From IMG/VR virus record IMGVR_UViG_3300046791_000499, positions 1 to 64,000 of that record: 64,000 nt of DNA, one strand, 5' to 3'. This DNA is from a virus. Positions 1 through 64,000 of the stretch are shown one piece after another (the stretch's first letter is position 1; every line of letters starts with the position of its first letter). The notes under the pieces were generated by a model that ran no database searches, was not told where the DNA came from, and saw only the letters and a list, made by a program, of their open reading frames with translations. Made by a program: the position numbers and the translations under genes.

Positions 1-127
1 AAGAACTCGGCTGCCAGCCGGTCGCCGCCCATCTCGTCGACGATGATCCCGATCTCCCAACGGACCTGCTCCTGGTGAGCGTCTCGCTCGGCCCTGTTGC
101 GCAGCCATGACGGCAAGCGCTTGGTCA
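1..127. repeat. Copy 1 of exact 127-base direct repeat
   Basis: Bases 1-127 are identical to 22862-22988; base 128 (g) differs from 22989 (a). Here the sequence is coding on the minus strand within the secreted-protein gene. A maximal repeat that starts at the first base of the window and is exactly 127 long matches a common de Bruijn k-mer size. Confidence 0.97.
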
Positions 128-380
128 GTTTCGGGCGTCCGTCTGCGTGGGCTCCCGCGTAGAGCCGGTCGCACTTGTCTGGCAGATCGAGGTCGGCCTT
201 GGGCATGGGCACCACGATGGCTACCGGCGTCGAGATCGAGTGCGATGGGTAGGCGACGGACAGTTGCTCAGGCTCATCGATGATGGCCACCGGTTCCGAG
301 GGGCTGCATCCGGCGCATGCCTGCGACACCGCGATGGCCACGAGTAGTCCGACGGCGATCTTCGTGGCAAACCGATCCAT
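1..380 (-). CDS. Secreted protein, partial at window edge
   Basis: Reading leftward from ATG 380 the frame stays open to the window edge, so the C-terminus is missing. The first ~25 residues form a signal peptide (basic MDRFATK, hydrophobic core, then ACAGC, which could be a lipobox Cys). A TAGGA ribosome site lies ~8 bases before the ATG. The distal visible part is helical and rich in Arg/Glu (SWLRNRAERD, then DEMGGDRLAAEFF), faintly like the entry helix of a lytic transglycosylase, but no catalytic motif is visible. Its last 127 bases recur exactly at 22862-22988. Likely an exported or envelope-acting protein; function unproven. Confidence 0.6.
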   Translation of the reverse strand, partial: MDRFATKIAVGLLVAIAVSQACAGCSPSEPVAIIDEPEQLSVAYPSHSISTPVAIVVPMPKADLDLPDKCDRLYAGAHADGRPKLTKRLPSWLRNRAERDAHQEQVRWEIGIIVDEMGGDRLAAEF

Positions 381-391
381 GGATGGCGATC

Positions 392-613
392 CTAACATGG
401 CTGTGCCGAGTGCCTTTCGATGACGGCAAGCAGGGCCTCGCGGGATTCTTCCCTCACGAGCCACGCCGGCAGGCTGCTATTCCAGCTTCGGTTCTCCGCT
501 GGGATCTCGGCTTTGAGATCCGCTTTGAATGCCTCGTCGAACGGGCCGATCACGACCAGCCCTCCCGGCGATCGTCGAGACGGCGTTACTTTCCAGGTCT
601 GGCGCGTGTCCAT
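392..613 (-). CDS. Hypothetical protein, W-x-V module
   Basis: About 73 residues. ATG 613 is chosen because GGTAGGGG lies ~5 bases upstream; the open frame could extend to 688. The pattern of a beta strand with VVIGPFD, a helix with AFKADLK, then RSWNSSLPAWLV and a final helix resembles small Trp-rich modules found at the N-terminus of some phage SNF2-type helicases. No enzyme motif is present. It runs in the same direction as its minus-strand neighbours. Confidence 0.5.
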   Translation of the reverse strand: MDTRQTWKVTPSRRSPGGLVVIGPFDEAFKADLKAEIPAENRSWNSSLPAWLVREESREALLAVIERHSAQPC

Positions 614-760
614 CGACGCCCCTACCGCTGCCACCCTCGCCATCTTCCCGATAGACGAAGCGCTCAGCCGGCAGTTGTCCGCCACCATGCCGAGCGCCCC
701 GGGTCCATCGGATGATGGTCCGAGGTCAACTTACCAGAGTTCGTCGACTCGAACAGGTGA

Positions 761-934
761 TCACGGGATCGAGAGCACCGCGAAGGCGATCGCCCCGGCG
801 ACGAGCACGGCCATGATCGCTGCGGGAAACCGCTCTCTGGTAGAGAGCGGAACCCTTGCGACCGGCGTGGCCAGGATCGCCCACGCGAGAGCCGTGGCGA
901 GCAGGAGCACGAGCGCGCTGACGATCCACTTCAT
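761..934 (-). CDS. Small two-segment membrane protein
   Basis: About 57 residues starting MKWIVSALVLLL, with two hydrophobic segments (residues ~3-21 and ~38-55) separated by a short basic loop. ATG 934 is supported by a promoter-like element whose -35-like block starts exactly 34 bases upstream. No family recognised; the size and topology suit a phage inner-membrane accessory protein. Confidence 0.55.
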   Translation of the reverse strand: MKWIVSALVLLLATALAWAILATPVARVPLSTRERFPAAIMAVLVAGAIAFAVLSIP

Positions 935-942
935 GCTGCGGG

Positions 943-968
943 AACCGCAGCGGAGCCGGGTGCATTGC
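943..968 (-). promoter_or_regulatory. Candidate leaderless promoter P1
   Basis: Minus strand: GCAATG-N16-GGTT, then 8 bases to ATG 934 (34 from first base). One mismatch from the common -35-like block. Back to back with P2. Confidence 0.6.
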
Positions 969-975
969 CTGCGTG

Positions 976-1001
976 GGAATGCCGGTCCGAACGCTGGGGT
1001 C
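976..1001 (+). promoter_or_regulatory. Candidate promoter P2
   Basis: GGAATG-N16-GGTC. An ATG follows 35 bases from the first G (1011), opening a six-codon micro-ORF; the next real gene starts at 1028 with GAGGTC as ribosome site. Confidence 0.75.
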
Positions 1002-1010
1002 GAGCCCGTC

Positions 1011-1031
1011 ATGCGCCGAGGTCCGCCATGA
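1011..1031 (+). CDS. Six-codon micro-ORF (possible leader peptide)
   Basis: ATG 1011 sits where the start codon of a leaderless transcript from P2 is expected. It encodes MRRGPP and its TGA overlaps the ATG of the next gene as ATGA. Translational coupling or a leader peptide is possible; chance cannot be excluded. Confidence 0.3.
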   Translation: MRRGPP

Positions 1032-1222
1032 GGTTCGAGTACGAGTCGTCAACCAAATCAGCCAACGCCCGACCTGATCCAGCCACGATCGCGGCGATGC
1101 AGGAACTTGACGGAATCGGGTCCATCGCCGAACTCATGCGTGCCAAGGGCTATCTCTCGGCGGCCGAGGCCCATCGTCTCTCTGGCGATGACCGACCGCC
1201 GCGGAGGCGAGCATCATGGTGA
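1028..1222 (+). CDS. Hypothetical protein
   Basis: 64 residues; a charged N-terminus then a helical core (AAMQELDGIGSIAELMRAKGY). GAGGTC precedes the ATG by six bases. The stop is buried in ATGGTGA, so the regulator gene at 1216 starts inside it, making the two an operon expressed from P2. No family recognised. Confidence 0.55.
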   Translation: MRFEYESSTKSANARPDPATIAAMQELDGIGSIAELMRAKGYLSAAEAHRLSGDDRPPRRRASW

Positions 1223-1572
1223 GCGACACCTACGTCCACATCCAGGTTGATGACGACTCCGACTTCGCGCGGATCAAGGCCGTGCTCGAGGCCGTTGGCT
1301 ATACGGTGATCCGCGAGTTCACGGACAGCAAGTCTGCGCTGGCTCGGGCAGTGACTCGGCTCGCGCAGCAGCACGCGCTCACGCCGAACGAGCAGAGCGT
1401 GCTCAAGCTCGTGTTCGACGGCGAGGCGAACGACCAGATCAGCAAGACGCTCGGGCTGACCCGCGCGACCGTGAAGTGGCACATGCACAACATCTTCGCC
1501 AAGACCGACACGGCGACGCGCGAGGACTTGCTCCGGCTCGCGCTGCGGCTGCCGAGGCCAGCGACTGAGTGA
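1216..1572 (+). CDS. LuxR/GerE-type HTH transcription regulator
   Basis: 118 residues. Residues ~54-112 form a GerE-type helix-turn-helix: LTPNEQSVLKLVFDGEAND, then ISKTLGLTRATVKWHMHNI, matching the conserved LT..E..vL.l...G..n..IA..L..s..TVk.H...I pattern. The N-terminal ~50 residues form a small alpha/beta region without a phosphoacceptor receiver pattern. It lacks sigma region 2, so it is not a sigma factor, but it could modulate the widespread GGAATG/GGTC promoters. GGAGG precedes the ATG. Confidence 0.85.
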   Translation: MVSDTYVHIQVDDDSDFARIKAVLEAVGYTVIREFTDSKSALARAVTRLAQQHALTPNEQSVLKLVFDGEANDQISKTLGLTRATVKWHMHNIFAKTDTATREDLLRLALRLPRPATE

Positions 1573-1596
1573 CCCAGACAGCCCGGATATCGAAGG

Positions 1597-1628
1597 CGGA
1601 GGCCAGCGCACGACCGCGCCAGCCTCCG
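1597..1628. terminator. Inverted repeat between convergent genes
   Basis: CGGAGGC (1597-1603) pairs with GCCTCCG (1622-1628) around an 18-base loop, in the gap between the regulator gene and the convergent lipoprotein gene. No U-tract on either side, so at best a weak or factor-dependent bidirectional terminator. Confidence 0.4.
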
Positions 1629-1636
1629 AGGATCCG

Positions 1637-2812
1637 CTAGTCGGAGAGGTCGCCGTCGAACTCGATCGACACCGCGAACGTCGTGGTCGTGCTGTCGGCG
1701 TGTTCGACAACGAGCGTGAGTTCGCCTCCGGCCAGCAACTCGAGGCCATCGGTCCGCGGCATTCGGAGACGATCGCCATCGGTCAACCCGAGCCAATCGC
1801 AGAGCGCATCGGGCCCGCAGTAGGTGAGTTCACCCATCCCGATGTCGAACCGCTGGTCGTCGTTCCAGGCGGCCGGCACGAGCGAGAGCAGGAACGATGG
1901 GGTGATCCGAACACCGACCACGCCGCGCGGGCGCGCCGTCACCTCGATTCCTTCCTCCCAGGCGGAGAGGCCATAGACGATCGGGCCCTCGGGCGCGACG
2001 CCGTTGGCATCGCCTTCACCGAGATCCCACGTACAGATCGTCGGCTTCGGGATCGACAGCAAGCCGCCACTTCCGCGCCATCCAGCTTCACAGACGGCGC
2101 CCGGCTGGCATTGATCGTCGTCGCCATCGGGACACTTGCATGTCCAGTTGTTGCCCGGGAAGTGCGACCACGGGTCGTCCGCCATCCAGATCTGCACGTG
2201 GCCTTCGGCGCAATGCCAGTCCGCGGGGGCGACGTCGTTCGGGTTGCACGTCACGTCGTCGTCGAACTTGGAGAACGGATCCTCGCCCTCGTTTCGCCAC
2301 GCGCCCATGAGCGCAGGACTCGACGCGCTTTGACACGTCGGCCATGTGTCCTCGCCCGATATCTGGTCAACCCCGCCCTCGAGGTCGCAGGCCACACAGC
2401 GGTTGTCCATCCAGTCGAAGGCCGGCGAACCATTCCAGTTCAGGCCACAAGCGTAGTACGGGTACTCGTACTCGCTGTCGAGAAACTGACCGTTGGCTCC
2501 GCACGCTGACTCGTCGCGTTCGATTTCAACGAGCCCGCCAGGCGTGGCGATGTTGTCCTTCACGCTCTGCCATGAAATCCCGTCGAACGCGTAGCGGTGA
2601 TCTTCCGCTGCAACGGTGACCAGGATGCCGGGGTCATCGCCTGACTCGCCCCCTTCATCGGGGCACGGCGACATGTTGCATTGCTGGCAGTTGGCCGCGA
2701 CCTTGGGATCCTGCTGCAACGGGTTGTTTTGACCGCATGGATCAATCGGGTTGGACAAGAAACACCCGCCGGTGAGGGCGGCTGCGAGGATAGGGACGAT
2801 GCGTTTTTGCAT
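1637..2812 (-). CDS. Cys-rich secreted lipoprotein
   Basis: 391 residues from ATG 2812 (the frame is open further upstream, but this Met begins a signal peptide). Basic MQKR, hydrophobic stretch and LTGGC lipobox predict lipidation at Cys17. The mature part has many Cys in pairs such as CQQC, CVAC and CKCPDG and acidic stretches (PDEGGESGDDPG), a style common in secreted proteins of Myxococcota. No catalytic motif. It lies between a regulator and folE2 on the opposite strand; it could be a host-derived or host-surface gene. Function unknown. Confidence 0.75.
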   Translation of the reverse strand: MQKRIVPILAAALTGGCFLSNPIDPCGQNNPLQQDPKVAANCQQCNMSPCPDEGGESGDDPGILVTVAAEDHRYAFDGISWQSVKDNIATPGGLVEIERDESACGANGQFLDSEYEYPYYACGLNWNGSPAFDWMDNRCVACDLEGGVDQISGEDTWPTCQSASSPALMGAWRNEGEDPFSKFDDDVTCNPNDVAPADWHCAEGHVQIWMADDPWSHFPGNNWTCKCPDGDDDQCQPGAVCEAGWRGSGGLLSIPKPTICTWDLGEGDANGVAPEGPIVYGLSAWEEGIEVTARPRGVVGVRITPSFLLSLVPAAWNDDQRFDIGMGELTYCGPDALCDWLGLTDGDRLRMPRTDGLELLAGGELTLVVEHADSTTTTFAVSIEFDGDLSD

Positions 2813-2885
2813 GCTCGAACTGTGATCGGGTGGCATGCGTGGATCGGCACCCATGCGTGCGGACCGTCACGCTGCCATGATGCCG

Positions 2886-2911
2886 GGAATGAGCTGATGC
2901 CCGGCCCGGTC
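2886..2911 (+). promoter_or_regulatory. Candidate leaderless promoter P3 (folE2)
   Basis: GGAATG-N16-GGTC, eight bases to GTG 2920 (34 from first G). It supports GTG as the folE2 start. GCCGGG (2882-2887) and CCCGGC (2900-2905) can pair across it. Confidence 0.8.
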
Positions 2912-2919
2912 ATCCTCCC

Positions 2920-3666
2920 GTGATCGAAGACGTCCAAGCTACCCGCGATGACCGTGAGATCCCCCTCGACCGCGCTGGGGTCTCTGGCCTCCGTCACCCG
3001 ATCACCGTGCTCGACTGGGCCTCGGGCCTGACCCAAGACACCGTTGGCGTGTTCACGGTGTCGGTGTCGCTTCCGTGCGAGCAAAAAGGCACGCACATGA
3101 GCCGCTTCGTCGAGGTGCTCAACGATCACCACGGCGAGGTCACCATGCGGACGATCCCGGTGATCCTGCACGATCTGCGCAAGCGGCTGTACGCAAACCG
3201 CGTGGCACTCGAAGTGACGTTCCCCTACTTCATGGATCGCATCGCCCCGGTCAGCGGCGCGGCGGCGCTCATGGACTACGAGACCACGTTCACCGGTGCG
3301 ACGGACGGGACCTGCGATGACTTCGTGCTACGCGTGAAGGTCCCGGTCACGAGCTTGTGCCCGTGCAGCAAGGCCATCTCCGAGCGTGGCGCCCACAATC
3401 AGCGCGGCTACATCGCCATCTCGGTCCGCTCGGTCGTCACGCTTCCGCCCGTCAACCCGGCGCTGATCTGGATCGAGGAACTCGTGGAGTACGCCGAGCG
3501 ATCCGCCTCGGCTCCCGTCTACCCGCTGCTCAAGCGCGTCGACGAGAAGTTCGTCACCGAGCAGGCGTACGACAACCCCGTCTTCGTCGAGGACATGGTG
3601 CGCAACACCGCTCGGCGATTGATGGATGATCCGCGCGTTGCCTGGTTCGAGGTCCACGCCGAGAAG
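2920..3666 (+). pseudogene. folE2: GTP cyclohydrolase FolE2 (GCYH-IB), 5' part
   Basis: FolE2 converts GTP to dihydroneopterin triphosphate, the first step to 7-deazaguanines. Family marks: the N-terminal DVQATRDDREIPLDRAGV and the metal/active-site stretch VPVTSLCPCSKAIS followed by GAHNQRG. The protein reads normally to FEVHAE (3663). It should then continue IESIHNHSAF, but the frame runs into the 3' half of dpdA, read out of frame to 4005. The missing end lies at 22779-22862 inside tnpB. Unless the join is an assembly error, the product has lost its conserved C-terminus. Confidence 0.9.
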
Positions 3667-3668
3667 AT

Positions 3669-5054
3669 GACCAACTGCTCCGAGTACTGCGCGCGGTGGA
3701 CTCGGTTCGGCTGCCGTCGACCAGGCTGCATCTGCTCGGCGTCACGAGGCCAGGCAACTACGGCGAGTACGTCGCGCGCGGCGTGGCCTCGATCGACTCG
3801 ACGTCTTCGCTGCGCCGGTCGTGGATGGATCGCAAGGCCAACTACTTCTACGGCGGCACCAGCTATTGCGCGCTTCGGATCCCACCGGCGAATTCGAAGC
3901 GGGTCCACGGGCGCATCGGCTCGGGCGAGATCAACGGCGACTCCGCCCGCGTGCTCGAGGAGGCCGCGCTCGCGGCCGTCGCCGCGTTCGACCGCGAGGA
4001 AATGAGCGCCGCCGAGACGCTCGACGTCTTGCTCGCCTACCAGGCCATCCACAGTCCTGACGATGACCGCCGATCCGACTATGCACGCACGCTGAGCGCC
4101 AAGCCTTGGGCCCGGTGCAAGTGCCGGATCTGCGCGCGGCTCGGACACCACGTGATCCTGCTCCGGGGTGCCGAGCGCAACCGGCTCCGCGGCTTTCACA
4201 ACGTAGGCAGGTTCTACGGATCGATGCTGCGCGAGCTGGGCGAGCCGACCCTCGTGCTCGTCGGCTGCGGCGAGGCCAAGCGCAAAGACGCGGGCCCGGC
4301 CAAGGACATCTACACCGGCTCGCTCTACCGCGCGCACACCAAGTTCGCAAACCGGTACCGCGCGCCGGTTCGGATTTTGTCCGCATTGCACGGCGTGCTC
4401 GATCCCGCCAAGGTGATCGAGCCCTACAACAAGGTCGTGCCGAAGCATGGGCCCGAGCGCAGCGCGTGGGGATCGATGATCACCGAGCAGCTCGCCGAGA
4501 TCGTCGAGCCCGGCTCCACGGTCGTGGCCCTCGCGGGAGAGCGGTACCTCGGGTGGATTGGCGACGCCACCGGGCTCACGGTCGAGCAGCCGCTCGCGGG
4601 GATGACCACCGGCAAGAGGCTCGAGTACGTGGCCGGCCAGCCAGCCGAGGAGGCGCGGCCGGTTCGGTCCGGCGCCCCGATCGCGTGGGACTTCTTTTGG
4701 ACCACGTACCGCAGCAGCCTGCGCGGTGAAGCGATCGCGGAGTACTGGACCCGTAACCCCAGCCACACGGCTCGGCTCGATCTTCCCAGCGACACCCCAC
4801 TTCACGAGGCGATCGCAGCCGCGCGCGATGCCGGCCTGTTCGGCAAGGGCTCTCCGCGAACCGGGGTGTTCGAGATCCAGAACGACCTCGGGATCTACTG
4901 GGCCCCGGCCGGGTTCCTCAACATCGGGCTCGCACGGCCTGACCGGGTTCGGTTCATCTCCTGGGATGACGCCGAGCAGGCCGAGGGCAGGGGCGAAGAT
5001 CATCTCTCCAACCCGGGCCTCGGCGTCACGGTGGCGGAGATGGTTGCAGCATGA
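3669..5054 (+). pseudogene. dpdA: DpdA-like 7-deazaguanine transglycosylase, 3' part, fused to YaaA/DUF6884-like domain
   Basis: DpdA proteins are TGT-related enzymes that exchange guanine in DNA for a 7-deazaguanine. In the native frame from 3669 (DQLLRVLRAV) the second half of the TGT barrel is present: HLLGVTR, the nucleophile motif VASIDSTSSLRRSW (equivalent to the TGT Asp), then the zinc site CKCRIC with a His in RLRGFHN. A second domain follows (~residue 160 on: LVGCGEAKRK, ALHGVLDP), like YaaA/DUF6884. The first half of the barrel is absent here and lies at 22989-23582. As it stands only GTG 3696 could start translation, giving a truncated enzyme. The stop overlaps the next ATG. Confidence 0.88.
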
Positions 5055-5593
5055 GTTGGTGCTGGTGCCGATACTGCCAGGCAGGCGTGGTTCCGGGCCC
5101 GCTTTGGAAGTGCTCGGAATGCGGCTGCGATCTGGCCGAGACCCACACGGACATCGACGATCTCGAGGTTCCCGATCTCCCTCGAGCGCCGGCCGACTCC
5201 GCATCGATCCGCCACCGCCGGACCCAGAATCCGGTTCGACCTTTCGAGCAGCGGCCACGGCCAGCCACGAACGTGAGCTGTGATCTCCGAGTGCCTGGCG
5301 CTCGCGAAGCTCACCGATGCGCCTCCGCTGCTCGATCGACTTGTCCTTCGCGCGGATCTGCTCGGTGGATAGAGGCCACCCGATTGCGCGCCGAACTGGC
5401 CGGCCTCGCAGGTTCCACCGCCAGAGCCGGAGCAGCCAGCCCAGCCGAACCCATGTCGAACGCGGCCTCCGTTCAACTCGTCTCGCTGCTATCCGCGAAA
5501 CTCCGCGCCCGTAGCATAACGGTGGGGCGCCTGGACGCCACGGATACCGGCGAAGATCCGCCGGCACCCGCCCCACGCGAGCGGTTGGACTGA
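5051..5593 (+). CDS. Zinc-ribbon hypothetical protein
   Basis: 180 residues, ATGA-coupled to dpdA. Residues 4-27 contain CWCRYC and CSECGC, a probable zinc ribbon. After residue ~55 codon third positions lose their GC bias while the minus strand at ~5210-5450 reads as a plausible charged coiled coil, so the 3' half may be non-coding, frameshifted or overlapped by an antisense gene. Only the first ~55 residues are well supported. Confidence 0.5.
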   Translation: MSWCWCRYCQAGVVPGPLWKCSECGCDLAETHTDIDDLEVPDLPRAPADSASIRHRRTQNPVRPFEQRPRPATNVSCDLRVPGAREAHRCASAARSTCPSRGSARWIEATRLRAELAGLAGSTARAGAASPAEPMSNAASVQLVSLLSAKLRARSITVGRLDATDTGEDPPAPAPRERLD

Positions 5594-5595
5594 CG

Positions 5596-5621
5596 GGAAT
5601 CTCGGGCTCGCCAGCGAGGTA
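5596..5621 (+). promoter_or_regulatory. Candidate leaderless promoter P4
   Basis: GGAATC-N16-GGTA, eight bases to ATG 5630 (34 from first G); the start of the long plus-strand operon. Confidence 0.75.
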
Positions 5622-5629
5622 GGCCAACC

Positions 5630-5905
5630 ATGTCCATCGAAGATGTTCGCACGCGGCTCTCCAGGCGTGCTCCCGAAGACGGCGCGGCCCTGCTCATGCA
5701 CCACGCCACCAACATGATCCACGAGAGCAGCCGCTTGATCGGTGTCGCGCTTGCCCGCGAATCCGGCCATGTCTTCAACCGTGACCGGGTCTACGAGGCT
5801 GGCAGTCGCGAGGCCAAGTTGATGGCGCTGCAGGTCAAGGCCCGAGAGGTCGAGCAGGCTGCCGACGAACTCCAAGGCTTGCTCTCACCACAGGATGACG
5901 ACTAG
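5630..5905 (+). CDS. Hypothetical helical protein
   Basis: 91 residues, almost entirely alpha-helical, with heptad-like spacing towards the end (REVEQAADELQGLLS). Start fixed by P4. Two bases separate it from the nucleotidyltransferase gene, so they are co-transcribed. No known family. Confidence 0.7.
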   Translation: MSIEDVRTRLSRRAPEDGAALLMHHATNMIHESSRLIGVALARESGHVFNRDRVYEAGSREAKLMALQVKAREVEQAADELQGLLSPQDDD

Positions 5906-5907
5906 CC

Positions 5908-6732
5908 ATGGACACCAAAGACAGCGACGCAGACTCCGCCCTATGCCACCAACGCATCGGTCGTTCCCTCCGGCAGATGGACCAGCGCGACAAACTCGGA
6001 TGGCTGCTGACCGAGCAGGCCAATGTCGCCGTGCTCCGAAAGGCGTTGCACGATCTCATCCATGATGACTCCGGCCGGATCAGCAACGATGAGCACGCCC
6101 GCGCTCTCGCTATCTCGGCGACTCTCCAGCGTGCGACCGATTCGGCCGAGAAGATCGTTGTGTTCGGCGGCACCTTCGACCCACCGCACAACGGTCACAT
6201 CGCGTCCGTCGATGCCCTTCGCGCTATCGGTCATCGCGTCGTGGTTGTCACGAGCGCCGGCCATGAGGGCAAGCCTGGCAGCGCCGCGACCTATCAATGG
6301 CGAAAGCATCTCGCCGGGCTTGCCTTCGGCGACTGCCACGATCCGATCGAGGATCACATTGATGTATCCGATCCGCGACGCGCCTTGCTCGTGCTACGTC
6401 GTGTCCGTCAGCAGAACCCACACGCCGAGATCCTCTTCGCCGTCGGGCCCGACATCGACCCAAGGGCTTGGACCGGGTACGAACAGATCATCGGCGACGG
6501 CTTCGACTTCCTGGTCGTGCCCGAGTACGGCACTGGATTGCACAGCACGAACGTCCGCGAGCATGTCGCCACCGGCAACTTCGACGCGCTGACGGGCATG
6601 GTCCCGCCAGCCGTGGTCGAGGCCATGGCCGCGTTGCACGACCAGCCGTTTGCGCACGTGCCGTCCTTCTCGGTGATCGAGCCGGCTCAGCGCCGCGCCG
6701 GCTGGACCGACCATGGGATCGAGTGGCCGTGA
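5908..6732 (+). CDS. Nicotinate/nicotinamide mononucleotide adenylyltransferase-like protein
   Basis: 274 residues. Residues ~80-90 carry GGTFDPPHNGH, the HxGH nucleotidyltransferase motif of NadD/NMNAT enzymes, which join ATP to NMN or NaMN to make NAD. The C-terminal motif corresponding to the family's ISSTxxR is HSTNVR. An extra N-terminal helical domain of ~80 residues is unusual. Phages use such genes to rebuild NAD consumed by host defences or to feed NAD-dependent enzymes; which applies here is unknown. GTGA-coupled to the next gene. Confidence 0.85.
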   Translation: MDTKDSDADSALCHQRIGRSLRQMDQRDKLGWLLTEQANVAVLRKALHDLIHDDSGRISNDEHARALAISATLQRATDSAEKIVVFGGTFDPPHNGHIASVDALRAIGHRVVVVTSAGHEGKPGSAATYQWRKHLAGLAFGDCHDPIEDHIDVSDPRRALLVLRRVRQQNPHAEILFAVGPDIDPRAWTGYEQIIGDGFDFLVVPEYGTGLHSTNVREHVATGNFDALTGMVPPAVVEAMAALHDQPFAHVPSFSVIEPAQRRAGWTDHGIEWP

Positions 6733-7007
6733 CCGAGCGCCGCATCTCGCAGATGGCTCCGCTCGAGGCAGCCATACGCCCCGAGGTCACGCCGCGAGCC
6801 CAGTACACGGGGTTCCCTGGCATGCTCACCATGCGAGCGGTGGTGAACAACCGCGAGCGCGGCCGCTGGTCCCTCAGCGTCGACACGGCTGCCCCGATCG
6901 CCGACTGGCTCGAGTCGACGGGCCATCCTTCCGCTCCAGAATTCCGCGCAGCCTGGCAACGTGCCTCGCTGCTTCCCGTGAACGAAACACCAGCGAGTGC
7001 AACATGA
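6729..7007 (+). CDS. Hypothetical protein
   Basis: 92 residues from GTG 6729, overlapping the upstream stop as GTGA and the next start as ATGA. Mixed alpha/beta composition, no motif recognised. Confidence 0.6.
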   Translation: MTERRISQMAPLEAAIRPEVTPRAQYTGFPGMLTMRAVVNNRERGRWSLSVDTAAPIADWLESTGHPSAPEFRAAWQRASLLPVNETPASAT

Positions 7008-7324
7008 ACATCATGATCGATGAACCCATCCCTCAAACCACCCGCGACGCCTTCGACCCCTACGCCTTCGTCGGCTGGCTCTACACCTGTGTGACCTGGC
7101 AAGACGACGGCCCGCCCGATGAACACGACGGCAGCAGCCCGTGCATCATCGCGCTCGGGGCCACGCAGCTCGGCTGGCGGTTCGATGCCGCCTGCCGCGT
7201 TGGCTGGCGCCTGCTCTTGGAGAACGAAGACGCGGGCCAATGGGCTCGGACGTTCCTCCTCCCGCAGTGCAACAAGTTCATCACCGGGTGTCTGCTCGGC
7301 GAGACGCGGTCGCGGGCCCTGTGA
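7004..7324 (+). CDS. Hypothetical protein
   Basis: 106 residues, acidic N-terminus (DEPIPQTTRDAFDPYAFV) and Trp-rich middle. ATGA and GTGA overlaps on both sides tie it to the helicase gene. No family recognised. Confidence 0.6.
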   Translation: MNIMIDEPIPQTTRDAFDPYAFVGWLYTCVTWQDDGPPDEHDGSSPCIIALGATQLGWRFDAACRVGWRLLLENEDAGQWARTFLLPQCNKFITGCLLGETRSRAL

Positions 7325-9060
7325 AGCTCACCCCGCGTCCGTACCAGATCGAGTCGAAGCGATCGGTCTACCGCGCCTTCAAGGAGGGTGCTCGCCGCGT
7401 GCTGGTCGTCATGCCCACCGGCACCGGCAAGACCGTGACGTTCGCTTCGATCGTCGCTGACGCGGTGGCGCAGGGGAAGCGCGTGGCCATCCTTGCCCAC
7501 CGCGAAGAGTTGCTCGACCAGGCCGCCGAAAAGATCGAGACGCTCGCCGGCATCCCCGTGGCGATCGAACAGGGGACGCGGAAACAGGCAGGCGATGACG
7601 CGCGGGTCGTCATCGCCTGCGTGTTCTCGTTGATCCGTCGGCTCGATCGGTTCCCAGCGGATCGGTTCGATCTCATCATCATCGACGAAGCCCACCGGTC
7701 GCTGGCGAACACGTATCGACAGCTACTTGCACACTTCTCCTCCGCCCGCGTGCTCGGAGTGACCGCGACGCCCAACCGCGGCGATGAACTGGCGCTGGTC
7801 CAGGTCTACTCGATCCTCGCATACGAGATGACGCCAGCAGACGCCGTGCTCAACGGCTGGCTCGTGCCGTATCGGACCGTGACGATCGAACTGCAGTCGC
7901 TCGATCTCACGACCGTGCGGCGGCGCAACGGAGAATTCCTGGCCGGCGAACTCGGGGCGGCCATGTCCGAGATGCGGGCACTACGAGAGGCGGTTGAGCC
8001 CGCGGTCGAACTCGCCGGCCACCTTCGCGCGATCGTGTTCACGTGCACGGTCGCACACATGCACATCGTCGCCGAGACCGTGCGGGCTGTGGCCAACGAG
8101 CGCCGCCTGAGTCTGACGGTGGCCACGGTCGATGGGTCGACCGCGAAGGATGAGCGCCGCCAGATCATGGCCGACTACAAGTCCGGCAAGATCCGCTGGC
8201 TGATCAACGTCGACATCGCGACCGAGGGCTTTGATGCACCCGAGACCGAGGCCATCATCGACATGCAGCCGAACGAGGCCCGCTCGCGGTTCACCCAAAA
8301 GAAAGGCCGCGGCGCTCGACCCCTGCCCGGGGTAGTCGATGGCGTCGATGCAGCCGAGATGGCGGTGCGGCTCGATCTGTTCATGGCCAACGGCCAGATC
8401 CCAACGGAGCCGGACCCTTGGCTGGTCGCGGCCATCATCGGGATCCACCGTGGCGACGATGCAGCAGCACGGAGGATGGCGATCATGATGTCGGCCAAGC
8501 CCGAGTGCCTCGTGCTCGACTTCACCGACAACTCCGGCAAGTTCGATTTGGCCACCGAGATCGACGCCTTGGGCGGGGACTACGAACTTCCGGTCCAGCG
8601 CGAGGCCCAACGACTCCTCGCCGACGGTGGCGCCCGCCACCTGCTCGACGCGCTCGAGCAAGCCCGTGCCGCTCGAGCAGCCAAGATCCGCGAGGCTCGG
8701 GCGAGGCAGGGCGACCCCTTCGCCATGTTCGACATTCCGTTCCGTCAGGAGAAGTACGGCCGGCCACCGACGGAGAAGCACCAGCGCATCGTCGCGCCGC
8801 TCAAGATCCCGATCGCCGAACTCGGGTGGCGCCAGGCCAACGACCTCTGCAACGAGTTGGCGCGGCGCGAGCACGCCGACCTTTCCATGTACGAGCAAGC
8901 CCGGCTTCTTGCGCAGCTCGGCTGCCCGGTCGCGTGGCTTCCAGACATGTCCCGGCGCGAGGCGTCGGAGATGCTGGGTGAACTGGCCAAGGACTACTGG
9001 GTCAGGCCCAAGGACTGGCACGGAATACGCGAGCGGTCCCGTCGGTCGGCTGCTGCATGA
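7321..9060 (+). CDS. DEAH-box SF2 helicase, RadD-like
   Basis: 579 residues from GTG 7321. Domain 1: LTPRPYQIES (Q-like motif), Walker A MPTGTGKT (~32-39), motif II IIDEAHRS, motif III GVTATP. Domain 2: VATDGS-equivalent region VATVDGS, motif V NVDIATEGFD, motif VI FTQKKGRGARP. A ~200-residue C-terminal extension follows. The architecture matches RadD/YejH-type helicases that act with SSB on branched DNA. Likely acts in phage recombination or repair; it is far from the RecE/RecT cluster. An internal promoter (P5) lies in its last codons. Confidence 0.9.
   Translation: MKLTPRPYQIESKRSVYRAFKEGARRVLVVMPTGTGKTVTFASIVADAVAQGKRVAILAHREELLDQAAEKIETLAGIPVAIEQGTRKQAGDDARVVIACVFSLIRRLDRFPADRFDLIIIDEAHRSLANTYRQLLAHFSSARVLGVTATPNRGDELALVQVYSILAYEMTPADAVLNGWLVPYRTVTIELQSLDLTTVRRRNGEFLAGELGAAMSEMRALREAVEPAVELAGHLRAIVFTCTVAHMHIVAETVRAVANERRLSLTVATVDGSTAKDERRQIMADYKSGKIRWLINVDIATEGFDAPETEAIIDMQPNEARSRFTQKKGRGARPLPGVVDGVDAAEMAVRLDLFMANGQIPTEPDPWLVAAIIGIHRGDDAAARRMAIMMSAKPECLVLDFTDNSGKFDLATEIDALGGDYELPVQREAQRLLADGGARHLLDALEQARAARAAKIREARARQGDPFAMFDIPFRQEKYGRPPTEKHQRIVAPLKIPIAELGWRQANDLCNELARREHADLSMYEQARLLAQLGCPVAWLPDMSRREASEMLGELAKDYWVRPKDWHGIRERSRRSAAA
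9022..9047 (+). promoter_or_regulatory. Candidate leaderless promoter P5
   Basis: GGAATA-N16-GGTC inside the 3' end of the helicase gene, nine bases to ATG 9057 (35 from first G). Confidence 0.7.
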
Positions 9061-9344
9061 GCCACAAGCCCGACTACAGCGACCCTCCCTACTTCGGCGA
9101 GCCCGACGATGACGAGTTCGAGCCCATCCGCGATGCCGAGATGGAGGCGCTGCAGGCCGACTACCCCGGCGACTTCGTGAGCCGGGTTCGGATCCTGACG
9201 CCGTCCGGCAACTGGATCGAGGCCATCGCTCACCACGGCGATGAGGTCGGGACGCTGCTCGCCACACTGTGCTGCGTCACCGGCCCCAAGAACGAACTCG
9301 AGCGCGACGCCATGGCCGCCCTCCAGAAAGCGCTCACGTCATGA
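9057..9344 (+). CDS. Hypothetical acidic protein
   Basis: 95 residues; starts with an acidic segment (PYFGEPDDDEFEP). Expressed from P5 and ATGA-coupled to the helicase stop, so it can be translated by coupling or from its own transcript. No family recognised. Confidence 0.65.
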   Translation: MSHKPDYSDPPYFGEPDDDEFEPIRDAEMEALQADYPGDFVSRVRILTPSGNWIEAIAHHGDEVGTLLATLCCVTGPKNELERDAMAALQKALTS

Positions 9345-9607
9345 TCGGCATGGGCTCCGTGACGATCCAGATCAACGGCGTGCCGCTGCTGCCCGCTGAT
9401 CCGAAAGCAAGGCGCGCGGCCATTCAAGCAAGTGCCGAGACGTTCGGCCGCAACACCGTCGCCGCAGGCTTCAACAAGGCCAGCGACATGCCGAGCCCGG
9501 CGGCGTACCAACGCGCAGCCGCGGCCGCTGCCACGATGATGGAGCATCAAACCATCCATCTGGACCTGCTCGTGAACCTGATCGCGGAAGCTGTGGACAC
9601 GCCATGA
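9341..9607 (+). CDS. Hypothetical protein
   Basis: 88 residues from ATG 9341 (ATGA overlap). A beta start (SVTIQINGVPLLP) followed by Ala-rich helices. No family recognised. Confidence 0.65.
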   Translation: MIGMGSVTIQINGVPLLPADPKARRAAIQASAETFGRNTVAAGFNKASDMPSPAAYQRAAAAAATMMEHQTIHLDLLVNLIAEAVDTP

Positions 9608-9903
9608 CCACGCGCGAGTACATCTACATCCCGGCGCGCACGCCTGATGAACAGGCCGCCAATCCTCGCTACGATCCGATCTCCATGGAGCGCAAGCCGG
9701 ATCGTCTCTGGTCATTGGCTGTCGGCCGGCATGATCCCGATGCGGTCATCGACCCCGAGATGCCGCTGATCCACGGCCAGACAGCCTGGGTCGAAGACGT
9801 CGGCCACGACTGGCGATGGCGCGATGGCCAGTTGTTCTACCACCCAGGCGGCGAGCGAGATGGCGGGCTCTGGCTTGCTCTCGTCTTCGCGGAGATGCCA
9901 TGA
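9604..9903 (+). CDS. Hypothetical protein
   Basis: 99 residues, ATGA overlaps at both ends, rich in Trp, His and Asp (VGHDWRWRDGQLFYHPG). Could be a small metal-binding fold; unproven. Confidence 0.6.
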   Translation: MTTREYIYIPARTPDEQAANPRYDPISMERKPDRLWSLAVGRHDPDAVIDPEMPLIHGQTAWVEDVGHDWRWRDGQLFYHPGGERDGGLWLALVFAEMP

Positions 9904-10127
9904 GCAGGGGATCCAGCGGCTCGTCGTACGGGCACAAGTGCATGCGCCAGCCCATGGATCGGCACGCCTACGTCATCATGTGGGTCACCGATCACAAGCA
10001 CGTGGGCAGCCGTCTCCGCCATCCTCGCGTGAGTCGACGGTACACCGATGAAGCTGGCGCCCGGCGGTTCTGTGCCAAGTGGGGTTGCAAGCTACCCGCC
10101 GGACTCGAGCGGGACGTGAAGGCGTGA
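9900..10127 (+). CDS. Small basic hypothetical protein
   Basis: 75 residues, basic, with Cys at ~14, 57 and 62. ATGA overlap with the previous gene. No family recognised. Confidence 0.55.
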   Translation: MSRGSSGSSYGHKCMRQPMDRHAYVIMWVTDHKHVGSRLRHPRVSRRYTDEAGARRFCAKWGCKLPAGLERDVKA

Positions 10128-10129
10128 CG

Positions 10130-10408
10130 ATGGCCAAGCATCTCCAACTTCCCAGCGCTGATCTTCCGCAGTCCGATCGCTATCAGATGCCGGACCCGGA
10201 CGGTGAACTCGGCGAGGCGTACGAGAGGCTGTACCACCAAGCCTATCTCGACCAGCCGCTCAGCCGCGAAGACGTCAAGGACGTGCTCATGCTCGCCCAC
10301 GGCTACCTCGATCTCACCACATACGATCTCGGGCAGGAATGCTGCGTCGGGAAGTTGCGAGACATCTGGCGAGCGCGTCGTCGCCGGGCTGCGGAAGGTG
10401 CCGGATGA
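10130..10408 (+). CDS. Hypothetical protein
   Basis: 92 residues. ATG 10130 is preferred over GTG 10124 because GAAGG is seven bases upstream of it. Helical core with REDVKDVLMLAHGYLDL and a basic tail RARRRRAA that may bind nucleic acid. ATGA-coupled to the next gene. Confidence 0.6.
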   Translation: MAKHLQLPSADLPQSDRYQMPDPDGELGEAYERLYHQAYLDQPLSREDVKDVLMLAHGYLDLTTYDLGQECCVGKLRDIWRARRRRAAEGAG

Positions 10409-10893
10409 CCGTCATGGACGGCGGCGGGCCGAGCGAGCAGCCCTTCGAGCGCGTGCACCTGCCGATCCCGCCAGACTTCACGGGGCCGATCTGCGCCGAC
10501 TGCAAGAGCGTCCGTGGCTCGGAGCGTGGAGATCGGTACGCGTTCGGTGTGCATCTCTCCCGCTGCCTTGCCCACGCCTACCGCGTGACCCAGCCCGCCC
10601 GGCGGTGCACGATCACAGGCGAGATCTATCAAGAGCAGATCGAATACCCGCTGTGTCGCGACCACAACGACCTCGGGCAGTGCGAGAGGTTCGAGCCCAA
10701 GCACGGCGTGGGGCTCGTCGCGCTCGAGGAATCTGCTCGAGCGGAGGCCGGCTCCGGCGATCCCTATCGGTCGCTGGTGCCTAGCCGCGGTGGTGACGTC
10801 GGACCCGGTGAACTGCGCGGCGGCGGCCCTGGCCCGTTGAAGCTGTTGGCAGGCAGCATCGGCCGCTGGCTCGTCATCTGGGGTTCGTCGTGA
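10405..10893 (+). CDS. Cys/His-rich hypothetical protein
   Basis: 162 residues. Residues ~30-95 hold CADCKS, a later RRCTITG, PLCRDHN and QCERF, spaced like two zinc sites. The tail is Gly/Pro-rich. Expected to be a zinc-stabilised binding protein; no known family. Confidence 0.6.
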   Translation: MTVMDGGGPSEQPFERVHLPIPPDFTGPICADCKSVRGSERGDRYAFGVHLSRCLAHAYRVTQPARRCTITGEIYQEQIEYPLCRDHNDLGQCERFEPKHGVGLVALEESARAEAGSGDPYRSLVPSRGGDVGPGELRGGGPGPLKLLAGSIGRWLVIWGSS

Positions 10894-11246
10894 CCGATCT
10901 TCGTCCGGCGCTCTCCGCCAAGCTCAAGATCCTGAGCGAAGGTCCGCAGTGGTTCACGTGGCCTGGCTTCGGTAACGAGACGCTGCAGCGGCTTCGGCTC
11001 GAAGCAGTGCCCGAGCAAGCGGCCTTTGATCCGCCCGGCGTGCTCGCCATCATCGTCAGCCGATCCAAGTTCGGGCTCGCCCGCGTCGTCTACAAGGACG
11101 GGCTGTGGGCGCACGATGTCCGATGGCTGCACGGCGGTGGCGTGGGCAGCCTTCCGATCTCGGCCTCGCTCCGAATCCACCGGCCGGACGTTCGCGCCGT
11201 GGCCACCGAGTCCCGCGACCGTGCTTCACCGGAGACACCCTCATGA
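10890..11246 (+). CDS. Hypothetical protein
   Basis: 118 residues from GTG 10890 (GTGA overlap). Beta-rich centre (GVLAIIVSRSKFGLARVVYK). No motif recognised. Confidence 0.55.
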   Translation: MTDLRPALSAKLKILSEGPQWFTWPGFGNETLQRLRLEAVPEQAAFDPPGVLAIIVSRSKFGLARVVYKDGLWAHDVRWLHGGGVGSLPISASLRIHRPDVRAVATESRDRASPETPS

Positions 11247-11923
11247 CCCTCGACGAAACCATCCGCGACTGCGTGCACTTCTACCCCTCGCTGTTCGAGA
11301 GCCGCATCTCTGCGCTCGACCATCTCTACTGCGTGCTCGGCAACGGCTACGACTGGCAGGACGGGGTGCTCGTGGAGCGCGGCACCTACAAGCCGTTTGA
11401 GCCCATGGTCCGGCTCGAGCACCAACGCCAAGCACGGGAGGAAGAGTTCTCGGATGCGCTCTCTGGTGTTCTCAGCGACTGGTACGTGAAGCGGGCAGCG
11501 GTCATCCGACGCGTGCACGAAAACGAGCAGGCGATCGTGACCGGCGCCATGAACTACACCCTCGTGGGCAAGCACGGATTCTACCCGCTGACCGCGATCT
11601 CGTGCCCTCGCCATCTGTCCGAGGTTCCCGACGATGTCCAACCCGACTGGCTTGCTGGCGCCGTCGAGGTCGCGGAGCTGATCATCGCGTTCGGCGAGCA
11701 CTTTGACCGGGCCTTCGTGGTTGGCGAGTTCGAGGATGACACCGATCGGCGGCGAGAAAACGCTCAGGCCAACGCCGCGGTCGCCAAGGTCGTGCTCGCG
11801 GATCTGCGCGCCAGGTTCCCGGGATGCTCTGCGCCGCCCGGCCTGGGGCTCGCTGGGCTCACCTGGAATGCCGCGCCGTCCTCCCCGGTCGAGCCCAATC
11901 ATGGGGTTCATCCACGACACTGA
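11243..11923 (+). CDS. Hypothetical protein
   Basis: 226 residues, ATGA overlap. Helical, with several Trp/Tyr/His; contains LIIAFGEHFDRAFVVGEFED near residue 150. The last ~30 residues are low-complexity and overlap promoter P6 and the next start, so the C-terminus may be dispensable. No family recognised. Confidence 0.6.
   Translation: MTLDETIRDCVHFYPSLFESRISALDHLYCVLGNGYDWQDGVLVERGTYKPFEPMVRLEHQRQAREEEFSDALSGVLSDWYVKRAAVIRRVHENEQAIVTGAMNYTLVGKHGFYPLTAISCPRHLSEVPDDVQPDWLAGAVEVAELIIAFGEHFDRAFVVGEFEDDTDRRRENAQANAAVAKVVLADLRARFPGCSAPPGLGLAGLTWNAAPSSPVEPNHGVHPRH
11865..11890 (+). promoter_or_regulatory. Candidate leaderless promoter P6
   Basis: GGAATG-N16-GGTC in the 3' end of the previous gene; ATG 11901 follows ten bases later (36 from first G). 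Confidence 0.75.
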
Positions 11924-12389
11924 CGACCCGTCCTTCAACGGGATCACCGTTGAGTCCCGCTCGAATGCCAAGACCTTCGTGCTCGGGCTCGACCTACTCG
12001 ATCCCGACGACCCGCTCGACGTCGCCGATCAGCCCGAGACCGTGGCCTTCTCGTTCAACGGCGAGGCCATCCTGGTCGGCAGCGACTCATCCGAGAGCCG
12101 CGTCTGGCTCGAGATCAAACTCGACAACATCGACGCGATCCGCAAGGCGCTCGACCTAGCCGAAGAGTACGGGCTCGAGCACGGCTGGCAGCCCGCGTCC
12201 CTGCCGAAACTCCCTTGGTACTGGTCCTGGGAATGGGCCAACGGCAAGTGGCAGGCTCGCAGCACGAGCAACGTGCTCGTCGGCTACGACGCAGACGGCC
12301 AACTGCTCGCGCTCGATCCCGAAGGTGAGCCCGTCCGCGCGGGTGACATTGTCGATGCGGTGTTCACCGCGAACGGCGGTGCACCATGA
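11901..12389 (+). CDS. Hypothetical protein
   Basis: 162 residues, beta-rich, ending in a WYWSWEWANGKW segment and a short VLVGYDADG strand. Start fixed by P6. ATGA-coupled to the J-domain/kinase gene, so probably works with it. No family recognised. Confidence 0.65.
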   Translation: MGFIHDTDDPSFNGITVESRSNAKTFVLGLDLLDPDDPLDVADQPETVAFSFNGEAILVGSDSSESRVWLEIKLDNIDAIRKALDLAEEYGLEHGWQPASLPKLPWYWSWEWANGKWQARSTSNVLVGYDADGQLLALDPEGEPVRAGDIVDAVFTANGGAP

Positions 12390-13435
12390 CCGCCCACAAG
12401 GACTACTACGCGCTGCTCGAGGTCGACCGCGAGGCCGACGTGCCCACGATCAAGGCCGCCTATCGCCGCAAGGCCCACGGCCACCATCCCGATCGCGGTG
12501 GCAACCCGGCCGACTTCGCTGCCGTTCGAGAAGCGCTCGACGTGCTCACCGATCCAGCCAAGCGAACGCGCTACGACCGGCTCGGAACCGCCGCCCCCGT
12601 CCAGATCCGCTCCAAGGACCACGTCTACACAGTCAGCGGTCCGGTCGCTACCGGCGACCTCGCCGAGTTGCTCGCGGCCGACGACGAGACCGGCGCGCCC
12701 GTCGTGCTCAAGAGCCTGCGCGATCCTGCGAACGCCGACCTATTCGCCAACGAGGCCGCGCGGCTGGCTCGGCTGACAGTGGTCAATGGCTCCTACTCCC
12801 GCTACTTCACGACCTTGCGCGAGTCGTTTCCGGTACGAGACTCCAACCGGGTGCGACGAGATGTCCACGTGTTCGACCGGCTCGACGGATGGTTCACGCT
12901 GTTGGCGGTTCAAGCCAAGCAACCGCGCCTGCAGTTCGAGCACGCCGTGTGGATGTTCAACCGCATGCTTGAGGCGCTCGGCCACGCGCACAGCCTCGGC
13001 ATCGTACACGGCGCCATCGTGCCCGCGCACGTCATGGTCTACGCGACCACCGACGTCGACAGCGAGTGGGACCACGGGCTCAAGTTGCTCGACTGGTGCT
13101 ACGCCGTCGACGTCGGCAAGCCGATCACCGCGATCGCTCCGGCCTGGCGGGAGTTCTACCCGCCCGAGGTCTTCGCCAAGCGAGCCGCTGGGCACTCGAC
13201 CGACATCTACATGGCCGTCAAAACGATCATCTACCTGCTCGGTGGTGACGTGAAAACGGACGCGATGCCGAACTCGGTCCCCGGCTACCTCCAAAACTTT
13301 CTCCGCGGGTGCACATTGGGCAACCCCGCGTGTCGACCCTCGGACGCGTGGAAACTCCACAGGGATTTCACGGCATTCATGAAGGCCAATTACGGCCCCA
13401 GGAAGTACGTCCGATTCACATTGCCCACCAACTGA
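12386..13435 (+). CDS. DnaJ J-domain fused to protein-kinase-like (pseudokinase) domain
   Basis: 349 residues. Residues ~1-65 are a J-domain with DYYALLEV, AYRRKA and the HPD loop (HHPDRGG), which stimulates Hsp70 ATPase. Residues ~70-320 resemble a protein kinase: VVLKSLRDP has the beta-3 Lys, and HSLGIVHGAIVPAHVMV matches the catalytic loop, but the expected HRD Asp is absent (HGA) and DFG is replaced by DWC. It is therefore probably catalytically weak or a pseudokinase scaffold. The VWA gene follows 22 bases later, suggesting a signalling pair. Confidence 0.85.
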   Translation: MTAHKDYYALLEVDREADVPTIKAAYRRKAHGHHPDRGGNPADFAAVREALDVLTDPAKRTRYDRLGTAAPVQIRSKDHVYTVSGPVATGDLAELLAADDETGAPVVLKSLRDPANADLFANEAARLARLTVVNGSYSRYFTTLRESFPVRDSNRVRRDVHVFDRLDGWFTLLAVQAKQPRLQFEHAVWMFNRMLEALGHAHSLGIVHGAIVPAHVMVYATTDVDSEWDHGLKLLDWCYAVDVGKPITAIAPAWREFYPPEVFAKRAAGHSTDIYMAVKTIIYLLGGDVKTDAMPNSVPGYLQNFLRGCTLGNPACRPSDAWKLHRDFTAFMKANYGPRKYVRFTLPTN

Positions 13436-13457
13436 CAGATGAAAGCGAGGCCCCACC

Positions 13458-14447
13458 ATGGGCGGATCACGATGGTCTGAGGACCACTACCAACAGCAAG
13501 TCGACAACTCAGTGCGCTCGCACGGGTCGGCGTTCGTTTACCACACGCAAGTCAAGAGCGGCAAAGCAGAGGAGGGCGTCCACGCCGACCTCGATCCGCG
13601 CAAGCTCAAGAACGGCCAGCGCGAGGCCCGAGACTCCGACGCGCATCCCAACAGCACGGGGGTCCTGGTGTTCCTCGACGTCACCGGCACCATGGAGGCG
13701 GTGGTCAAGCGGATCCACGCGTCGCTGCCGTCGTTCATGGGGCTGCTCACCCGCAAGAACTACCTGGTCGATCCGCAAGTTCTCTTCGGGGCAGTCGGCG
13801 ACGCGGTCTCCGATAAGGCTCCGCTGCAGGTCGGGCAGTTCGAGAGCGGCGCGGAGATGGAAGGTGACCTCTCGAAGTTCTGGATCGAAGGCCAGGGCGG
13901 CGGCCAGTCGATGGAGAGCTATGAACTCGCGGCCTACTTCGGAGCGCGCCACACCGTGCTCGACTGCGTCGAGAAGCGCAGCAAGAAGGGCTACGCGTTC
14001 TTCATCGGCGACGAGAAGCCGTGGCCCAAGGTGCACGCCGAGCACATCCGCGAGTGGTTCGGAACCTCCGAGGCCCGCGACATTCCGACGCCGCAGATCT
14101 TCAAAGAGCTGCAGGACATGTATCACGTATTCATCGTGCTCCCGATCGGCTCGAGCAATGGCGACCGATTCAAGCGCGAGTGGCAAGCGATCGTCGGACC
14201 CGAGAACGTGCTCGTGCTTTCCGAACCAGAAGCCGCGGCCGAATTGATCGCTGCGCAGATCGGCTTGTGCGAGCAAGCCGTCGACATGGGTCAGATGCAA
14301 CGTGACCTGATCGACATCGGGACTTCGGCCGCACTCGTGCCCGGGGTCATGAGCGCCGTGAGCCAGGTGGCCGCGAGCAACCGTTCGAGCATCGCCCACA
14401 CCGACGCGTTCGGAGGCGCTGGTTCGGACCGAGTCCAACGCTTGTAG
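13458..14447 (+). CDS. VWA-domain protein
   Basis: 329 residues. LVFLDVTGTMEAV near residue 72 fits a MIDAS loop (DxTxT variant of DxSxS), followed by a Rossmann-like series with FGAVGDA, GQGGGQS (~residue 147, second MIDAS position), FFIGDE and FIVLPIG. VWA proteins pair with kinases and AAA+ proteins in metal-dependent assemblies. A GAGG lies nine bases before the ATG. The gene ends before the purA/purZ-like hairpin and promoter. Confidence 0.85.
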   Translation: MGGSRWSEDHYQQQVDNSVRSHGSAFVYHTQVKSGKAEEGVHADLDPRKLKNGQREARDSDAHPNSTGVLVFLDVTGTMEAVVKRIHASLPSFMGLLTRKNYLVDPQVLFGAVGDAVSDKAPLQVGQFESGAEMEGDLSKFWIEGQGGGQSMESYELAAYFGARHTVLDCVEKRSKKGYAFFIGDEKPWPKVHAEHIREWFGTSEARDIPTPQIFKELQDMYHVFIVLPIGSSNGDRFKREWQAIVGPENVLVLSEPEAAAELIAAQIGLCEQAVDMGQMQRDLIDIGTSAALVPGVMSAVSQVAASNRSSIAHTDAFGGAGSDRVQRL

Positions 14448-14465
14448 CCGACGCGCGGATCCGAA

Positions 14466-14499
14466 CGAGGCCGGCCGTGGGAATCCACCGCCGGCCTCG
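14466..14499 (+). terminator. Perfect 10-bp hairpin overlapping promoter P7
   Basis: CGAGGCCGGC (14466-14475) pairs fully with GCCGGCCTCG (14490-14499); inside, GTGG pairs with CCAC around GAAT. A short GCTGTTTCT follows. It may end the VWA transcript. The -35-like GGAATC of P7 forms the loop, so hairpin and promoter are physically linked. Confidence 0.6.
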
Positions 14500-14505
14500 C
14501 TGTTT
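14480..14505 (+). promoter_or_regulatory. Candidate leaderless promoter P7 (purA/purZ-like)
   Basis: GGAATC-N16-GTTT, then eight bases to ATG 14514 (34 from first G). The -10-like block is weak. It favours ATG 14514 over ATG 14508. Confidence 0.55.
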
Positions 14506-14513
14506 CTATGGGT

Positions 14514-15782
14514 ATGACCAACGTGATCATGGTGGCCGGGCTCGGCTTCGGCGACGAAGGCAAAGGCACCGTCGTCGAGGCGCTCGTGGATCGGTGGAAA
14601 GCTCCGTTGGTGGTTCGCTTCAACGGTGGCGCGCAATGTGCCCACAACGTCGTGGACATCGACGGCCGACACCACACCTTCGCGCAGTTCGGATGCGGCA
14701 CCCTGCTTGGGGCGCGGACGTTCCTCTCGCACAAGGTACTGGTCGACCCGCTCGCGCTCGTCAACGAAGCCACGCACCTTCACGAGATCGGTGTACGGGA
14801 TCCGATGTCGATGCTCACCATCGACCGCGACGCCCCCGTGATCACGCCCTACCACAAGCTCGCCAACCGCAAGCGCGAGCAGGCGCGAGGCGGGCTCATC
14901 CACGGGAGTTGCGGCATGGGCATCGGCGAGACCAGGGTTGACGCGACGGAGAACCCAGCCGAGTACCTGCGCGTCGGCGACCTCTTCGATCGTGACCGGC
15001 TGCAGCGTGGCCTCGCCCGCGCTCGCGACCGCGTCTGTGCCGAGTTCGGCCCCGACGAGTCCTTCGACTGCGCCATGGAATTCGGCGAGGTCATGTGGCG
15101 CATTTGGGCCCTCGCCAACCGCCTGCGAGGACAAGTCGTCGACCGGACCTGGCTCGAGGGTGAACTCGAGCGCAACGACACGACCGTGTTCGAGGGTGCA
15201 CAGGGCGTGCTCTTGGATCAGTCGTGGGGATTCCAGCCGCACACCACGTGGAGCGACACGACCTTCCGCTGGGCTGACGAGCTGATCGCGGGCACCGACG
15301 TCGAGGTCGAGCGCATCGGCGTCACCAGGGCCTACCTCACCCGGCACGGCGCGGGCCCGATGCCCACCGAGCGAGATATGGATCTCGCCGAGCCTCACAA
15401 CGACGGTGGCTTCGCCGGGCACTTCCGCACGGGTATCCTCGACCTCAACCTGCTCGACTACGCCGTCAAGGTCTGCGATGGGATCGATGCGCTCGCCGTT
15501 ACGCACCTGGACCGGCGGCCTGCCTGGGACGTGTGTACTTCGTGGGGTGCTCTCGCCGACGCCGTCTTCGGCCGGCACGAGATCGGGATCGCGGCATCCG
15601 AGGCCGACCTCTACGCAAGTCAGACGAATCTCACGTGGCTACTCAACAAACTCGACTCGAGGCTGTTCGAGATGGCCACGTTCTCACCGCACGACCTGTG
15701 CATGCATTTGGCGCAGGTCGTCAAGGCCAGCGTTTACATCCGCTCGTTCGGCCCAACACGGACGAACAAGGTCTGGGGATAA
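14514..15782 (+). CDS. Adenylosuccinate synthetase family protein (PurA/PurZ0-type)
   Basis: 422 residues. GLGFGDEGKG carries the PurA P-loop with the catalytic Asp, and GGAQCAHN the catalytic His region. Further family marks are HGSCGMGIGET (IMP-loop position), VFEGAQGVLLD and TRHGAGPMPTE. PurA joins Asp to IMP. Phage PurZ uses dGMP to make the precursor of 2-aminoadenine (Z) DNA and usually replaces the active-site Asp with Ser, whereas PurZ0 enzymes keep Asp. The retained Asp therefore fits PurA or PurZ0. A phage context and a MazG-like gene at 21509 favour the deoxyribonucleotide role; substrate unproven. Confidence 0.88.
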   Translation: MTNVIMVAGLGFGDEGKGTVVEALVDRWKAPLVVRFNGGAQCAHNVVDIDGRHHTFAQFGCGTLLGARTFLSHKVLVDPLALVNEATHLHEIGVRDPMSMLTIDRDAPVITPYHKLANRKREQARGGLIHGSCGMGIGETRVDATENPAEYLRVGDLFDRDRLQRGLARARDRVCAEFGPDESFDCAMEFGEVMWRIWALANRLRGQVVDRTWLEGELERNDTTVFEGAQGVLLDQSWGFQPHTTWSDTTFRWADELIAGTDVEVERIGVTRAYLTRHGAGPMPTERDMDLAEPHNDGGFAGHFRTGILDLNLLDYAVKVCDGIDALAVTHLDRRPAWDVCTSWGALADAVFGRHEIGIAASEADLYASQTNLTWLLNKLDSRLFEMATFSPHDLCMHLAQVVKASVYIRSFGPTRTNKVWG

Positions 15783-16034
15783 CCGGTCCGCGCAACAACC
15801 GTGGAAAGTCAGCCGGATCGTTCGGTCTCGCAGCACCCGGATCTTGTAGACGAGCGCGCTCGCGATCGAGTACGTTGACGATCCGAAGATGAGCAGGCCC
15901 ACAAAAGGGCCGAGCCCCAACACCGCGACAGGCAAGAAGCGGGGGAGGGGCTCAGAGCGGGAGAGGAGCCCGCCGACATGAGCGAAGATACCCACACAAG
16001 CGATCCACGTCAACCCGCCATAGTTGCGCCGCAT
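15684..16034 (-). CDS. Small membrane protein on the opposite strand
   Basis: About 116 residues from ATG 16034. GC-rich third codon positions on this strand from ~16034 to ~15790 and two or three hydrophobic segments (LTWIACVGIFAHVGGLL, VAVLGLGPFVGLLIF, then STYSIASALVY) argue that it is real. The 3' end overlaps the end of the purA/purZ-like gene by ~100 bases antisense. It fills most of the otherwise gene-free stretch 15783-16069. No family recognised. Confidence 0.5.
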   Translation of the reverse strand: MRRNYGGLTWIACVGIFAHVGGLLSRSEPLPRFLPVAVLGLGPFVGLLIFGSSTYSIASALVYKIRVLRDRTIRLTFHGCCADRLSPDLVRPCWAERADVNAGLDDLRQMHAQVVR

Positions 16035-16069
16035 CAACTCGATCTGCGGTTGAGCGAGCGGAGGTCGCC

Positions 16070-17263
16070 GTGACCCATGTGACAGACGTCGACTGGTTCA
16101 ATATCAAGGCCGCGGCGTGGATTTACCGGCTGCCAGAGTCACGGAAGGGCCTATGCGCCGGGTGCAAGGTCATCATCCAAATCCTCTGGAACCGAGTCAA
16201 CGGTTCGGTGGAGTCCGACACTACGCACGCCCAGTCCCCGTGGGTCTCCGTGGAGACGCTTGCCGAGCAATGCGGGGCCAAGCCGGACACCGTTCAGGCG
16301 AGGCTCGACAAGCTGACGGCTCTCGGTTGGATCCGTAGGCACAAGGGTCGGCGCCTGCTCGCGTGGGGGCGTCCGTTCCCCAAGCCAGAGGCCAGTCCGG
16401 GCCTGGCGGATTCACCAGAGGCAGCCAGTGTCAGCGAGACCGGGCCAGGATTCGAGTCCTCCACAAGTGAAGCCGGGCGCCGGGATTCGAGTCCTCCCGC
16501 GCCGGGATTCGAGTCCTCCCGCGCCGGGATTCGAGTCCTCCCGCGCCGGGATTCGAGTCCCGAGGATCAACCCAATAACCAAGCCATTGAACCAAGCCAA
16601 GACCAACCCAAGGTCGATGAGACTCTCGCCCCAGCGAGTAGGCCGAGTCTGCTGACGGACACTGCGCCACCCGCGAGGCGTCGGCGCAAGCGCGTCGACT
16701 CCACGCAAGAGTCTCTGCCCATACCCGGCACCGAACCGCCGGAGCAGGTCAAGGCCGACCAGGCCCAGCTTGTGGCGGATCGCCTGTGGTCTCGGCAGGC
16801 CGAGACCCGCGCGGCCCTCAAGATGCCGGTGACCGGTACGAAGTCGGTGCTCGATGCCAACCGCCGAGGGAAAATCAACACGCGGATCGCCGACTACGGT
16901 CTCGACGCCTGTTATCGTGTGATCGAGGTCGATGCTTCGGATTGCTTGAAGCAGGGTCGCGGTGGGTCGTCTTGGGGATACTGGAATCTCGACACCCCAT
17001 TCAGGAACGCGACAAATTTTGAACAGCGGCTCAACCGCTGGCGAGATGACGGAAAGCACGTCCCGTGGGGTGCACCATCGCGACGAGACCAGTCTTGGTC
17101 GCAGGGCTCCGGGATCGGCTCCCGCGAAGCACACCGAGCCCAGCGCGAGAAGTTGGAGCGCGAGGCCACCGAGCGGGGCGAGACCATCCCGGACGAGGTC
17201 GGCTACTGCGACAACGACGATGACTGCAGCAACGATGAGCGCATGGAGGCGGTCCACCAATGA
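16070..17263 (+). CDS. Replication initiator-like protein (winged helix, iteron-containing gene)
   Basis: 397 residues from GTG 16070 with GGAGG five bases upstream. Residues ~20-100 form a winged-helix domain (VSVETLAEQCGAKPDTVQAR, then LGWIRRHKGRRLL) like phage O/RepA-type initiators. Residues ~120-190 are a disordered Ser/Pro linker in which five DNA repeats lie. The C-terminal part has GYWNLDTPF and a charged tail. Gene order (initiator, helicase loader, DnaB) is that of lambda O-P modules, where the origin lies within the O gene. Linked to the loader gene by ATGA overlap. Confidence 0.72.
   Translation: MTHVTDVDWFNIKAAAWIYRLPESRKGLCAGCKVIIQILWNRVNGSVESDTTHAQSPWVSVETLAEQCGAKPDTVQARLDKLTALGWIRRHKGRRLLAWGRPFPKPEASPGLADSPEAASVSETGPGFESSTSEAGRRDSSPPAPGFESSRAGIRVLPRRDSSPEDQPNNQAIEPSQDQPKVDETLAPASRPSLLTDTAPPARRRRKRVDSTQESLPIPGTEPPEQVKADQAQLVADRLWSRQAETRAALKMPVTGTKSVLDANRRGKINTRIADYGLDACYRVIEVDASDCLKQGRGGSSWGYWNLDTPFRNATNFEQRLNRWRDDGKHVPWGAPSRRDQSWSQGSGIGSREAHRAQREKLEREATERGETIPDEVGYCDNDDDCSNDERMEAVHQ
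16448..16560 (+). repeat. Five iterons: candidate replication origin
   Basis: The 12-mer GGATTCGAGTCC occurs at 16448, 16483, 16505, 16527 and 16549; the last four are at exact 22-base steps (two helical turns) with CTCCCGCGCC between. The 12-mer is an imperfect palindrome (GGA, TCGA, TCC). Because 22 is not a multiple of three, successive copies are read in different frames (GFESS, RRDSS, GIRVL), so the DNA, not the peptide, is conserved. Confidence 0.8.
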
Positions 17264-18195
17264 CCAGCACAACGGCTACGGCCGCAGCCCTGCTCACGCT
17301 CACCAAGCACAAGCGTGAGCGCGCGGCCGGTCATGTTGCGAGCTTCAAGCGGATCCAGTCGCAGCTCGGAGACGACGTCGCTGCTTGGGCCTACGCGGAC
17401 AAGGGCATCGGGCCCGGCTTGCGGGCCCCGTGTGCGACCGCGACTGAGTTGGCGAAATGGGATCCCAGCGCGGGCGATTGGTGCCGAGTGATCAGCGGCT
17501 CGCAGGGGACGGGAAAAAGCGTCACGGCTGCTCGGTATGTCGCAGAGCACGGCGGGATGATGGTCAGTGCCGTGTCGGCTGACGCATGGGGATTCGGCGG
17601 AGGTCGACCCCTACTCGCCGCGATGGAAGCACCGTGGCTGCTGATCGACGACCTCGGAGAGAGCAAGACCCGGCCGGGAGACGGGAACCTCGGCACGTTG
17701 ATTGCCGAGCGCTACGCCAAACGATCTCGCTGCTACCTGGTGATCACGACCGTACTGACCCCGGAGCAGATCGAGCAGCGCTACGGCGAGAACGTCTCGT
17801 CGAGGTTGCGGCCTCACATCATTCAATTGTTCGCACGAGAGACGGCCGACCGGCGAGGCACTACACCGCCAGTGCTCACGGGGTTCAACCGGGAGATGGA
17901 GATCGCATGGTACGGCGAGCGAGTCGAATACGCTGCTGCAGGCGTGCTCGAACTCGGCGCAGCGACCGAGGCAATCACCCGACTGGCCGAGGTCACCGGG
18001 GTCGATCTCGCCGGGGAGAAGATGAACGCCGCCTTGGCTGGCGAGGCGGAGCGTCAAGAGACGCTCGCCCGGCTCGGCTCGGCGACGATCGCAGCGCTCG
18101 GGGCACCCGTGCTTCGGCTTGTGCCGCCACATGATCCACGCGGCGATGATCTGCTGGAGTGGATCGACTCGCTCGATTCGGGGGCCACCAAGTGA
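17260..18195 (+). CDS. AAA+ helicase loader (DnaC/P-like)
   Basis: 311 residues. Walker A GSQGTGKS (~82-89), Walker B WLLIDDLGE (~125-133), and a sensor-type VITTVL then SRLRPH, as in DnaC/IstB loaders. Loaders place DnaB-type helicase on melted origin DNA. GGAGG precedes ATG 17260, and the stop overlaps the DnaB start as GTGA, so stoichiometric co-translation is likely. Confidence 0.85.
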   Translation: MTSTTATAAALLTLTKHKRERAAGHVASFKRIQSQLGDDVAAWAYADKGIGPGLRAPCATATELAKWDPSAGDWCRVISGSQGTGKSVTAARYVAEHGGMMVSAVSADAWGFGGGRPLLAAMEAPWLLIDDLGESKTRPGDGNLGTLIAERYAKRSRCYLVITTVLTPEQIEQRYGENVSSRLRPHIIQLFARETADRRGTTPPVLTGFNREMEIAWYGERVEYAAAGVLELGAATEAITRLAEVTGVDLAGEKMNAALAGEAERQETLARLGSATIAALGAPVLRLVPPHDPRGDDLLEWIDSLDSGATK

Positions 18196-19640
18196 ATCTG
18201 ACGACGTCATCCGAACGAGCACTCATTGGCGGCACGCTGGACCGCGGCGCTGTCGAACTGTCATTGGTACGCAGCGAGGTCAAGCCGGACATGTTCTCGT
18301 GCGATCCGGTTCGCGCCGTGCTCGAGGCTGCATGCGCCGTAGTGGACGGTGGCCGCGAGCTGACGATCGTCGAAGTCGCCTCGGCGCTCGAGCAGGCGGG
18401 GAGCCTCGATGCGGTTGGTGGGCTGCGCGGGCTCGACGAACTTCGGAGCGAAGCCCGACCGATCGGCGAACGGGAGGCACTACTGCGTCACGTTCGAGAT
18501 GCCGCGCAACTTCGCAAGGTCGGGGCCAAGGCGGCCAAACTCGGTGCTGCTGCTGCGCATCCGCTGGCGATCGCAAATCCAAGTCGGTACTTCGCCGCGA
18601 TCACGGCGATGTCCAACGAAGTCCAGGGCTCGATCAGCACTGGGACCGCGAGCGCGGCTCAGGGTTGCCGGGCTTCGATGGAAGCCCTTCTCGCGCGAGG
18701 CAAGCGGGTCAGCGCATCGCCGACGGGTGTCTCCGCCTTGGATCGACTTCTCAATCCTGGGATCAAGCGCAAGAAGACGTACTTGGTCGCAGCCCGACCA
18801 GGCTGCGGCAAGTCTGCGCTCGCTGTTCAGGCCATCGGCGTCGGTGCGAGTGCTGGCCACCCGCAACTGTTCTTCTCGTGCGAGATGCCGCTGTCCGACG
18901 TCTTCGATCGCATCGTGGTCCAGCGGACGCGGATCGACTCGGAGCGCTACGAAGTGGGGACCGGCGCGAACGGGCTCAGCGAAGCCGAGTTTCGGCTGGT
19001 GATCTCGGAGATGGACCGCGTCTCGCAGTTGCCGATCTGGACGATCGACGACGAATCCGAACTCGGGTCGATGTTGGCCAAGAGCAAGGTCTGGCTGGAT
19101 ACGGTGGCCTGGCCCTGGATCGAGCAGCACCGAGGCGAACCCGGGCCCGACGGCCGGGAGATGGATCTCGTGCCCGTGGTCGGTATCGACTACTTCCAAC
19201 GGTGCTGGCTCGACGGCAAGTGGGGCACGACCGAGGAGATGTTCGCTACCATGTCCAAGCGGATCGCCAACTTCGCGCGCAAGGAGAACTGCGCGATGAA
19301 GGTCATGGTCCAGGCCAACAAGGATAACGTGAAGGAGAACCGACCGCCCCGCGCCTCCGACATGAAGTACTGCGACGCGCTCGCGGCCGACGCCGACGTG
19401 GTGATCCTGCTGCATCGCAACCTCGGAGCGGACACGAGCGACCCCAGCGAGACCGCGATCGACGAGCGCGGCCGGTCCGTCGAGGAGCCGGCGATGATCA
19501 TCGTGGACAAGCACCGAGGCGGCCGGGTCGGTGTTGCGTGGGCGACATGGCACGGTCCAACGGTCCGGTTCTCCGACCGCGAGCACGAGGGCCCGTGGGT
19601 CCCGAAGGCCGTGGCGGCCGGGAAGCCAGGCCGCCGATGA
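18192..19640 (+). CDS. dnaB: Replicative DNA helicase, DnaB-like
   Basis: 482 residues from GTG 18192. N-terminal DnaB domain begins SSERALIGGTL; a linker is followed by the RecA-like core with LDRLLNPGIKR, Walker A AARPGCGKSAL (~206), FFSCEMP, Walker B VVGIDYFQRC and the late motif DADVVILLHR. It should unwind the fork after loading at the iteron origin. P8 lies just past its stop, starting the next unit. Confidence 0.92.
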   Translation: MNLTTSSERALIGGTLDRGAVELSLVRSEVKPDMFSCDPVRAVLEAACAVVDGGRELTIVEVASALEQAGSLDAVGGLRGLDELRSEARPIGEREALLRHVRDAAQLRKVGAKAAKLGAAAAHPLAIANPSRYFAAITAMSNEVQGSISTGTASAAQGCRASMEALLARGKRVSASPTGVSALDRLLNPGIKRKKTYLVAARPGCGKSALAVQAIGVGASAGHPQLFFSCEMPLSDVFDRIVVQRTRIDSERYEVGTGANGLSEAEFRLVISEMDRVSQLPIWTIDDESELGSMLAKSKVWLDTVAWPWIEQHRGEPGPDGREMDLVPVVGIDYFQRCWLDGKWGTTEEMFATMSKRIANFARKENCAMKVMVQANKDNVKENRPPRASDMKYCDALAADADVVILLHRNLGADTSDPSETAIDERGRSVEEPAMIIVDKHRGGRVGVAWATWHGPTVRFSDREHEGPWVPKAVAAGKPGRR

Positions 19641-19645
19641 GCCCG

Positions 19646-19671
19646 GGAATGCCGGACCAGGCTGCGAGGTC
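19646..19671 (+). promoter_or_regulatory. Candidate promoter P8
   Basis: GGAATG-N16-GGTC just downstream of the dnaB stop (19640). ATG 19691 is 45 bases from the first G, giving a short leader with AGGGG. Confidence 0.65.
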
Positions 19672-19690
19672 AGGGGTCCGAAGCCTACCC

Positions 19691-20374
19691 ATGGACCTGT
19701 CCAAGTATCCGATCGAGACTCGCGCACGAGCTGCGCTTCGGATCACCGCGGACCTGTACGCCAAGGCGCAGGCCGGGCCGAGCGAGACCCCAAAGTACGA
19801 GGCCCGGCGCATTGCGTTCTTGAAGGTTCGCCCTGCCGTCGTGCTGACGGCCGAGCGAGCCATCTTCCGGGCGTCCAGCGAAGCCCTCCTCGCCGCTGCC
19901 GAGTCCGCGAACGGCCAGGCGCCCGACGAAGCCGATCCGAGGCAAGCCCTCATCGACGCCCTGCTCCGCATCGCCAAGGTCCAGGACGATGAGTTCGCAG
20001 CCGAGTGCGCAGCCGTCGACGAAGGCGAGTTGGCCGTCCAACGGTTGCTCGAGCACGCCATCTCCAAGCTGAGCAGCAAGCCGGAGCGCAGGCCCGGTAT
20101 CCGCCTGACCTCGGCCCCGTGCGACCACGGACTTGTCCAAGGGCGCATGCGATTCGACTCGTGTGCCGATGGACCCGACCCGTGCCTCGCCGCCGTTCGC
20201 TTGGTCGAAGCCGAAGTGCGAGCAGGGCTCAGCGGACCCAGGGCGCCATTGCCCGTACCTCGTGATACTCCAGAGACCGAAACCCTCGCCAAAGACATCC
20301 TCTCACACGACGAGCCCCACCATGAGCAGCCAACAAGCTACCGCCAACAACGTGATCAGCATGCCCACCCCTGA
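19691..20374 (+). CDS. Hypothetical protein
   Basis: 227 residues from ATG 19691; ATG 19637, which overlaps the dnaB stop, is an alternative start but would place P8 inside the gene. Helical, Ala/Glu-rich to ~150, then a less ordered tail whose end overlaps the next gene. No family recognised. Confidence 0.6.
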   Translation: MDLSKYPIETRARAALRITADLYAKAQAGPSETPKYEARRIAFLKVRPAVVLTAERAIFRASSEALLAAAESANGQAPDEADPRQALIDALLRIAKVQDDEFAAECAAVDEGELAVQRLLEHAISKLSSKPERRPGIRLTSAPCDHGLVQGRMRFDSCADGPDPCLAAVRLVEAEVRAGLSGPRAPLPVPRDTPETETLAKDILSHDEPHHEQPTSYRQQRDQHAHP

Positions 20375-21038
20375 CCCCCGAGACACCCATGTCCGCGCCT
20401 TCGCTGGCATGCGTGCTCTCTACATGATCAAAGAGAAGCTCATCGCCGCTCAGGCTGTGGCCAAGGCGGACTGGAAAGAGAAGAAGTCGGCCGCGACCAA
20501 GGAGTACCGCGAGCCGATCCGAGACCAGTTCGACGCGATCGTGGGCGTGAACATCGACCTGTCCGGCAAGGACAAGGGCACGCAGACGATGAAAACGAAC
20601 TACGCGGAAGCGTTCATCGTGGTTGTCCGCGGTGTGAAAAATTACGACAACGTGAAGTCCGATGCCGATGCGGACAAAAAAGCACGCAAGGATCGCATCG
20701 ACGCGATGGAGATGGCGATCAAGGAATGCGTCAGCGCGGCGACCGTGAATCCCAACCAGGGCAGCCTCTTTCCGCCTACCGGCGGCTCCGTCGATGGGCT
20801 GGCGTGGGCGAGCGCGGCGACCCGCGCCGCGATGTTCACGTCGCTCAAGGAACTCGATCGAGACAAGGTCACGCTCGATTGCTTCCAAGAGAGCCTCTTG
20901 CTCGATCTCGGCGGCGCGGGGATCGAGGAACTCGACCTCGGGCTGGATGCGTCCACGGCGGTCGAAGCCGATGGCGTCGAAGCCGAGCCACCCACGGAAG
21001 GTGAGGGCGCCAGCGATGATGACCTTGGGTTCGACTAG
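20322..21038 (+). CDS. Hypothetical acidic-tailed protein
   Basis: About 238 residues starting MSSQQATANN. Lys/Glu-rich helical first half (KADWKEKKSAATKEYREP), Gly-Gly turn, and a very acidic C-terminus (EGEGASDDDLGFD) reminiscent of SSB-type interaction tails, but no OB-fold motif is visible. Could be a DNA-binding partner of the replication or recombination proteins; inference only. Start lies inside the end of the previous gene. Confidence 0.6.
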   Translation: MSSQQATANNVISMPTPDPRDTHVRAFAGMRALYMIKEKLIAAQAVAKADWKEKKSAATKEYREPIRDQFDAIVGVNIDLSGKDKGTQTMKTNYAEAFIVVVRGVKNYDNVKSDADADKKARKDRIDAMEMAIKECVSAATVNPNQGSLFPPTGGSVDGLAWASAATRAAMFTSLKELDRDKVTLDCFQESLLLDLGGAGIEELDLGLDASTAVEADGVEAEPPTEGEGASDDDLGFD

Positions 21039-21117
21039 GTCGCGGTGGCCAGTCTACGCGGCCGTGTCCGGTTTCGTGGCGTTCATCCTTTCGCTCATCG
21101 TGAGGCTGATCGGATGA
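21016..21117 (+). CDS. Single-pass small membrane protein
   Basis: 33 residues (starting MMTLGSTRSRW) with one hydrophobic segment (VYAAVSGFVAFILSLIVRLI). It starts inside the acidic-tail gene and its stop overlaps the next start as ATGA. Too short for family assignment. Confidence 0.5.
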   Translation: MMTLGSTRSRWPVYAAVSGFVAFILSLIVRLIG

Positions 21118-21512
21118 CCGCCGCGATGACATGGCTCGAGATCACGGCCGCGGTATTCGAGGGGCTACTGCTTCCAGCCGAGCACGCGGATCCCTGGAAA
21201 CTCGACCGCGTCAGCCCCGGGATCGAGGCAGCCGCGTTGCTGATCTGCGCGATCGGTCGCTGCGAGGCACACACCGGACTGCGCCCCAACCAGGTCACCA
21301 CGTCGGTCCAGCCGACGTTCGTGGCCAGGTACCTCGGGGCCGATGACCGAAGCGCGGTGCTTGAGTCGTGGCCAGGCGAGGATGATCCCGCCGAGGTCGT
21401 GCTTGGGCTTTCATCCGAGACAGCAAACGAGGCGCGCACACTGGCGCGCGATGCCGCGACCGACGACGCGCCGTTCTTGCGCATGGCTGAGTTTCTACGA
21501 GGGGAGCCATGA
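21114..21512 (+). CDS. Hypothetical protein
   Basis: 132 residues, ATGA overlaps on both sides. Helical, with PGIEAAALLICAIGRCEAH near the centre. No family recognised; the position directly before the MazG-like gene suggests joint expression. Confidence 0.6.
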   Translation: MTAAMTWLEITAAVFEGLLLPAEHADPWKLDRVSPGIEAAALLICAIGRCEAHTGLRPNQVTTSVQPTFVARYLGADDRSAVLESWPGEDDPAEVVLGLSSETANEARTLARDAATDDAPFLRMAEFLRGEP

Positions 21513-21889
21513 CAGATCACGACGAGCAGGCCGACCTCGGCCAAGCGGTCGCCGATGTCGATCGGCGGCTCCGCGTGTCGTGGCCATCGTCATACACGGC
21601 CAGCGGGCTCCTCTCGCACCTCCGGGGTGAGCTTCGCGAGATCGAGCAAGCCGTGCTCGATGCAGACGGCCGGCCGAGCATGAACGGTGAGGTCGTCGAG
21701 GAGTGCGGCGACGCGATGTTGCTGCTCGGGCGGCTGGCGATGATGTACGGCGCCAAGTCTGCACTCGAGCCCCTGGCCCTTGCGGTGCGCAAGACATGCC
21801 GGCGACTCGAGCACTTCGAGCAGTTGGTCAGGTCATCCCCACCTGCAGAGGCTTGGCGTGTGGCGAAGATATTAGCGAGGCGCAAATGA
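21509..21889 (+). CDS. MazG/DUF550-like nucleotide pyrophosphohydrolase
   Basis: 126 residues. LLSHLRGELREIE followed by EVVEECGDAMLLLGRLA matches the ExxE...ExxD metal-site pattern of MazG-like enzymes, with HL.EEL..I as in DUF550. Such enzymes cleave dNTPs to dNMPs. In Z-DNA phages MazZ, of this superfamily, supplies dGMP to PurZ, so this gene and the one at 14514 may form one pathway. Substrate unproven. Confidence 0.6.
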   Translation: MTDHDEQADLGQAVADVDRRLRVSWPSSYTASGLLSHLRGELREIEQAVLDADGRPSMNGEVVEECGDAMLLLGRLAMMYGAKSALEPLALAVRKTCRRLEHFEQLVRSSPPAEAWRVAKILARRK

Positions 21890-21935
21890 GCGTGGGGCCG
21901 ACGGGCAATAAGGGTCAATCCATGTTATACTCGTT

Positions 21936-22778
21936 ATGTTGATTCGGACGTACAAATACCCGCTGAGGCCAACTGCTGCCCAGCGGGCAGGGTTCGAGCG
22001 GTGGCTCGGCCAGAGCTGCGAACTCTACAATGCCGCGCTGGAGCAGCGTATTACTGGGTACCGACGTACGGGCAAGAGCGTCACATACAACGACCAAACG
22101 AGGCAACTGACCGAGTTGCGCAACGCTGAGCCGGAGTTCGGAGCGTTGCCGGTCCGGGTCCAACGCTCGGCCCTGCGTCGGCTCGACAAAGCATTTCAGG
22201 CGTTCTTTGGTCGAGTGAAGTCCAAGGCATCGAAGGCAGGCTTCCCACGTTTTCGGGCGCGGGCGCGCTACGACACATTTGGCATAGGCCGGGTGGGGCC
22301 CCGGCTGGACCAGGCCGATTCGAGCACCGGCCACCTACGTGTGGCCGCTCTTGGCCTGGTCCGGTTTCGCATGCGCCACGAAATGATCGGAGACGTCCGA
22401 GACGTCACGATCACGAAAGACAGCCGGGGTCGGTGGTTCGTGTGCTTCGCCTGCGATGTGGGCGAAGCGCCGCCGAAACGAACGGTGACCACCGCGGTGG
22501 GCATCGACCTCGGGCTGTCGTCGTTCGCTACGCTCACCGACGGGTCCGAGATCGCAAACCCACGCCACACCCGGACCGCCGCCGAGTCGCTGGCTCGTGC
22601 GCAACGCGTACTCTCGCGCAAGTCGAGGGGCAGCCGCTCGCGGGCGAAAGCGAAGGCTGCGGTCGCCCGCGTGCACGAGCGCATCCGCAACGCGCGACGC
22701 GACTTCCACTACAAGACGGCGCGAGCGCTGGTCGAACGCTACGACCTCATCGCGCATGAAGATCTGTCGATCGCCAGG
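21936..22778 (+). pseudogene. tnpB: TnpB RNA-guided nuclease, N-terminal part
   Basis: TnpB is the RuvC-type nuclease of IS200/IS605 and IS607 elements. Present here: the N-terminal region (MLIRTYKYPLRPTAAQ, KAFQAFFGRVKSK), RuvC-I GIDLGLSSFATL with the catalytic Asp, and RuvC-II LIAHEDLSIAR with the Glu. After AGG (22778) the frame passes without stop into the folE2 C-terminus. The rest of TnpB resumes at 23583. Upstream (21890-21935) is unusually A/T-rich. No TnpA gene is seen. Confidence 0.9.
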
Positions 22779-22862
22779 AACATCGAGTCCATCCACAACC
22801 ACTCGGCCTTCGCCCAGGTTACGTGGTCGCGCGAGCACGGCTTCGTGGGGACCAGGCCATGA
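22779..22862 (+). pseudogene. folE2: FolE2 C-terminal fragment in frame with TnpB
   Basis: IESIHNHSAFAQVTW is the conserved FolE2 C-terminus, which is missing from the folE2 locus at 3666. It is fused in frame to TnpB residue Arg281. The stop TGA overlaps an ATG. Confidence 0.88.
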
Positions 22863-22988
22863 AGAACTCGGCTGCCAGCCGGTCGCCGCCCATCTCGTCG
22901 ACGATGATCCCGATCTCCCAACGGACCTGCTCCTGGTGAGCGTCTCGCTCGGCCCTGTTGCGCAGCCATGACGGCAAGCGCTTGGTCA
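22862..22988. repeat. Copy 2 of exact 127-base direct repeat
   Basis: Identical to bases 1-127. Its reading frame of sense is the minus strand, as in the secreted-protein gene, yet here it is wedged between the folE2 end and the dpdA beginning, so it looks out of place. Confidence 0.97.
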
Positions 22989-23582
22989 AGTTCTTCCTGC
23001 CCGATAGCCGCGACTCGGTCGACACCACGTTCGACTTCACCAAGGAGACCCGCTCGCCGGACCGGATCCCGCGCGATGAACTCTACATCCACGAGATGCT
23101 CGACCGATCCGTGGATGGGCTGCTCGTCTCCTACGCGGGGCTCCGCGATGGCAGGTACTCGGCCGCGGCTCGACGTCGGTTCATGCGTGAAGGCGCCCGT
23201 GGGTTCTTCCGCGCGGCTCCGTGGATGAGTTTCATGGGGGACCCCGGCGCGTTCTCCTACATCAAGGAGTCCGAGCCCCCGGTCACCGTCTCCGAGGTCG
23301 CCGAATTCTACGGGTCCGTGGGGATCGATCTCGGCATGGCCGTCGACCACATCGTGAGCGGGTACTCCGACGAGCTGTTCGAGGATCCCGATCCCGAGCA
23401 GCAGCGACGCTATGATCTGACGCTCGCGCTCGCCAGCGACTTTCTCGCGGCCGCGAAGCCCCACGCGTTCGAGCCCGTCGGCGTCGTCCAGGGTTGGAGC
23501 CCTGCCTCCTACGCTCGCGCCGCTGCCGAACTCCAGCGCATGGGCTACGGCTACCTCGCGCTCGGCGGCCTGGTCAGGCTCA
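22983..23582 (+). pseudogene. dpdA: DpdA-like transglycosylase, N-terminal part
   Basis: The frame reads VKFFLPDSRDSVDTTFDF, HEMLDRS, DGLLVSYAGL, then APWMSFMGDPGAFSYI and VGIDLGMAVDHIVSGYSD and GYLALGGLVRL, the first half of the TGT/DpdA barrel. It is truncated at the TnpB join (23583). TTG 22983 is the nearest start; the native start may have been lost at the repeat boundary. Joining CTCA (23579-23582) to ATGACC (3667) restores an uninterrupted DpdA frame. Confidence 0.88.
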
Positions 23583-23891
23583 ATGGTTCATGGAAACCTG
23601 GCAAAGAGCATCCACGACGTGGGTTGGGCTCAGTTCATCACGATCCTGCACTGCAAAGCGGAAGAAGCTGGCGTGCATGTGGTCGCGGTGGACCCCAGGA
23701 ATACCACGCGTGAGTGCTCGAACTGTGGTGCGATCGTCCCCAAAGGACTGGGCGATCGCATCCATTCCTGTGACTGCGGCCTGACGTTGGGGCGCGATCA
23801 CAACGCTGCAATTAATGTCCTTGCCCGTGGCTTACGGGCGGTACCCGGCGGTGACGTCGGACCAGGGCCGCATCTGCGGCAGAGCCCGTGA
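23583..23891 (+). pseudogene. tnpB: TnpB C-terminal part with zinc ribbon
   Basis: From ATG 23583: NLAKSIHDVGWAQF, VVAVDPRNTTRECSNCG, then HSCDCGLTLGRDHNAA, i.e. the RuvC-III Asp and the four-Cys zinc ribbon. Fused to 21936-22778 through AAG it makes a normal TnpB. A guide (omega) RNA would be expected at this 3' end, but I cannot define it. The stop overlaps the next start as GTGA. Confidence 0.88.
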
Positions 23892-24289
23892 GTCGCATGA
23901 TCCCGATCGGCGTTGAGATCCCAGCCGAGCAACTCCCCAACCTCGTGTTCGTGCGGGTGCTCGAGCAGTGGGAGGGCGAGCTACTCGGCACCCTGCGCGA
24001 GCCCACGACCGGCGCGGTGTGGCTGCGCAGTTGGGTCTCGTGCGACGCGACCGCGCATCGCTGGCTTTACTGGCGGGTCACCCCATCGTCGCTGGTCGAG
24101 TACCTGGACATGCGGCTGACGTTCCTCGCGCTGATCAAGTCGGCCGTGGGGGCGATGTACCTACGCGACGTCGAGGATGGGGCCGTGCACCGGACGGCGA
24201 CAGTCGAGTTCGACGAGCTTCCGGGAGGGTACCTGCCCAAGCCTGAGTGCTTGCCCGGCCCCATCCTGACGGACTGGCCAGCCGAGTAG
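23888..24289 (+). CDS. Hypothetical protein
   Basis: 133 residues from GTG 23888 (ATG 23897 is an alternative). Beta-rich with WEGELLGTLRE and RWLYWRVTPSS. The coupling to the tnpB stop may be fortuitous. No family recognised. Confidence 0.6.
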   Translation: MSRMIPIGVEIPAEQLPNLVFVRVLEQWEGELLGTLREPTTGAVWLRSWVSCDATAHRWLYWRVTPSSLVEYLDMRLTFLALIKSAVGAMYLRDVEDGAVHRTATVEFDELPGGYLPKPECLPGPILTDWPAE

Positions 24290-24300
24290 AGCGGGCTGCT

Positions 24301-24326
24301 GAAATGCAACCCGCGGATGGTCGGTA
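24301..24326 (+). promoter_or_regulatory. Candidate leaderless promoter P9
   Basis: GAAATG-N16-GGTA, nine bases to ATG 24336 (35). One mismatch in the -35-like block. Confidence 0.6.
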
Positions 24327-24335
24327 GGTGGGAGC

Positions 24336-24662
24336 ATGAGCAACGAGATCCAGGAGCGTGTCGACACGTGGCTGCTCGAGCGCGAGCAAGCCAACTGGTT
24401 CGCCCTTCCCGAGCGTAGCGTGAGGCGATCGGTTTTGCGGAAGCTGTGGCGCGATGTCTCCGCGCAGCATGGGGCTGAGTCCTTGCCCGCTGCCGGCGTG
24501 CTGCTCGGGCTCGCACGTGAAGCATGCCGCCGCGACGTCTTCGCCGAACACCACGGCGACGGCATCTGGCGCGTGCACCAGGCTCACCGCGAGTACGTGC
24601 TCGGCATGGGCCGAACCGAGATCGCGGCGCTCGTGAGTTGCTTGGAGCTGTCCGACCCATGA
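24336..24662 (+). CDS. Hypothetical protein
   Basis: 108 residues, all helical, many Arg/Glu (RSVLRKLWRDVSAQ). First gene of the unit that leads to the RecE/RecT genes. Also preceded by GGTGGGAG. No family recognised. Confidence 0.65.
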   Translation: MSNEIQERVDTWLLEREQANWFALPERSVRRSVLRKLWRDVSAQHGAESLPAAGVLLGLAREACRRDVFAEHHGDGIWRVHQAHREYVLGMGRTEIAALVSCLELSDP

Positions 24663-24892
24663 CCGATCCAGCCAATGCCTACCACGCGTATATGCGGGGC
24701 TGGTCCGCGGGCGCGAGCATGAAGGCCATGGACCCGGCGTTCACGAAGCACAGCCAAGCGTACATGCGGGAGAACTACGAGGCCGGCTACAAGGATGGTC
24801 GTGTCGCTCGATCCGCGGCGTCGGAATCCGCAAGCGAGACGACCGGTTACAAGCCATCGATTCTCCGTGTCTGCGAGGGCGACTCGTCATGA
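24659..24892 (+). CDS. Hypothetical protein
   Basis: 77 residues, ATGA overlap. Tyr/Met-rich N-terminal part with MRGWSAGASMKAMDP and NYEAGYKDGRVARS, the repeated GxxxG pattern seen in small phage proteins of unknown role. Confidence 0.55.
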   Translation: MTDPANAYHAYMRGWSAGASMKAMDPAFTKHSQAYMRENYEAGYKDGRVARSAASESASETTGYKPSILRVCEGDSS

Positions 24893-25005
24893 GGCGCCTC
24901 GCCGACCTCGCAGCAGCCTTGCTGATCGCCAGCGCGCTCACGCAGCTCGCTGTCGCGCACATGATCTACAGGGCGATCGAACGCCCAGCACCAGGACTTG
25001 ATTGA
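24889..25005 (+). CDS. Small membrane protein
   Basis: 38 residues, MRRLADLAAALLIASALTQL with one predicted membrane segment and a short Pro-rich tail. Overlaps the flanking genes by four bases each. Shorter than usual annotation cut-offs. Confidence 0.5.
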   Translation: MRRLADLAAALLIASALTQLAVAHMIYRAIERPAPGLD

Positions 25006-25328
25006 TGGACACCACCCAAGCCGAACGACGTCAACAGCTACGAGACCAACAGCGAGTTCGCAAGGAGCAGGTGGCACAAGCCATCGCCCAAGGCAAGATC
25101 GACTCGGCCTTGGAGGATCTTGTCGGGCTCCGCGAGAAGACGACCCGCGCAGAGCAGAGGCTCGACCGCGCCGTGCTCGCCAAGGTCGCCGCCGCGAAGG
25201 ACGGGATCCAGGCCAACACGCTGCCGATGGAGTCGCTCGACCGGCTTGGCGAACAATTGGAGATCATCGACGGCGGGCTCGTGCGCGTTCGCAAGCAAGC
25301 GCCGGCCGAGACGGAGGCAGCCGAGTGA
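25002..25328 (+). CDS. Coiled-coil hypothetical protein
   Basis: 108 residues; a long Gln/Arg/Glu helix (QQLRDQQRVRKEQVAQAI) followed by LREKTTRAEQRLDRAV suggests a coiled coil. Located directly before the RecE/RecT-type pair and GTGA-coupled to it. Could regulate or bridge the recombinase; unproven. Confidence 0.6.
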   Translation: MMDTTQAERRQQLRDQQRVRKEQVAQAIAQGKIDSALEDLVGLREKTTRAEQRLDRAVLAKVAAAKDGIQANTLPMESLDRLGEQLEIIDGGLVRVRKQAPAETEAAE

Positions 25329-26374
25329 ACGCCGTCGCCACGCTCGGCACGGCCGACCAGATCGCAGACCTCGAACAACGGTTCGGGGATCTCGGCTTCC
25401 CCGGGCTCGACCTCTCCAGCATCGAACCCGGCGAAGCGCGGCTCGTGCCATGGACCGCCGAGGAGTACTTCGCGGACACCCTGTGCACGTCGCGATCGCA
25501 ACTGGACATCTTGCGAGTGCGAGGCCCACAAGCCTATGCGAACCGCCACGCCGCCGGCGATCGATCCACACCCGCCAAGCGGCTGGGCCGACTGCTCCAC
25601 ATGCGCGTGCTCGAGCCCCAGAGGTGGGCATCGCTGCTCGCACCGCCGAGGCCGTACCTGCCCATGGGTCCCACCCGTCCTGCACACGCCTATGGCAAGG
25701 CCAAGAAAGGTACGCCCGCCAAGATCGCGTTCGACCAGTGGAAGGCCGAAGACGAAGCGTGGAAGGCCGAGTGCGCCGAGCTGATGGCCGAGTGGGAGGG
25801 CAGCATCGGCCCCGACTCGATCATCATGACCGACGGCGAGGCCGCCAAGGTCGAGGGCATGGCGACCGCGATCGAAGGCCACGACTTCGCCCGCGGCATC
25901 CTCCACGAATTCCCCGACGGCGTGAACGAACAGGCGATCGTGTGGCGGCACCCCGGAACGGGTGTGCTGATCCGTGTACTCGCCGATCGACTGGTCCCCT
26001 ACGCCGATATCCGCGATCGGCCGTGCTGGTTCGTACCCGATCTCAAAACGACCAATGACCCGAGCGAAGACGCCTTCATGCGCTCGATCGTCAAGTTCGG
26101 GTACCACCGCCAAGGGGCCCTCTACCACGACGCCGTGCAGGCGCTGTACCCCGGCGAGATCGTGACCTTCGTGTTCGTGGCGGTCCGCAACGAGCCCGAC
26201 TACGAGGCGGCCACCTACCATCTCGGCATCGACGAACTCGCGTGCGGGCGCCGGCAGTACGAGAACACGCTACGAGAATTGGTGAGTCGGAAGGAATCCG
26301 GCAACTGGCGCGCCGGTTGGCAGAACGGGTTGCGCATGATGACGCTGCCCTCCTACGAGTACGAAAAGCCATGA
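25325..26374 (+). CDS. RecE-like PD-(D/E)xK exonuclease (DUF3799 type)
   Basis: 349 residues from GTG 25325. Early SRSQLDILR, then RLGRLLHMRVLEP (His of the RecB-like domain), VLIRVLADRLVPY, and WFVPDLKTTNDPSEDAF with the PD...K catalytic core (Asp, Lys), then YHRQGALYHDAV. This order is that of RecE-type/Cas4-like nucleases that digest 5' ends to leave 3' single strands for RecT. ATGA-coupled to recT. Confidence 0.82.
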   Translation: MNAVATLGTADQIADLEQRFGDLGFPGLDLSSIEPGEARLVPWTAEEYFADTLCTSRSQLDILRVRGPQAYANRHAAGDRSTPAKRLGRLLHMRVLEPQRWASLLAPPRPYLPMGPTRPAHAYGKAKKGTPAKIAFDQWKAEDEAWKAECAELMAEWEGSIGPDSIIMTDGEAAKVEGMATAIEGHDFARGILHEFPDGVNEQAIVWRHPGTGVLIRVLADRLVPYADIRDRPCWFVPDLKTTNDPSEDAFMRSIVKFGYHRQGALYHDAVQALYPGEIVTFVFVAVRNEPDYEAATYHLGIDELACGRRQYENTLRELVSRKESGNWRAGWQNGLRMMTLPSYEYEKP

Positions 26375-27312
26375 GTGAATCCATCGCAACCCAACAGCAC
26401 CAACATCCACCGACCCCACTCGAGACCTTCAAGCTCGAGATCAAGGGGCTGAGCAAACTCGTGCAGGCGCTGCTCAAGGCCGACGACGCAGGCCGCGGGC
26501 GCTGGCTCGCGGAGGTGTTCGCGGCCGTGCGAGCGAACCCGAAGTTGCTGCAGGCCGACCGGCCCTCGCTCCTGGACTCGATCATCCAAGCGGCATCGCT
26601 GGGGCTGAGCGTCAACCCTCTCCTCGGCGAAGCGTGGCTCATCCCACGCAAGAAGAACTTCAAGGACCGGAACGACCAGTGGCAGTCGCTCGTGCTGGTC
26701 AGCAACCAGACGGGCAAGAACGGCCTGATCAAGATGGGCTGGCGGTCCAAAATGCTCGACGCCATCCACACCGACACGGTCTACGACGGCGAGATGTTCG
26801 ACTACGAATCTGGGTCGAACCCCTACGTCAAGCACCGGCCGGACGTGTACGGGAAACTCCGAACCGGACTCACCAAAGACATCATCGCTGCCTATGCCTC
26901 CGTCTATGTGATCGGATCCACACGGCCAATCATCAAGGTTCTCGGGGCCGAGGAGTTGTACCGGATCGCGGCGATGTCCGGCAATCCGAACGACAACGAA
27001 TGGTCCGACGTGTGGACCGACCACTTCGCCGAAATGGCAGAGGGCGCAGCGCTCAAGCGCGTGTGCAAGAAGCTGCCGCGCTCCGACGAGCTTCGCGACA
27101 TGCACCTGTCCGTCGAGCGCGAGACGATGATCGACGTGGGCAAGGAGCCGCCACAGAGCGAGTACACGGAGCAGATTGCCGCCGCGATAGAGGCATCTGC
27201 CGCTCAACTGGTCCCCGAACCCGAGCAAGATGGCCAGTCGCCTGCAGCGAGCGCAAGGCCAAGGCCACAACCTCGCCGAACCGAGCCCACGCCACCGCCC
27301 GCACAGGAGTAG
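26371..27312 (+). CDS. recT: RecT-family single-strand annealing protein
   Basis: 313 residues. SIIQAASLGLSVNPLLGEAWLIP is the conserved RecT motif, followed by LIKMGWRS, the EGAALKRVCKKLP helix and an acidic/Pro-rich tail. It anneals single strands made by the adjacent exonuclease. Together they form a Red-like recombination pathway for replication or repair. Confidence 0.92.
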   Translation: MSESIATQQHQHPPTPLETFKLEIKGLSKLVQALLKADDAGRGRWLAEVFAAVRANPKLLQADRPSLLDSIIQAASLGLSVNPLLGEAWLIPRKKNFKDRNDQWQSLVLVSNQTGKNGLIKMGWRSKMLDAIHTDTVYDGEMFDYESGSNPYVKHRPDVYGKLRTGLTKDIIAAYASVYVIGSTRPIIKVLGAEELYRIAAMSGNPNDNEWSDVWTDHFAEMAEGAALKRVCKKLPRSDELRDMHLSVERETMIDVGKEPPQSEYTEQIAAAIEASAAQLVPEPEQDGQSPAASARPRPQPRRTEPTPPPAQE

Positions 27313-27321
27313 CCTGCGCCG

Positions 27322-28092
27322 ATGAAGCGAACGGAGCTGAAACGAAAGACCGCGCTGCGATCGACAAAGCCGATCGCTCGCGGTCGCGCCAAGGCGCTCG
27401 ACCGCACCGTGATGCCGGAGCCAAAGCCTCGGACTCGGGTGAAGCCGAAGAACGACGAGCGCCGAGCAATCGCATACGCTCGAAACTACGGAGGTCCTGA
27501 TGGCCGGCACGCCGACGTTATCCGATCGATGCCGTGTGCGTGCACCGGTCGGTCTCCACTCCCCGAGCACGACTGCTGGGGCCGGACCGTGGCGGCTCAC
27601 GAGGATCCACGCGGCATGGGCGGGCGCAACGGAGGCTGGGCCGACCTCGTGAATCTCTGCCACCGTCACCATCTCGAGGCTGGCGAGCGCCGGACCAGCG
27701 AGCGCGACGTGTTCAAGGCCCGCTACAAGATCGATCTGCGGCAGCTCGCCGACGACCTCGCCAAGCGGTACATGCCGGATCTCATCACCGCTTGGGCCGC
27801 GCTCTCGCTCGGCGGCTACGATCTAGACGCCCTGCTTGGCTGGATCCACCGACGGATGCAGCGCGAGGTCGAGCACCGCGCCTACGTCCGCAAGGCACAT
27901 TCGACTGCGCGAAGGACCGAGGAAAGCTGCGGAGCCGCACCCGGACGGTTTGGCTGCGTGTGGGATGGCTTGCCCGATCTCGACCGCGGCGCCCTCTCAT
28001 GGGCTGTCTTTGGCGACCTCGGCGTGCCGTACACGAGCGGGCCCGGTCATCTTGCGTGGGAACTCTGCGAGGCGGCTGGATGGCCATCATGA
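27322..28092 (+). CDS. HNH-nuclease-like protein
   Basis: 256 residues with a very basic N-terminus (KRTELKRKTALRSTKPIARG). VAAHEDPRGMGG followed by DLVNLCHRHHLEAGE has the His-Asn-His spacing of an HNH nuclease, with Cys residues nearby (MPCACTG) for zinc. HNH genes near recombinases or terminases often act in DNA packaging or junction processing. The last ~80 residues are of unknown fold. Confidence 0.65.
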   Translation: MKRTELKRKTALRSTKPIARGRAKALDRTVMPEPKPRTRVKPKNDERRAIAYARNYGGPDGRHADVIRSMPCACTGRSPLPEHDCWGRTVAAHEDPRGMGGRNGGWADLVNLCHRHHLEAGERRTSERDVFKARYKIDLRQLADDLAKRYMPDLITAWAALSLGGYDLDALLGWIHRRMQREVEHRAYVRKAHSTARRTEESCGAAPGRFGCVWDGLPDLDRGALSWAVFGDLGVPYTSGPGHLAWELCEAAGWPS

Positions 28093-28403
28093 TCAGCGCC
28101 GACGTGGTCGAGGAGTACGCCGAGCGCTGGGCTCAGGCGGACAACCCCACGACCGCCGCCGAGCATGGGCTCGGTTCTGGTGCCGCGAAGCTGACCGATC
28201 AGCAGCGCGAGTGGCTGTTTCGATGGGCGCGCCATTGGGCTCGAAACCCGCCGGATCCAGGCCGACCGCAAGCCTGCGACCGGGTCGATCTCGCAGCCGC
28301 GTTTGGGCTGGCTGTCGGCTTCACGTGCGGCCGCGGTGTGGCGATCATCCCGGCGATCCGGTTGCTCAAGGCGGCGCTCGGTGGGAAGTGGCCTCGGGAA
28401 TGA
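28089..28403 (+). CDS. Hypothetical protein
   Basis: 104 residues from ATG 28089 (ATGA overlap). Trp/Arg-rich helical first half (EWLFRWARHWARNPPD) and an Ala/Gly hydrophobic region. The stop lies inside promoter P10. No family recognised. Confidence 0.6.
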   Translation: MISADVVEEYAERWAQADNPTTAAEHGLGSGAAKLTDQQREWLFRWARHWARNPPDPGRPQACDRVDLAAAFGLAVGFTCGRGVAIIPAIRLLKAALGGKWPRE

Positions 28404-28422
28404 CGGCGCCTGCACCAGGGTC
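28397..28422 (+). promoter_or_regulatory. Candidate leaderless promoter P10
   Basis: GGAATG-N16-GGTC, ten bases to ATG 28433 (36). Confidence 0.75.
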
Positions 28423-28432
28423 TTGCGGGAGA

Positions 28433-29080
28433 ATGGCCCCTCCATCGGACGCCCAAACCCGCATGCTCACCTCCACGGCCGACATCGCGCTGTGGATCAG
28501 CCGAGACGCTGCCAGGTCAGCCGGCTTGCTCGCGGACTGGGAAGCCGTGGCGGCTCAACCTGGCGCACAAGGGCTGTTCCTGCGAGCGTCGTACAGCGAT
28601 GCCCGCGGAGAGAGCCGAGAGGCGCTGCAGCGATTCGGCGACAGCGTTGTGACCAAGGTCTGCGGCGGCATCAACGGCTTCGCTTGGCCCTCGGGAGCGA
28701 GCCTCGAGTTCGAGCACTTCGATACGCGCGACACGTTCGGCGGGCTGACCTGGTCCTGGATCGGGATCGCCGAGTGCCAGCAGCTCGACTGGGCCGACGT
28801 TCTGTTCATGTGGACGAAGCTCCGCTCGAACCTCGAAGTCAGGCCGTTCGGTGCACCACGGTTCCTCCTCACGGGAACCGAGGCACCACGAGGTCTGAAC
28901 GGCCCGCTGATCGAGGCGCTCGCCCGCGCCGGTACACCTGAGACCGGCTACCTCGGTCGTAGCGAAGGCAATCAGTTCACCGCCAAAAACATCTTCGCCG
29001 CGACCCGAGAGGCTGCGGCGGAGATGGCCGGAGTCCAGCCAGAGAACGTCCTGTCCTTCGACCTGGTCGTGAGTCCATGA
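28433..29080 (+). CDS. Terminase-like paralogue lacking Walker A and nuclease domain
   Basis: 215 residues that line up with the ATPase domain of this phage's own TerL (40837-42573): ADIALW against ADIVLF, FLRASYSDARGES against IFRHNHKDLKGSP, PSGASLEFEHFD against PGGATLEFRHLD, WSWIGIAECQQL against YAWIGLEEATHY. Where TerL has GGGIGSGKS this protein has ISRDAARSA, so it cannot bind ATP in the usual way, and it stops before the nuclease domain. Probably a decoy, regulator or assembly partner; role unknown. ATGA-coupled to a RuvC-like gene. Confidence 0.7.
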   Translation: MAPPSDAQTRMLTSTADIALWISRDAARSAGLLADWEAVAAQPGAQGLFLRASYSDARGESREALQRFGDSVVTKVCGGINGFAWPSGASLEFEHFDTRDTFGGLTWSWIGIAECQQLDWADVLFMWTKLRSNLEVRPFGAPRFLLTGTEAPRGLNGPLIEALARAGTPETGYLGRSEGNQFTAKNIFAATREAAAEMAGVQPENVLSFDLVVSP

Positions 29081-29616
29081 TCATCTCGATCGATGGCGGC
29101 GATAACACGGCCGCGGCGATCTTCTCGTGGCCGAACCCAGCGGTGACATCGATCAAGGAGCCGACCCCAGCGATCGCCGATGCGCTGCTCGGCTGGTGCC
29201 AAGACGCCGCGGCGGCTCGAGGCGAAACGCTTACCCTCGTGGTCGAAGATCAGTACGCGAAGATCCGATGGGCGATGATCGGCGGAAAGATGCAGCCGAC
29301 GATCGATCTGCCCGCGCTGCTGAGCGTCGCTCGCTCGACTGAGATCTGGGTGGTGCTCGCCGGGCTGCGCGGGATTCCGTGGGTCCGCGTGCTCGCGTCC
29401 AAGTGGCAGGGGAAGATGCTGCCGGGCAAGAAAGCGCTCGGCACCAAGGCCGCAGCCCGTGAGGCATTCGCCGAGATCTGGCCGACGGTCTGGCGGTTCG
29501 AGGGCCTACCGACACCCGACAAGCTCAAAGAAGTGAAGGCCACCCGCGTCAACGAGCACATTCGCGACGCATCGCTGCAGGGGCGTTGGTTTTTTCTGTT
29601 CGGGGATCAGCCGTGA
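29077..29616 (+). CDS. RuvC-like (RNase H fold) resolvase/nuclease
   Basis: 179 residues. MIISIDGGDNTAAAIFSW gives the first strand with catalytic Asp, LTLVVEDQYAK the second acidic residue after a beta strand, and WVRVLASKWQGKMLP a later basic region, typical of RuvC-type folds. Likely resolves Holliday junctions from the RecE/RecT pathway or trims DNA for packaging. Coupled to the terminase-like paralogue, which may be relevant, because TerL nucleases share this fold. Confidence 0.62.
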   Translation: MIISIDGGDNTAAAIFSWPNPAVTSIKEPTPAIADALLGWCQDAAAARGETLTLVVEDQYAKIRWAMIGGKMQPTIDLPALLSVARSTEIWVVLAGLRGIPWVRVLASKWQGKMLPGKKALGTKAAAREAFAEIWPTVWRFEGLPTPDKLKEVKATRVNEHIRDASLQGRWFFLFGDQP

Positions 29617-29963
29617 GCGTGGATACCCATCGCATCGCCGAGCGGCTCTCGCAGGCCGCTGTGCTCTCCACTCGCCGCGGAAACGCAGTGCAGGCGCGGC
29701 GGCTCTACGCTCAGGCCGCCGAGTACGAAGCCGTGGCGCTGGCCACCGTCGACGGTGAGCAAAAGCCACGCACCCACAGCATCCTCGCTGTCAGCCTGGT
29801 CGCGCTGCTGTACAAAGCCGGCGCGCTCGAGCGGGCCGAGCAACGCGCGGGGCTGCTCTTGGATGACCCGCATGTGACCGACTGGGGCCGCGGACAACTG
29901 CTCGATCTCCTCGCTGCCATTGCCAACGAACGCGACCATGAAGACTCCGATGCTCTCCTTTGA
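29613..29963 (+). CDS. Hypothetical helical-repeat protein
   Basis: 116 residues from GTG 29613 (GTGA overlap). Helix pairs such as RIAERLSQAAVL, QARRLYAQAAEYEAVAL and ALERAEQRAGLLL resemble TPR-type repeats. No partner evident apart from the AAA+ protein that follows. Confidence 0.6.
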   Translation: MSVDTHRIAERLSQAAVLSTRRGNAVQARRLYAQAAEYEAVALATVDGEQKPRTHSILAVSLVALLYKAGALERAEQRAGLLLDDPHVTDWGRGQLLDLLAAIANERDHEDSDALL

Positions 29964-31083
29964 AACACGGGTTCGCATCCACAAGGCGCTGGACGTTTTC
30001 AGCTCCGAAGCTGACGAGAGCCTCGATCTCGTTCGCGGCCTCGGGATCCAGAACAAGGCCGTCACCACGATCGCTGGGATGACGGCGGTCGCAGCGATGG
30101 CCTCGCGCCTGCTCATGCGCAGGATCACGCCGCACGACGGGGTGCTGAGCGTTGGGAACCGGACCCTCATCCGCCTCGCGCATGCGGTCTTTCAACCCCC
30201 GCGCTGCGGCTGGAATCGATGCGGGGACACATGGGCATGGTTCGACGGTCGGCCCGAAGGTGATGTGCTGCCCTCGACGGAGGGGCAGATAAGCATCTTC
30301 GGCGGAGACGCGACTCTATGGGAGTGCGTCCGGCGGGAGTTCACGCGCAGCATCCCCTATGCCGTGATGGCCGAGACCGGCAACGATGCCCTGAACGTGG
30401 TCGCCGATCGGGCCGTGAACGTCCGGCCGCTGACCTCATCGGAGCGCCCGATCGCGGAGCGGGTCCATCGCTACATCAACACGGGCACGCCGCTCGGGAT
30501 GCTTCTCTACGGGCCACAGGGCAGCGCCAAGACGACGCTCGCCTGCTCGCTCGCGGCCGAGTGCACCGGAAGCTACTTTCGGTTGAGCGCGATGTTCCTG
30601 GGGCGCGACGTCACCAACGCGCTCGTCAGCCTCCGCCCGAGCGCTGTGATCATCGACGACATTGACCGTGTCGACGACGCGATGATGCTCGAGACCCTCG
30701 ACGCTCTCTCAGCCGCCAATGTCCTAGTGATCTGCACGAGCAACACAGCGCCAGACAATCGGCACGGCGAGGGCGCTGAGGAGTTGATGGACGCAGCCCT
30801 CGTGCGGAGCGGCCGGCTGGACATTCACATACACGTCAGCGGACTCGATCCCGACTCGCACGCGGACATCTGTCGCGCCGTCAAGCTCACCGCCGATCTC
30901 GGGCCCCGCGGGTCCGAACTATTGGCCTCGGACCTGGTCTGCCTCGGCCGCCGGCAACGAGCTGGCGATCTCCCCGAGCCGCACGCCGCCGTGGAGGACC
31001 TGCTCCAGCGACGGACAAACACGGTCCATCGTCTGCGCTCGCGGACCCTGTCGGCAACGAAGGTGGTTTCAAGTGGCGCTTGA
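29938..31083 (+). CDS. AAA+ ATPase
   Basis: 381 residues from ATG 29938 (inside the end of the previous gene). A ~180-residue N-terminal region is followed by Walker A YGPQGSAKTT, Walker B AVIIDDIDRVDD, sensor-1 VICTSNT and RSGRLDIHIHV with an Arg-finger-like Arg, as in Bcs1/FtsH-type AAA modules. Likely a remodelling or unfolding ATPase; the substrate is unknown. Confidence 0.8.
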   Translation: MKTPMLSFETRVRIHKALDVFSSEADESLDLVRGLGIQNKAVTTIAGMTAVAAMASRLLMRRITPHDGVLSVGNRTLIRLAHAVFQPPRCGWNRCGDTWAWFDGRPEGDVLPSTEGQISIFGGDATLWECVRREFTRSIPYAVMAETGNDALNVVADRAVNVRPLTSSERPIAERVHRYINTGTPLGMLLYGPQGSAKTTLACSLAAECTGSYFRLSAMFLGRDVTNALVSLRPSAVIIDDIDRVDDAMMLETLDALSAANVLVICTSNTAPDNRHGEGAEELMDAALVRSGRLDIHIHVSGLDPDSHADICRAVKLTADLGPRGSELLASDLVCLGRRQRAGDLPEPHAAVEDLLQRRTNTVHRLRSRTLSATKVVSSGA

Positions 31084-31291
31084 TCTCCGAGACGGCACCG
31101 AACTCGTGTTGCGGGTCAAGCAGAGCCCCAAGGGGAAGGGCTTCACGCTCGCGGTCGAGAAGCAGATCGGCACCCGGACGAAGGTGGTCGGGGAGCGGGC
31201 TGCGACCAGCGAGGAGGAGTTGTGGCTGCAGATTGCCCGATGGGCAGACCAGAAACTCGCGCAGCTCGGGCTCGAGAAGATAGCGAAATAG
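31073..31291 (+). CDS. Hypothetical protein
   Basis: 72 residues from GTG 31073. Beta hairpins (TELVLRVKQSPKGKGFTLAV) then a helix (EEELWLQIARWADQKLAQ). Same frame-shifted overlap with the AAA+ gene as elsewhere. No family recognised. Confidence 0.65.
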   Translation: MALDLRDGTELVLRVKQSPKGKGFTLAVEKQIGTRTKVVGERAATSEEELWLQIARWADQKLAQLGLEKIAK

Positions 31292-31296
31292 CCGCG

Positions 31297-31322
31297 GGAA
31301 TCCGGCGTGGCCGGGCGCAGTC
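31297..31322 (+). promoter_or_regulatory. Candidate leaderless promoter P11
   Basis: GGAATC-N16-AGTC, nine bases to ATG 31332 (35). Indicates ATG 31332 rather than GTG 31323. Confidence 0.65.
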
Positions 31323-31331
31323 GTGACAACG

Positions 31332-31682
31332 ATGATGCTGGTCGAAGACAACCTACCCAACGTACCGACCCTGGCTGACCTCGGAGCCGACGCCACACCG
31401 ACTGCGCTCGCGCTCGGGTTCCTGGACCTGATCACGGCTGGCGAAGCGAAGCCACCGTACAAGCCAGGGAGCCCGCTGTGGCAACGGACGTGGATCCCGA
31501 TCATGGGCGAGGCCGACGAACTCCTGTTCGTCCAAGAGCCGCGACCAGGTGAGACCGAGGAACTGGCGATGGCTCGGGCAATCGCATGGTGCGAGTCGGT
31601 CGGGGTGGCCTACACGATCGCCTGCAAGATCTGGCCGGGGCATCCCGCCGTAGCAGCCGTAGCAGGAATCGCCGCGCCCTGA
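31332..31682 (+). CDS. Hypothetical protein
   Basis: 116 residues. Acidic start (MLVEDNLPNVPTLADLGAD), helical rest with ELAMARAIAWCESVG. P12 lies across its last codons. No family recognised. Confidence 0.6.
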   Translation: MMLVEDNLPNVPTLADLGADATPTALALGFLDLITAGEAKPPYKPGSPLWQRTWIPIMGEADELLFVQEPRPGETEELAMARAIAWCESVGVAYTIACKIWPGHPAVAAVAGIAAP

Positions 31683-31690
31683 CGGCGGTC
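31665..31690 (+). promoter_or_regulatory. Candidate promoter P12 (leadered)
   Basis: GGAATC-N16-GGTC. The gene starts 49 bases from the first G, and TAGGAGACTCTGACCATG shows a clear ribosome site, so this transcript would carry a short leader. Confidence 0.65.
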
Positions 31691-31713
31691 GTTCGAGATA
31701 GGAGACTCTGACC

Positions 31714-32055
31714 ATGAGCAGCACAGCCACCAACGAAGACACCCCATTGTCCACGGCCGAGCGCCAGTTGATCACCATCATCGCCATCCGCGATCGGACG
31801 CTTCACAAACTCGGCGTCGGCCCCGACGAGCACATGGACTCGAGCCGCCCGATCGAGGCTGCGGTCGCACAACGACGTGGCTTCGCCGAACACTCGGTGG
31901 TCCGGCTGGATGCAGCGCTCGCGATCGCCACCGCGATCCAGGCATATCTCGACGAGCCCACGACCACGACGTTCGGCCGGGTCGCTTGGGCCTACGAGGT
32001 ATTCAGCGGGATGACGGATGATGCTGACGGCCATGCGCCCGAGGTCCTACATTGA
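31714..32055 (+). CDS. Hypothetical protein
   Basis: 113 residues with one of the few canonical AGGAG ribosome sites of the window. Helical (STAERQLITIIAIRD); no family recognised. The stop abuts the next start. Confidence 0.65.
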   Translation: MSSTATNEDTPLSTAERQLITIIAIRDRTLHKLGVGPDEHMDSSRPIEAAVAQRRGFAEHSVVRLDAALAIATAIQAYLDEPTTTTFGRVAWAYEVFSGMTDDADGHAPEVLH

Positions 32056-32456
32056 TGGCCGCCCGGGTTTCCATGGCAGGCTCCGAAGAACTGACGCTGT
32101 TCGATCGGCTGCTCTACGAAGTGCTGCCGGCGCTCTTGCATGAGCACGTGTGCCGGAAACAGGCGCTCTCGCTGCAGACCCTCCTCATCGACAAGCGAGC
32201 AGAGGCCGAGGAGATCATCGACGAACTCGACAACTGCGCAGAGGCGGCGTGCGACTTCATCCTCACCAGCGACGGTGAGATCGACGAAGCCGCGGCCGAG
32301 CAAGCCGAGCGGGTGGGAACGATGGCACGCCATCTCGCGCAGCATCTCGCTCGCCTCGAGTTGGCGCCGAAGTCCGCCTATCGGCACCTTGCCCGAGCTG
32401 CTCAGATCGCAGCCGGCTTCGCCCGATACGCGGATGACAGCGGGGTCCTGCATTGA
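32055..32456 (+). CDS. Hypothetical helical protein
   Basis: 133 residues from ATG 32055, nearly all helix, with acidic clusters (KRAEAEEIIDELDNCAEAA). A four-helix-bundle type protein; function unknown. Confidence 0.62.
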   Translation: MAARVSMAGSEELTLFDRLLYEVLPALLHEHVCRKQALSLQTLLIDKRAEAEEIIDELDNCAEAACDFILTSDGEIDEAAAEQAERVGTMARHLAQHLARLELAPKSAYRHLARAAQIAAGFARYADDSGVLH

Positions 32457-32818
32457 CCGCCGGGGATACCGTCCCGTCCCGACTGGACGTGTTCGCCGAT
32501 GGTCTCCACTTCGTCGTGGCGTGGGATGACGAAGGGTACCCTGGGCTCCGTCTGGGCGAACGCTGGAAGCGCGGCGTTGACCACACGGCAGCCTCCGAAG
32601 CTGCTCGCGAGCTGAATATCCACGTCTTCCATGCACGCGGCACCCTGCGCTTCGGCACCATCTCTGACGCGCGCAAGGCCCTGCGAGCTGCCCGTGCGGC
32701 CATCCGAGCATTGAAGCCGGCCAAGCCTCCGCGGCGGAAGAAGACGCCTGCCTGGCCATCGTGGGCGATCCAGGCGAAGTCCGCGGGATGGAAGCCGCCG
32801 AAGGGATGGAGGCCATGA
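32453..32818 (+). CDS. Hypothetical protein with basic tail
   Basis: 121 residues from TTG 32453 (TTGA overlap). Beta-rich first half, helix AARELNIH, then a Lys/Pro/Arg tail (KPAKPPRRKKTPAWPSW) suited to nucleic-acid contact. ATGA-coupled to the DUF1643 gene. Confidence 0.6.
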   Translation: MTAGDTVPSRLDVFADGLHFVVAWDDEGYPGLRLGERWKRGVDHTAASEAARELNIHVFHARGTLRFGTISDARKALRAARAAIRALKPAKPPRRKKTPAWPSWAIQAKSAGWKPPKGWRP

Positions 32819-33351
32819 GTCTCGACTTGTTCGCCGGCCTCCATCGCGGGGCGGCGGCCGACACGGATGGCCGTGCCGTCTTCTCTCCGTGCGGCCTCTA
32901 CCGCTACGAGATCGAGCGCCACTACCCGACTGGCACCCGCACCGCCATGGGCATGATGCTCAATCCCAGCTACGCCGACGCCAAGAAGAACGACCCAACC
33001 ATGGGCAAGGTCGCGGGCTTCTCGTCGCGCCTCGACATCTGCCGCTGGATCCAGACCAACCTCTCCGCCTTCATCTCGACCGACGCGAATGGCCTGCGCG
33101 CTGCGGCCGACCCGATCGGGCCCAAGAACGACCAGCACATTGTCGGGGCTGCGCTCGAGGCCGACATCATCGTGGTCGGATGGGGCGGCAGCGTCACCAA
33201 CCTGCCCGACTACAAGGCCAGGATCGAACGCGTGCTCGTGCTGCTGCGATCGACCGGCAAGCCGATCCTGTGCTGGGGCAGGACCGCCGCCGGGCACCCT
33301 CGCCACCCCTTGATGCTGCGATACTCGACCCCGTTGGAGGCGTTCACGTGA
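32815..33351 (+). CDS. DUF1643 family protein
   Basis: 178 residues. GLYRYEIERHYP, MGMMLNPSYADAKKNDPTM, and IGPKNDQHI match the conserved blocks of DUF1643 (MLNPS.AD...DPT, IGP.ND). The family is common in phages and mobile elements with DNA-modification genes; biochemical activity is not established. GTGA-coupled to the cytosine methyltransferase. Confidence 0.85.
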   Translation: MSLDLFAGLHRGAAADTDGRAVFSPCGLYRYEIERHYPTGTRTAMGMMLNPSYADAKKNDPTMGKVAGFSSRLDICRWIQTNLSAFISTDANGLRAAADPIGPKNDQHIVGAALEADIIVVGWGGSVTNLPDYKARIERVLVLLRSTGKPILCWGRTAAGHPRHPLMLRYSTPLEAFT

Positions 33352-34385
33352 GCAGCCTGATCAACACGGCCGTCATGATGAGCGGTGCATGCGGCACCAG
33401 CATCGGCGCTGCCCAAGGTGGCGCGCGGATCGTTTGGGCAGCCAATCACATGCCCCGGTGCATGGAGATGCACGAGGACAACTTCCCGTTCCCCGACTGC
33501 GAGAACGTCTGCCAGGATCTTCACCTGTTCAACCACGCGAAGATGCCCTTGCATGACCTGCTCCTGGCCTCGCCGGTGTGCCGAGTGAACTCGCCAGCAT
33601 CCCGGCCTGCTCGAGCGAAGGCGGCCGAGTCGGCGAAGGCCAAGGATCCAGCCAAGCGCCGGCAAGGTGCACCGCTGGCCTCCTCGCACAACTCCATGGG
33701 AGCGCTCCCGTGGGCGGTCATGGACGCGCTCGAGGTCAACCGGCCGAGGTACTTCGTGATCGAGAACGTGTGGGAGTGGGCCTCGGAGTGGCCGCTCTAT
33801 GATCTGTTCCTCCGCATGCTCCGACGGCTGGGCTACAAGATCACGCAGCAAGTGCTCGACGCCGCTGACTTTGGCCTCGGCGATGGGCGATCGGTTCCGC
33901 AACACCGCGAGCGCCTGTTCGTGATCGGCACGCTCGCTCGCAAGCCGATCCGGGTTCGAGCCCCGAAGCGCCCGGCAGCGTGGAAGCCCACGCCGATCCT
34001 GAACTTCATCGACTGGGACGACGGCGAGTGGATGCCGTTCTCGCAGGCCGGCGGCGACAAGTTCCGTGAGCAGCTCAGGCGTGCGCATCGCGAGTTCAAG
34101 GGCGGTCCAGCGTTCGTCAACACCGTCGAGCACCGCCCGATCTACGACGCCACGACCGAGCCGCTGCGCACGATGACGACGCAGGACCAGTACCGCTGGG
34201 TCCGCCGAGGGCGATTCAAGTACCCGACGGCCCGCGAGGGCTTCAACCTCATGGGGTTCCCGCGCAGCTTCAAGATCCCCCCGAACATCGAGCGCCACCG
34301 CACGATCGCGTGGGCGATGGCGGGTGACGCCGTGAGCCCGCCGGTGATGCGTGTGATCGTCGAGACCATCCGAGATTCCGAGTAG
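33348..34385 (+). CDS. DNA (cytosine-5) methyltransferase
   Basis: 345 residues from GTG 33348. Motif I MMSGACGTSIGAAQGG (SAM site), motif IV ASPVCR with catalytic Cys78 (the usual PPC is SPVC), motif VI VIENV, motif VIII QHRERLFVIG, and a C-terminal motif X-like AGDAVSPPV. Methylates cytosine in DNA, probably to protect phage DNA from restriction. Target sequence not predictable. Confidence 0.88.
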   Translation: MSSLINTAVMMSGACGTSIGAAQGGARIVWAANHMPRCMEMHEDNFPFPDCENVCQDLHLFNHAKMPLHDLLLASPVCRVNSPASRPARAKAAESAKAKDPAKRRQGAPLASSHNSMGALPWAVMDALEVNRPRYFVIENVWEWASEWPLYDLFLRMLRRLGYKITQQVLDAADFGLGDGRSVPQHRERLFVIGTLARKPIRVRAPKRPAAWKPTPILNFIDWDDGEWMPFSQAGGDKFREQLRRAHREFKGGPAFVNTVEHRPIYDATTEPLRTMTTQDQYRWVRRGRFKYPTAREGFNLMGFPRSFKIPPNIERHRTIAWAMAGDAVSPPVMRVIVETIRDSE

Positions 34386-34394
34386 GAGAGCAGC

Positions 34395-35711
34395 ATGAGC
34401 ACAACCATCGAATGGACAGACCGCTGCGACAACCCGATGACGGGGTGCTCGAAGAAATCAGAGGGCTGCGAGCATTGCTACGCGATCAGTGTCGCCGGCC
34501 GGCAGATGTCACCGCAACATGTCGGTCTCGTCAAAAAGCTACAGGTCATCGACAAGAACGGCGAGCCCGTCCTCGACGGGCGTGGCCGCCCGAAAATGCG
34601 CAAGCAGAACTGGACCGGTGAGATCCGCCAGGTGCCGCGAGTACTTGCGAAGCGGATACCGCGACGGAAGGATCGGCGCACTCGGGTATTCGTGAACTCG
34701 ATGTCGGACTGGTTCCACGAGAACCTGATCCGCACCGAGACCGGCCGGCGATACGTCGCGCTCTGCTTCGCCTGGATGCTCGACCAGCCGCACGTCGACT
34801 TCCAACTGCTGACCAAGCGACCCGAGGGCTTGAAGGATTGGATCGTGTGGCTGTTCGCCCAAGCGCGCGACCTGGCGACCGTCTATCGGAGGCACAGCAG
34901 CGGGCCAACCCTGGGTCCCATCGGCGATGTACTCGTTGACGTCATGTGGTGGTCAGACGTGCCCGAGCTGCGCGAGGTAGCCCGTCGCTGGCTCGAGGGC
35001 GAAGCACCCGTAGCGATCATCGACTCGAAGAGGCAGGTCACATGGCCGCCCAAGCACGTGTTCTTCGGAGCAACCTGCGAGAACCAGCAGCGCGCCGACG
35101 AGCGGATGCCGATCATGGAGGCCCTGCGCGTCGTTGGTGGTGTTGGCCGCGTGTTCGTGAGCCAGGAGCCCGCGCTCGGACCCGTCGACTACTCCCGATG
35201 GCTCGATCGCATCGACCATTGCCGATCCTGTGGAGCCGAGCACGAAGCGCAAGAGGAAGACGTATGTCCTGAGTGCAAGCAACCAGGCACGCTGGTCAGC
35301 ACATGGGGTGAGACCCAGGCCGAGCGCCTGCGCAACGGCCAGCGATACGAGAACGGTGGTCCTCACCCTGGCGAGGATGGTCCGCCGATCGACTGGCTGA
35401 TCTATGGAGGCGAGTCGGGCTCCGGCGCAAGGCCATCTCATCCGGGATGGGCACGGCTCGCTCGAGATCAAGCCGTCGCAGCGGGTGTGCCATTCCTGTT
35501 CAAGCAGTGGGGCGAGTGGGCCGAAGTCGCGAGTGATGACGCATCGTGGACGCGCATGGTCAGCCTCTCTGGAAAGGTCTACGCGCGCGGTGACGAGATG
35601 CCGATCGGTGATGTCGCTTCGATGGGCTTCATGCGGAAGTTCGGCAAGGGCAAGACCGGCCGCGAACTCGACGGTCGAACCTGGGACGAATTCCCCGAGG
35701 TAAAAGCATGA
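34395..35711 (+). CDS. DUF5131 (phage Gp37/Gp68) family protein
   Basis: 438 residues. IEWTDRCDNPMTGCSKKSEG then CEHCYA is the family signature, a three-Cys arrangement like that of radical-SAM or photoproduct-lyase-related proteins; WLIYGGESG and PFLFKQWGEW near the C-terminus are also typical. A four-Cys zinc ribbon insert (CRSCGAEH, CPECKQ) lies at ~275-300. GGAGAGC precedes the ATG. Activity unknown; often beside DNA-modification genes. Confidence 0.88.
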   Translation: MSTTIEWTDRCDNPMTGCSKKSEGCEHCYAISVAGRQMSPQHVGLVKKLQVIDKNGEPVLDGRGRPKMRKQNWTGEIRQVPRVLAKRIPRRKDRRTRVFVNSMSDWFHENLIRTETGRRYVALCFAWMLDQPHVDFQLLTKRPEGLKDWIVWLFAQARDLATVYRRHSSGPTLGPIGDVLVDVMWWSDVPELREVARRWLEGEAPVAIIDSKRQVTWPPKHVFFGATCENQQRADERMPIMEALRVVGGVGRVFVSQEPALGPVDYSRWLDRIDHCRSCGAEHEAQEEDVCPECKQPGTLVSTWGETQAERLRNGQRYENGGPHPGEDGPPIDWLIYGGESGSGARPSHPGWARLARDQAVAAGVPFLFKQWGEWAEVASDDASWTRMVSLSGKVYARGDEMPIGDVASMGFMRKFGKGKTGRELDGRTWDEFPEVKA

Positions 35712-35938
35712 GCGAACGACAAGACGACCCCATCCATCCCGCCCACTACGGCGGCCACGACAACCTCTACGAAGCGATCAAAGTGATCGAAGCGTGGGAC
35801 CTCGGCTTCTCGCTCGGCAACGCGGTGAAGTACATCTCGCGCGCCGGCAAGAAGCCCGGCGAAGATGAAGCCAGGGATCTTCGCAAGGCTGTCTGGTATC
35901 TCGAACGACGCATCCTCCAAATCGAAGGCCCGAAATGA
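35708..35938 (+). CDS. DUF3310 family protein
   Basis: 76 residues. HPAHYGG, ALGFSLGNAVKYISRAGKK-like segment (LGFSLGNAVKYISRAGKK) and DLRKAVWYLER are the hallmarks of DUF3310 nucleotide-kinase-associated phage proteins. It sits directly before thyX with a four-base overlap, consistent with a nucleotide-metabolism role. Confidence 0.88.
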   Translation: MSERQDDPIHPAHYGGHDNLYEAIKVIEAWDLGFSLGNAVKYISRAGKKPGEDEARDLRKAVWYLERRILQIEGPK

Positions 35939-36843
35939 ATCGCCAACTAGCCAAGATCATCCTCGACTCGATCAGCCCCGCGCTCGTACGTCTGACCACG
36001 TTGGAGGTTCAGATCCCACGGATCGTGCTCGCCGAGTGGAATACTCACCGCGTGCTCAGCCGCAACAGCGCGAGCAGCCGCGCCATCCCGATCGAGAAGA
36101 TGATCGCCCGCGTGCGCGAGGACCCCTACATCCCCGAGGAGTGGGGGCGAAACGGCCGAGGCATGCAGGCCCACGGGGTGCTCGACGCCAACGCGGCCGG
36201 TGCGAGCTTGGGGGAGTGGCTGCTCGCCCGCGATCAGATGGTCGAGCGAGCCGAGGCGATGTTGAAGCACGGCGGCCACAAGCAGATCATCAACCGGCTG
36301 CTCGAGCCGTTCGCGTGGCACACGATCATCGTGACCGCCACCGAGTGGGACAACTTCGATCACCTTCGCCGCAACGCGGCCGCTCATCCTGCGATCCAAG
36401 CTGTGGCCGCGGCGATGTACGCCGAGATGCAGGCGAGCACACCGGGGCTTTTGCGCGAATGGGAATGGCACACGCCGTACATCGACCCCGAGCGCGATGC
36501 GGGCATGTCCGACGTGGAGCGCATCCGGGTCTCGTGTGCTCGGTGCGCTCGGGTCAGCTACCTGACGCACGACGGGCTCCGCGACGTTGGTGCCGACCTC
36601 GACCTCTATTGGAAGTTGCTCGACCCCGGACACATGAGCCCGTTCGAGCATGCCGCCCGCCCGCTGACGCAGCAGGATGTGGCCAATCGCCTGCTCTCGT
36701 ACTCGGGCGTGAAGGACATCGACGCGTCCGAGATCGACGTGACCCAGCACTTCGCGGGCAACTTCCGCGGCTGGCACCAGCACCGTAAGGACATCCCGGG
36801 CGAGGCCGACATCATCGGGTATCGGCAGGCGGCGGGCTCTTGA
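35935..36843 (+). CDS. thyX: Flavin-dependent thymidylate synthase ThyX
   Basis: 302 residues. THRVLSRNSASSRAIP is the ThyX motif (RHRxxSxNxxSxR, here starting THR), and GGHKQIINRLLEPF, TATEWDNFDHLR and HMSPFEHAA are other family positions (substrate and FAD contacts). Makes dTMP from dUMP using methylene-folate and NADPH. With the dCMP deaminase at 55795 it would raise the thymidylate supply for phage DNA. Confidence 0.9.
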   Translation: MNRQLAKIILDSISPALVRLTTLEVQIPRIVLAEWNTHRVLSRNSASSRAIPIEKMIARVREDPYIPEEWGRNGRGMQAHGVLDANAAGASLGEWLLARDQMVERAEAMLKHGGHKQIINRLLEPFAWHTIIVTATEWDNFDHLRRNAAAHPAIQAVAAAMYAEMQASTPGLLREWEWHTPYIDPERDAGMSDVERIRVSCARCARVSYLTHDGLRDVGADLDLYWKLLDPGHMSPFEHAARPLTQQDVANRLLSYSGVKDIDASEIDVTQHFAGNFRGWHQHRKDIPGEADIIGYRQAAGS

Positions 36844-37646
36844 TCGTCGGCACCGTCCAGCGGTGGAAGGATCAGCGCGGCAGCTACCGCCCAGCCGGCG
36901 AGCCGATCAACACCCGGGCGTTCGAGGTCTGTGCGATCGACACGGACAACGAGGCCAAGGCGTTCGTCCAGCGGCACCACTACAGCGGGAGCTATCCGGC
37001 TGCACGCGAACGGTTCGGGCTCTACGGCCGCGGTGGACTGGTCGGCGTGGCTGTGTTCTCGGTGCCGGCCAACCCGCGTGCCCTCGACCCAGCACCAGGG
37101 GACAACGACAGCCGCGTCGAACTCGGGCGCTTCGTCCTGCTCGACGACGTCGCGGCGAACGGCGAGTCCTGGTTCCTGGCCCGATGCATGGAGCAGCTCC
37201 GGCTTGCGGGCTACACCGGGCTCGTCAGCTTCTCGGACCCCGTGCCGCGTGTTGCTGCGAACGGCGAGGTCGTGTTCTGCGGTCACCTGGGGACCATCTA
37301 CCAGGCCACCAACGGCATCTACCTGGGTCGGAGCAAGGCCGGCAAGCCTCGGGTGTTGCCGGATGGCTCGGTGTTCCACGCCCGCGCGATCGCCAAGATC
37401 CGCAAGCGAGACCAGGGCTGGCGGTACGCGGCTCGCCTGCTCGAGCAGCACGGTGCCGAACTGCTCACGGACGATGAGGATCCCGTGGCGTGGCTCGAGC
37501 GGTGGCTGCCCGCGCTCACCCGCCGGATGACCCACGGCGGGAATCTCAAGTACGCGTGGGACCTGCAGCGACGCGGGACCAAGCGCCGGCTGCCCGCATC
37601 CCTACCGTACCCGAAGATCACCCAGGGCGGTTTGTTGGCCGCGTAG
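36840..37646 (+). CDS. Mom-like GNAT-fold protein
   Basis: 268 residues from TTG 36840 (TTGA overlap). FVQRHHYSGSYPAARER, FGLYGRGGLVGVAVFSVP and VELGRFVLLDDV follow the pattern of Mom-type acyltransferase-fold proteins; phage Mu Mom converts adenine in DNA to a carbamoylmethyl form. Flanked by methyltransferases, DUF1643 and DUF5131 genes, it fits a DNA hypermodification role. The chemistry is not shown by the sequence. Confidence 0.62.
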   Translation: MIVGTVQRWKDQRGSYRPAGEPINTRAFEVCAIDTDNEAKAFVQRHHYSGSYPAARERFGLYGRGGLVGVAVFSVPANPRALDPAPGDNDSRVELGRFVLLDDVAANGESWFLARCMEQLRLAGYTGLVSFSDPVPRVAANGEVVFCGHLGTIYQATNGIYLGRSKAGKPRVLPDGSVFHARAIAKIRKRDQGWRYAARLLEQHGAELLTDDEDPVAWLERWLPALTRRMTHGGNLKYAWDLQRRGTKRRLPASLPYPKITQGGLLAA

Positions 37647-37656
37647 CGAGGCCGGA

Positions 37657-37682
37657 GGAATGACCCGAGCGACACATAGGTA
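37657..37682 (+). promoter_or_regulatory. Candidate leaderless promoter P13
   Basis: GGAATG-N16-GGTA, eight bases to GTG 37691 (34), in the short gap after the Mom-like gene. Confidence 0.75.
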
Positions 37683-37690
37683 GCCAGGCC

Positions 37691-38656
37691 GTGGACGAGC
37701 CGACAACGATCAAGCCGCTCAAGGTCAAGCCCGATCTCTCCGATCCCGAGATCCGAGAGTTCTGGAAAGCCGTGTTCCTCTCGTCGTGGGAGATGCCGAA
37801 CAGCGGGTACGGCACCTCGGTGAGCGTGGCCGATGACGCCGTCCGCGACCTGGTCGCGCGCGTGCAGCCACCGTCGAACGGGTTCCGCGAGATCGTCGAG
37901 CGGCCATCGACCACACGGCCACAGGGCTCGCCGGGCTGGGACGCACGGGCGCCGGAGGATGACGACTTCGAGCAGGCCGCCGCGCGCTTCGCTGCCGACC
38001 TCGCAACGTATCGAGGCGCGCTGGGTCGCGATGCGGTTCGCTCGCTCGCCCTGCCCGGGTGGGAGCACTTCGGCCTGCAGCTCGACTGGCTCGACACGAT
38101 GTTCGGGAAGCCTGAGCAGATGGCCGATCTCAGGGCGATGGCGCGCGAACTCGCCACCGCATCCGTGCTTGCCGATCTCGAATCCCTGCCCACGCTCATC
38201 GCCGAAATGTTCAGGTTACAAGGCAAGAGGCTGCTGGCCGCACATCGAATGGCCAGCCCCGAGCAGACGTCCTCACCCGAGCAAGCGCCCGAGATCAACG
38301 CCGAACCAACGCCAATCGAACCACTGCTCGTCACCTTCAACGTCGACCCGGATCGCTCCAAGCCTGGTCCGATCGATCCGGCCAAGCACCCAGACCACCA
38401 ACGGGTCTCGCTCGCCACCGCGCCAGCAAACGGCATGGTGAAGATCGGGAGGCTCCGCACGAGCCACATCCTGTTCGCCAATGAGTTCGTCGCTCGCATG
38501 CACGCCATGATCGAGCTGAGTTCCGAAGGCTGGCACCTGATCGATCTTGGGACAGAACGCACCACCGTCAACGGCATTGAGGTCACCCGCAACGCGCTTG
38601 TGAAGGTCGGCGACGTTCTCGGCTTCGGACCGTGCACGCTGACGCTCGACCCCTGA
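37691..38656 (+). CDS. FHA-domain protein
   Basis: 321 residues from GTG 37691. The last ~75 residues are an FHA domain: VKIGRLRTSHILF, the SRxH equivalent FVARMHAMIEL, then LIDLGTERTTVNGIEV. FHA domains bind phosphothreonine. The first 230 residues are helical and of unknown fold. A partner for the kinase-like protein at 12386 is possible, though that protein lacks key catalytic residues. Confidence 0.85.
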   Translation: MDEPTTIKPLKVKPDLSDPEIREFWKAVFLSSWEMPNSGYGTSVSVADDAVRDLVARVQPPSNGFREIVERPSTTRPQGSPGWDARAPEDDDFEQAAARFAADLATYRGALGRDAVRSLALPGWEHFGLQLDWLDTMFGKPEQMADLRAMARELATASVLADLESLPTLIAEMFRLQGKRLLAAHRMASPEQTSSPEQAPEINAEPTPIEPLLVTFNVDPDRSKPGPIDPAKHPDHQRVSLATAPANGMVKIGRLRTSHILFANEFVARMHAMIELSSEGWHLIDLGTERTTVNGIEVTRNALVKVGDVLGFGPCTLTLDP

Positions 38657-38660
38657 AACC

Positions 38661-38939
38661 ATGCCGACCGGGACACCATTCACGATGAAGTGCCCAGCCT
38701 GCCGGCGCGGCGCGTTCGGGCATGCATCGCCGGACCTCGGCGTGCGCAAGACCGGCCGTGTCGAGAAGCAGGTCACGCGATCGAAGCACCGCGGCACGGG
38801 TGGCGGTGGATGCTCGTTCCGAGGACACCGCGGCGAGGTCGAATGCCTGGACTGCGGGCACCGCTGGTACTCGACGCACCCCGACAGCGGGCGAGTGTCT
38901 GCCTCCAAAATCAACCTGGATGGCACGCCGTGCTCGTGA
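38661..38939 (+). CDS. Zinc-ribbon protein
   Basis: 92 residues. CPACRRG and CLDCGHRW form a two-knuckle zinc ribbon around a basic Gly-rich loop (RSKHRGTGGGGC). Probably nucleic-acid binding. GTGA-coupled to the next gene. Confidence 0.7.
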   Translation: MPTGTPFTMKCPACRRGAFGHASPDLGVRKTGRVEKQVTRSKHRGTGGGGCSFRGHRGEVECLDCGHRWYSTHPDSGRVSASKINLDGTPCS

Positions 38940-39238
38940 AGATCGGCAGGCGCAACGTCGACGTGCTCGACTCCGGCTGCGCGAAGCGTGAGTGTTTTGC
39001 GCTCGGGTTCGACAAGGGGTCCTTCTCAGTCGGCCGCGGCTACACCAGCTATCACACCGACGCGAAGGGCCGCCGGGTCGAGAAGCCCGTGTGCGGCACG
39101 AGGCACTACCGCGGGTGCCCGAGCAACAGCGTGTGCTCGGTGTGCCGCGCTGCGAGCGTCGAGCAACCAGGCGGCGACTGCCGTTACAAGAGCTGCGCGG
39201 GCAAACTCGTCGAACGCACGATCGTAGGGACACCATGA
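38936..39238 (+). CDS. Cys-rich hypothetical protein
   Basis: 100 residues from GTG 38936 with ten Cys, including CGTRHYRGCPSNSVCSVC and CRYKSC, likely binding two zinc ions. ATGA-coupled to the ATPase gene. Confidence 0.65.
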   Translation: MKIGRRNVDVLDSGCAKRECFALGFDKGSFSVGRGYTSYHTDAKGRRVEKPVCGTRHYRGCPSNSVCSVCRAASVEQPGGDCRYKSCAGKLVERTIVGTP

Positions 39239-40002
39239 TCACTCGCCTCCGCATTACCGACCCCAAGCGCACGCCATGCGAATGGTGGCCAACCGTCGCA
39301 ACGCTGACCCCGCTCGAGCAGATCGAGTTCTCGCCGGGGTTGACCGTCATTTGGGGGCCGAATGGCTGCGGCAAGTCGACGATCTTGCGCGCGCTCGCTC
39401 GGCTGACGCACTGCGAACAGGCTGGCGTTCCCACCGTGACGGGGGACTCTCTCCGTGCGTTGAAGGGGTGCACCGGCGTCGAGATCGAGACCGACGGCAA
39501 GCCGGTGCACTTCTTCGATCCGGGGATGCGTGCTGGGCTCGTAGGCGGAATGGCCGGTTTCGATTACGACTTCTTCGATCTGTCTCTGCAGAGCATGGCC
39601 AGGGACAGGGTGTCGTCGGGGCAGAGTTCAACGGCCGAGTTCAATCGGATCCTGGCGTCGGCGGCCAAGACCTCGACGGTCGCCAGCAAGATCGGAAGCC
39701 AAGTACCACCGCCCGAATTCGTGCGAGGGCTGCAGCCAACGCCGGGGATCGACGCGGGCCTGCCTACGCTGCTGTTCGACGAGCCCGATCGGTCGCTGTC
39801 GATCACGAAAGCGGCCGACCTGTGGCACCTGCTGGCGCAGCAAAAGAAGTTCCAGATCATTGCGGCGTCCCACTCGATCAGCGCGCTCGGGCTTGGCCCT
39901 GCCGTGATGTACATCGACCTGGTGACAGGGTACCTCGCCGAGTGCATCGAAGAGGTTCGGCTTGTCGGCGGGCGGCTGAGCGCGGAGTCGAACACCCGAT
40001 GA
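39235..40002 (+). CDS. ABC/SMC-type AAA ATPase
   Basis: 255 residues. Walker A WGPNGCGKST (~39-48), a shortened middle, Walker B TLLFDEPDRSLS (~177) and IIAASHS switch His. Small ATPases of this type resemble the ATP-binding part of OLD/RecF proteins without the coiled coil. In phages they occur near DNA-modification or defence genes; specific role unknown. Confidence 0.8.
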   Translation: MITRLRITDPKRTPCEWWPTVATLTPLEQIEFSPGLTVIWGPNGCGKSTILRALARLTHCEQAGVPTVTGDSLRALKGCTGVEIETDGKPVHFFDPGMRAGLVGGMAGFDYDFFDLSLQSMARDRVSSGQSSTAEFNRILASAAKTSTVASKIGSQVPPPEFVRGLQPTPGIDAGLPTLLFDEPDRSLSITKAADLWHLLAQQKKFQIIAASHSISALGLGPAVMYIDLVTGYLAECIEEVRLVGGRLSAESNTR

Positions 40003-40601
40003 TCCTCACCGAACCATCGAAGCACCAGATCGTCTACATCGATTGCCCGTGGCCGCGCACGCCGTGCGGCACCGCCAAGACCCCGTACAACACGATGACG
40101 TGGGCCGAGTTACGCGCGTTCGATCTCGGCGCGTGGCTGGCCGACGATGCCCTCGTGTTCGCCTGGGTGACCGGACCGACGCACTTGAAGGAGTGCGCCG
40201 TGCTCTCGCATTGGTGCGAGCAGTTCGGCTTGTACGAGGCAGGCGTGCCATACATCTGGGTCAAGACACGCAAGGACGGCGTCACCCCGATCGGCGCGAG
40301 CGGCCCCCGGCCGAAGCTGGTCAAGCAACTCGGCGAGTTCGTGATCGCGTTGACCACCCGCAAGCGTGGTCGCGTGTTCCCGCTGTTGACCGAGGCGCAG
40401 GTCCAGTGGGTGGAAGACGGCACGATGCCCACCGAGGAGGTCTATGCACCGAAGCCGCCGCGTGGGTCGCATTCGCGCAAGCCGGCGATCGTACGCGACA
40501 AGATCGTCGAACTGGTCGGAGACCGATCGCGTGTCGAGATCTTCGCGCGCGATGAGCATCCCGGATGGAACGCCATGGGGGATGAGCTGATCGCAGCGTG
40601 A
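39999..40601 (+). CDS. MT-A70 family adenine methyltransferase
   Basis: 200 residues. VYIDCPWPRTPCG contains the DPPW-type catalytic motif as DCPW; FAWVTGPTHL, YIWVKTRKDG and SRKPAIVRDKIVELVGDRSR are the conserved MT-A70 blocks. Methylates N6 of adenine in DNA. Part of a cluster of at least six methyltransferase genes in the window. Confidence 0.87.
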   Translation: MILTEPSKHQIVYIDCPWPRTPCGTAKTPYNTMTWAELRAFDLGAWLADDALVFAWVTGPTHLKECAVLSHWCEQFGLYEAGVPYIWVKTRKDGVTPIGASGPRPKLVKQLGEFVIALTTRKRGRVFPLLTEAQVQWVEDGTMPTEEVYAPKPPRGSHSRKPAIVRDKIVELVGDRSRVEIFARDEHPGWNAMGDELIAA

Positions 40602-40632
40602 CGCCGCAACGGCGAACGCGTAGACTTCTCGC

Positions 40633-40836
40633 ATGGGGCTCGGCTGCTCGTTCTCAGTTCTGGTGTCGCACGACCACGGAGGTTGGCCACACCGGCATTG
40701 GGAGCGCAGCGACGGCACGCTGTCTCGAGCATTCGGTGTGAGCCGCCAGCCCCCTGTTGATCTGCGACCAGGCCAACGCGTTCTCCGAATCGTCCCGGCC
40801 AGCCCGCCGAATCACAGCAGCCGGCCGGTGGCCTGA
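40633..40836 (+). CDS. Hypothetical protein
   Basis: 67 residues, with RPGQRVLRIVP after a His/Trp-rich start. Ends directly before the TerL start (TGAATG). Upstream of it 40602-40632 is non-coding and shows no P-type promoter. Could be a short partner of the terminase; small terminase subunits are usually longer. Confidence 0.45.
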   Translation: MGLGCSFSVLVSHDHGGWPHRHWERSDGTLSRAFGVSRQPPVDLRPGQRVLRIVPASPPNHSSRPVA

Positions 40837-42573
40837 ATGGTTGGCGGAACCCAAGCTGGCTGCGTCTACGATCCGAGGCCGTGTTCGTACGCGGACTGCC
40901 GCAAGCGCGTGCGCATGCCGACTGGGATCTGCGAGGGCTGCGGTGCTCGATTTCTCCGGCCCCAGCCTGGGCCCCAAGAACAGTTCCTCGAGTGCGAGGC
41001 CGACATCGTCCTCTTCGGCGGTGGGATTGGAAGTGGCAAGTCGATGGCGCTCCTGCTCGACGCGGGCTGCTACCAAGATCGACCTGGCTGGGTCGGAGCA
41101 ATCTTCCGCCACAACCACAAGGACTTGAAGGGCTCGCCGGGCGTCTTCGCCAAGGCGCGGAAGATGTATGGCGACTCGACCGAGCGCAGGTCTGGTCGAT
41201 CTCGGAAGCAACTCAACAAGAACGAGCAGGTCCGGTTCCGCGAATCGTCTCCGCTCGATCTCCGTTGGCCGGGCGGCGCGACGCTCGAGTTCCGCCATCT
41301 CGACGAAGAGAACTACCTCGACTACCAGGGCCTCGAGTACGCGTGGATCGGGCTCGAGGAGGCGACGCACTACGAGTGGCATTGGGTCCGGTACCTGATC
41401 ACGCGGCTCCGCACGGACTCAGGTGTTCGGACCCTCGTGCGCATGACATGCAACCCGGACCGGAACCACTGGCTGCGCGCGTGGGTGGACTGGTACCTGC
41501 TCCCGAACGGCTACCCGGACCGATCGAAGTCCGGCGTGATCCGGTACCTGGCGATCAAGGCGGGCACCGACGAGATCATTTGGGCGGGCACGCGTGAGGA
41601 GTGTGCGACGTTGGCCGGTCGCGAGCCCGAGGAGGTCATGTCCTTCTCGTACATCGCTGCCCTGTTCGACGACAACGTGATCCTGAAAGCGCTGGATCCC
41701 GGGTACGTCGCCAAGCAGGCGATGGCCGGAGCGGTCGATGAGGAACGCCTCCGTCACGGCAACTGGAATGCCAGCCACGACATCGGCGGGATGCTTCGCC
41801 GGGATCGTTGGGGTGGGGCCGAAGGGCAGCTCCGAAAGCCGCTCGCGCAGATCGTCAAATGGATCCGCCCGTGGGACAAGGCCGCCAGCAAACCGAGCGA
41901 TGCCTATCCAAACCCGGACTTCACCGCGGGCCCGCTCATGGGCTGGGACGTGCACGGCCGCTTCTACATCGCCGGGCTCGCTGCCTGCCGCGACGACGCA
42001 CCCGAGGTCACGACGCTGCAGCAGCGGACGGCAACGCTCGACGGCAAGCAGGTCACGCAGTGCGCCAAGCTCGGACCGAGCGACACCGGGAAAGCTGACC
42101 TCCTGACGAGCAAGAAGTCGCTCGCCATGGGAGGCGGTCCCGTCGTCGTCGCCAAGGATCGAGCGAGCAAGCCCGTCCGTGTCCAGCCCATGGCCGACGC
42201 TCTCGCGTGGGGGATGCGAGGCGACGTGGCAGCCGCGTCGGCCGACGACCCCGGGCAGTGGCTACCTCGTGGCTGGATCCTCAACCCGGATCCAGAGACC
42301 GCGGCCGAACTCGGGATCCCGCACTGCGCCGACTGGTTCAATCAGCCCTACAAGGACAGCGTGAACGAGACAGGCAAAGGCAAGGGGTCGCCGCCCGCAA
42401 CACTGGGAGATCTGTTCTGGTCGCAGACCGAGCCGTTCTTCGATCCCAAAGAGAAGAAGAAAGACGACATCCCAGACGCGATGGGCGATGGCTACTCCAA
42501 GTTGGCCGCGCCCCCACCGAAGCAACAGGAGAGCCCGCTCGAGCGGTGGCAGCGGTTCACCAAGGGCGACTAG
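40837..42573 (+). CDS. terL: Terminase large subunit
   Basis: 578 residues. A small Cys cluster (CEGCGARFL) precedes the ATPase domain: Walker A FGGGIGSGKS, Walker B YAWIGLEEATH, coupling region MTCNPD. The nuclease domain includes GWDVHGRFYIAGL with an RNase H-type Asp and DAMGDGYSKL near the end. It packages phage DNA into proheads. Its 3' end overlaps a convergent minus-strand gene by four bases. A degenerate paralogue lies at 28433. Confidence 0.92.
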   Translation: MVGGTQAGCVYDPRPCSYADCRKRVRMPTGICEGCGARFLRPQPGPQEQFLECEADIVLFGGGIGSGKSMALLLDAGCYQDRPGWVGAIFRHNHKDLKGSPGVFAKARKMYGDSTERRSGRSRKQLNKNEQVRFRESSPLDLRWPGGATLEFRHLDEENYLDYQGLEYAWIGLEEATHYEWHWVRYLITRLRTDSGVRTLVRMTCNPDRNHWLRAWVDWYLLPNGYPDRSKSGVIRYLAIKAGTDEIIWAGTREECATLAGREPEEVMSFSYIAALFDDNVILKALDPGYVAKQAMAGAVDEERLRHGNWNASHDIGGMLRRDRWGGAEGQLRKPLAQIVKWIRPWDKAASKPSDAYPNPDFTAGPLMGWDVHGRFYIAGLAACRDDAPEVTTLQQRTATLDGKQVTQCAKLGPSDTGKADLLTSKKSLAMGGGPVVVAKDRASKPVRVQPMADALAWGMRGDVAAASADDPGQWLPRGWILNPDPETAAELGIPHCADWFNQPYKDSVNETGKGKGSPPATLGDLFWSQTEPFFDPKEKKKDDIPDAMGDGYSKLAAPPPKQQESPLERWQRFTKGD

Positions 42574-42791
42574 TCCTTGATGTCCAGCAGCTTGCGTGTG
42601 AAGGCGTGAAGTTCGGTCACCACGAGACGACGGCATCGCATCTCAGCGACGTGGACATCGGGGTCGCTGACGTTCGGCGTCACGCTGATCACACCGCGAA
42701 AGTGTCGGCACGCGTTGACGAGCGATTCCACGTCGTCATCTCGCATGTCGTGGTCGAGCACCAGGGTGAGGCTGTGGATCCTGTCGGTCAT
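42570..42791 (-). CDS. Hypothetical protein
   Basis: 73 residues; two beta-alpha units (HSLTLVLDHDMRDDDVESLV). Second gene of a two-gene unit from P14, ATGA-coupled to the gene before it. No family recognised. Confidence 0.6.
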   Translation of the reverse strand: MTDRIHSLTLVLDHDMRDDDVESLVNACRHFRGVISVTPNVSDPDVHVAEMRCRRLVVTELHAFTRKLLDIKD

Positions 42792-43249
42792 GCGGCCTCC
42801 TCATCTGCGAGTTTGCTCAGCCGTTCGATGATGGTCCTGAACACCCGGCCGATCTCGAACTGCGCGAGCGGCCGGCTCGAATGCCACTCCAGCAAGACAC
42901 GCCCATCCTGGCCGGAGCCGACATCTGTCAACGACGCCGTCCACTGACCACGGCGCCCGAGGGTCTTACCGGTCACGTGCAGGACATCTGCGGTGGCCGA
43001 TGTCAGCCCGATCGGATCCTTGGCGTCGGGGCATTTTACCAGTAGTTGGATGGCGACGCGGCCCCACTCGGAGGCCGTCAACGCCACGGACTCGGGCTCA
43101 TCGTCTTCGCCGGGTTGGTCGTCATCCTCGGGCTCAGCCGGGAGCACCCGGAACGTGTAGCCTTCCTTCTCGGCGACGAGCACAACCCGCTGACCATCCT
43201 CGGTGGTGAGCAGGTCGATCGGTGGTGGGGTCGGCTTCGAGCGGGCCAT
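42788..43249 (-). CDS. Hypothetical protein
   Basis: 153 residues. Beta-rich start (GQRVVLVAEKEGYTFRVLP), acidic linker (EPEDDDQPGEDDEPE), then a second alpha/beta part. Start fixed by P14. No family recognised. Confidence 0.65.
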   Translation of the reverse strand: MARSKPTPPPIDLLTTEDGQRVVLVAEKEGYTFRVLPAEPEDDDQPGEDDEPESVALTASEWGRVAIQLLVKCPDAKDPIGLTSATADVLHVTGKTLGRRGQWTASLTDVGSGQDGRVLLEWHSSRPLAQFEIGRVFRTIIERLSKLADEEAA

Positions 43250-43257
43250 GCGAGCAC

Positions 43258-43283
43258 GACCAGGCTGCCGGCCGTCTCATTCC
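43258..43283 (-). promoter_or_regulatory. Candidate leaderless promoter P14
   Basis: Minus strand GGAATG-N16-GGTC, eight bases to ATG 43249 (34). Confidence 0.8.
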
Positions 43284-43469
43284 TGGATCATCCTCGGTAG
43301 TCTTCTCGGGCACGAACGACCGGCCAATAATCGGGCCGAAACAATGGCACGCGATCCCAATGCTGGACCGGACATGCACAACTCGCAGCGAGCAGTTCCC
43401 ACCTGCCGCCACGTAGCCTGCGCCACGTCTTGAGATCGGAGAGTAAACAATCGAGTAGGAACACCTGGT
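43284..43469. other. Intergenic stretch without a supported gene
   Basis: Locally less GC-rich. Short open frames exist on both strands but lack codon bias and start signals. It separates the DUF4942 methyltransferase stop from P14. Nothing else recognised. Confidence 0.5.
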
Positions 43470-45254
43470 TCACCTTCGGACCGCGAGGAGAATCACGACA
43501 ACGATCGAGGAACCGGCAAAGGCGTGCTCGATCGGCTCGCTCCACGTGAGATCGAACCCGGGTAGCATCAACCTGCTCGGAGCCCCCGAGGGCAGGATGG
43601 CGACGAGCCGCGAGCCCAACCCACGATCATCGCGCATCCAAACGGGGTCAAGAGGTAACGACGCCAGCATCTCCGCGGCGTACTGGACGTGCGCCTCCCA
43701 CTGAGCGCGATCGAAGGGCGGGTTCATGACCACGACCGTCGGCTCGACCTTGATGCGCGACACCTTCAAGAAGTCGTCTTCGATGACCGCGAAGCCCTTG
43801 GAGCGCAGCACGGTGCAATGCAGCGCGCTGACTTCGATGCAGGTCGTCTGCCCGCGCGGCAGCAGCTCGGCGATCGCACCTTGGCCAGCGCTGGGCTCGA
43901 GCACGATGTCATCGGGGCCGATGCCGGCAAGCTCAACCATGCGCGCCGCGAGGCTTGGCGGGGTTGGGTAATACTGGTGCGCCTTCGTATCTGGCACGCA
44001 CCCAGACGCCACGATTTCACGCAGCGCATCCCCAGGGTTGTAGTCGAACTTGAAGGCCCCAAGGTGCGGCCCACGGGCGTGGACCGGGATGCCTCCGATC
44101 GACGCGATGACCTGGTCGACCTCGGCGCGGACGTGCTTGTCCAAGTCGGACCAGCCGTAGCCGAACGTCCAATTCCCACGCTGCCCGCTCCGCTCGATCC
44201 CATCGAGCACTTGGAGCACGGCGAAGGGCAGGGGTCGCGTCACGAGTTGGACCGTGTGCTTGACCTTGGCGTGGCCTCGCTTCGGCCGCGTGCACTGCGA
44301 CTCCGGGATCGCACCGGGATGCAGGTAGGCCAGCACGGCATTCAACCGCCACGCGATCTCGTCGTGGATGCGTACGTGCATCGTGCCGCACTTGTGGCCC
44401 TTGACCTCGATCGCTCCGCCGTCGACCGTGACCCACTCGCCGCGCCTGTACTGCCGGGCGTAGTCGATCAGACGGCTGGTCAACTGGCGCACGGTGTGGC
44501 CGCCTTCGCCGACGTCATCTCGACCCATGAACCTGGCGACCACGACCCGCAGATCGGTGAGGGTTCCGATGCGCGACTGCGAACTGAACCCGAAGCTATC
44601 AAAGACGTAGTTGAGGATCAGCTTGCTGCGGAAACCGCTCGGCAGGTTCGTCTTGTGCGCGGGCGAGAGCGCTTCAAAGATGCCGTCAACGCGCTCGGCG
44701 AAGAACGTGTGGCGCGACCCGAGTAGGTCGGCGAACGTGCCCTGGATCGTCTCCTCGGTGAAGTCCGGGATGCGAACCCACACGGTCTTGGGCTCGAGGT
44801 CGTCTTCGTCATCTTCGTCGCGAGAAGTCGGGATCACCGGCTCCTTCGTGCCGCGCTCGCTGATCATGTTGTGCCACGCTGTCCGCCGCTTCTGCGGCAT
44901 CGTGTCCAAGATGTCGCTGGATTGCATGAGGCGCGACCAGTAGTCGGCGTTCAAGGCATCGATCGCGCCATCCAACTTGAACAGGATCCCGGCTACATGC
45001 TCCCCGGAGTAGCGCTCGTTCGCTTCGTTACCATCGATGAAGTACGGCAGGCATGAGCGGGTCTTGGCGTCAGCGAAGATTCCAGCGACGCGTTCGAGCA
45101 AGGCACGCGCAGCGCGGTATTCGATCAGTAGCGAGACGGCCGGCGCTGGGTCGACGGGCGCGAACAGGTCCTCGAACGAATCGGCGAGACCGGTGCGCGT
45201 GACCGCCAGGGCTGTGCTCGGGCCATGCCCTTGGGCTGGATCCAGCGCGTTCAT
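43470..45254 (-). CDS. DUF4942-type N6-adenine methyltransferase
   Basis: 594 residues from ATG 45254 (the frame is open upstream, but P15 places the start here). The first ~370 residues match DUF4942 (AWHNMISE, ELRVVVARFMG-like DLRVVVARFMG, WRLNAVLAYLHP). The C-terminal methyltransferase has PTPPSLAARMVELAG, VLEPSAGQGAIAELL (SAM site) and VVMNPPFDRAQW (catalytic NPPF). Such proteins are common on phages and integrative elements and modify DNA adenine. Confidence 0.88.
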   Translation of the reverse strand: MNALDPAQGHGPSTALAVTRTGLADSFEDLFAPVDPAPAVSLLIEYRAARALLERVAGIFADAKTRSCLPYFIDGNEANERYSGEHVAGILFKLDGAIDALNADYWSRLMQSSDILDTMPQKRRTAWHNMISERGTKEPVIPTSRDEDDEDDLEPKTVWVRIPDFTEETIQGTFADLLGSRHTFFAERVDGIFEALSPAHKTNLPSGFRSKLILNYVFDSFGFSSQSRIGTLTDLRVVVARFMGRDDVGEGGHTVRQLTSRLIDYARQYRRGEWVTVDGGAIEVKGHKCGTMHVRIHDEIAWRLNAVLAYLHPGAIPESQCTRPKRGHAKVKHTVQLVTRPLPFAVLQVLDGIERSGQRGNWTFGYGWSDLDKHVRAEVDQVIASIGGIPVHARGPHLGAFKFDYNPGDALREIVASGCVPDTKAHQYYPTPPSLAARMVELAGIGPDDIVLEPSAGQGAIAELLPRGQTTCIEVSALHCTVLRSKGFAVIEDDFLKVSRIKVEPTVVVMNPPFDRAQWEAHVQYAAEMLASLPLDPVWMRDDRGLGSRLVAILPSGAPSRLMLPGFDLTWSEPIEHAFAGSSIVVVILLAVRR

Positions 45255-45262
45255 GAGACACC

Positions 45263-45288
45263 AACCACGCCGGCCTGCAGGATCTTCC
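45263..45288 (-). promoter_or_regulatory. Candidate leaderless promoter P15
   Basis: Minus strand GGAAGA-N16-GGTT, eight bases to ATG 45254 (34). Back to back with P16, first bases 8 apart. Confidence 0.65.
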
Positions 45289-45295
45289 CGGTTCG

Positions 45296-45321
45296 GGAAT
45301 GCCGACGCCCTCGGCCTGGTC
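45296..45321 (+). promoter_or_regulatory. Candidate leaderless promoter P16
   Basis: GGAATG-N16-GGTC, eight bases to ATG 45330 (34). Confidence 0.8.
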
Positions 45322-45329
45322 GGTGCGGC

Positions 45330-45719
45330 ATGCCCACGCCGTACCTCATCGACTCCATCCACGGGTTCATCCGTGCGTTCGGGGAAGCATCAGACAACCA
45401 ACTGGCCGCGGCGCTCTCCAAGAAGTGTGCGGAGTTTCCACCGGATGCCAGCCTGGACGACTCGCTCGTGTTCCTGCGTGACCTACGAGACGAGTGCGTG
45501 TTCATCGGAGGCGCCAGCCACTTCATGATGACGGCGATCGCCATCCTCGTGGAAGGCTACCCCGAGACCGAGGAGGCCATGAACGCACGGCGCACCGCGC
45601 TCGACGAGCGGCACGGCGGGGCGATGGGGTGGAACGCGGGGCACTGCTTCCACGCACCCGGCCTCGCCTCGTTCATCGCTTCCGTGGACCCAATCGAAGA
45701 GGATCCAGACCCATGCTGA
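45330..45719 (+). CDS. Hypothetical protein
   Basis: 129 residues, helical, with SLDDSLVFLRDLRDECVFIG and a late HGGAMGWNAGHCFH. Start fixed by P16. First of three plus-strand genes that form an island among minus-strand genes. Confidence 0.65.
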   Translation: MPTPYLIDSIHGFIRAFGEASDNQLAAALSKKCAEFPPDASLDDSLVFLRDLRDECVFIGGASHFMMTAIAILVEGYPETEEAMNARRTALDERHGGAMGWNAGHCFHAPGLASFIASVDPIEEDPDPC

Positions 45720-45988
45720 CGCTCGACCAACGCCGGACCCTGACCGCGATCGTCGATGCTGACGTGGTCGAGTCGATCCACGAACTGCCGATCCTGATCC
45801 TTGCGCAATGGACCTCGGCGCAGTCGAAGGTGTTCGACGTCGTTGGCGGGAACACCCAGCACGGCCACGAAGGCCGGCTCGTGATCATCCACGGCGACGG
45901 CACGGGGCACGTGTTCGACTACCTCTACGACGAGCACGAAGACGTGAGGCGCTACACCCGGGTCGAGCGATTGGAGCCGGCGCCATGA
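45713..45988 (+). CDS. Hypothetical protein
   Basis: 91 residues from ATG 45713, overlapping the previous stop as ATGCTGA. Central beta strands RLVIIHGDGTGHVFDYL. No family recognised. Confidence 0.6.
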   Translation: MLTLDQRRTLTAIVDADVVESIHELPILILAQWTSAQSKVFDVVGGNTQHGHEGRLVIIHGDGTGHVFDYLYDEHEDVRRYTRVERLEPAP

Positions 45989-46467
45989 TCGATGATGCAG
46001 CGTGGGCGGCCGAGATCGCGGATCGGATCGCGGGGAAGCTGACGGAGGTTCGGCCGTGCACGTTGTGCCTCAAGTGCCGGCGGCGCGATTGCCCTCGCTG
46101 CCGTGGGACCGAGCATCTGCCCGTGCCAGCGCTCGACTACACGACCACGCAGCAGTTCGTGCACGCCGTCCGCCAGCGCACGGTCGCAGCCGACAAGCCC
46201 GCGGCCGCGTTCATCTTGGTGGCCGATCACGTCTTCGCCGAGCTGCTCGAGGATCGGGTCGCCGACCGAATGCTCGGGGTGGCCGGCGTCAAGAAGGTCG
46301 ACTCGGAGACCGCTCATCTTCGTCACGCCGAGGGCAAGTTCGCGGAGGCGCTCCGGTTCATCAACCGCACCAGGGTCACCGTCCAGCGCCCGCTCGTGCC
46401 CTCGGTGGCGGGCTGGTCGATCGACGACGTGTTCCTCGAAGCCTACCGGCTTGGGTGGAAGCCATGA
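45985..46467 (+). CDS. Zinc-finger hypothetical protein
   Basis: 160 residues, ATGA overlap. CTLCLKCRRRDCPRCRG (~26-42) has five Cys like a DnaJ-type or treble-clef finger; the rest is helical. Convergent with the next gene with no gap. Confidence 0.6.
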   Translation: MIDDAAWAAEIADRIAGKLTEVRPCTLCLKCRRRDCPRCRGTEHLPVPALDYTTTQQFVHAVRQRTVAADKPAAAFILVADHVFAELLEDRVADRMLGVAGVKKVDSETAHLRHAEGKFAEALRFINRTRVTVQRPLVPSVAGWSIDDVFLEAYRLGWKP

Positions 46468-47196
46468 TCAGAACCCATTCAGCCAGCGCCACGCCTTGAC
46501 GATGATCTCGGCATGGCATGGCAGCGGCCAGCACGTGCACCCGAGAAAGCTGTCTAGCTTGATCGCGTGGATGGCCGCGAGCACGCGCGGATCCTTGGCC
46601 TCGATCCGATCCCACAGCCAGCGGCGATACTGCCCGAGCACGGCTGCTGCCTGGCCTTCGCGCGGCTTCTCGGGGTCGAGCCTGAACTGGTTGCCGAGCG
46701 GTGATGGTCCGCCCAAGTCGCGTGACCGCCCGACGTAGATCAGGCCGGGTGGGCGTTCCTGATCGGCGCGCCATGGATGATGCATGTTCCAGATCACGGG
46801 CTCGCGGACGGGCTTGATGTCGACGATCTCGAGGTCCAGGTCGTAGGCTTGGCTGCGGCAGTTCGCCGTACCTGGTCCACCCTGGAACGGGAACAGCACA
46901 TGCCCGCGATGGCCGAGCGTCCGGCCCTTCGCCCCCGGCGTCGTGCCCTCGATCATCGTGCCGTTGCGGACGAACCCGGCACGCTTGCCGAGGCCCTTCC
47001 AATTCGCCGGGTGCTTCTCGACCTCGGCGACACCGCGAGATCGGATGTAGCCTTGGGCGATCCGGTCGACGCCCGTACGGCAGTCGCCGTCGCGCAGATC
47101 GGTGACGTTGAAGCGCCAGCAGTCGTATGCCAGTTGCTCGAGTTCGGCGAGGGTCGGCCAGTGCTCGCGTCCACCGGTGACGATGCCGATGATCAC
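46468..47196 (-). CDS. DUF2493 (SLOG)-DUF4326 fusion protein
   Basis: 242 residues from GTG 47196. N-terminal half: IGIVTGGREHW, DGDCRTGVDRIAQGYIRSRG and GFVRNGTM, the YspA/DUF2493 Rossmann-like SLOG pattern that binds nucleotide ligands. C-terminal half: YVGRSRDLGGPSPLGNQF and LGCTCWPLPCHAEIIVKAW, the DUF4326 signature. Both occur separately in phages. The fusion suggests that a nucleotide-derived ligand is sensed or modified; role unknown. Confidence 0.82.
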   Translation of the reverse strand: MIIGIVTGGREHWPTLAELEQLAYDCWRFNVTDLRDGDCRTGVDRIAQGYIRSRGVAEVEKHPANWKGLGKRAGFVRNGTMIEGTTPGAKGRTLGHRGHVLFPFQGGPGTANCRSQAYDLDLEIVDIKPVREPVIWNMHHPWRADQERPPGLIYVGRSRDLGGPSPLGNQFRLDPEKPREGQAAAVLGQYRRWLWDRIEAKDPRVLAAIHAIKLDSFLGCTCWPLPCHAEIIVKAWRWLNGF

Positions 47197-47543
47197 TCGT
47201 CGTCGTCCGTCGGCTGGCCGAAAGCAGCGACCACCGGCTCGACCGCCGCGCGGATCTTGTCCTGCAGATCTGTCAGCTTGTCCTCAACGAACTGGCGCAG
47301 GGCGGTTTGCTTCGCGCGCTCGAACGCATCGGTCAGGCGGTCGTCGAGAAAACCGAACGCGAACGGTTCGCCTTCGATCACGATGCGCAGATCCATGAGC
47401 CCACCGCGAGCCTTCGCTTGGGCGAGGATGCGATCCCTGGTCTCGCGGTCCATCTGCCCCACGACGTGCATCACCAGGTGCCCGAGCAGCGATTGGCTCC
47501 TGGCGATCGTGTCGGTGCGCACCAAGAACATCTCGTCGCTCAT
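47193..47543 (-). CDS. Hypothetical protein
   Basis: 116 residues from ATG 47543 (ATGA overlap). Helical, ending in a coiled region (DKLTDLQDKIRAAVEPVVA) and an acidic tail. No family recognised; middle gene of the P17 unit. Confidence 0.6.
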   Translation of the reverse strand: MSDEMFLVRTDTIARSQSLLGHLVMHVVGQMDRETRDRILAQAKARGGLMDLRIVIEGEPFAFGFLDDRLTDAFERAKQTALRQFVEDKLTDLQDKIRAAVEPVVAAFGQPTDDDE

Positions 47544-48001
47544 GGCCGCGCACCCCTGCTGCGCACGATGTCCTGCACGATGAGCAGGCCGCCACCGTCC
47601 CACCGCTCGGCTGTTGCCGTGTGATGCTCGGCCGGAACAGTGCCCGCGATCTCAGCAATGATCTCCAACCCCGGACGTTCGTCGAACTTCACGATGCAGC
47701 CATGCTGCGGGAGCAGCTCGCTGTCCCTTCGTAGGACCCGGACGATCTCTGCGGCCGCGTACTCGACCAGGCCGCTGAGCCAGACGTGCTCGCCGTCGCG
47801 CAGCCAGTGCACGTTGCCGGCCGCCTCTCCCCGCGGTTGCCAGCCGTTGGCGGCCATCCACGCGAAGAACTTGGCCTTGGCACCCTCGCAGCGGAAGGTG
47901 AGCCCGAGCAGTTCGGCGTCGCGCTCGGTGACCACGTGATCATCCCAGTCCTCGGGGTCCATGGCGGCGCGGATCTGGTCGATGGTGAGCGGGATGATCA
48001 T
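47540..48001 (-). CDS. Hypothetical protein
   Basis: 153 residues from ATG 48001 (P17 start, rather than upstream in-frame codons). Starts MIIPLTIDQIRAAMDPEDW; alpha/beta, no motif recognised. Confidence 0.65.
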   Translation of the reverse strand: MIIPLTIDQIRAAMDPEDWDDHVVTERDAELLGLTFRCEGAKAKFFAWMAANGWQPRGEAAGNVHWLRDGEHVWLSGLVEYAAAEIVRVLRRDSELLPQHGCIVKFDERPGLEIIAEIAGTVPAEHHTATAERWDGGGLLIVQDIVRSRGARP

Positions 48002-48010
48002 GGCAGCGGC

Positions 48011-48036
48011 GACCACCCGCGGCGACCGGGCATTCC
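48011..48036 (-). promoter_or_regulatory. Candidate leaderless promoter P17
   Basis: Minus strand GGAATG-N16-GGTC, nine bases to ATG 48001 (35). Confidence 0.8.
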
Positions 48037-48040
48037 CGGG

Positions 48041-48685
48041 CTACGCGAACAGCGGCCGTTGCCGGGTCTCAGCCGCGATGCGTCGGTCGATCACCGGCCA
48101 CCATTGCTTGTCGCATTCGACCACGGTCACGTCGCGACCGCACCCGTCAGCGGCCACCGCCGTTGAGCCCGAGCCGCCGAACATGTCGAGCACAGGACCA
48201 GGCGGGGCAGCGTCGAGGATCTGCTGCAGGAGCGGGACCGGTTTCTGGTGCGGGTGGTGCTTCGCTCCGTCCGAGTAGTAGGGAGGCGCGATGTCGAGGA
48301 TCGGGCTCATCCTCCCGGCCCCGTCGCGGTTCCATGATCCGTACAGGTGGATGACCTCGAGCCCCTGCCACCATGGGAAGTCGACGTCTCCACCGCCGGA
48401 TTGCCCGCCCTTGTCCCACACCAGCATGCCAGCAGGCTTGCCCCACACGGGGATCCGCCACGAGCCGAACACCGCCGCGGGTCGGTCACCCCACCACTCG
48501 AGCGCGGCGTCGCGGGCTGCGGTGTTCTGGTCGCCGACGATCTCGACGCCCTTGAACTTCACCCTCGGGATCGAGCCGCTCTTGTGCGCCTGGCCGTATG
48601 GCGGATCGATGAGCAGCAAGCCCCATCGGCGTGGGTCCTGCGTCAGCATCCACGTGAGGGCGTCGGCGCGGACGACCTCGATCAT
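48041..48685 (-). CDS. DNA methyltransferase (beta-class order, DPPY)
   Basis: 214 residues from ATG 48685. LLLIDPPYGQAH comes before LDMFGGSGSTAVAA, the order of N4/N6 amino-methyltransferases of the beta class; YSDGAKHHPHQKPVPLLQQI is the typical HPxQKP stretch. Methylates adenine N6 or cytosine N4. Its stop lies just past P17. Confidence 0.88.
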   Translation of the reverse strand: MIEVVRADALTWMLTQDPRRWGLLLIDPPYGQAHKSGSIPRVKFKGVEIVGDQNTAARDAALEWWGDRPAAVFGSWRIPVWGKPAGMLVWDKGGQSGGGDVDFPWWQGLEVIHLYGSWNRDGAGRMSPILDIAPPYYSDGAKHHPHQKPVPLLQQILDAAPPGPVLDMFGGSGSTAVAADGCGRDVTVVECDKQWWPVIDRRIAAETRQRPLFA

Positions 48686-49239
48686 CGGTCCCACGCGCTT
48701 GGTTCTGGCGGTGGCGTGCGGCTGACCTCGGCCGCCCACGTGATGATGAGCTTGCCGTCCCAGCGCTTCGGCGCCAGTTCGGGTATCTCGCGAGCGCGCC
48801 ACGCCGGCCACGGAGACCAGATCGCGGGGATGTTGATATCGCCGACCCACAGCATCGTCACGGGGTCTTGGCCGGTCGGGTGGATCGTCGCGCGGTCGAC
48901 CGCAACGCAGTGCCGGTACTTGGCGGCGGCGCGTGGGATCTCGTTCCACGGCCCGCTGAATTGCAGCATGAGCACGAGCCTCGGACCGGGCGTCTTCCAC
49001 GACTCGAACACGTCTTTGTTCGGACGGGTCCACGTGCGGTGTGTCTTCGTGCCCGACCGACGGATCGCATCGCGCAGTTTGGTGATCGTGCAATAGCCGG
49101 GGAACGGGGCGAAGGCATCGCGCAGATCGTTGACGCGCTCGAGGTCGAGCGCCGCGGCCAAGGCAGTCGGCGCACACGTGGCCTTCCACTCGTCATAGGC
49201 TTGGTCGAGGTCGACGATGTTGCGGAGTTGTCCTGGCAT
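48682..49239 (-). CDS. Cysteine-peptidase-like protein
   Basis: 185 residues. CAPTALAAAL near residue 22 and KYRHCVAVD near residue 108, followed by VGDINIP, are placed like the Cys and His (and Asp/Asn) of C39/papain-like peptidases. AAGGGTGG precedes ATG 49239 as a ribosome site. Could process a phage or host protein or be a catalytically altered relative. Four-base overlap with the methyltransferase. Confidence 0.5.
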   Translation of the reverse strand: MPGQLRNIVDLDQAYDEWKATCAPTALAAALDLERVNDLRDAFAPFPGYCTITKLRDAIRRSGTKTHRTWTRPNKDVFESWKTPGPRLVLMLQFSGPWNEIPRAAAKYRHCVAVDRATIHPTGQDPVTMLWVGDINIPAIWSPWPAWRAREIPELAPKRWDGKLIITWAAEVSRTPPPEPSAWDR

Positions 49240-49276
49240 GGCTATCCACCCTTGTTGGCGGCGTTCTCGGCGATCA

Positions 49277-49582
49277 TCAGGCCCGACGCCTTCGCTTCGG
49301 CTCCGGTTCTTCCGGCAGCTTCAACAGTTGGATCTCGGCCTCGGTCGGGCGCCAGTCCGAGGGCGGTTGTTGCCCCCACAGGCGGAGGCCAGGCATGCGC
49401 TTCATCGCCTCGTTCCATCCGTGCGTCTCGATCGCGTGCGCGATTGTGGCGGTCGTGGCTTCGGCCAAGGACATCGCTGGCATCACCATCTCGGGATCGT
49501 AGCCGCAGCCGTGGTGCCGCAGCGATCCACAGCCAGGGCATTGACGGTCGAGCTCGATCGGCAGTTGCTCGCCGTCCGTCAC
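49277..49582 (-). CDS. Zinc-knuckle hypothetical protein
   Basis: 101 residues from GTG 49582 (GTGA overlap). [12 protein letters not shown] is a compact zinc knuckle; the tail [10 protein letters not shown] is basic. A nucleic-acid binder is plausible. Confidence 0.6.
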
Positions 49583-50325
49583 CCTCGATTGCTCCTCGCC
49601 CGCTTGGCCTTGCCGGTGGGCAGCTCGAACACCAAGAAGTAGGAGTGGTTCTTGCGGGCGTGGACCTGCTTGCTGAGCAGCCGGCTCACGCCCGGCGCGT
49701 TGCTGCGCACGAGCACGAACAGGTCCTTGCAGTAGAAGCCCATGGCCTCGTAGGCGGTGACGATCTCGACGTGGGTCAACCGCTGGGTGTTCGAGCTGAC
49801 TTCGTCCTGGCACTTCACGATCAACTTGCCGCCAGGCCGCAGTACCCGACGAGCCTCTGCCCCGGCGCGCAGGTACAGGTCGACGACGGCCTCGTGATAC
49901 TTGGGTCCGGCTGCGGTCGCGGTGCCGTTCGAGTAGGCGTCCTGGAACGCAGCGTGCGAGCCAGAGCCCGCAAGCTGCTTGGTCTTGGCCCGGAAGAACC
50001 CCTCCATGTATGGCGGGTCGAGCACGACGCAGTCCATGACCGAGTCGAGGTACGGCAGGTCTCGGCAGTCGACGGGGTGCTCGTAGTAGATCACGCGCTC
50101 GTCGCGAGCCTTGACGTCGAGCGCGAGGTCAGAGGCTCGCAGGTTGTAGGTGCCCGATGGGATGCCCTTCCAGAACACCCCACGGCCGTGCGTGACGTCG
50201 GCAACATCGCTGCCGGCAGGAACGTGGAGCGCCATGATCTCGGCGAACAGTTCGGCGTTCTGCCCGACGCGAGCCGAGAGCACGAGGTCTGTCGACGGCT
50301 GGCCGCCTTGCTTGCGCTTCACCAT
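49579..50325 (-). CDS. DNA methyltransferase (alpha-type order, DPPY)
   Basis: 248 residues. [11 protein letters not shown] region (SAM-loop position) precedes [12 protein letters not shown] (catalytic DPPY), with [14 protein letters not shown] after it and a basic C-terminus. Order SAM motif then catalytic motif differs from the 48041 enzyme, so the two are not recent duplicates. Methylates an exocyclic amino group. Confidence 0.82.
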
Positions 50326-50889
50326 CTACTTGCCCCGCGGGATCTCGGCCAGGGTCGTGCTCGCCATGGCATGCCACTCGCCGAACAGTGAGATCTCGTC
50401 GGGGCCTTCGCCGCGCGAGGTCGCGGTAGCGAACCCGTCCCACAGCCACTGACCTGGCCGGTGACCTGGCCGGAGGTAGAGCGGGCGCGGATCTTCGGGG
50501 ACACCGAACTGGCCCGACTCTTTGAGCAGTTCGATCGGCGTCTGGCGCATCGCGCCAAGCAGGCCATCGTCCTCGATGTCGAGGCATGTCGCTCGGCTGG
50601 GCGTGTGCATCCAGACAAGGATACGCACACGGGTCCGGGTCACGACCGGCTCTACCGCGATCTCGGGCGCGTCGGCCAACGCCGCGAAGGCGCGCAACTC
50701 GTCTGTCCCCACCGGAGACTCGCACCCGCTGAGATCGACGGCGCCGCGATGCACGAACACAATCGAGCCGGAGTCGTCGACCCACGTCGTGACCGGTTTC
50801 GGGACGTACGTGTTTGGCTTGAATGACTTGGACCAGCCATACCCAGTGAGGATGCTCGTCGGGTCGGGTTGCTCGTCGGGCGATTGCAT
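50326..50889 (-). CDS. Hypothetical protein
   Basis: 187 residues from ATG 50889 (GTG 50895 also possible). Trp/Pro-rich, contains RVRILVWMHTPS and GWSKSFKPNTY. Two short copies of GTGACCTGGCCGG occur near 50455-50475 within the gene. No family recognised. Confidence 0.6.
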   Translation of the reverse strand: MQSPDEQPDPTSILTGYGWSKSFKPNTYVPKPVTTWVDDSGSIVFVHRGAVDLSGCESPVGTDELRAFAALADAPEIAVEPVVTRTRVRILVWMHTPSRATCLDIEDDGLLGAMRQTPIELLKESGQFGVPEDPRPLYLRPGHRPGQWLWDGFATATSRGEGPDEISLFGEWHAMASTTLAEIPRGK

Positions 50890-50900
50890 GGCCACCGAAC

Positions 50901-50926
50901 TACTGCGGTTCTTGCGGGCCTATTCC
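50901..50926 (-). promoter_or_regulatory. Possible promoter P18 (weak)
   Basis: Minus strand GGAATA-N16-AGTA, eleven bases to ATG 50889 (37), spanning the stop of the previous gene. Weakest match of the set. Confidence 0.4.
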
Positions 50927-51648
50927 CCAGCCTGGGCCTGCTCGATCTGCGAGCACCAGTGGATGTACAGACCGCCCGCCCAGATGGCGAGTTGCTCGGC
51001 GTCCCCAGGCTCGAGCCTGAACCGCTCGACAAGCGCTGGCGTCATGTCGGCGATCACCGTGTTCGTCTGCTGAGCCACAGCCCACTCGCTCACGAACCGC
51101 ATGACGTCGCCGTAGAAATCCCCCGGGATCTGGCCGATCTCGAACGCGCGGCGATGCAGGATCTCGGTCGCCATCTTCGCAGGCACCCGGGCGAACTCCC
51201 ACATGGGGAACGGCTTCTCGGCCGAGCGATCCCACCATCGCTTCCGCCAACCCTGGAAGCCCTTCACGTCCTGCGGGATCGTCATGGCGACGGCGCCCCC
51301 GCGACGACCGATCGCCCAGCGTCCTGGGATCCGGGTGCCGTTCTTGAGCTTCGGCTGGCTCGGGTAGTCGTTCTCGTCTCGGAAGATGTGGCAGCGCTCG
51401 CACCCCGGCTCATCCTCGATATGGAGCGAGCACGGCTCGGGGAAGAACGCCAAGCGGGTGACAGGCGCGTAGCCACGCACGAGCCCGTGAGCGACGATGT
51501 AGAGGCGCTCGCCCGGCACGATCGCAGGCTTGCCGCTGCCGAGAAAGAAGCCCCACTCGGTGTTCGACGTGGGCTCACCGACGGCGTCGCCTTCGTCGAT
51601 CCAGTCCGCCCAAAAGTGCTTGGGCACGGTGACCACGAGATCAGCCAC
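50920..51648 (-). CDS. Hypothetical protein
   Basis: 242 residues from GTG 51648 (overlaps the upstream stop). Contains RLYIVAHGLVRGYAPVTR, which recalls ASCH/PUA-type RNA-binding strands, and a CERCHIF pair; C-terminal half helical. Assignment to a family is not secure. Confidence 0.6.
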   Translation of the reverse strand: MADLVVTVPKHFWADWIDEGDAVGEPTSNTEWGFFLGSGKPAIVPGERLYIVAHGLVRGYAPVTRLAFFPEPCSLHIEDEPGCERCHIFRDENDYPSQPKLKNGTRIPGRWAIGRRGGAVAMTIPQDVKGFQGWRKRWWDRSAEKPFPMWEFARVPAKMATEILHRRAFEIGQIPGDFYGDVMRFVSEWAVAQQTNTVIADMTPALVERFRLEPGDAEQLAIWAGGLYIHWCSQIEQAQAGE

Positions 51649-52075
51649 GGTCGGTCTCCATGACGGCCATCTCATCGAGGATGAGCATGCTCGGTCGGTC
51701 GAGATGGTCGGCAATGAATCGGACCGTGAGATCCGTCGATGTGCTCCCGTCGGTCCGCCACAGGTCGACCACCGCGCTATCTGGCGCGGTGGCGGAGACC
51801 CACCCGAATCGATCCCAGCCAAGACCGTGCCAGCCATTCGCGCGCAGCCATTCCTCGACGCGCGAGCGCGTCACCCCGGCCCGCTCGACATGCTTGGCCT
51901 GGCAGGCTGCTTCGTATTCGTCACGCTCGCGCTCGAGCTGCTCGGCCCGCTGCGCGTGGTAATCACGGTCGGCGAGAAGCTCAGCAAACCAGATCTGCGG
52001 GCGGCGTCCGCAAGCGACGCGAGTACGCATGTCGGCCAGCCGTTCGGGGTTCATCGGCTTCGGTTCATTGGCCAT
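51641..52075 (-). CDS. Hypothetical protein
   Basis: 144 residues; GGAGG lies nine bases before ATG 52075. Coiled-coil-like AEQLERERDEYEAACQAK then an alpha/beta domain. No family recognised. Confidence 0.6.
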   Translation of the reverse strand: MANEPKPMNPERLADMRTRVACGRRPQIWFAELLADRDYHAQRAEQLERERDEYEAACQAKHVERAGVTRSRVEEWLRANGWHGLGWDRFGWVSATAPDSAVVDLWRTDGSTSTDLTVRFIADHLDRPSMLILDEMAVMETDRG

Positions 52076-52676
52076 CGTTGGTTTCCTCCGTGGCGACGGT
52101 GGTCCCCAGCGCGTTGACGTCGGCGACGTACTCTCGAGCCCAGCCGCCGTTCGTGACGCCGTCTTCCCAACGGGAGCCAGCCGCAGATCGATCGATCTCG
52201 CAGTCGTTGGCGTCGGTGATCACCCACTCGCCATTGTCGTACTCCCCGTTGTCCTGCTCGTCGTGCGGGTCGTCCAGGCTCGCCTCCCAAGGGCGAGGGG
52301 CAACGTGGTTCCTCGGCTTGGACGGCGCGCGTGAACAGGGCGTTCCAGCGCTCCATGGCGAGGACTGGCTGATGAGCCGGAGCTGCGAGAGCGAGTCGTC
52401 GAGCGACCTGAGCCTTTGCGGCTCCCGTCCGTGCCCATCATCTCGGAAAAGGAACAGCGACCACTTGTGCGGCGAGCCGCTGAACTGGGTGCGCTGCGTG
52501 AGGCGCTTGGCACTCAATCGGATCGCTGGCCACCACCCGTTCGTGCGGGCATCGCCGAGCAAGCGGCCCTGCTGGTGCTCGTCGAGCGATTCCCAGGTCA
52601 GGCGGATGAACTCGGCCAGCCAACGACGCCCGAGGGACGTCTGTTTGATCCGTGCGAGGTTCACTTCGGCGCCCAC
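52065..52676 (-). CDS. Hypothetical protein
   Basis: 203 residues. The first 80 residues look ordered (RRWLAEFIRLTWESLDEHQQ); the centre (~105-130) is Pro/Arg-rich and of weaker codon character, so a frameshift or two fused short genes cannot be excluded. The acidic C-terminal part (DDPHDEQDNGEYDNGEW) reads well. Confidence 0.45.
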   Translation of the reverse strand: MGAEVNLARIKQTSLGRRWLAEFIRLTWESLDEHQQGRLLGDARTNGWWPAIRLSAKRLTQRTQFSGSPHKWSLFLFRDDGHGREPQRLRSLDDSLSQLRLISQSSPWSAGTPCSRAPSKPRNHVAPRPWEASLDDPHDEQDNGEYDNGEWVITDANDCEIDRSAAGSRWEDGVTNGGWAREYVADVNALGTTVATEETNDGQ

Positions 52677-52984
52677 TTTCCGCGACCGAACATCGCCTCC
52701 ATGGCATCGATGCTTTCCGACGTACCGAAGTGCCGCTCGAGCGCGATGCAGGTCTCAGGCGTTAGCGCTCCACGCGGAGCCGGCCGGCCGGTCGGAGCAC
52801 CGGGCCACTTGCTCCTCCGGTTTGTGCCGCAGCCAATCTCGCGCGTGTCGGTCCGTCGCCACTTCCGGCCGTTGTCCGCGATGTAGTAGGTCGAGGTCGC
52901 CTTGACGATGGTGGCCTGGCCGATGACGGCGTTGCCCTGCCATTGGTCGACGAGGTCGACGACGAGCGACTCGGTCGCGCTCAC
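52661..52984 (-). CDS. Hypothetical protein
   Basis: 107 residues from GTG 52984 (GTGA overlap). Beta-rich start (AVIGQATIVKATSTYYI) followed by basic TNRRSKWPG. No family recognised. Confidence 0.6.
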   Translation of the reverse strand: MSATESLVVDLVDQWQGNAVIGQATIVKATSTYYIADNGRKWRRTDTREIGCGTNRRSKWPGAPTGRPAPRGALTPETCIALERHFGTSESIDAMEAMFGRGKWAPK

Positions 52985-53079
52985 GCGTCACCGTCTTTGC
53001 GCTTCGAGCGTTCGGCGAGCGCCCACCCCAAGGTGAAGAGACCGGCGAAGATCAACGCGTCAACGATCTGTTCGAGCAT
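52981..53079 (-). CDS. Small single-pass membrane protein
   Basis: 32 residues: MLEQIVDALIFAGLFTLGW then a basic tail (AERSKRKDGDA), i.e. an N-out/C-in membrane anchor. Although tiny, it has P19 at exactly 34 bases and its stop overlaps the next start, which makes it convincing. Confidence 0.65.
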   Translation of the reverse strand: MLEQIVDALIFAGLFTLGWALAERSKRKDGDA

Positions 53080-53087
53080 GGCGAGGC

Positions 53088-53113
53088 TACCGGGCTGTGC
53101 GCCCGCGCATTCC
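53088..53113 (-). promoter_or_regulatory. Candidate leaderless promoter P19
   Basis: Minus strand GGAATG-N16-GGTA, eight bases to ATG 53079 (34). Confidence 0.8.
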
Positions 53114-53115
53114 AG

Positions 53116-53343
53116 TCACGCCGGCCGGGCGATCGTGACCGGGTACCGAGCCCCGTCGAAGTCCGAGCCCTTGCGCAGCAGCACGCCGTCAGCGTCGAAG
53201 CACACGTCACCTGGGTGCATCCATGTCCCGGCCTTGTTGATCCAGTCCTGCTTGGACGCGAAGGTGCGCCAGACGTGCTGGTCGCTGAGCATGTCGAACC
53301 CCGTCGGCGCGTAGCCGACCAGCGCTTGCTCGAGCCCGGTCAT
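53116..53343 (-). CDS. Hypothetical protein
   Basis: 75 residues from ATG 53343 (ATGA overlap). Contains HPGDVCFDADGVLLRKGSD, a beta-hairpin-like segment. No family recognised; last gene before P19. Confidence 0.6.
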   Translation of the reverse strand: MTGLEQALVGYAPTGFDMLSDQHVWRTFASKQDWINKAGTWMHPGDVCFDADGVLLRKGSDFDGARYPVTIARPA

Positions 53344-54287
53344 GCGTCGACCCTTCGCATGTTTTGGTACACGCCGCGATGCACTCCTCGAGCGATCGTG
53401 AGATTCCCGAGCGAGCCGAACTCGCGGGCGAAGGCACGTACGCTGATCGCATGGTCGGGCGCCTTGCCGACCGAGATCAGTTTCTCGAACACCTTGGGAT
53501 CCAGCGGTCCGCGAGCGCGAAATCGCTTGGCCCCGAGCACGGCCTCGGCATCGGCCAGCCACCCGTCCTTGCCGTCTTCTTTGCCCATCGACGCAACGGC
53601 GACGCGTACCAGTTCGCGGAGGGCCTCGAGTTCGGCGCGCGGATCGTGCTCGTGCGAAATGGGATCCGCCCAAAATGCCACGAGCGATGGGAACGGTGCC
53701 GGCTGCGGCTTCCCGTTCTTCCCAAGTTCGGGACCGACGGCGAGCCCGGGACCAACCGAGACGAACGGCGGCGGCAGATCATCGTCGGTCGCGAGCGGGA
53801 ACCACCGGCGAAGGTAGTACCGCTCGCTCTCGCCGTCCTTGGGCGGACCAGCATCGCTGCGGTCGAGCGGTATCGGCAGCCAGAATGTGAGCCTCCCGCC
53901 AACGTGGACCCACGCGTCGGCGGTGCCGAAGATGTGGCGCTGGCACCATTCGGTGTCGTCTCGTGCGGGCAGCAAGGCGATCCCAGGCACGCCTACCGAG
54001 CGGCCCCAGTACGCCTGCTTGGCTGTCCACTTCTTGATGTTGGTCCCGTACTCGGGGTTGTTGTAGAAGCAGTTGGCCTCGGACCATCGGAACGAGAGGC
54101 CGTCTCGCCCGTCCTCGCCGTCGAGCACCAGATGCGCGCCAACCTGCGAGGCATCGTTGCTTCCGGGGTCGAGCAGCCGACGACCGCAGCCGCGAGGCAC
54201 CAGAACTCGCCGCATCGGTTCGAGTATGTCCGGCGGCGAACAATAATGGATGTTGTTGCTCGTCATGAGCGCGGTCAAATTGGCCAT
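53340..54287 (-). CDS. Phage N6-adenine methyltransferase (Dam-like)
   Basis: 315 residues. IHYCSPPDILEPMRRV opens the Dam/phage adenine methylase fold; the NPPY-like catalytic site is FYNNPEYGTNIKKW, and the SAM-site region lies near DPGSNDASQVGA. The C-terminal ~80 residues read as a helical DNA-recognition or wHTH part (AISVRAFAREFGSLGN). Start overlaps the upstream stop as TAATG; AAGGAG precedes it. Confidence 0.8.
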   Translation of the reverse strand: MANLTALMTSNNIHYCSPPDILEPMRRVLVPRGCGRRLLDPGSNDASQVGAHLVLDGEDGRDGLSFRWSEANCFYNNPEYGTNIKKWTAKQAYWGRSVGVPGIALLPARDDTEWCQRHIFGTADAWVHVGGRLTFWLPIPLDRSDAGPPKDGESERYYLRRWFPLATDDDLPPPFVSVGPGLAVGPELGKNGKPQPAPFPSLVAFWADPISHEHDPRAELEALRELVRVAVASMGKEDGKDGWLADAEAVLGAKRFRARGPLDPKVFEKLISVGKAPDHAISVRAFAREFGSLGNLTIARGVHRGVYQNMRRVDA

Positions 54288-54718
54288 TAGGAGACTCCTT
54301 CGAGCAGGTTTTCGAGGCCCGGCATGGGCAGGTAAAGGAACGATTGCGGTGGTCGGAACGAAAGCCCGCGCTCCGCAGCTCGGGCACGAGGGTCAATCGG
54401 GATCGTGTAGCGCTTGGGGTCGAACACCTCGAACGCGCTGGCGACCTCGAGTCCGGCGAAGTACGCGTCGAACTGCGAGCGCGTGATCCCGGCGTAGTCA
54501 CGGGTCTCCGCCCACAGGGCGTCAGGCTCGTCTTGCAGGACCCGCGCGACCTCGAACTCGCCGACGATCCTGCCGACGCTGCGCGAGGCGTACATCGTCA
54601 CGTGCCTCGGGATCTTGGCTGGCATGACGCGTCGGAACTCGAAGAGCTTGCGGCACTCCAAGATCCCCTCGGCGTGTACGGGCAGGATCGAGATGAGGAT
54701 GCGGATGGCGTCAGGCAT
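54287..54718 (-). CDS. ASCH/YqfB-like protein
   Basis: 143 residues from ATG 54718. ILISILPVHAEGILECRKLFEFRR and YASRSVGRIVGEFEVARVL follow the ASCH-domain pattern (PxxA..Il.G.K..E.R, then strand with IvG.f.v). ASCH proteins bind RNA or modified nucleosides. Found with methyltransferases in many phages; ligand unknown. Confidence 0.68.
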   Translation of the reverse strand: MPDAIRILISILPVHAEGILECRKLFEFRRVMPAKIPRHVTMYASRSVGRIVGEFEVARVLQDEPDALWAETRDYAGITRSQFDAYFAGLEVASAFEVFDPKRYTIPIDPRARAAERGLSFRPPQSFLYLPMPGLENLLEGVS

Positions 54719-54980
54719 CGCTCGCTCCCGTCTCTGGCACCACGCACCACGAGGCTCCCGAGCACCGCTTGATCTTCCCGGCATTGCGCTGGTCCTGGAT
54801 CACCCGGTCAGCGATCCGATCGCACAGACGGTGCCGGTCGTAGACCGACAGGCCCGGGGTCTCGTGGAGCGCTCGGTCGACTGCCTTCAAGACGTCCCGC
54901 GCCGCGAAGGGGCCGGCCAGCATCCGGGCGATCGCGGCGTCGATGATCGCCTGCCGGATCTCGATCCCGTTGACCCTCAT
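54711..54980 (-). CDS. Hypothetical protein
   Basis: 89 residues, mostly helix (EIRQAIIDAAIARMLAG, DRHRLCDRIADRVIQ). Overlaps genes on both sides by a few bases. Resembles small winged-helix proteins in length and helix spacing, but without a clear motif. Confidence 0.6.
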   Translation of the reverse strand: MRVNGIEIRQAIIDAAIARMLAGPFAARDVLKAVDRALHETPGLSVYDRHRLCDRIADRVIQDQRNAGKIKRCSGASWCVVPETGASDA

Positions 54981-55798
54981 GGCGGGTCCTCAATTGGGCA
55001 GCCGTCGTCGTCGAACGGGTATGGCTCGTTGGTCGAGTCGCCGCAGTGATCGAAGTCTTCCCATCGCCCGGACGAACACAGCACCGGGGCGGTGGGTGCC
55101 GTCGTCATTCGCGGCGATGTGAGCAGGCGGCTCAGCGACCGCTCGCAGTGATCCACGAAGTCAGCGAACGAGCCCTTGTGCGCAACGTCGACCAGCCAAC
55201 TACTCCCACCGCGAGCGTCCTCGGCGTAGCCATACGGCAGCACTAGCGTGAAGCGATCGGCCTCAACCACAAGCCGGGGCTTGAACACGGTCCTGGCATT
55301 CGGGTGATGGCGGTTGTGCGACTTGGCCAGTGTGCGACCGGCGACAGCGAACAGGGCATCGACGCGTCGGTGCATTGCGTTGTCGCTGTGGTCTGGACCG
55401 CCGCCCACGTAGTGCGGGAAGACGACCATGCGCTTCTCGGAGAGGCCGATCCGGTTCTCCTCACGCCAGCGATACACGCCAGCGTGGCAGAACGGCTCGA
55501 GGATGGCGGAGGCGAACCGCTCGCGCAGTTGCCCAACCCAGCCGGCCGTGAAGCCGTCAACCCCGACGAAGCCGACGCAGGTTGGCTTGCCAGACAAGCA
55601 CGCAAGCACGCCCTGGTACTCACTCCCTGTTCGCACCATCCATTGAAAGATGCCGAACGCCTCTTGGATGCTGACGTTCAGGAACGCGTTTCCGTGTGCT
55701 GGTCGTAGGAAATCAACCCACGCGACCCGGCGACTCCGTTTCGGAGAGCGCGGCGCGAAGTCGAGGCCGGCCTTGTGCCAGAATACGTGGAGGCTCAT
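54977..55798 (-). CDS. Hypothetical protein
   Basis: 273 residues. Three Cys/His-bearing segments (PFCHAGVYRW, HSDNAMHRR, VDHCERSL) and a Pro/Asp-rich tail. AVFPHYVGGGPDH-like region (VVFPHYVGGGPDH) may be a loop at an active site. No family recognised. Confidence 0.6.
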   Translation of the reverse strand: MSLHVFWHKAGLDFAPRSPKRSRRVAWVDFLRPAHGNAFLNVSIQEAFGIFQWMVRTGSEYQGVLACLSGKPTCVGFVGVDGFTAGWVGQLRERFASAILEPFCHAGVYRWREENRIGLSEKRMVVFPHYVGGGPDHSDNAMHRRVDALFAVAGRTLAKSHNRHHPNARTVFKPRLVVEADRFTLVLPYGYAEDARGGSSWLVDVAHKGSFADFVDHCERSLSRLLTSPRMTTAPTAPVLCSSGRWEDFDHCGDSTNEPYPFDDDGCPIEDPP

Positions 55799-56277
55799 GT
55801 TCGCTTGCTCCGAATCACCGGCAGCGGAGGGTCGCCCGCCAGCAGGGTCAGCTCATGGAATTCGTCGGGCTCGTAGAGGCGCCACCCGGATTCATGGAAC
55901 AGCCAGATCCCTCGGATGCGCGAGTCGGCGAGGATGATTCGGGAGCACTGCCAACACGAAGGTCCTCCACCCGGAACGAGCAAGCCGTTGATGGTTTTGA
56001 CATGGACCAGATAGGCCGCGTCGCCGAACATCGGCCCGTCGAACCTTTGCGCGAGCGCGGCCTGCTCGGCGTGGATGCACAACTTCGCGCACGCTGCCTT
56101 GCACTCGTCGCTGCCGTCGCACGCGAACCCGGGCGGCTGCGCGTTGTGACCGGACGCGACGATGTGCGGATGCGGGTAGGCTCGGTAGGCCGCGACCCCG
56201 CGCTTGGACTTCGCGCACGGAGACTTGTTGGCCTCCGTGATCGCGCGAAGGATGGCGATCTCTGGCGGGGCGTTCAT
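55795..56277 (-). CDS. Deoxycytidylate/cytidine deaminase family protein
   Basis: 160 residues. CIHAEQAAL supplies the HAE zinc/catalytic motif and GPSCWQCSRII the PCxxC-type pair (here SCWQC). Extra Cys in CDGSDECKAAC suit the second zinc site of dCMP deaminases. Converts dCMP to dUMP, feeding ThyX (35935). Confidence 0.87.
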   Translation of the reverse strand: MNAPPEIAILRAITEANKSPCAKSKRGVAAYRAYPHPHIVASGHNAQPPGFACDGSDECKAACAKLCIHAEQAALAQRFDGPMFGDAAYLVHVKTINGLLVPGGGPSCWQCSRIILADSRIRGIWLFHESGWRLYEPDEFHELTLLAGDPPLPVIRSKRT

Positions 56278-56693
56278 GGGGCTTGGCCTCCCGCGGGTGG
56301 CTCGAGCCCAGGTCGCATGCTGGTACTCGCGCCGGTCTCGTGACCGTGCCAGTTCAGACAGGCAGCCGCGACCGTGACAATGTGGTGAAGCATCTTCGCG
56401 CGGTCGTCAGCCTTCCATGCAGCGAGGGCCTTGCCGGCGAGATAGCCGAGTAGCCAGAACCAGTCTGGTGCGGTCTTGCCTGCATCGTGGGCTGTGCCCC
56501 AACGTCCGCGCTGGTGCTCGGCCTCGAACATGACGGCCTCGACAAATTTGGCGGTGTGCGGGGTGTTGATCTCGGCGCGGAGCCGCGCGAGTTCGGCCTC
56601 GGCAGCATCGGCGCGGGCGGTCTCGCGGTCAGCCCATTCGACCCAAGGATGGGCGGCCAGGTGCTCGGGGATATCGGGACGCTGCATGCTCAT
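56274..56693 (-). CDS. Hypothetical protein
   Basis: 139 residues. FVEAVMFEAEHQRGRWGTAHDAGKT-type segment (FEAEHQRGRWGTAHD) and DWFWLLGYLAGKALAAW resemble the phage MazG-like/DUF family with ERxRQ..eGw, but conserved acidic residues are not clear. ATGA overlap with its upstream neighbour. Confidence 0.62.
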   Translation of the reverse strand: MSMQRPDIPEHLAAHPWVEWADRETARADAAEAELARLRAEINTPHTAKFVEAVMFEAEHQRGRWGTAHDAGKTAPDWFWLLGYLAGKALAAWKADDRAKMLHHIVTVAAACLNWHGHETGASTSMRPGLEPPAGGQAP

Positions 56694-56953
56694 GATGCGA
56701 CTCCTGCTTCTTCGCAGAGGGCACCGCCGTCAGTTCGCCGAAGCGGACCGAAGTGGATATCGATCGAGATCAGCAGGTCGACCGGCAGCGGCAAGAGGAT
56801 GAGCATCTCCAGCGCGCGGAGGCGCCACGCGTCGACGCGATCCCGGACCCAGTCGAGCAGGGCTTCCCGGTCGACGTCGGTCATGGCCTCGGGGTCGGAG
56901 AGCCACGCCTCGGCGAGCGCTCGTGTTTCGATAGGGACGGCTGGCAGTACCAC
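56690..56953 (-). CDS. Hypothetical protein
   Basis: 87 residues from GTG 56953, placed by P20; the frame is open upstream to 57118. Helical with one hydrophobic stretch (EMLILLPLPVDLLISIDI). No family recognised. Confidence 0.58.
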   Translation of the reverse strand: MVLPAVPIETRALAEAWLSDPEAMTDVDREALLDWVRDRVDAWRLRALEMLILLPLPVDLLISIDIHFGPLRRTDGGALCEEAGVAS

Positions 56954-56962
56954 GTGGCGCTC

Positions 56963-56988
56963 TACAGCACGTCGCGGTGGGACATTCC
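56963..56988 (-). promoter_or_regulatory. Candidate leaderless promoter P20
   Basis: Minus strand GGAATG-N16-TGTA, nine bases to GTG 56953 (35). Back to back with P21. Confidence 0.55.
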
Positions 56989-56997
56989 TGGCCGCTC

Positions 56998-57023
56998 GGA
57001 ATGCCGCACCCAGGAGCCGGGTC
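56998..57023 (+). promoter_or_regulatory. Candidate leaderless promoter P21
   Basis: GGAATG-N16-GGTC, nine bases to ATG 57033 (35). Confidence 0.8.
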
Positions 57024-57032
57024 AGCTCGCAC

Positions 57033-57452
57033 ATGTCCGTCTGGTACGCCGTCGTCGAGCATCTCGGGACCATCAACGAACTCGCTGGCCAAGAGGTCAA
57101 GATCTCGGCCGTGCGCATGTGGCACGACGGCCGCGCACAAGGCAGCTACGCCCACGATGCCGTGGCCAAACTCGCCGAGGGCCGAGCCTGGTGCCGCGTG
57201 TTCCCGACCGGATCCCAGGTCCCGACTCGGGGCGGCATCATGCGGGTGCGAACCGGCTTCGGGGTCGGAGCCACCTACGCGGACATGCTCAGCGCCGACG
57301 AGATGCTCGAGCGCGTCAAGACCGAGTTGGAGACCGAGCGCGAGGCCAGGCGGACAGCCGAGAGCGAGCGCGATGCCCTGCTCGCGGAAGTCCAGCGCTG
57401 GCGGGAACGGGCATCCGAGCGCGCGGCCGACCTCGCCGAAGCTCACGCCTGA
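57033..57452 (+). CDS. Hypothetical coiled-coil protein
   Basis: 139 residues. N-terminal ~75 residues look like a small globular domain (LAGQEVKISAVRMWHDGR); the rest is a regular coiled coil (DEMLERVKTELETEREARR). Lone plus-strand gene; its 3' end overlaps the convergent sulfotransferase gene by ten bases. Confidence 0.68.
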   Translation: MSVWYAVVEHLGTINELAGQEVKISAVRMWHDGRAQGSYAHDAVAKLAEGRAWCRVFPTGSQVPTRGGIMRVRTGFGVGATYADMLSADEMLERVKTELETEREARRTAESERDALLAEVQRWRERASERAADLAEAHA

Positions 57453-58294
57453 TCGGGCAGACCCGCGATCGGACCGGCCACGACCCTGTTCTTGGCGGCC
57501 TCGGCCATCTGGTAGGCCGTGACCTCGTGGTGCAGTTTAGTCAGCCTCGGCAGCAACGCTTGGTTGGTGCTGTTGAGCGTGCTCAGCAGCGCGTGCGTGA
57601 ACCCGCGCCCCTCCGCGACGGATGCGTAGAGGTCATCGAATACGCGCGCGAACTCGGGCGCGATGCTGTCCGACTCGTAGTTGCCGGCCTGGGTGCGGCT
57701 CTCCGGCTTGACCGCAGCAATCGCAGCCTCGACATCACCCTGGCCAATCCACCCGAGCACCGAGGCGATGACCTGGCCTGGCCGCTCGACCACCGCATCG
57801 TAGGTCTGCAGGTGGAACGGCAGCTTGCGCAGGCTGATATCCCGCACCAACGCGAAGTTCTCCATCCACCATTCGAGTACGGGTGGGAAGCGGATCACGG
57901 TGGCTGGGTCAATGTCTGGCCGGCTCGCATCCTCGAGCGCGTAGAGCCTCACCATCGACGCCTCGTAGTCTCGCCACGAGCGGACGTTGGCGATCAGGTG
58001 GGAGATGAACGCCCGCTCCGATCGAATGAGTCCGGGGACGAACACCTTGACCGCATAGCCGTCGACCTCCTCGGGCGTGAAGTAGCGGCCCGTGGCGGGG
58101 TGTGGGTTGGTCGCGAAGTAGACGCCTTGGCGAAGCAGTGGGCTCTCGTAGAACCCGTAGCGGTTGGCCTCTCGCAGCGGGACCGCTCCCCAGTTGCGGG
58201 GGAACGGCTCGCCGAGAACGGGGATGCCAGCAGCTCGGAGTGCCTGCATCCACATGGACGTGCCGCTGCGCTTGGTGCCGGAGACGAAGATCAT
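57443..58294 (-). CDS. Sulfotransferase family protein
   Basis: 283 residues. IFVSGTKRSGTSMWMQAL is the P-loop-like PAPS 5'-phosphosulfate site, and LVRDISLRKLPFHLQTYD-type region (DISLRKLPFHLQ) with WMENF lies where acceptor residues are expected. Such enzymes move sulfate from PAPS to sugars, lipids or proteins. An uncommon phage cargo; it could alter host surface glycans or modify a phage component. ATGA-coupled to the next gene upstream. Confidence 0.78.
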   Translation of the reverse strand: MIFVSGTKRSGTSMWMQALRAAGIPVLGEPFPRNWGAVPLREANRYGFYESPLLRQGVYFATNPHPATGRYFTPEEVDGYAVKVFVPGLIRSERAFISHLIANVRSWRDYEASMVRLYALEDASRPDIDPATVIRFPPVLEWWMENFALVRDISLRKLPFHLQTYDAVVERPGQVIASVLGWIGQGDVEAAIAAVKPESRTQAGNYESDSIAPEFARVFDDLYASVAEGRGFTHALLSTLNSTNQALLPRLTKLHHEVTAYQMAEAAKNRVVAGPIAGLPDQA

Positions 58295-58629
58295 GGTCTC
58301 CGGCTTGAAGTCCCGATGCGCGCGAACGCCCCGAGCACGATGGCCAGGGCGCGCAGGAACTCGGCGACGGCTCCGATGGTGGACGCGGCACCCGAGCCAG
58401 GCAGGAGTTGCTCACCGACGAACGTGTAGATGCCCGCGGGGTGATAGCCCTGGACTCGAACGCCGGAGGCCGCGTGGGTGACCATGACGTGCAGACGCTC
58501 GCCCGCACCTTCGATCCGCCAGATGACCTTGGAGTAGACCCGGAAGACACCGGGGAGCGAATTGCCGTAGCCGGCGAGGTCGTCGGACTGCGCGGTGGCG
58601 GTGAGGCCCCCCAATGTGATCGGTTCCAT
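58291..58629 (-). CDS. Hypothetical protein
   Basis: 112 residues. Beta-rich (VFRVYSKVIWRIEGAGERLHV), ending in a hydrophobic helix (VAEFLRALAIVLGAFARI). ATGA-coupled to the sulfotransferase. No family recognised. Confidence 0.6.
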   Translation of the reverse strand: MEPITLGGLTATAQSDDLAGYGNSLPGVFRVYSKVIWRIEGAGERLHVMVTHAASGVRVQGYHPAGIYTFVGEQLLPGSGAASTIGAVAEFLRALAIVLGAFARIGTSSRRP

Positions 58630-58637
58630 GGAGAGCT

Positions 58638-58663
58638 AACCGAGGCGGTCGCGGGTTATTTCG
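58638..58663 (-). promoter_or_regulatory. Possible promoter P22 (weak -35)
   Basis: Minus strand CGAAAT-N16-GGTT, eight bases to ATG 58629 (34). Good spacing and -10-like block, poor -35-like block. Confidence 0.4.
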
Positions 58664-59096
58664 TCTTGGTGAAGTCTGCGTCTGCGGCTTCGGCAACCCA
58701 GTTGAGCGCCTCGCGGGGAATGCTGCAGACCTGCTCGGCACCCTTGAAGACCGCCAGTGATGTGGCAGTAGCGGACAGGCACATGCGATCGTAGGGCCTC
58801 TCCAATTGCACCACACCGCCGGAGCGGCGTGCGATCTCCCAACCCTCGGGAACCGCCGGCTCGTCAGACAGCAACGGACCCACGTCGTCGGGGATGAGCG
58901 AGGCCACGAGGTCACACGCCGTCCCCTCGCACCCCAACGACTGGCGCAGTTCATCGCGCAGTTTGGCGGCGTAGTCGATCGTGGCCTTCGCGGCGAAGCC
59001 CTCCTCGCGCGTCTCGGATTCGGCGCGAAAGCGGTCCATTAGGTGCTCGAGGATGTTGGCCGCCAGGTGGCGTTGGGTGGAGCTGAGTTCGGTCAT
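58656..59096 (-). CDS. Hypothetical protein
   Basis: 146 residues from ATG 59096, placed by P23 (frame open to 59111). Helical first half (MTELSSTQRHLAANILEHLM), beta second half (VVQLERPYDRMCLSA). No family recognised. Confidence 0.65.
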   Translation of the reverse strand: MTELSSTQRHLAANILEHLMDRFRAESETREEGFAAKATIDYAAKLRDELRQSLGCEGTACDLVASLIPDDVGPLLSDEPAVPEGWEIARRSGGVVQLERPYDRMCLSATATSLAVFKGAEQVCSIPREALNWVAEAADADFTKTK

Positions 59097-59105
59097 CGTC
59101 TGGCC

Positions 59106-59131
59106 AACCACTCAAACCGGTGTTGTCTTCC
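59106..59131 (-). promoter_or_regulatory. Candidate leaderless promoter P23
   Basis: Minus strand GGAAGA-N16-GGTT, nine bases to ATG 59096 (35). Confidence 0.65.
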
Positions 59132-59135
59132 CGTC

Positions 59136-59573
59136 CTACTCGGCGGCCTCGCTGGCCTCGACAGGTACCGGGGCGCAGCGCGACACCAGCCGGGCGCGGA
59201 TCGTAGCGACGGCCAAGCTGAGCGCGTCGTCGCTGACCATGAGTTCTTCGATGCGCTTGCAGGCGTTGACCACCGTCGAGTGATCCTTGCCTCCGAAGCG
59301 CAGCCCGACCTCGGCATAGCTCGCCGTGGTCAACTGCCGGCACAAGTACATCCCGACCATGCGCGGGCGCACGATCGCTTGATGCTTCCGCTTGCTCCGA
59401 AGATCCGCCATGTGGAGGTTGAAGTAGGCGACGACGGCTTTCTGGACCGTCTCGATCTCGATCTCCGCGGGGCCTCGCCGTTCGGTCCGAGCCCAATGCT
59501 CAGCCCACGCGACCAGGGCCTCGCGGCTGGTGAAGATGATCGAGCCGTCGGGCATCACGAGATGGCTGATCAC
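59136..59573 (-). CDS. Stand-alone DnaA domain-IV-like protein
   Basis: 145 residues from GTG 59573. The last ~100 residues match the DnaA DNA-binding domain: VQKAVVAYFNLHMADLRSK, then RMVGMYLCRQLT, and the signature FGGKDHSTVVNACKRI (DnaA GGRDHSTV). No AAA+ domain is present. It may bind DnaA-box-like sites in phage or host DNA to start or block replication. GTGA-coupled to its neighbour. Confidence 0.85.
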   Translation of the reverse strand: MISHLVMPDGSIIFTSREALVAWAEHWARTERRGPAEIEIETVQKAVVAYFNLHMADLRSKRKHQAIVRPRMVGMYLCRQLTTASYAEVGLRFGGKDHSTVVNACKRIEELMVSDDALSLAVATIRARLVSRCAPVPVEASEAAE

Positions 59574-59893
59574 GGAGCGACCTCGAGACCGGCAATCTCG
59601 CCCGCCGCGCTGACCGGCTCGGGCCGCACGCGGACCCATGGCGCCCGCCGATTGGCCCGAGTCCATCGACCACTTCGACGCAGCGTCCGGGCGATCCACA
59701 TGCGGCGCGCGAGATTCATGTCCACGTTCTCGTACTGCCAGACCAGGTGTTCCTCACTCTGGTGTAGCTTCTCGAAGCGCACGTGGTCGAACAAGCCGCG
59801 TTGTTTCGCCCATGCGCGGAACGAGTCGTCGGTGCCGAAGCAGGACGACCAGTCGAACTCTGGCACGGACGGGGTGATCTCAGCGGTGGCCAT
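59570..59893 (-). CDS. Hypothetical protein
   Basis: 107 residues from ATG 59893, placed by P24. Aromatic/charged N-terminal half (FDWSSCFGTDDSFRAWAK) and an Arg-rich tail (RSGRWTRANRRAPW) that suggests nucleic-acid binding. First gene of the unit with the DnaA-like gene. Confidence 0.62.
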   Translation of the reverse strand: MATAEITPSVPEFDWSSCFGTDDSFRAWAKQRGLFDHVRFEKLHQSEEHLVWQYENVDMNLARRMWIARTLRRSGRWTRANRRAPWVRVRPEPVSAAGEIAGLEVAP

Positions 59894-59903
59894 GGCTCCG
59901 GGT

Positions 59904-59929
59904 GAACAGCAGCCCCGCGGGGATCTTCC
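59904..59929 (-). promoter_or_regulatory. Candidate leaderless promoter P24
   Basis: Minus strand GGAAGA-N16-GTTC, ten bases to ATG 59893 (36). Shares GGAAGATCC with P15. Confidence 0.5.
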
Positions 59930-59953
59930 CGGGGCGCGGATCTGCGCGCGTTC

Positions 59954-59979
59954 GGAATGTGCCGGCCTCGGCCGCGGTC
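59954..59979 (+). promoter_or_regulatory. Candidate leaderless promoter P25
   Basis: GGAATG-N16-GGTC, nine bases to GTG 59989 (35). Confidence 0.78.
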
Positions 59980-59988
59980 GAGCACGTC

Positions 59989-60390
59989 GTGACCGTGAGC
60001 AACGCAACGATCCGAGAATTGGAGGAGGCTGCGAGCGCAGCCGTCCAGGCGATGAACGACAAGGCCGACATGCTCGAGCGCGAGGGCCACGGCGCCGCCG
60101 CCCAAAGCCTGCGCCTGGCTGCCGTCACCTTGGACCTGGCCGGGACCGAATGCTCACGCGAGCGTCTCGGCTCCGAGTCCGAGCTGCGCGAGGAGGTTGA
60201 AGCCGAGCGCTTGGGCTCCAATGAGATCGCCACCGCGCTGCAAACTGCCCGCGAGCTGAATCACAACATCCGGGTGGGGCAGTTGATGGTGGTCGCCTCG
60301 GGCAACGAGCAAGAGACCCGACGCCTGTTCTACATGAGCGACGTCGACCTGGCTGCTGCCTTGCGCTCGACGGGGAAGATCGGCCGATGA
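59989..60390 (+). CDS. Hypothetical helical protein
   Basis: 133 residues from GTG 59989. Long helices (ATIRELEEAASAAVQAMN, then NEIATALQTARELNHNI). ATGA-coupled to the following regulator-like gene. No family recognised. Confidence 0.65.
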   Translation: MTVSNATIRELEEAASAAVQAMNDKADMLEREGHGAAAQSLRLAAVTLDLAGTECSRERLGSESELREEVEAERLGSNEIATALQTARELNHNIRVGQLMVVASGNEQETRRLFYMSDVDLAAALRSTGKIGR

Positions 60391-60668
60391 CCCGAGAACT
60401 ATCCGAGGGCGTGTGCGCGGCGACCGGGCGCATCCTCGCGTTCCTCCAAGCCCGGCCGGCATCGACCGAGGAACTTGCGGAGAAATCATCGAAGCCAACG
60501 GTTCACCGAGCACTCCGAGCCATGCGTGCCGCGGGGGCAGAGCTGACCTTCAACCGCATGACCGGGACGTGGGCGCTCGTGAAGCCATGGTCGCGACCGC
60601 CATCGCTGCTCACCCGCGCCGAACTCGTGGCAATTGCTGAGCGACGATCGGAGGATGGACGGCGATGA
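60387..60668 (+). CDS. Winged-helix DNA-binding-like protein
   Basis: 93 residues. ILAFLQARPASTEELAEKS, VHRALRAMRAAGAELTF and TGTWAL give helix-turn-helix plus wing in the usual order. A small regulator of the phage or host; target unknown. Confidence 0.62.
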   Translation: MTRELSEGVCAATGRILAFLQARPASTEELAEKSSKPTVHRALRAMRAAGAELTFNRMTGTWALVKPWSRPPSLLTRAELVAIAERRSEDGRR

Positions 60669-60859
60669 AGGTGACCTCGATCCATGTGGCTTTCCTCCGC
60701 CGGCTCGACGATGGCGAGCGCATCTCAGCCGAGTGGGTGGCTCCCGAGTTGGCCGATCTCGCGATATGGGGGCTTGCGTCTTGGGCTGACGACATCGCCA
60801 TCACGCCGGCAGGCCGGGCCGCGCTCGCGCTCTACGAGATGGCGAGGCAGCAGACATGA
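60665..60859 (+). CDS. Hypothetical protein
   Basis: 64 residues, ATGA overlaps on both sides. VAFLRRLDDGERISAEWV and IAITPAGRAALALYE suggest a short winged-helix-like fold related to the gene before it. Confidence 0.55.
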   Translation: MKVTSIHVAFLRRLDDGERISAEWVAPELADLAIWGLASWADDIAITPAGRAALALYEMARQQT

Positions 60860-62019
60860 AGGCCAGCCACGGCGAGGCGCTGGTACGGTGGCGCGAGCAG
60901 GCGGCTCAGATGATCGTGCGCTCCGGCGCTTGCTGGAACGTCATGACCGGACCCATCCACGGCATACACGATCGGACCGTGACCGCGGTGCTCGACGGCT
61001 CGATCCGGTTCGACGTCGAACGCGTCCGAACCAAGTGCGAGAAGCTCATCGCGGAGAGCAAGGCCGCCGAGGAGACGTGGGTCGTGTACACCGACTGGCT
61101 GCGAGCGTGCGGCTGGCACGAGGGCCTGGTCGCCGAAACGTACCAGCGCATGTTCCAGCACTTGCCCACGCGGTCCAAGGCCGAACGCCTCGCGCGAACG
61201 GCCATCCTGCGCGCTGGCGTCGGCCTTCTCGGGCGTTGCTTCGGTCCCGAGCACGAGGCCCTGCGCGACCTGTGGGCGGCCGGACCCGGCCAAGGCAAGC
61301 GGCCGGTGATGCCTGCCGACGCGATCGCCACCGCTCGAACCGCTCGACGCTTGCTCGCCACGCTCGAAGGTCGATGCCCGTGGGCTCGCCTCGCGAGCGC
61401 GCAGTCGAGCAGGTGCAAGACCTGCCATGGCGAGGGCGAGTTCTTCTCGACCGCGGCGCCTCGAGACGAGCATGGGATCATGGGCATGGCGAAGTGCCCA
61501 GAGTGCCGCACGACCGGCCACAACCTAGCCGGGTTCCTCCCGCCGCTCGAGCACACGCCGGCTCTCCTCCGCCACGCGCGGGACATTCAAGACCGGGCTC
61601 GACCCGGCCGCGGCTTGCCACGGTGGATGCTCGCCCTCGGGGTCACCACGGCGGACGCCACACGGTGGAAGGGCGAGACCCGTGTCGGGATGCGGCGCGG
61701 CGCGAGCGAAGAGTTGCCCGATGACCAACGCGTGGCCGAGCGGGAGCGCCACCGCGATCTTCTCGCGCATCGGTCAATGGAAGGGCACACCACCCGCCAG
61801 ATCGAAGGCGAGATCCGGCATCTGCGGATCCAGGTCGAGCGAGCCCACCATCGCATCCAACGAGGCGCCGAAGACGAATGGTGGCAGCGGATCCGCGCGA
61901 CGGTCGATCCGATCCTGGCCGGCACCGAGAGGCCGCGCCGGGAGAGCGATCCGGCCACGGTCATCCTGCCCGGCCAGATCCGCCCGATCTCGGTCTCCGC
62001 CACGTTCGAGATCGAGTAG
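60856..62019 (+). CDS. Hypothetical protein with DnaJ-type zinc finger
   Basis: 387 residues. A helical first half; in the centre CKTCHGEGEFF and, ~25 residues on, CPECRTTGHN form a CxxCxGxG-type zinc finger. The last third is Arg/Glu-rich helix (RQIEGEIRHLRIQVERAHH). Long for this region; possibly a replication or transcription cofactor. No family recognised. Confidence 0.65.
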   Translation: MKASHGEALVRWREQAAQMIVRSGACWNVMTGPIHGIHDRTVTAVLDGSIRFDVERVRTKCEKLIAESKAAEETWVVYTDWLRACGWHEGLVAETYQRMFQHLPTRSKAERLARTAILRAGVGLLGRCFGPEHEALRDLWAAGPGQGKRPVMPADAIATARTARRLLATLEGRCPWARLASAQSSRCKTCHGEGEFFSTAAPRDEHGIMGMAKCPECRTTGHNLAGFLPPLEHTPALLRHARDIQDRARPGRGLPRWMLALGVTTADATRWKGETRVGMRRGASEELPDDQRVAERERHRDLLAHRSMEGHTTRQIEGEIRHLRIQVERAHHRIQRGAEDEWWQRIRATVDPILAGTERPRRESDPATVILPGQIRPISVSATFEIE

Positions 62020-62023
62020 GCCC

Positions 62024-62049
62024 GGAATGCGCCCGCGTTCACGCCGGTC
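62024..62049 (+). promoter_or_regulatory. Candidate leaderless promoter P26
   Basis: GGAATG-N16-GGTC, eight bases to ATG 62058 (34). Confidence 0.8.
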
Positions 62050-62057
62050 TGGCGAGC

Positions 62058-62360
62058 ATGGGCAAGCCTCCGACCCTCGCCGCGAACGAGCACCGCCGCG
62101 TCAGCACCAACCTCGCAAGCCGACCTCGGTGGATCCGCATCGGCGAGAGGCTTGGCTATCTCCAACTGCTCGGCGTCGACAGCATGGAGGGCTTCGACTG
62201 CGCGCTCGCGCGCGGCCTCGACTACATCGGGCACCCATGGTTCTGGTGGTTCGACACGATGGAGCACACGCATGGCCACCCCTGGCACGTCTCGTTCGTG
62301 TGGGTTGGGGTTCGCCGGCCGAAGAAAGCCAGGCTGGCGGAGAAGAGCCGGAAGCGATGA
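62058..62360 (+). CDS. Hypothetical protein
   Basis: 100 residues. Basic start, central LGYLQLLGVDSMEGFDCALA and His/Trp-rich GHPWFWWFDTMEHTHGHPWH, basic end. The His/Trp block could hold a metal. ATGA-coupled to the HTH gene. Confidence 0.62.
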   Translation: MGKPPTLAANEHRRVSTNLASRPRWIRIGERLGYLQLLGVDSMEGFDCALARGLDYIGHPWFWWFDTMEHTHGHPWHVSFVWVGVRRPKKARLAEKSRKR

Positions 62361-62875
62361 AGGGCTTGGTGCCGCGTCCGTGCGAGACGATCTTCGGGCA
62401 TCGCCTCGACGATGTCCGCCGGGCTCGAGCCTGGACGATCGAGTACTTCGCCCTTCACTGCCGGGTCAGCCTCCGCACCATGGAAGAGTGGCTCCACTGC
62501 CGGGCCGAGCCGCTGATCGGCTACGCCTTCAAGACCGCGCTCGCGCTCGGGTACGACGTCGAGGATCTCGCAGACCCGAGCCTCGCCACGTTGCCGAAGC
62601 AGCGGCGCGAGGATGCGCCAGGCGAGTGGACCTTCGAGCCCAAGGGCAGCGTCAACAAGACGCAGTTCGGCGCGACCGTGCGCGAGGCCATCTTCGCCAG
62701 CGGCCGGACGATCAAGGACTTCGCCGAAGTCGTCGACGTGCATCGCAACGCGGTTGGAAAGTGGTGCACGAGCGCTGCCGAGCCACGGATCACGACAGCG
62801 ATGCGAGCCGCTCACGTGCTCGGGCTGAGCCTCCATGGGCTGTGCGAAGGCCGGGCGATTCCGCGCTCGCGCTGA
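62357..62875 (+). CDS. Protein with two helix-turn-helix (XRE-like) units
   Basis: 172 residues. Unit 1 (~12-60): DDVRRARAWTIEYFALHC, SLRTMEEWL. Unit 2 (~95-150): VREAIFASGRTIKDFAEV, VHRNAVGKWCT, AHVLGLSLHGLC. The second follows the XRE pattern closely. A likely transcriptional regulator in the terminal plus-strand block. Confidence 0.72.
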   Translation: MKGLVPRPCETIFGHRLDDVRRARAWTIEYFALHCRVSLRTMEEWLHCRAEPLIGYAFKTALALGYDVEDLADPSLATLPKQRREDAPGEWTFEPKGSVNKTQFGATVREAIFASGRTIKDFAEVVDVHRNAVGKWCTSAAEPRITTAMRAAHVLGLSLHGLCEGRAIPRSR

Positions 62876-62879
62876 CCCT

Positions 62880-62905
62880 GGAATCACGCACGGCCGGCGC
62901 GGTTG
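62880..62905 (+). promoter_or_regulatory. Candidate leaderless promoter P27
   Basis: GGAATC then GGTT after 15 bases (GTTG after 16), to ATG 62914 (34 from first G). Confidence 0.55.
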
Positions 62906-62913
62906 GGGTCGGC

Positions 62914-63426
62914 ATGAGCAGCACGACCCTCTACGTGATCGAGAAAGACGGCACCCTCTCCGAGTGGACCGAGTACCGGAACGCACACGGCGTAGCACCG
63001 GCGATCTGGCATTCGCTCGCGGCGAAGTATGTGCCCGGTGTCCGACCGCTCGGGAGCAAGGATTACAGCGGGCGTGACTACCTGGACCGCGAAGTCAGTC
63101 GCGAACTCTACCGGCTGGCCAAGACGCCAGGGACCATGGCTGACTTCGAGCGCCGCGTGTACTGGACCACGCACGATCGCACGGCCGTCTCGATCGAGAA
63201 CCTGCCCTGCTACGCCGATGCCTTCGCCGAATTCGCCCGCGTCTACGGACCCGATCACGAGCGAGTCGGCTACGTCTTCCATCTCGGGCAGATGGCCGAG
63301 GACATGCGCAAGATCTACGACGAGCGAGGGGAGAAGGGCTGGCGCGGCGTCGCGTGGAACCAGACCAGCATCGAATCCACGTGGCATCAGCAAAAGCCAA
63401 CGCCGGAGATGAAACGCCGGAGATGA
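62914..63426 (+). CDS. Hypothetical protein
   Basis: 170 residues. Tyr/Asp/Glu-rich, with LGSKDYSGRDYLDREVS and YGPDHERVGYVFHLGQM. The 3' end carries a 14-base tandem duplication that adds a basic tail (PEMKRRR). No family recognised. Confidence 0.62.
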   Translation: MSSTTLYVIEKDGTLSEWTEYRNAHGVAPAIWHSLAAKYVPGVRPLGSKDYSGRDYLDREVSRELYRLAKTPGTMADFERRVYWTTHDRTAVSIENLPCYADAFAEFARVYGPDHERVGYVFHLGQMAEDMRKIYDERGEKGWRGVAWNQTSIESTWHQQKPTPEMKRRR

Positions 63427-63428
63427 AA
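63401..63428 (+). repeat. 14-base tandem duplication
   Basis: CGCCGGAGATGAAA occurs twice in a row. The second copy supplies the ATGA junction between the two flanking genes, so the duplication shifts the end of one gene and the start of the next. Confidence 0.9.
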
Positions 63429-63656
63429 CGCGCTGCCGTGAAGGCCAGGTTGCTCACCGCCGTGCCCTCGCTCGACAGTCGCGACAAGTGCTTGGCACGG
63501 ACCGACGCGCCGTGCTTGCGCTTCACCGCGCAGCGCAACGAACTGCTCTGTCGCGTGCTCTGCCACAACCTGTGTGTGCTCGTGACCTCGATGTACGAGC
63601 TCGGCATCGCGGCCGAACTGGGCGGGAAGAAGGACGGGGGCGGCCATGTCCATTGA
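63423..63656 (+). CDS. Transposase-derived C-terminal fragment
   Basis: 77 residues. RNELLCRVLCHNLCVLVTSM followed by YELGI resembles the C-terminal end of DDE transposases, where NELLCK.LCHN.CVL..S..ELGI is typical. There is no catalytic core, so it is a remnant, or a domesticated piece kept in the operon (ATGA-coupled). Confidence 0.6.
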   Translation: MKRAAVKARLLTAVPSLDSRDKCLARTDAPCLRFTAQRNELLCRVLCHNLCVLVTSMYELGIAAELGGKKDGGGHVH

Positions 63657-63697
63657 TCGCGGCCACCTTAAAGGTAAGCTCACGGGAGGCGACACCC

Positions 63698-63865
63698 ATG
63701 GGAGCGAAGAAGGAGAAGGTAACGATCACGGTCTACACGTGCGAGCGCTGCGGGGCGCGATGGTGTCCGAGGGATCCGTTCGGCCCGATCCCGGTCAAGC
63801 TCCCGGGGACGTGCGTGCGCTGCAAATCGAGGCTGTGGCAGGAGAAGCCCACCCCGGACGAGTAG
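63698..63865 (+). CDS. Small zinc-ribbon protein
   Basis: 55 residues. CERCGARWCP and CVRCKSRLW form a classical four-Cys zinc ribbon. GGGAGG precedes ATG 63698, a strong ribosome site; no P-type promoter is seen in 63657-63697, which contains CCTTAAAGGTAAG. Confidence 0.7.
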   Translation: MGAKKEKVTITVYTCERCGARWCPRDPFGPIPVKLPGTCVRCKSRLWQEKPTPDE

Positions 63866-64000
63866 CGCGGCGCGACGATCACAAGCGGGTCACGTGCTCG
63901 CACTGCGGTGCGCGGGTGCTGACCCGAGGCAGCGGCGCCATGTGGGGGCACCCGGACGACGCGACCGGCGAAGCATGCCCAGGGTCCAAGACCTGGGACC
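63835..64000 (+). CDS. Zinc-ribbon-like protein, partial at window edge
   Basis: From GTG 63835, inside the previous gene, an open frame runs off the window with VTCSHCGARVL and GEACPGSKTW, half of a likely zinc ribbon. The start is uncertain. Confidence 0.4.
   Translation, partial: MAGEAHPGRVARRDDHKRVTCSHCGARVLTRGSGAMWGHPDDATGEACPGSKTWD

Follow-up and report, generated by a model that had tools for sequence, protein, structure and literature searches.

Relocation of an 804-base block splits folE2, dpdA and tnpB in a phage genome record

Three genes, i.e., folE2, dpdA and tnpB, are split by the relocation of a single 804-base block in the window analysed here, which comprises bases 1–64,000 of a virus record with a full length of 143,093 bases. 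The FolE2 C-terminus (NIESIHNH...) and the N-terminal third of DpdA (201 of its 661 residues) were found inside tnpB, and both were missing from the folE2/dpdA locus at 3664–3667, which upholds the displacement described in an earlier note on this DNA. Specifically, folE2 begins at 2920 and stops short after the residues HAE (3663), and dpdA picks up mid-protein at 3667. The change from the order A-S-B-C to A-B-S-C (with S the 0.8-kb block and B a stretch of 19.1 kb), also proposed in that note, was borne out by the restoration of the three proteins and, because these restorations coincide, the relocation is not a chance resemblance. An ordinary accident is the likeliest origin of this arrangement, whether it befell the phage itself or arose during assembly. 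Our preferred reading, held at about an even chance, is a one-off, unprogrammed rearrangement in the sequenced phage DNA, by end joining or replication template switching.

The record carries an exact 119-base repeat at its ends and was therefore handled as a circle of 142,974 bases. By its profile matches to tail sheath, major head and portal proteins, it looks like the genome of a tailed phage with a contractile tail, and a home-made coding scan found intact genes throughout the 143-kb record outside the two spots where foreign joins occur. Two repeats were seen in passing. At 16477–16560, within a replication-initiation-like gene (16070–17263), a 22-base unit is perfectly repeated in tandem 3.8 times, with a period that is not a multiple of three. 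Outside the window, an inverted repeat of 76 bases (88% identical; 138135–138210 and 140183–140258) is situated near the starts of genes on opposite strands, and is perhaps a shared promoter or operator.

When the block was returned to its place, restored FolE2 matched the full Pfam GCHY-1 profile (2–260 of 260, 287 bits), and its residues 2–262 aligned unbroken across the junction to relative L012 in tblastn. This match and this alignment identify the 5′ part of folE2 (2920–3663, plus strand) as the native partner of the relocated tail. Restored DpdA yielded a weak Pfam TGT match at residues 94–249 (27.9 bits, with a cut-off of 26.3) and a DUF6884 match at residues 396–521. Its residues 1–388 aligned unbroken across the junction to MT835580.1 at 217 bits in tblastn, and a further search gave 205 bits for the restored protein against this record, compared with 81 bits for the C-terminal part alone; this 3′ part, left behind at 3667–5054 (plus strand), contains the rest of the TGT-like domain and the fused DUF6884 by profiles and tblastn. 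The TGT-like domain is continuous over the junction, and DpdA is a predicted DNA base-exchange enzyme. It is the fused DUF6884 part alone that produces the hits in mycobacteriophage and Caulobacter phage records. Since FolE2 and DpdA are present and QueC was not found in the 143-kb record, the base precursor for DNA modification may be supplied by the host.

The single tnpB of the record was likewise restored, with OrfB_IS605 (residues 172–281) and TNB (297–361) in one frame and residues 2–365 aligning unbroken across the junction to Thermus phage phiLo in tblastn. Its 5′ part (21936–22778) bears the HTH and OrfB_IS605 domains and its 3′ part (23583–23891) the Cas12f1-like TNB domain, both on the plus strand and both assigned via profiles and tblastn. 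None of the three split genes shows decay.

Two versions of the tnpB junction hold the TnpB frame: AGG-AAG-ATG, for which 802 bases are taken out and one G is put in, and AGG-ATG, for which 804 bases (22779–23582, 268 codons) are taken out and none added, so that TnpB reads EDLSIARMVHGNLAKSIHDVGW. The earlier note had adopted the former, with a block of 802 bases at 22781–23582, TnpB restored as LSIAR-K-MVHGN, and the interval between GAA and ATG exchanged as 802 bases against one G. This was contradicted by a comparison of 81 TnpB homologues (80 relatives from genomes and one phage protein), in which the fifth residue after E-D-L was M in 68, L in 11 and I in 2, a position where the extra codon would put a K. 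Moreover, 64 of the 81 scored higher against TnpB without the K and only four scored lower. TnpB relative L066 reads EDLTITRMVHGNLAKSILDAGW and shares the motif RMVHGNLAKSI with the phage protein; some relatives do have one extra residue in this loop, but further along, between MV and LA. While the domain profiles above were searched with the version containing the extra K, the frame is also kept without it.

Since all 81 homologues have M, L or I and most score higher without the K, tnpB was opened between AGG and ATG with no base lost. Of the block as previously described, the end at 23582 therefore stands and the true extent becomes 804 bases (22779–23582, plus strand), in frame between the tnpB AGG and ATG; similarly, the claim that its return restores three frames holds for FolE2, DpdA and TnpB, the last with a junction lacking the K. 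A double recombination that reciprocally swaps the GAA–ATG intervals, as the earlier note had proposed, demands precisely the TnpB that the homologues speak against, and is very unlikely. One G does lie between GAA and ATG at folE2, and 3-mer and 4-mer counts are unchanged by the swap, yet no exchange made between one and the same pair of 3-base anchors could alter these counts. As tnpB lost nothing, the AAG at 3664–3666, delimited by join comparison at the point where 804 bases are gone from folE2/dpdA, is left as an unexplained remnant.

The block is itself interrupted by a copy that the earlier note had overlooked. Bases 22862–22987 (plus strand) exactly match contig bases 1–126, or form an identical run of 127 bp if one shared A is counted. 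This copy lies between the folE2 tail with its stop codon (22779–22862, plus strand, placed by tblastn alignment; NIESIHNHSAFAQVTWSREHGFVGTRP before the stop) and the dpdA head from its second codon onwards (22988–23582, plus strand; AAGTTCTTCCTGCCC..., KFFLPD...), and separates the dpdA ATG (22859–22861, plus strand) from AAGTTC, i.e., before the second codon. With the copy removed, the FolE2 stop overlaps the DpdA start (CCATGAAGTTC) and DpdA begins MKFFLPDSRD, aligned to MT835580.1 from residue 1. At their native home (1–126), the same bases belong to a minus-strand frame that is open from 476 back across base 1, over the circular junction. An older copy of this kind was observed outside the window, where 84 bases (97.6% identical, direct orientation; 68449–68532 and 78056–78139 of the record) from a 347-aa minus-strand gene recur 9.6 kb off within a small reading frame, which suggests that such captures happened earlier in the lineage.

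The contig begins precisely where the copied 126-mer begins. Short-read graph assemblers leave end repeats of maxK or maxK-1 at a repeat, and 119 is a value in one MEGAHIT k list given in the same source (PMC10914622). Because the contig start and the 119-base terminal repeat fit such an assembler end, the copy was probably already in the reads rather than added later, even if the fit is imperfect in that the contig continues uninterrupted across the other copy. An alteration of the record by computer after assembly, e.g., through a script for rotating or joining contigs that duplicated the first bases, would explain why the nested copy is identical to the start of the contig, but leaves the move of the 804-base block and its exact boundaries unexplained. 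The window also agrees with the stored record, although this would be equally true if both derived from an altered file, and we regard such an alteration as barely credible.

In total, five foreign joins were identified, all in direct orientation, with 0–3 bp of overlap and confined to two spots. The folE2/dpdA scar has the filler AAG; one base is shared at the tnpB/folE2 tail join (G) and one at the copy/dpdA head join, and three are shared at the folE2 tail/copy join and at the dpdA head/tnpB join (ATG). The micro-homology that had been claimed for both block joins is thus of three bases at one of them but only a single base at the other, and not three at each. Since a random join has a 6.8% chance of sharing three or more bases (P = 0.068 per join), these overlaps are mild evidence at best. 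The overlaps of 0–3 bases, the short filler and the lack of target-site repeats agree with the signature of end joining or template switching (0–5 shared bases or short filler), which is not specific. Within the AAG scar, AA could be native and duplicated, with the G as filler rather than native sequence. A 13-base match on the minus strand at 102724–102736 was considered as a template for AAG and dismissed as not significant (P = 0.1). A wider imperfect match between the folE2 and tnpB breakpoints (CGCCnnGAAnATnG; score 6, P = 0.0175) was computed with the extra G of the earlier note and is not relied on.

Apart from the moved and common pieces, no exact word of more than about 11 bases is shared between the native breakpoints. 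This bears on the possibility that the arrangement is a chimeric assembly or library artefact, in which nothing is amiss in the phage genome itself, and its pieces are misordered in a contig that also repeats 126 bases of its own start. Three genes are broken together with no decay, the arrangement is known from one record only, and the contig opens with the very 126 bases that were copied, so that the second anomaly touches the assembly end. Amplified libraries can moreover yield chimeras with short overlaps; those of multiple displacement amplification join at short complementary stretches, as here, and can mislead assembly (PMC1855051). However, 85% of these chimeras are inverted (PMC1855051), whereas the five joins described here are all direct. 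In addition, because shared words of about 11 bases are far shorter than a k of about 119, a tangle in the assembly graph cannot swap the breakpoints. A repeat of at least k at the wrong joins is absent for the 804-base block, and for the nested copy one is present, in the form of the 127 bases repeated at the end of the contig. Finally, three joins that consume the same block exactly would be unlikely to come from independent chimeric reads. Taken together, we consider an artefact a serious contender at somewhat less than an even chance, with a real one-off event slightly likelier as a matter of judgement rather than measurement.

The earlier note had held that programmed rearrangement, one-off event and artefact would all look alike. 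The latter two indeed both stand, whereas a programmed or reversible rearrangement that toggles DNA modification (FolE2 and DpdA) or TnpB has neither sites, nor a recombinase, nor a second copy to its credit, and is exceedingly unlikely. The clean, in-frame insertion in tnpB would suit such a switch, as would the exact correspondence between the block, nested copy aside, and the part that folE2/dpdA lacks. Nevertheless, the joins have no repeats or recombination sites, with only one and three shared bases at those of the block, and the unrelated nested copy breaks dpdA further, so that moving the block back together with this copy leaves the dpdA start still displaced. No match to Phage_integrase or Resolvase was found among the phage genes of the 143-kb record, with host enzymes outside this search, nor was there any match in the record to Y1_Tnp (the TnpA of IS200/IS605 transposition); the integrase, resolvase and Y1 searches did match in control genomes. 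No second example or arrangement came to light either. A search of IMG/VR, in which near records may have been hidden, turned up neither a further instance of the block nor one of the restored dpdA junction; relatives were found neither in viral contigs, through DpdA and DnaB, nor in genomes, through DpdA, and the DNA search gave no similar phages. That a host or otherwise unidentified recombinase needing almost no match reversibly shuffles the block, thereby disabling the 7-deazaguanine genes and TnpB together, is next to negligible in our estimate.

In the preferred one-off rearrangement, folE2, dpdA and tnpB would be the points at which the DNA broke or replication switched template, after which three pieces would be rejoined in a new order, with A followed by the 19.1-kb B, the 0.8-kb S and then C. 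The same event, or one close to it, would also have captured the 126-base copy of a distant piece where folE2 meets dpdA. Three breaks and their rejoining, by end joining or by template switching, would be the least demanding account of the clean 268-codon insertion in tnpB, the direct joins, the block order and the restoration of three proteins. Excision of a 19.9-kb circle and its reinsertion at nearly the same base was considered but not favoured, since it calls for a second random event that is very unlikely to fall so near the first, and three simultaneous breaks need fewer coincidences. Genes for a RecE-like exonuclease and a RecT-like annealing protein are located at 25325–27312, 1.4 kb past tnpB, and RecET is able to join matches of 5–13 bp (PMC2327257). 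No Ku was found among the phage genes of the 143-kb record. Ku-independent end-joining routes exist. Against the one-off reading, the 1–3 shared bases are near chance and fewer than the 5–15 bp seen in the phage precedents, the AAG at folE2 lacks a demonstrated source, and the absence of decay fits a very recent event and an artefact equally.

Comparable joining of phage DNA at short matches is seen when T4 and T7 escape Cas9 through microhomology joining of cut DNA, with the T7 cases at non-essential genes (PMC11294054). Those events are deletions, however, with matches of 8–15 bp in T7, while the present case combines the reordering of a block and a distant capture with overlaps of 0–3 bp. 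Template switching of the FoSTeS/MMBIR type gives several joins in one place, overlaps of 2–5 bp and captured distant pieces (PMC2621351), much as observed here. Nevertheless, this model mainly concerns human copy-number changes, and simple copying does not explain why the phage block is missing at its source.

With regard to gene content, the FolE2 gene adjoining that of a TGT-like DpdA resembles the phage 7-deazaguanine gene sets in which DpdA accompanies FolE, QueD, QueE and QueC (PMC6884629), from which it differs in that FolE2 replaces FolE, DpdA is fused to DUF6884 and, as noted, QueC is missing from the genes found. The expected outcome of the rearrangement would be the loss of three accessory functions, i.e., those of FolE2 and DpdA in 7-deazaguanine DNA modification and that of TnpB. 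Should the arrangement be an artefact, it illustrates that a closed and seemingly complete viral contig can hold scrambled genes that are called as novel fusions. If it is real, it shows, resolved to the base, a multi-join rearrangement that a phage genome underwent in nature, and would suggest that in its niche this phage can do without DNA modification and TnpB.
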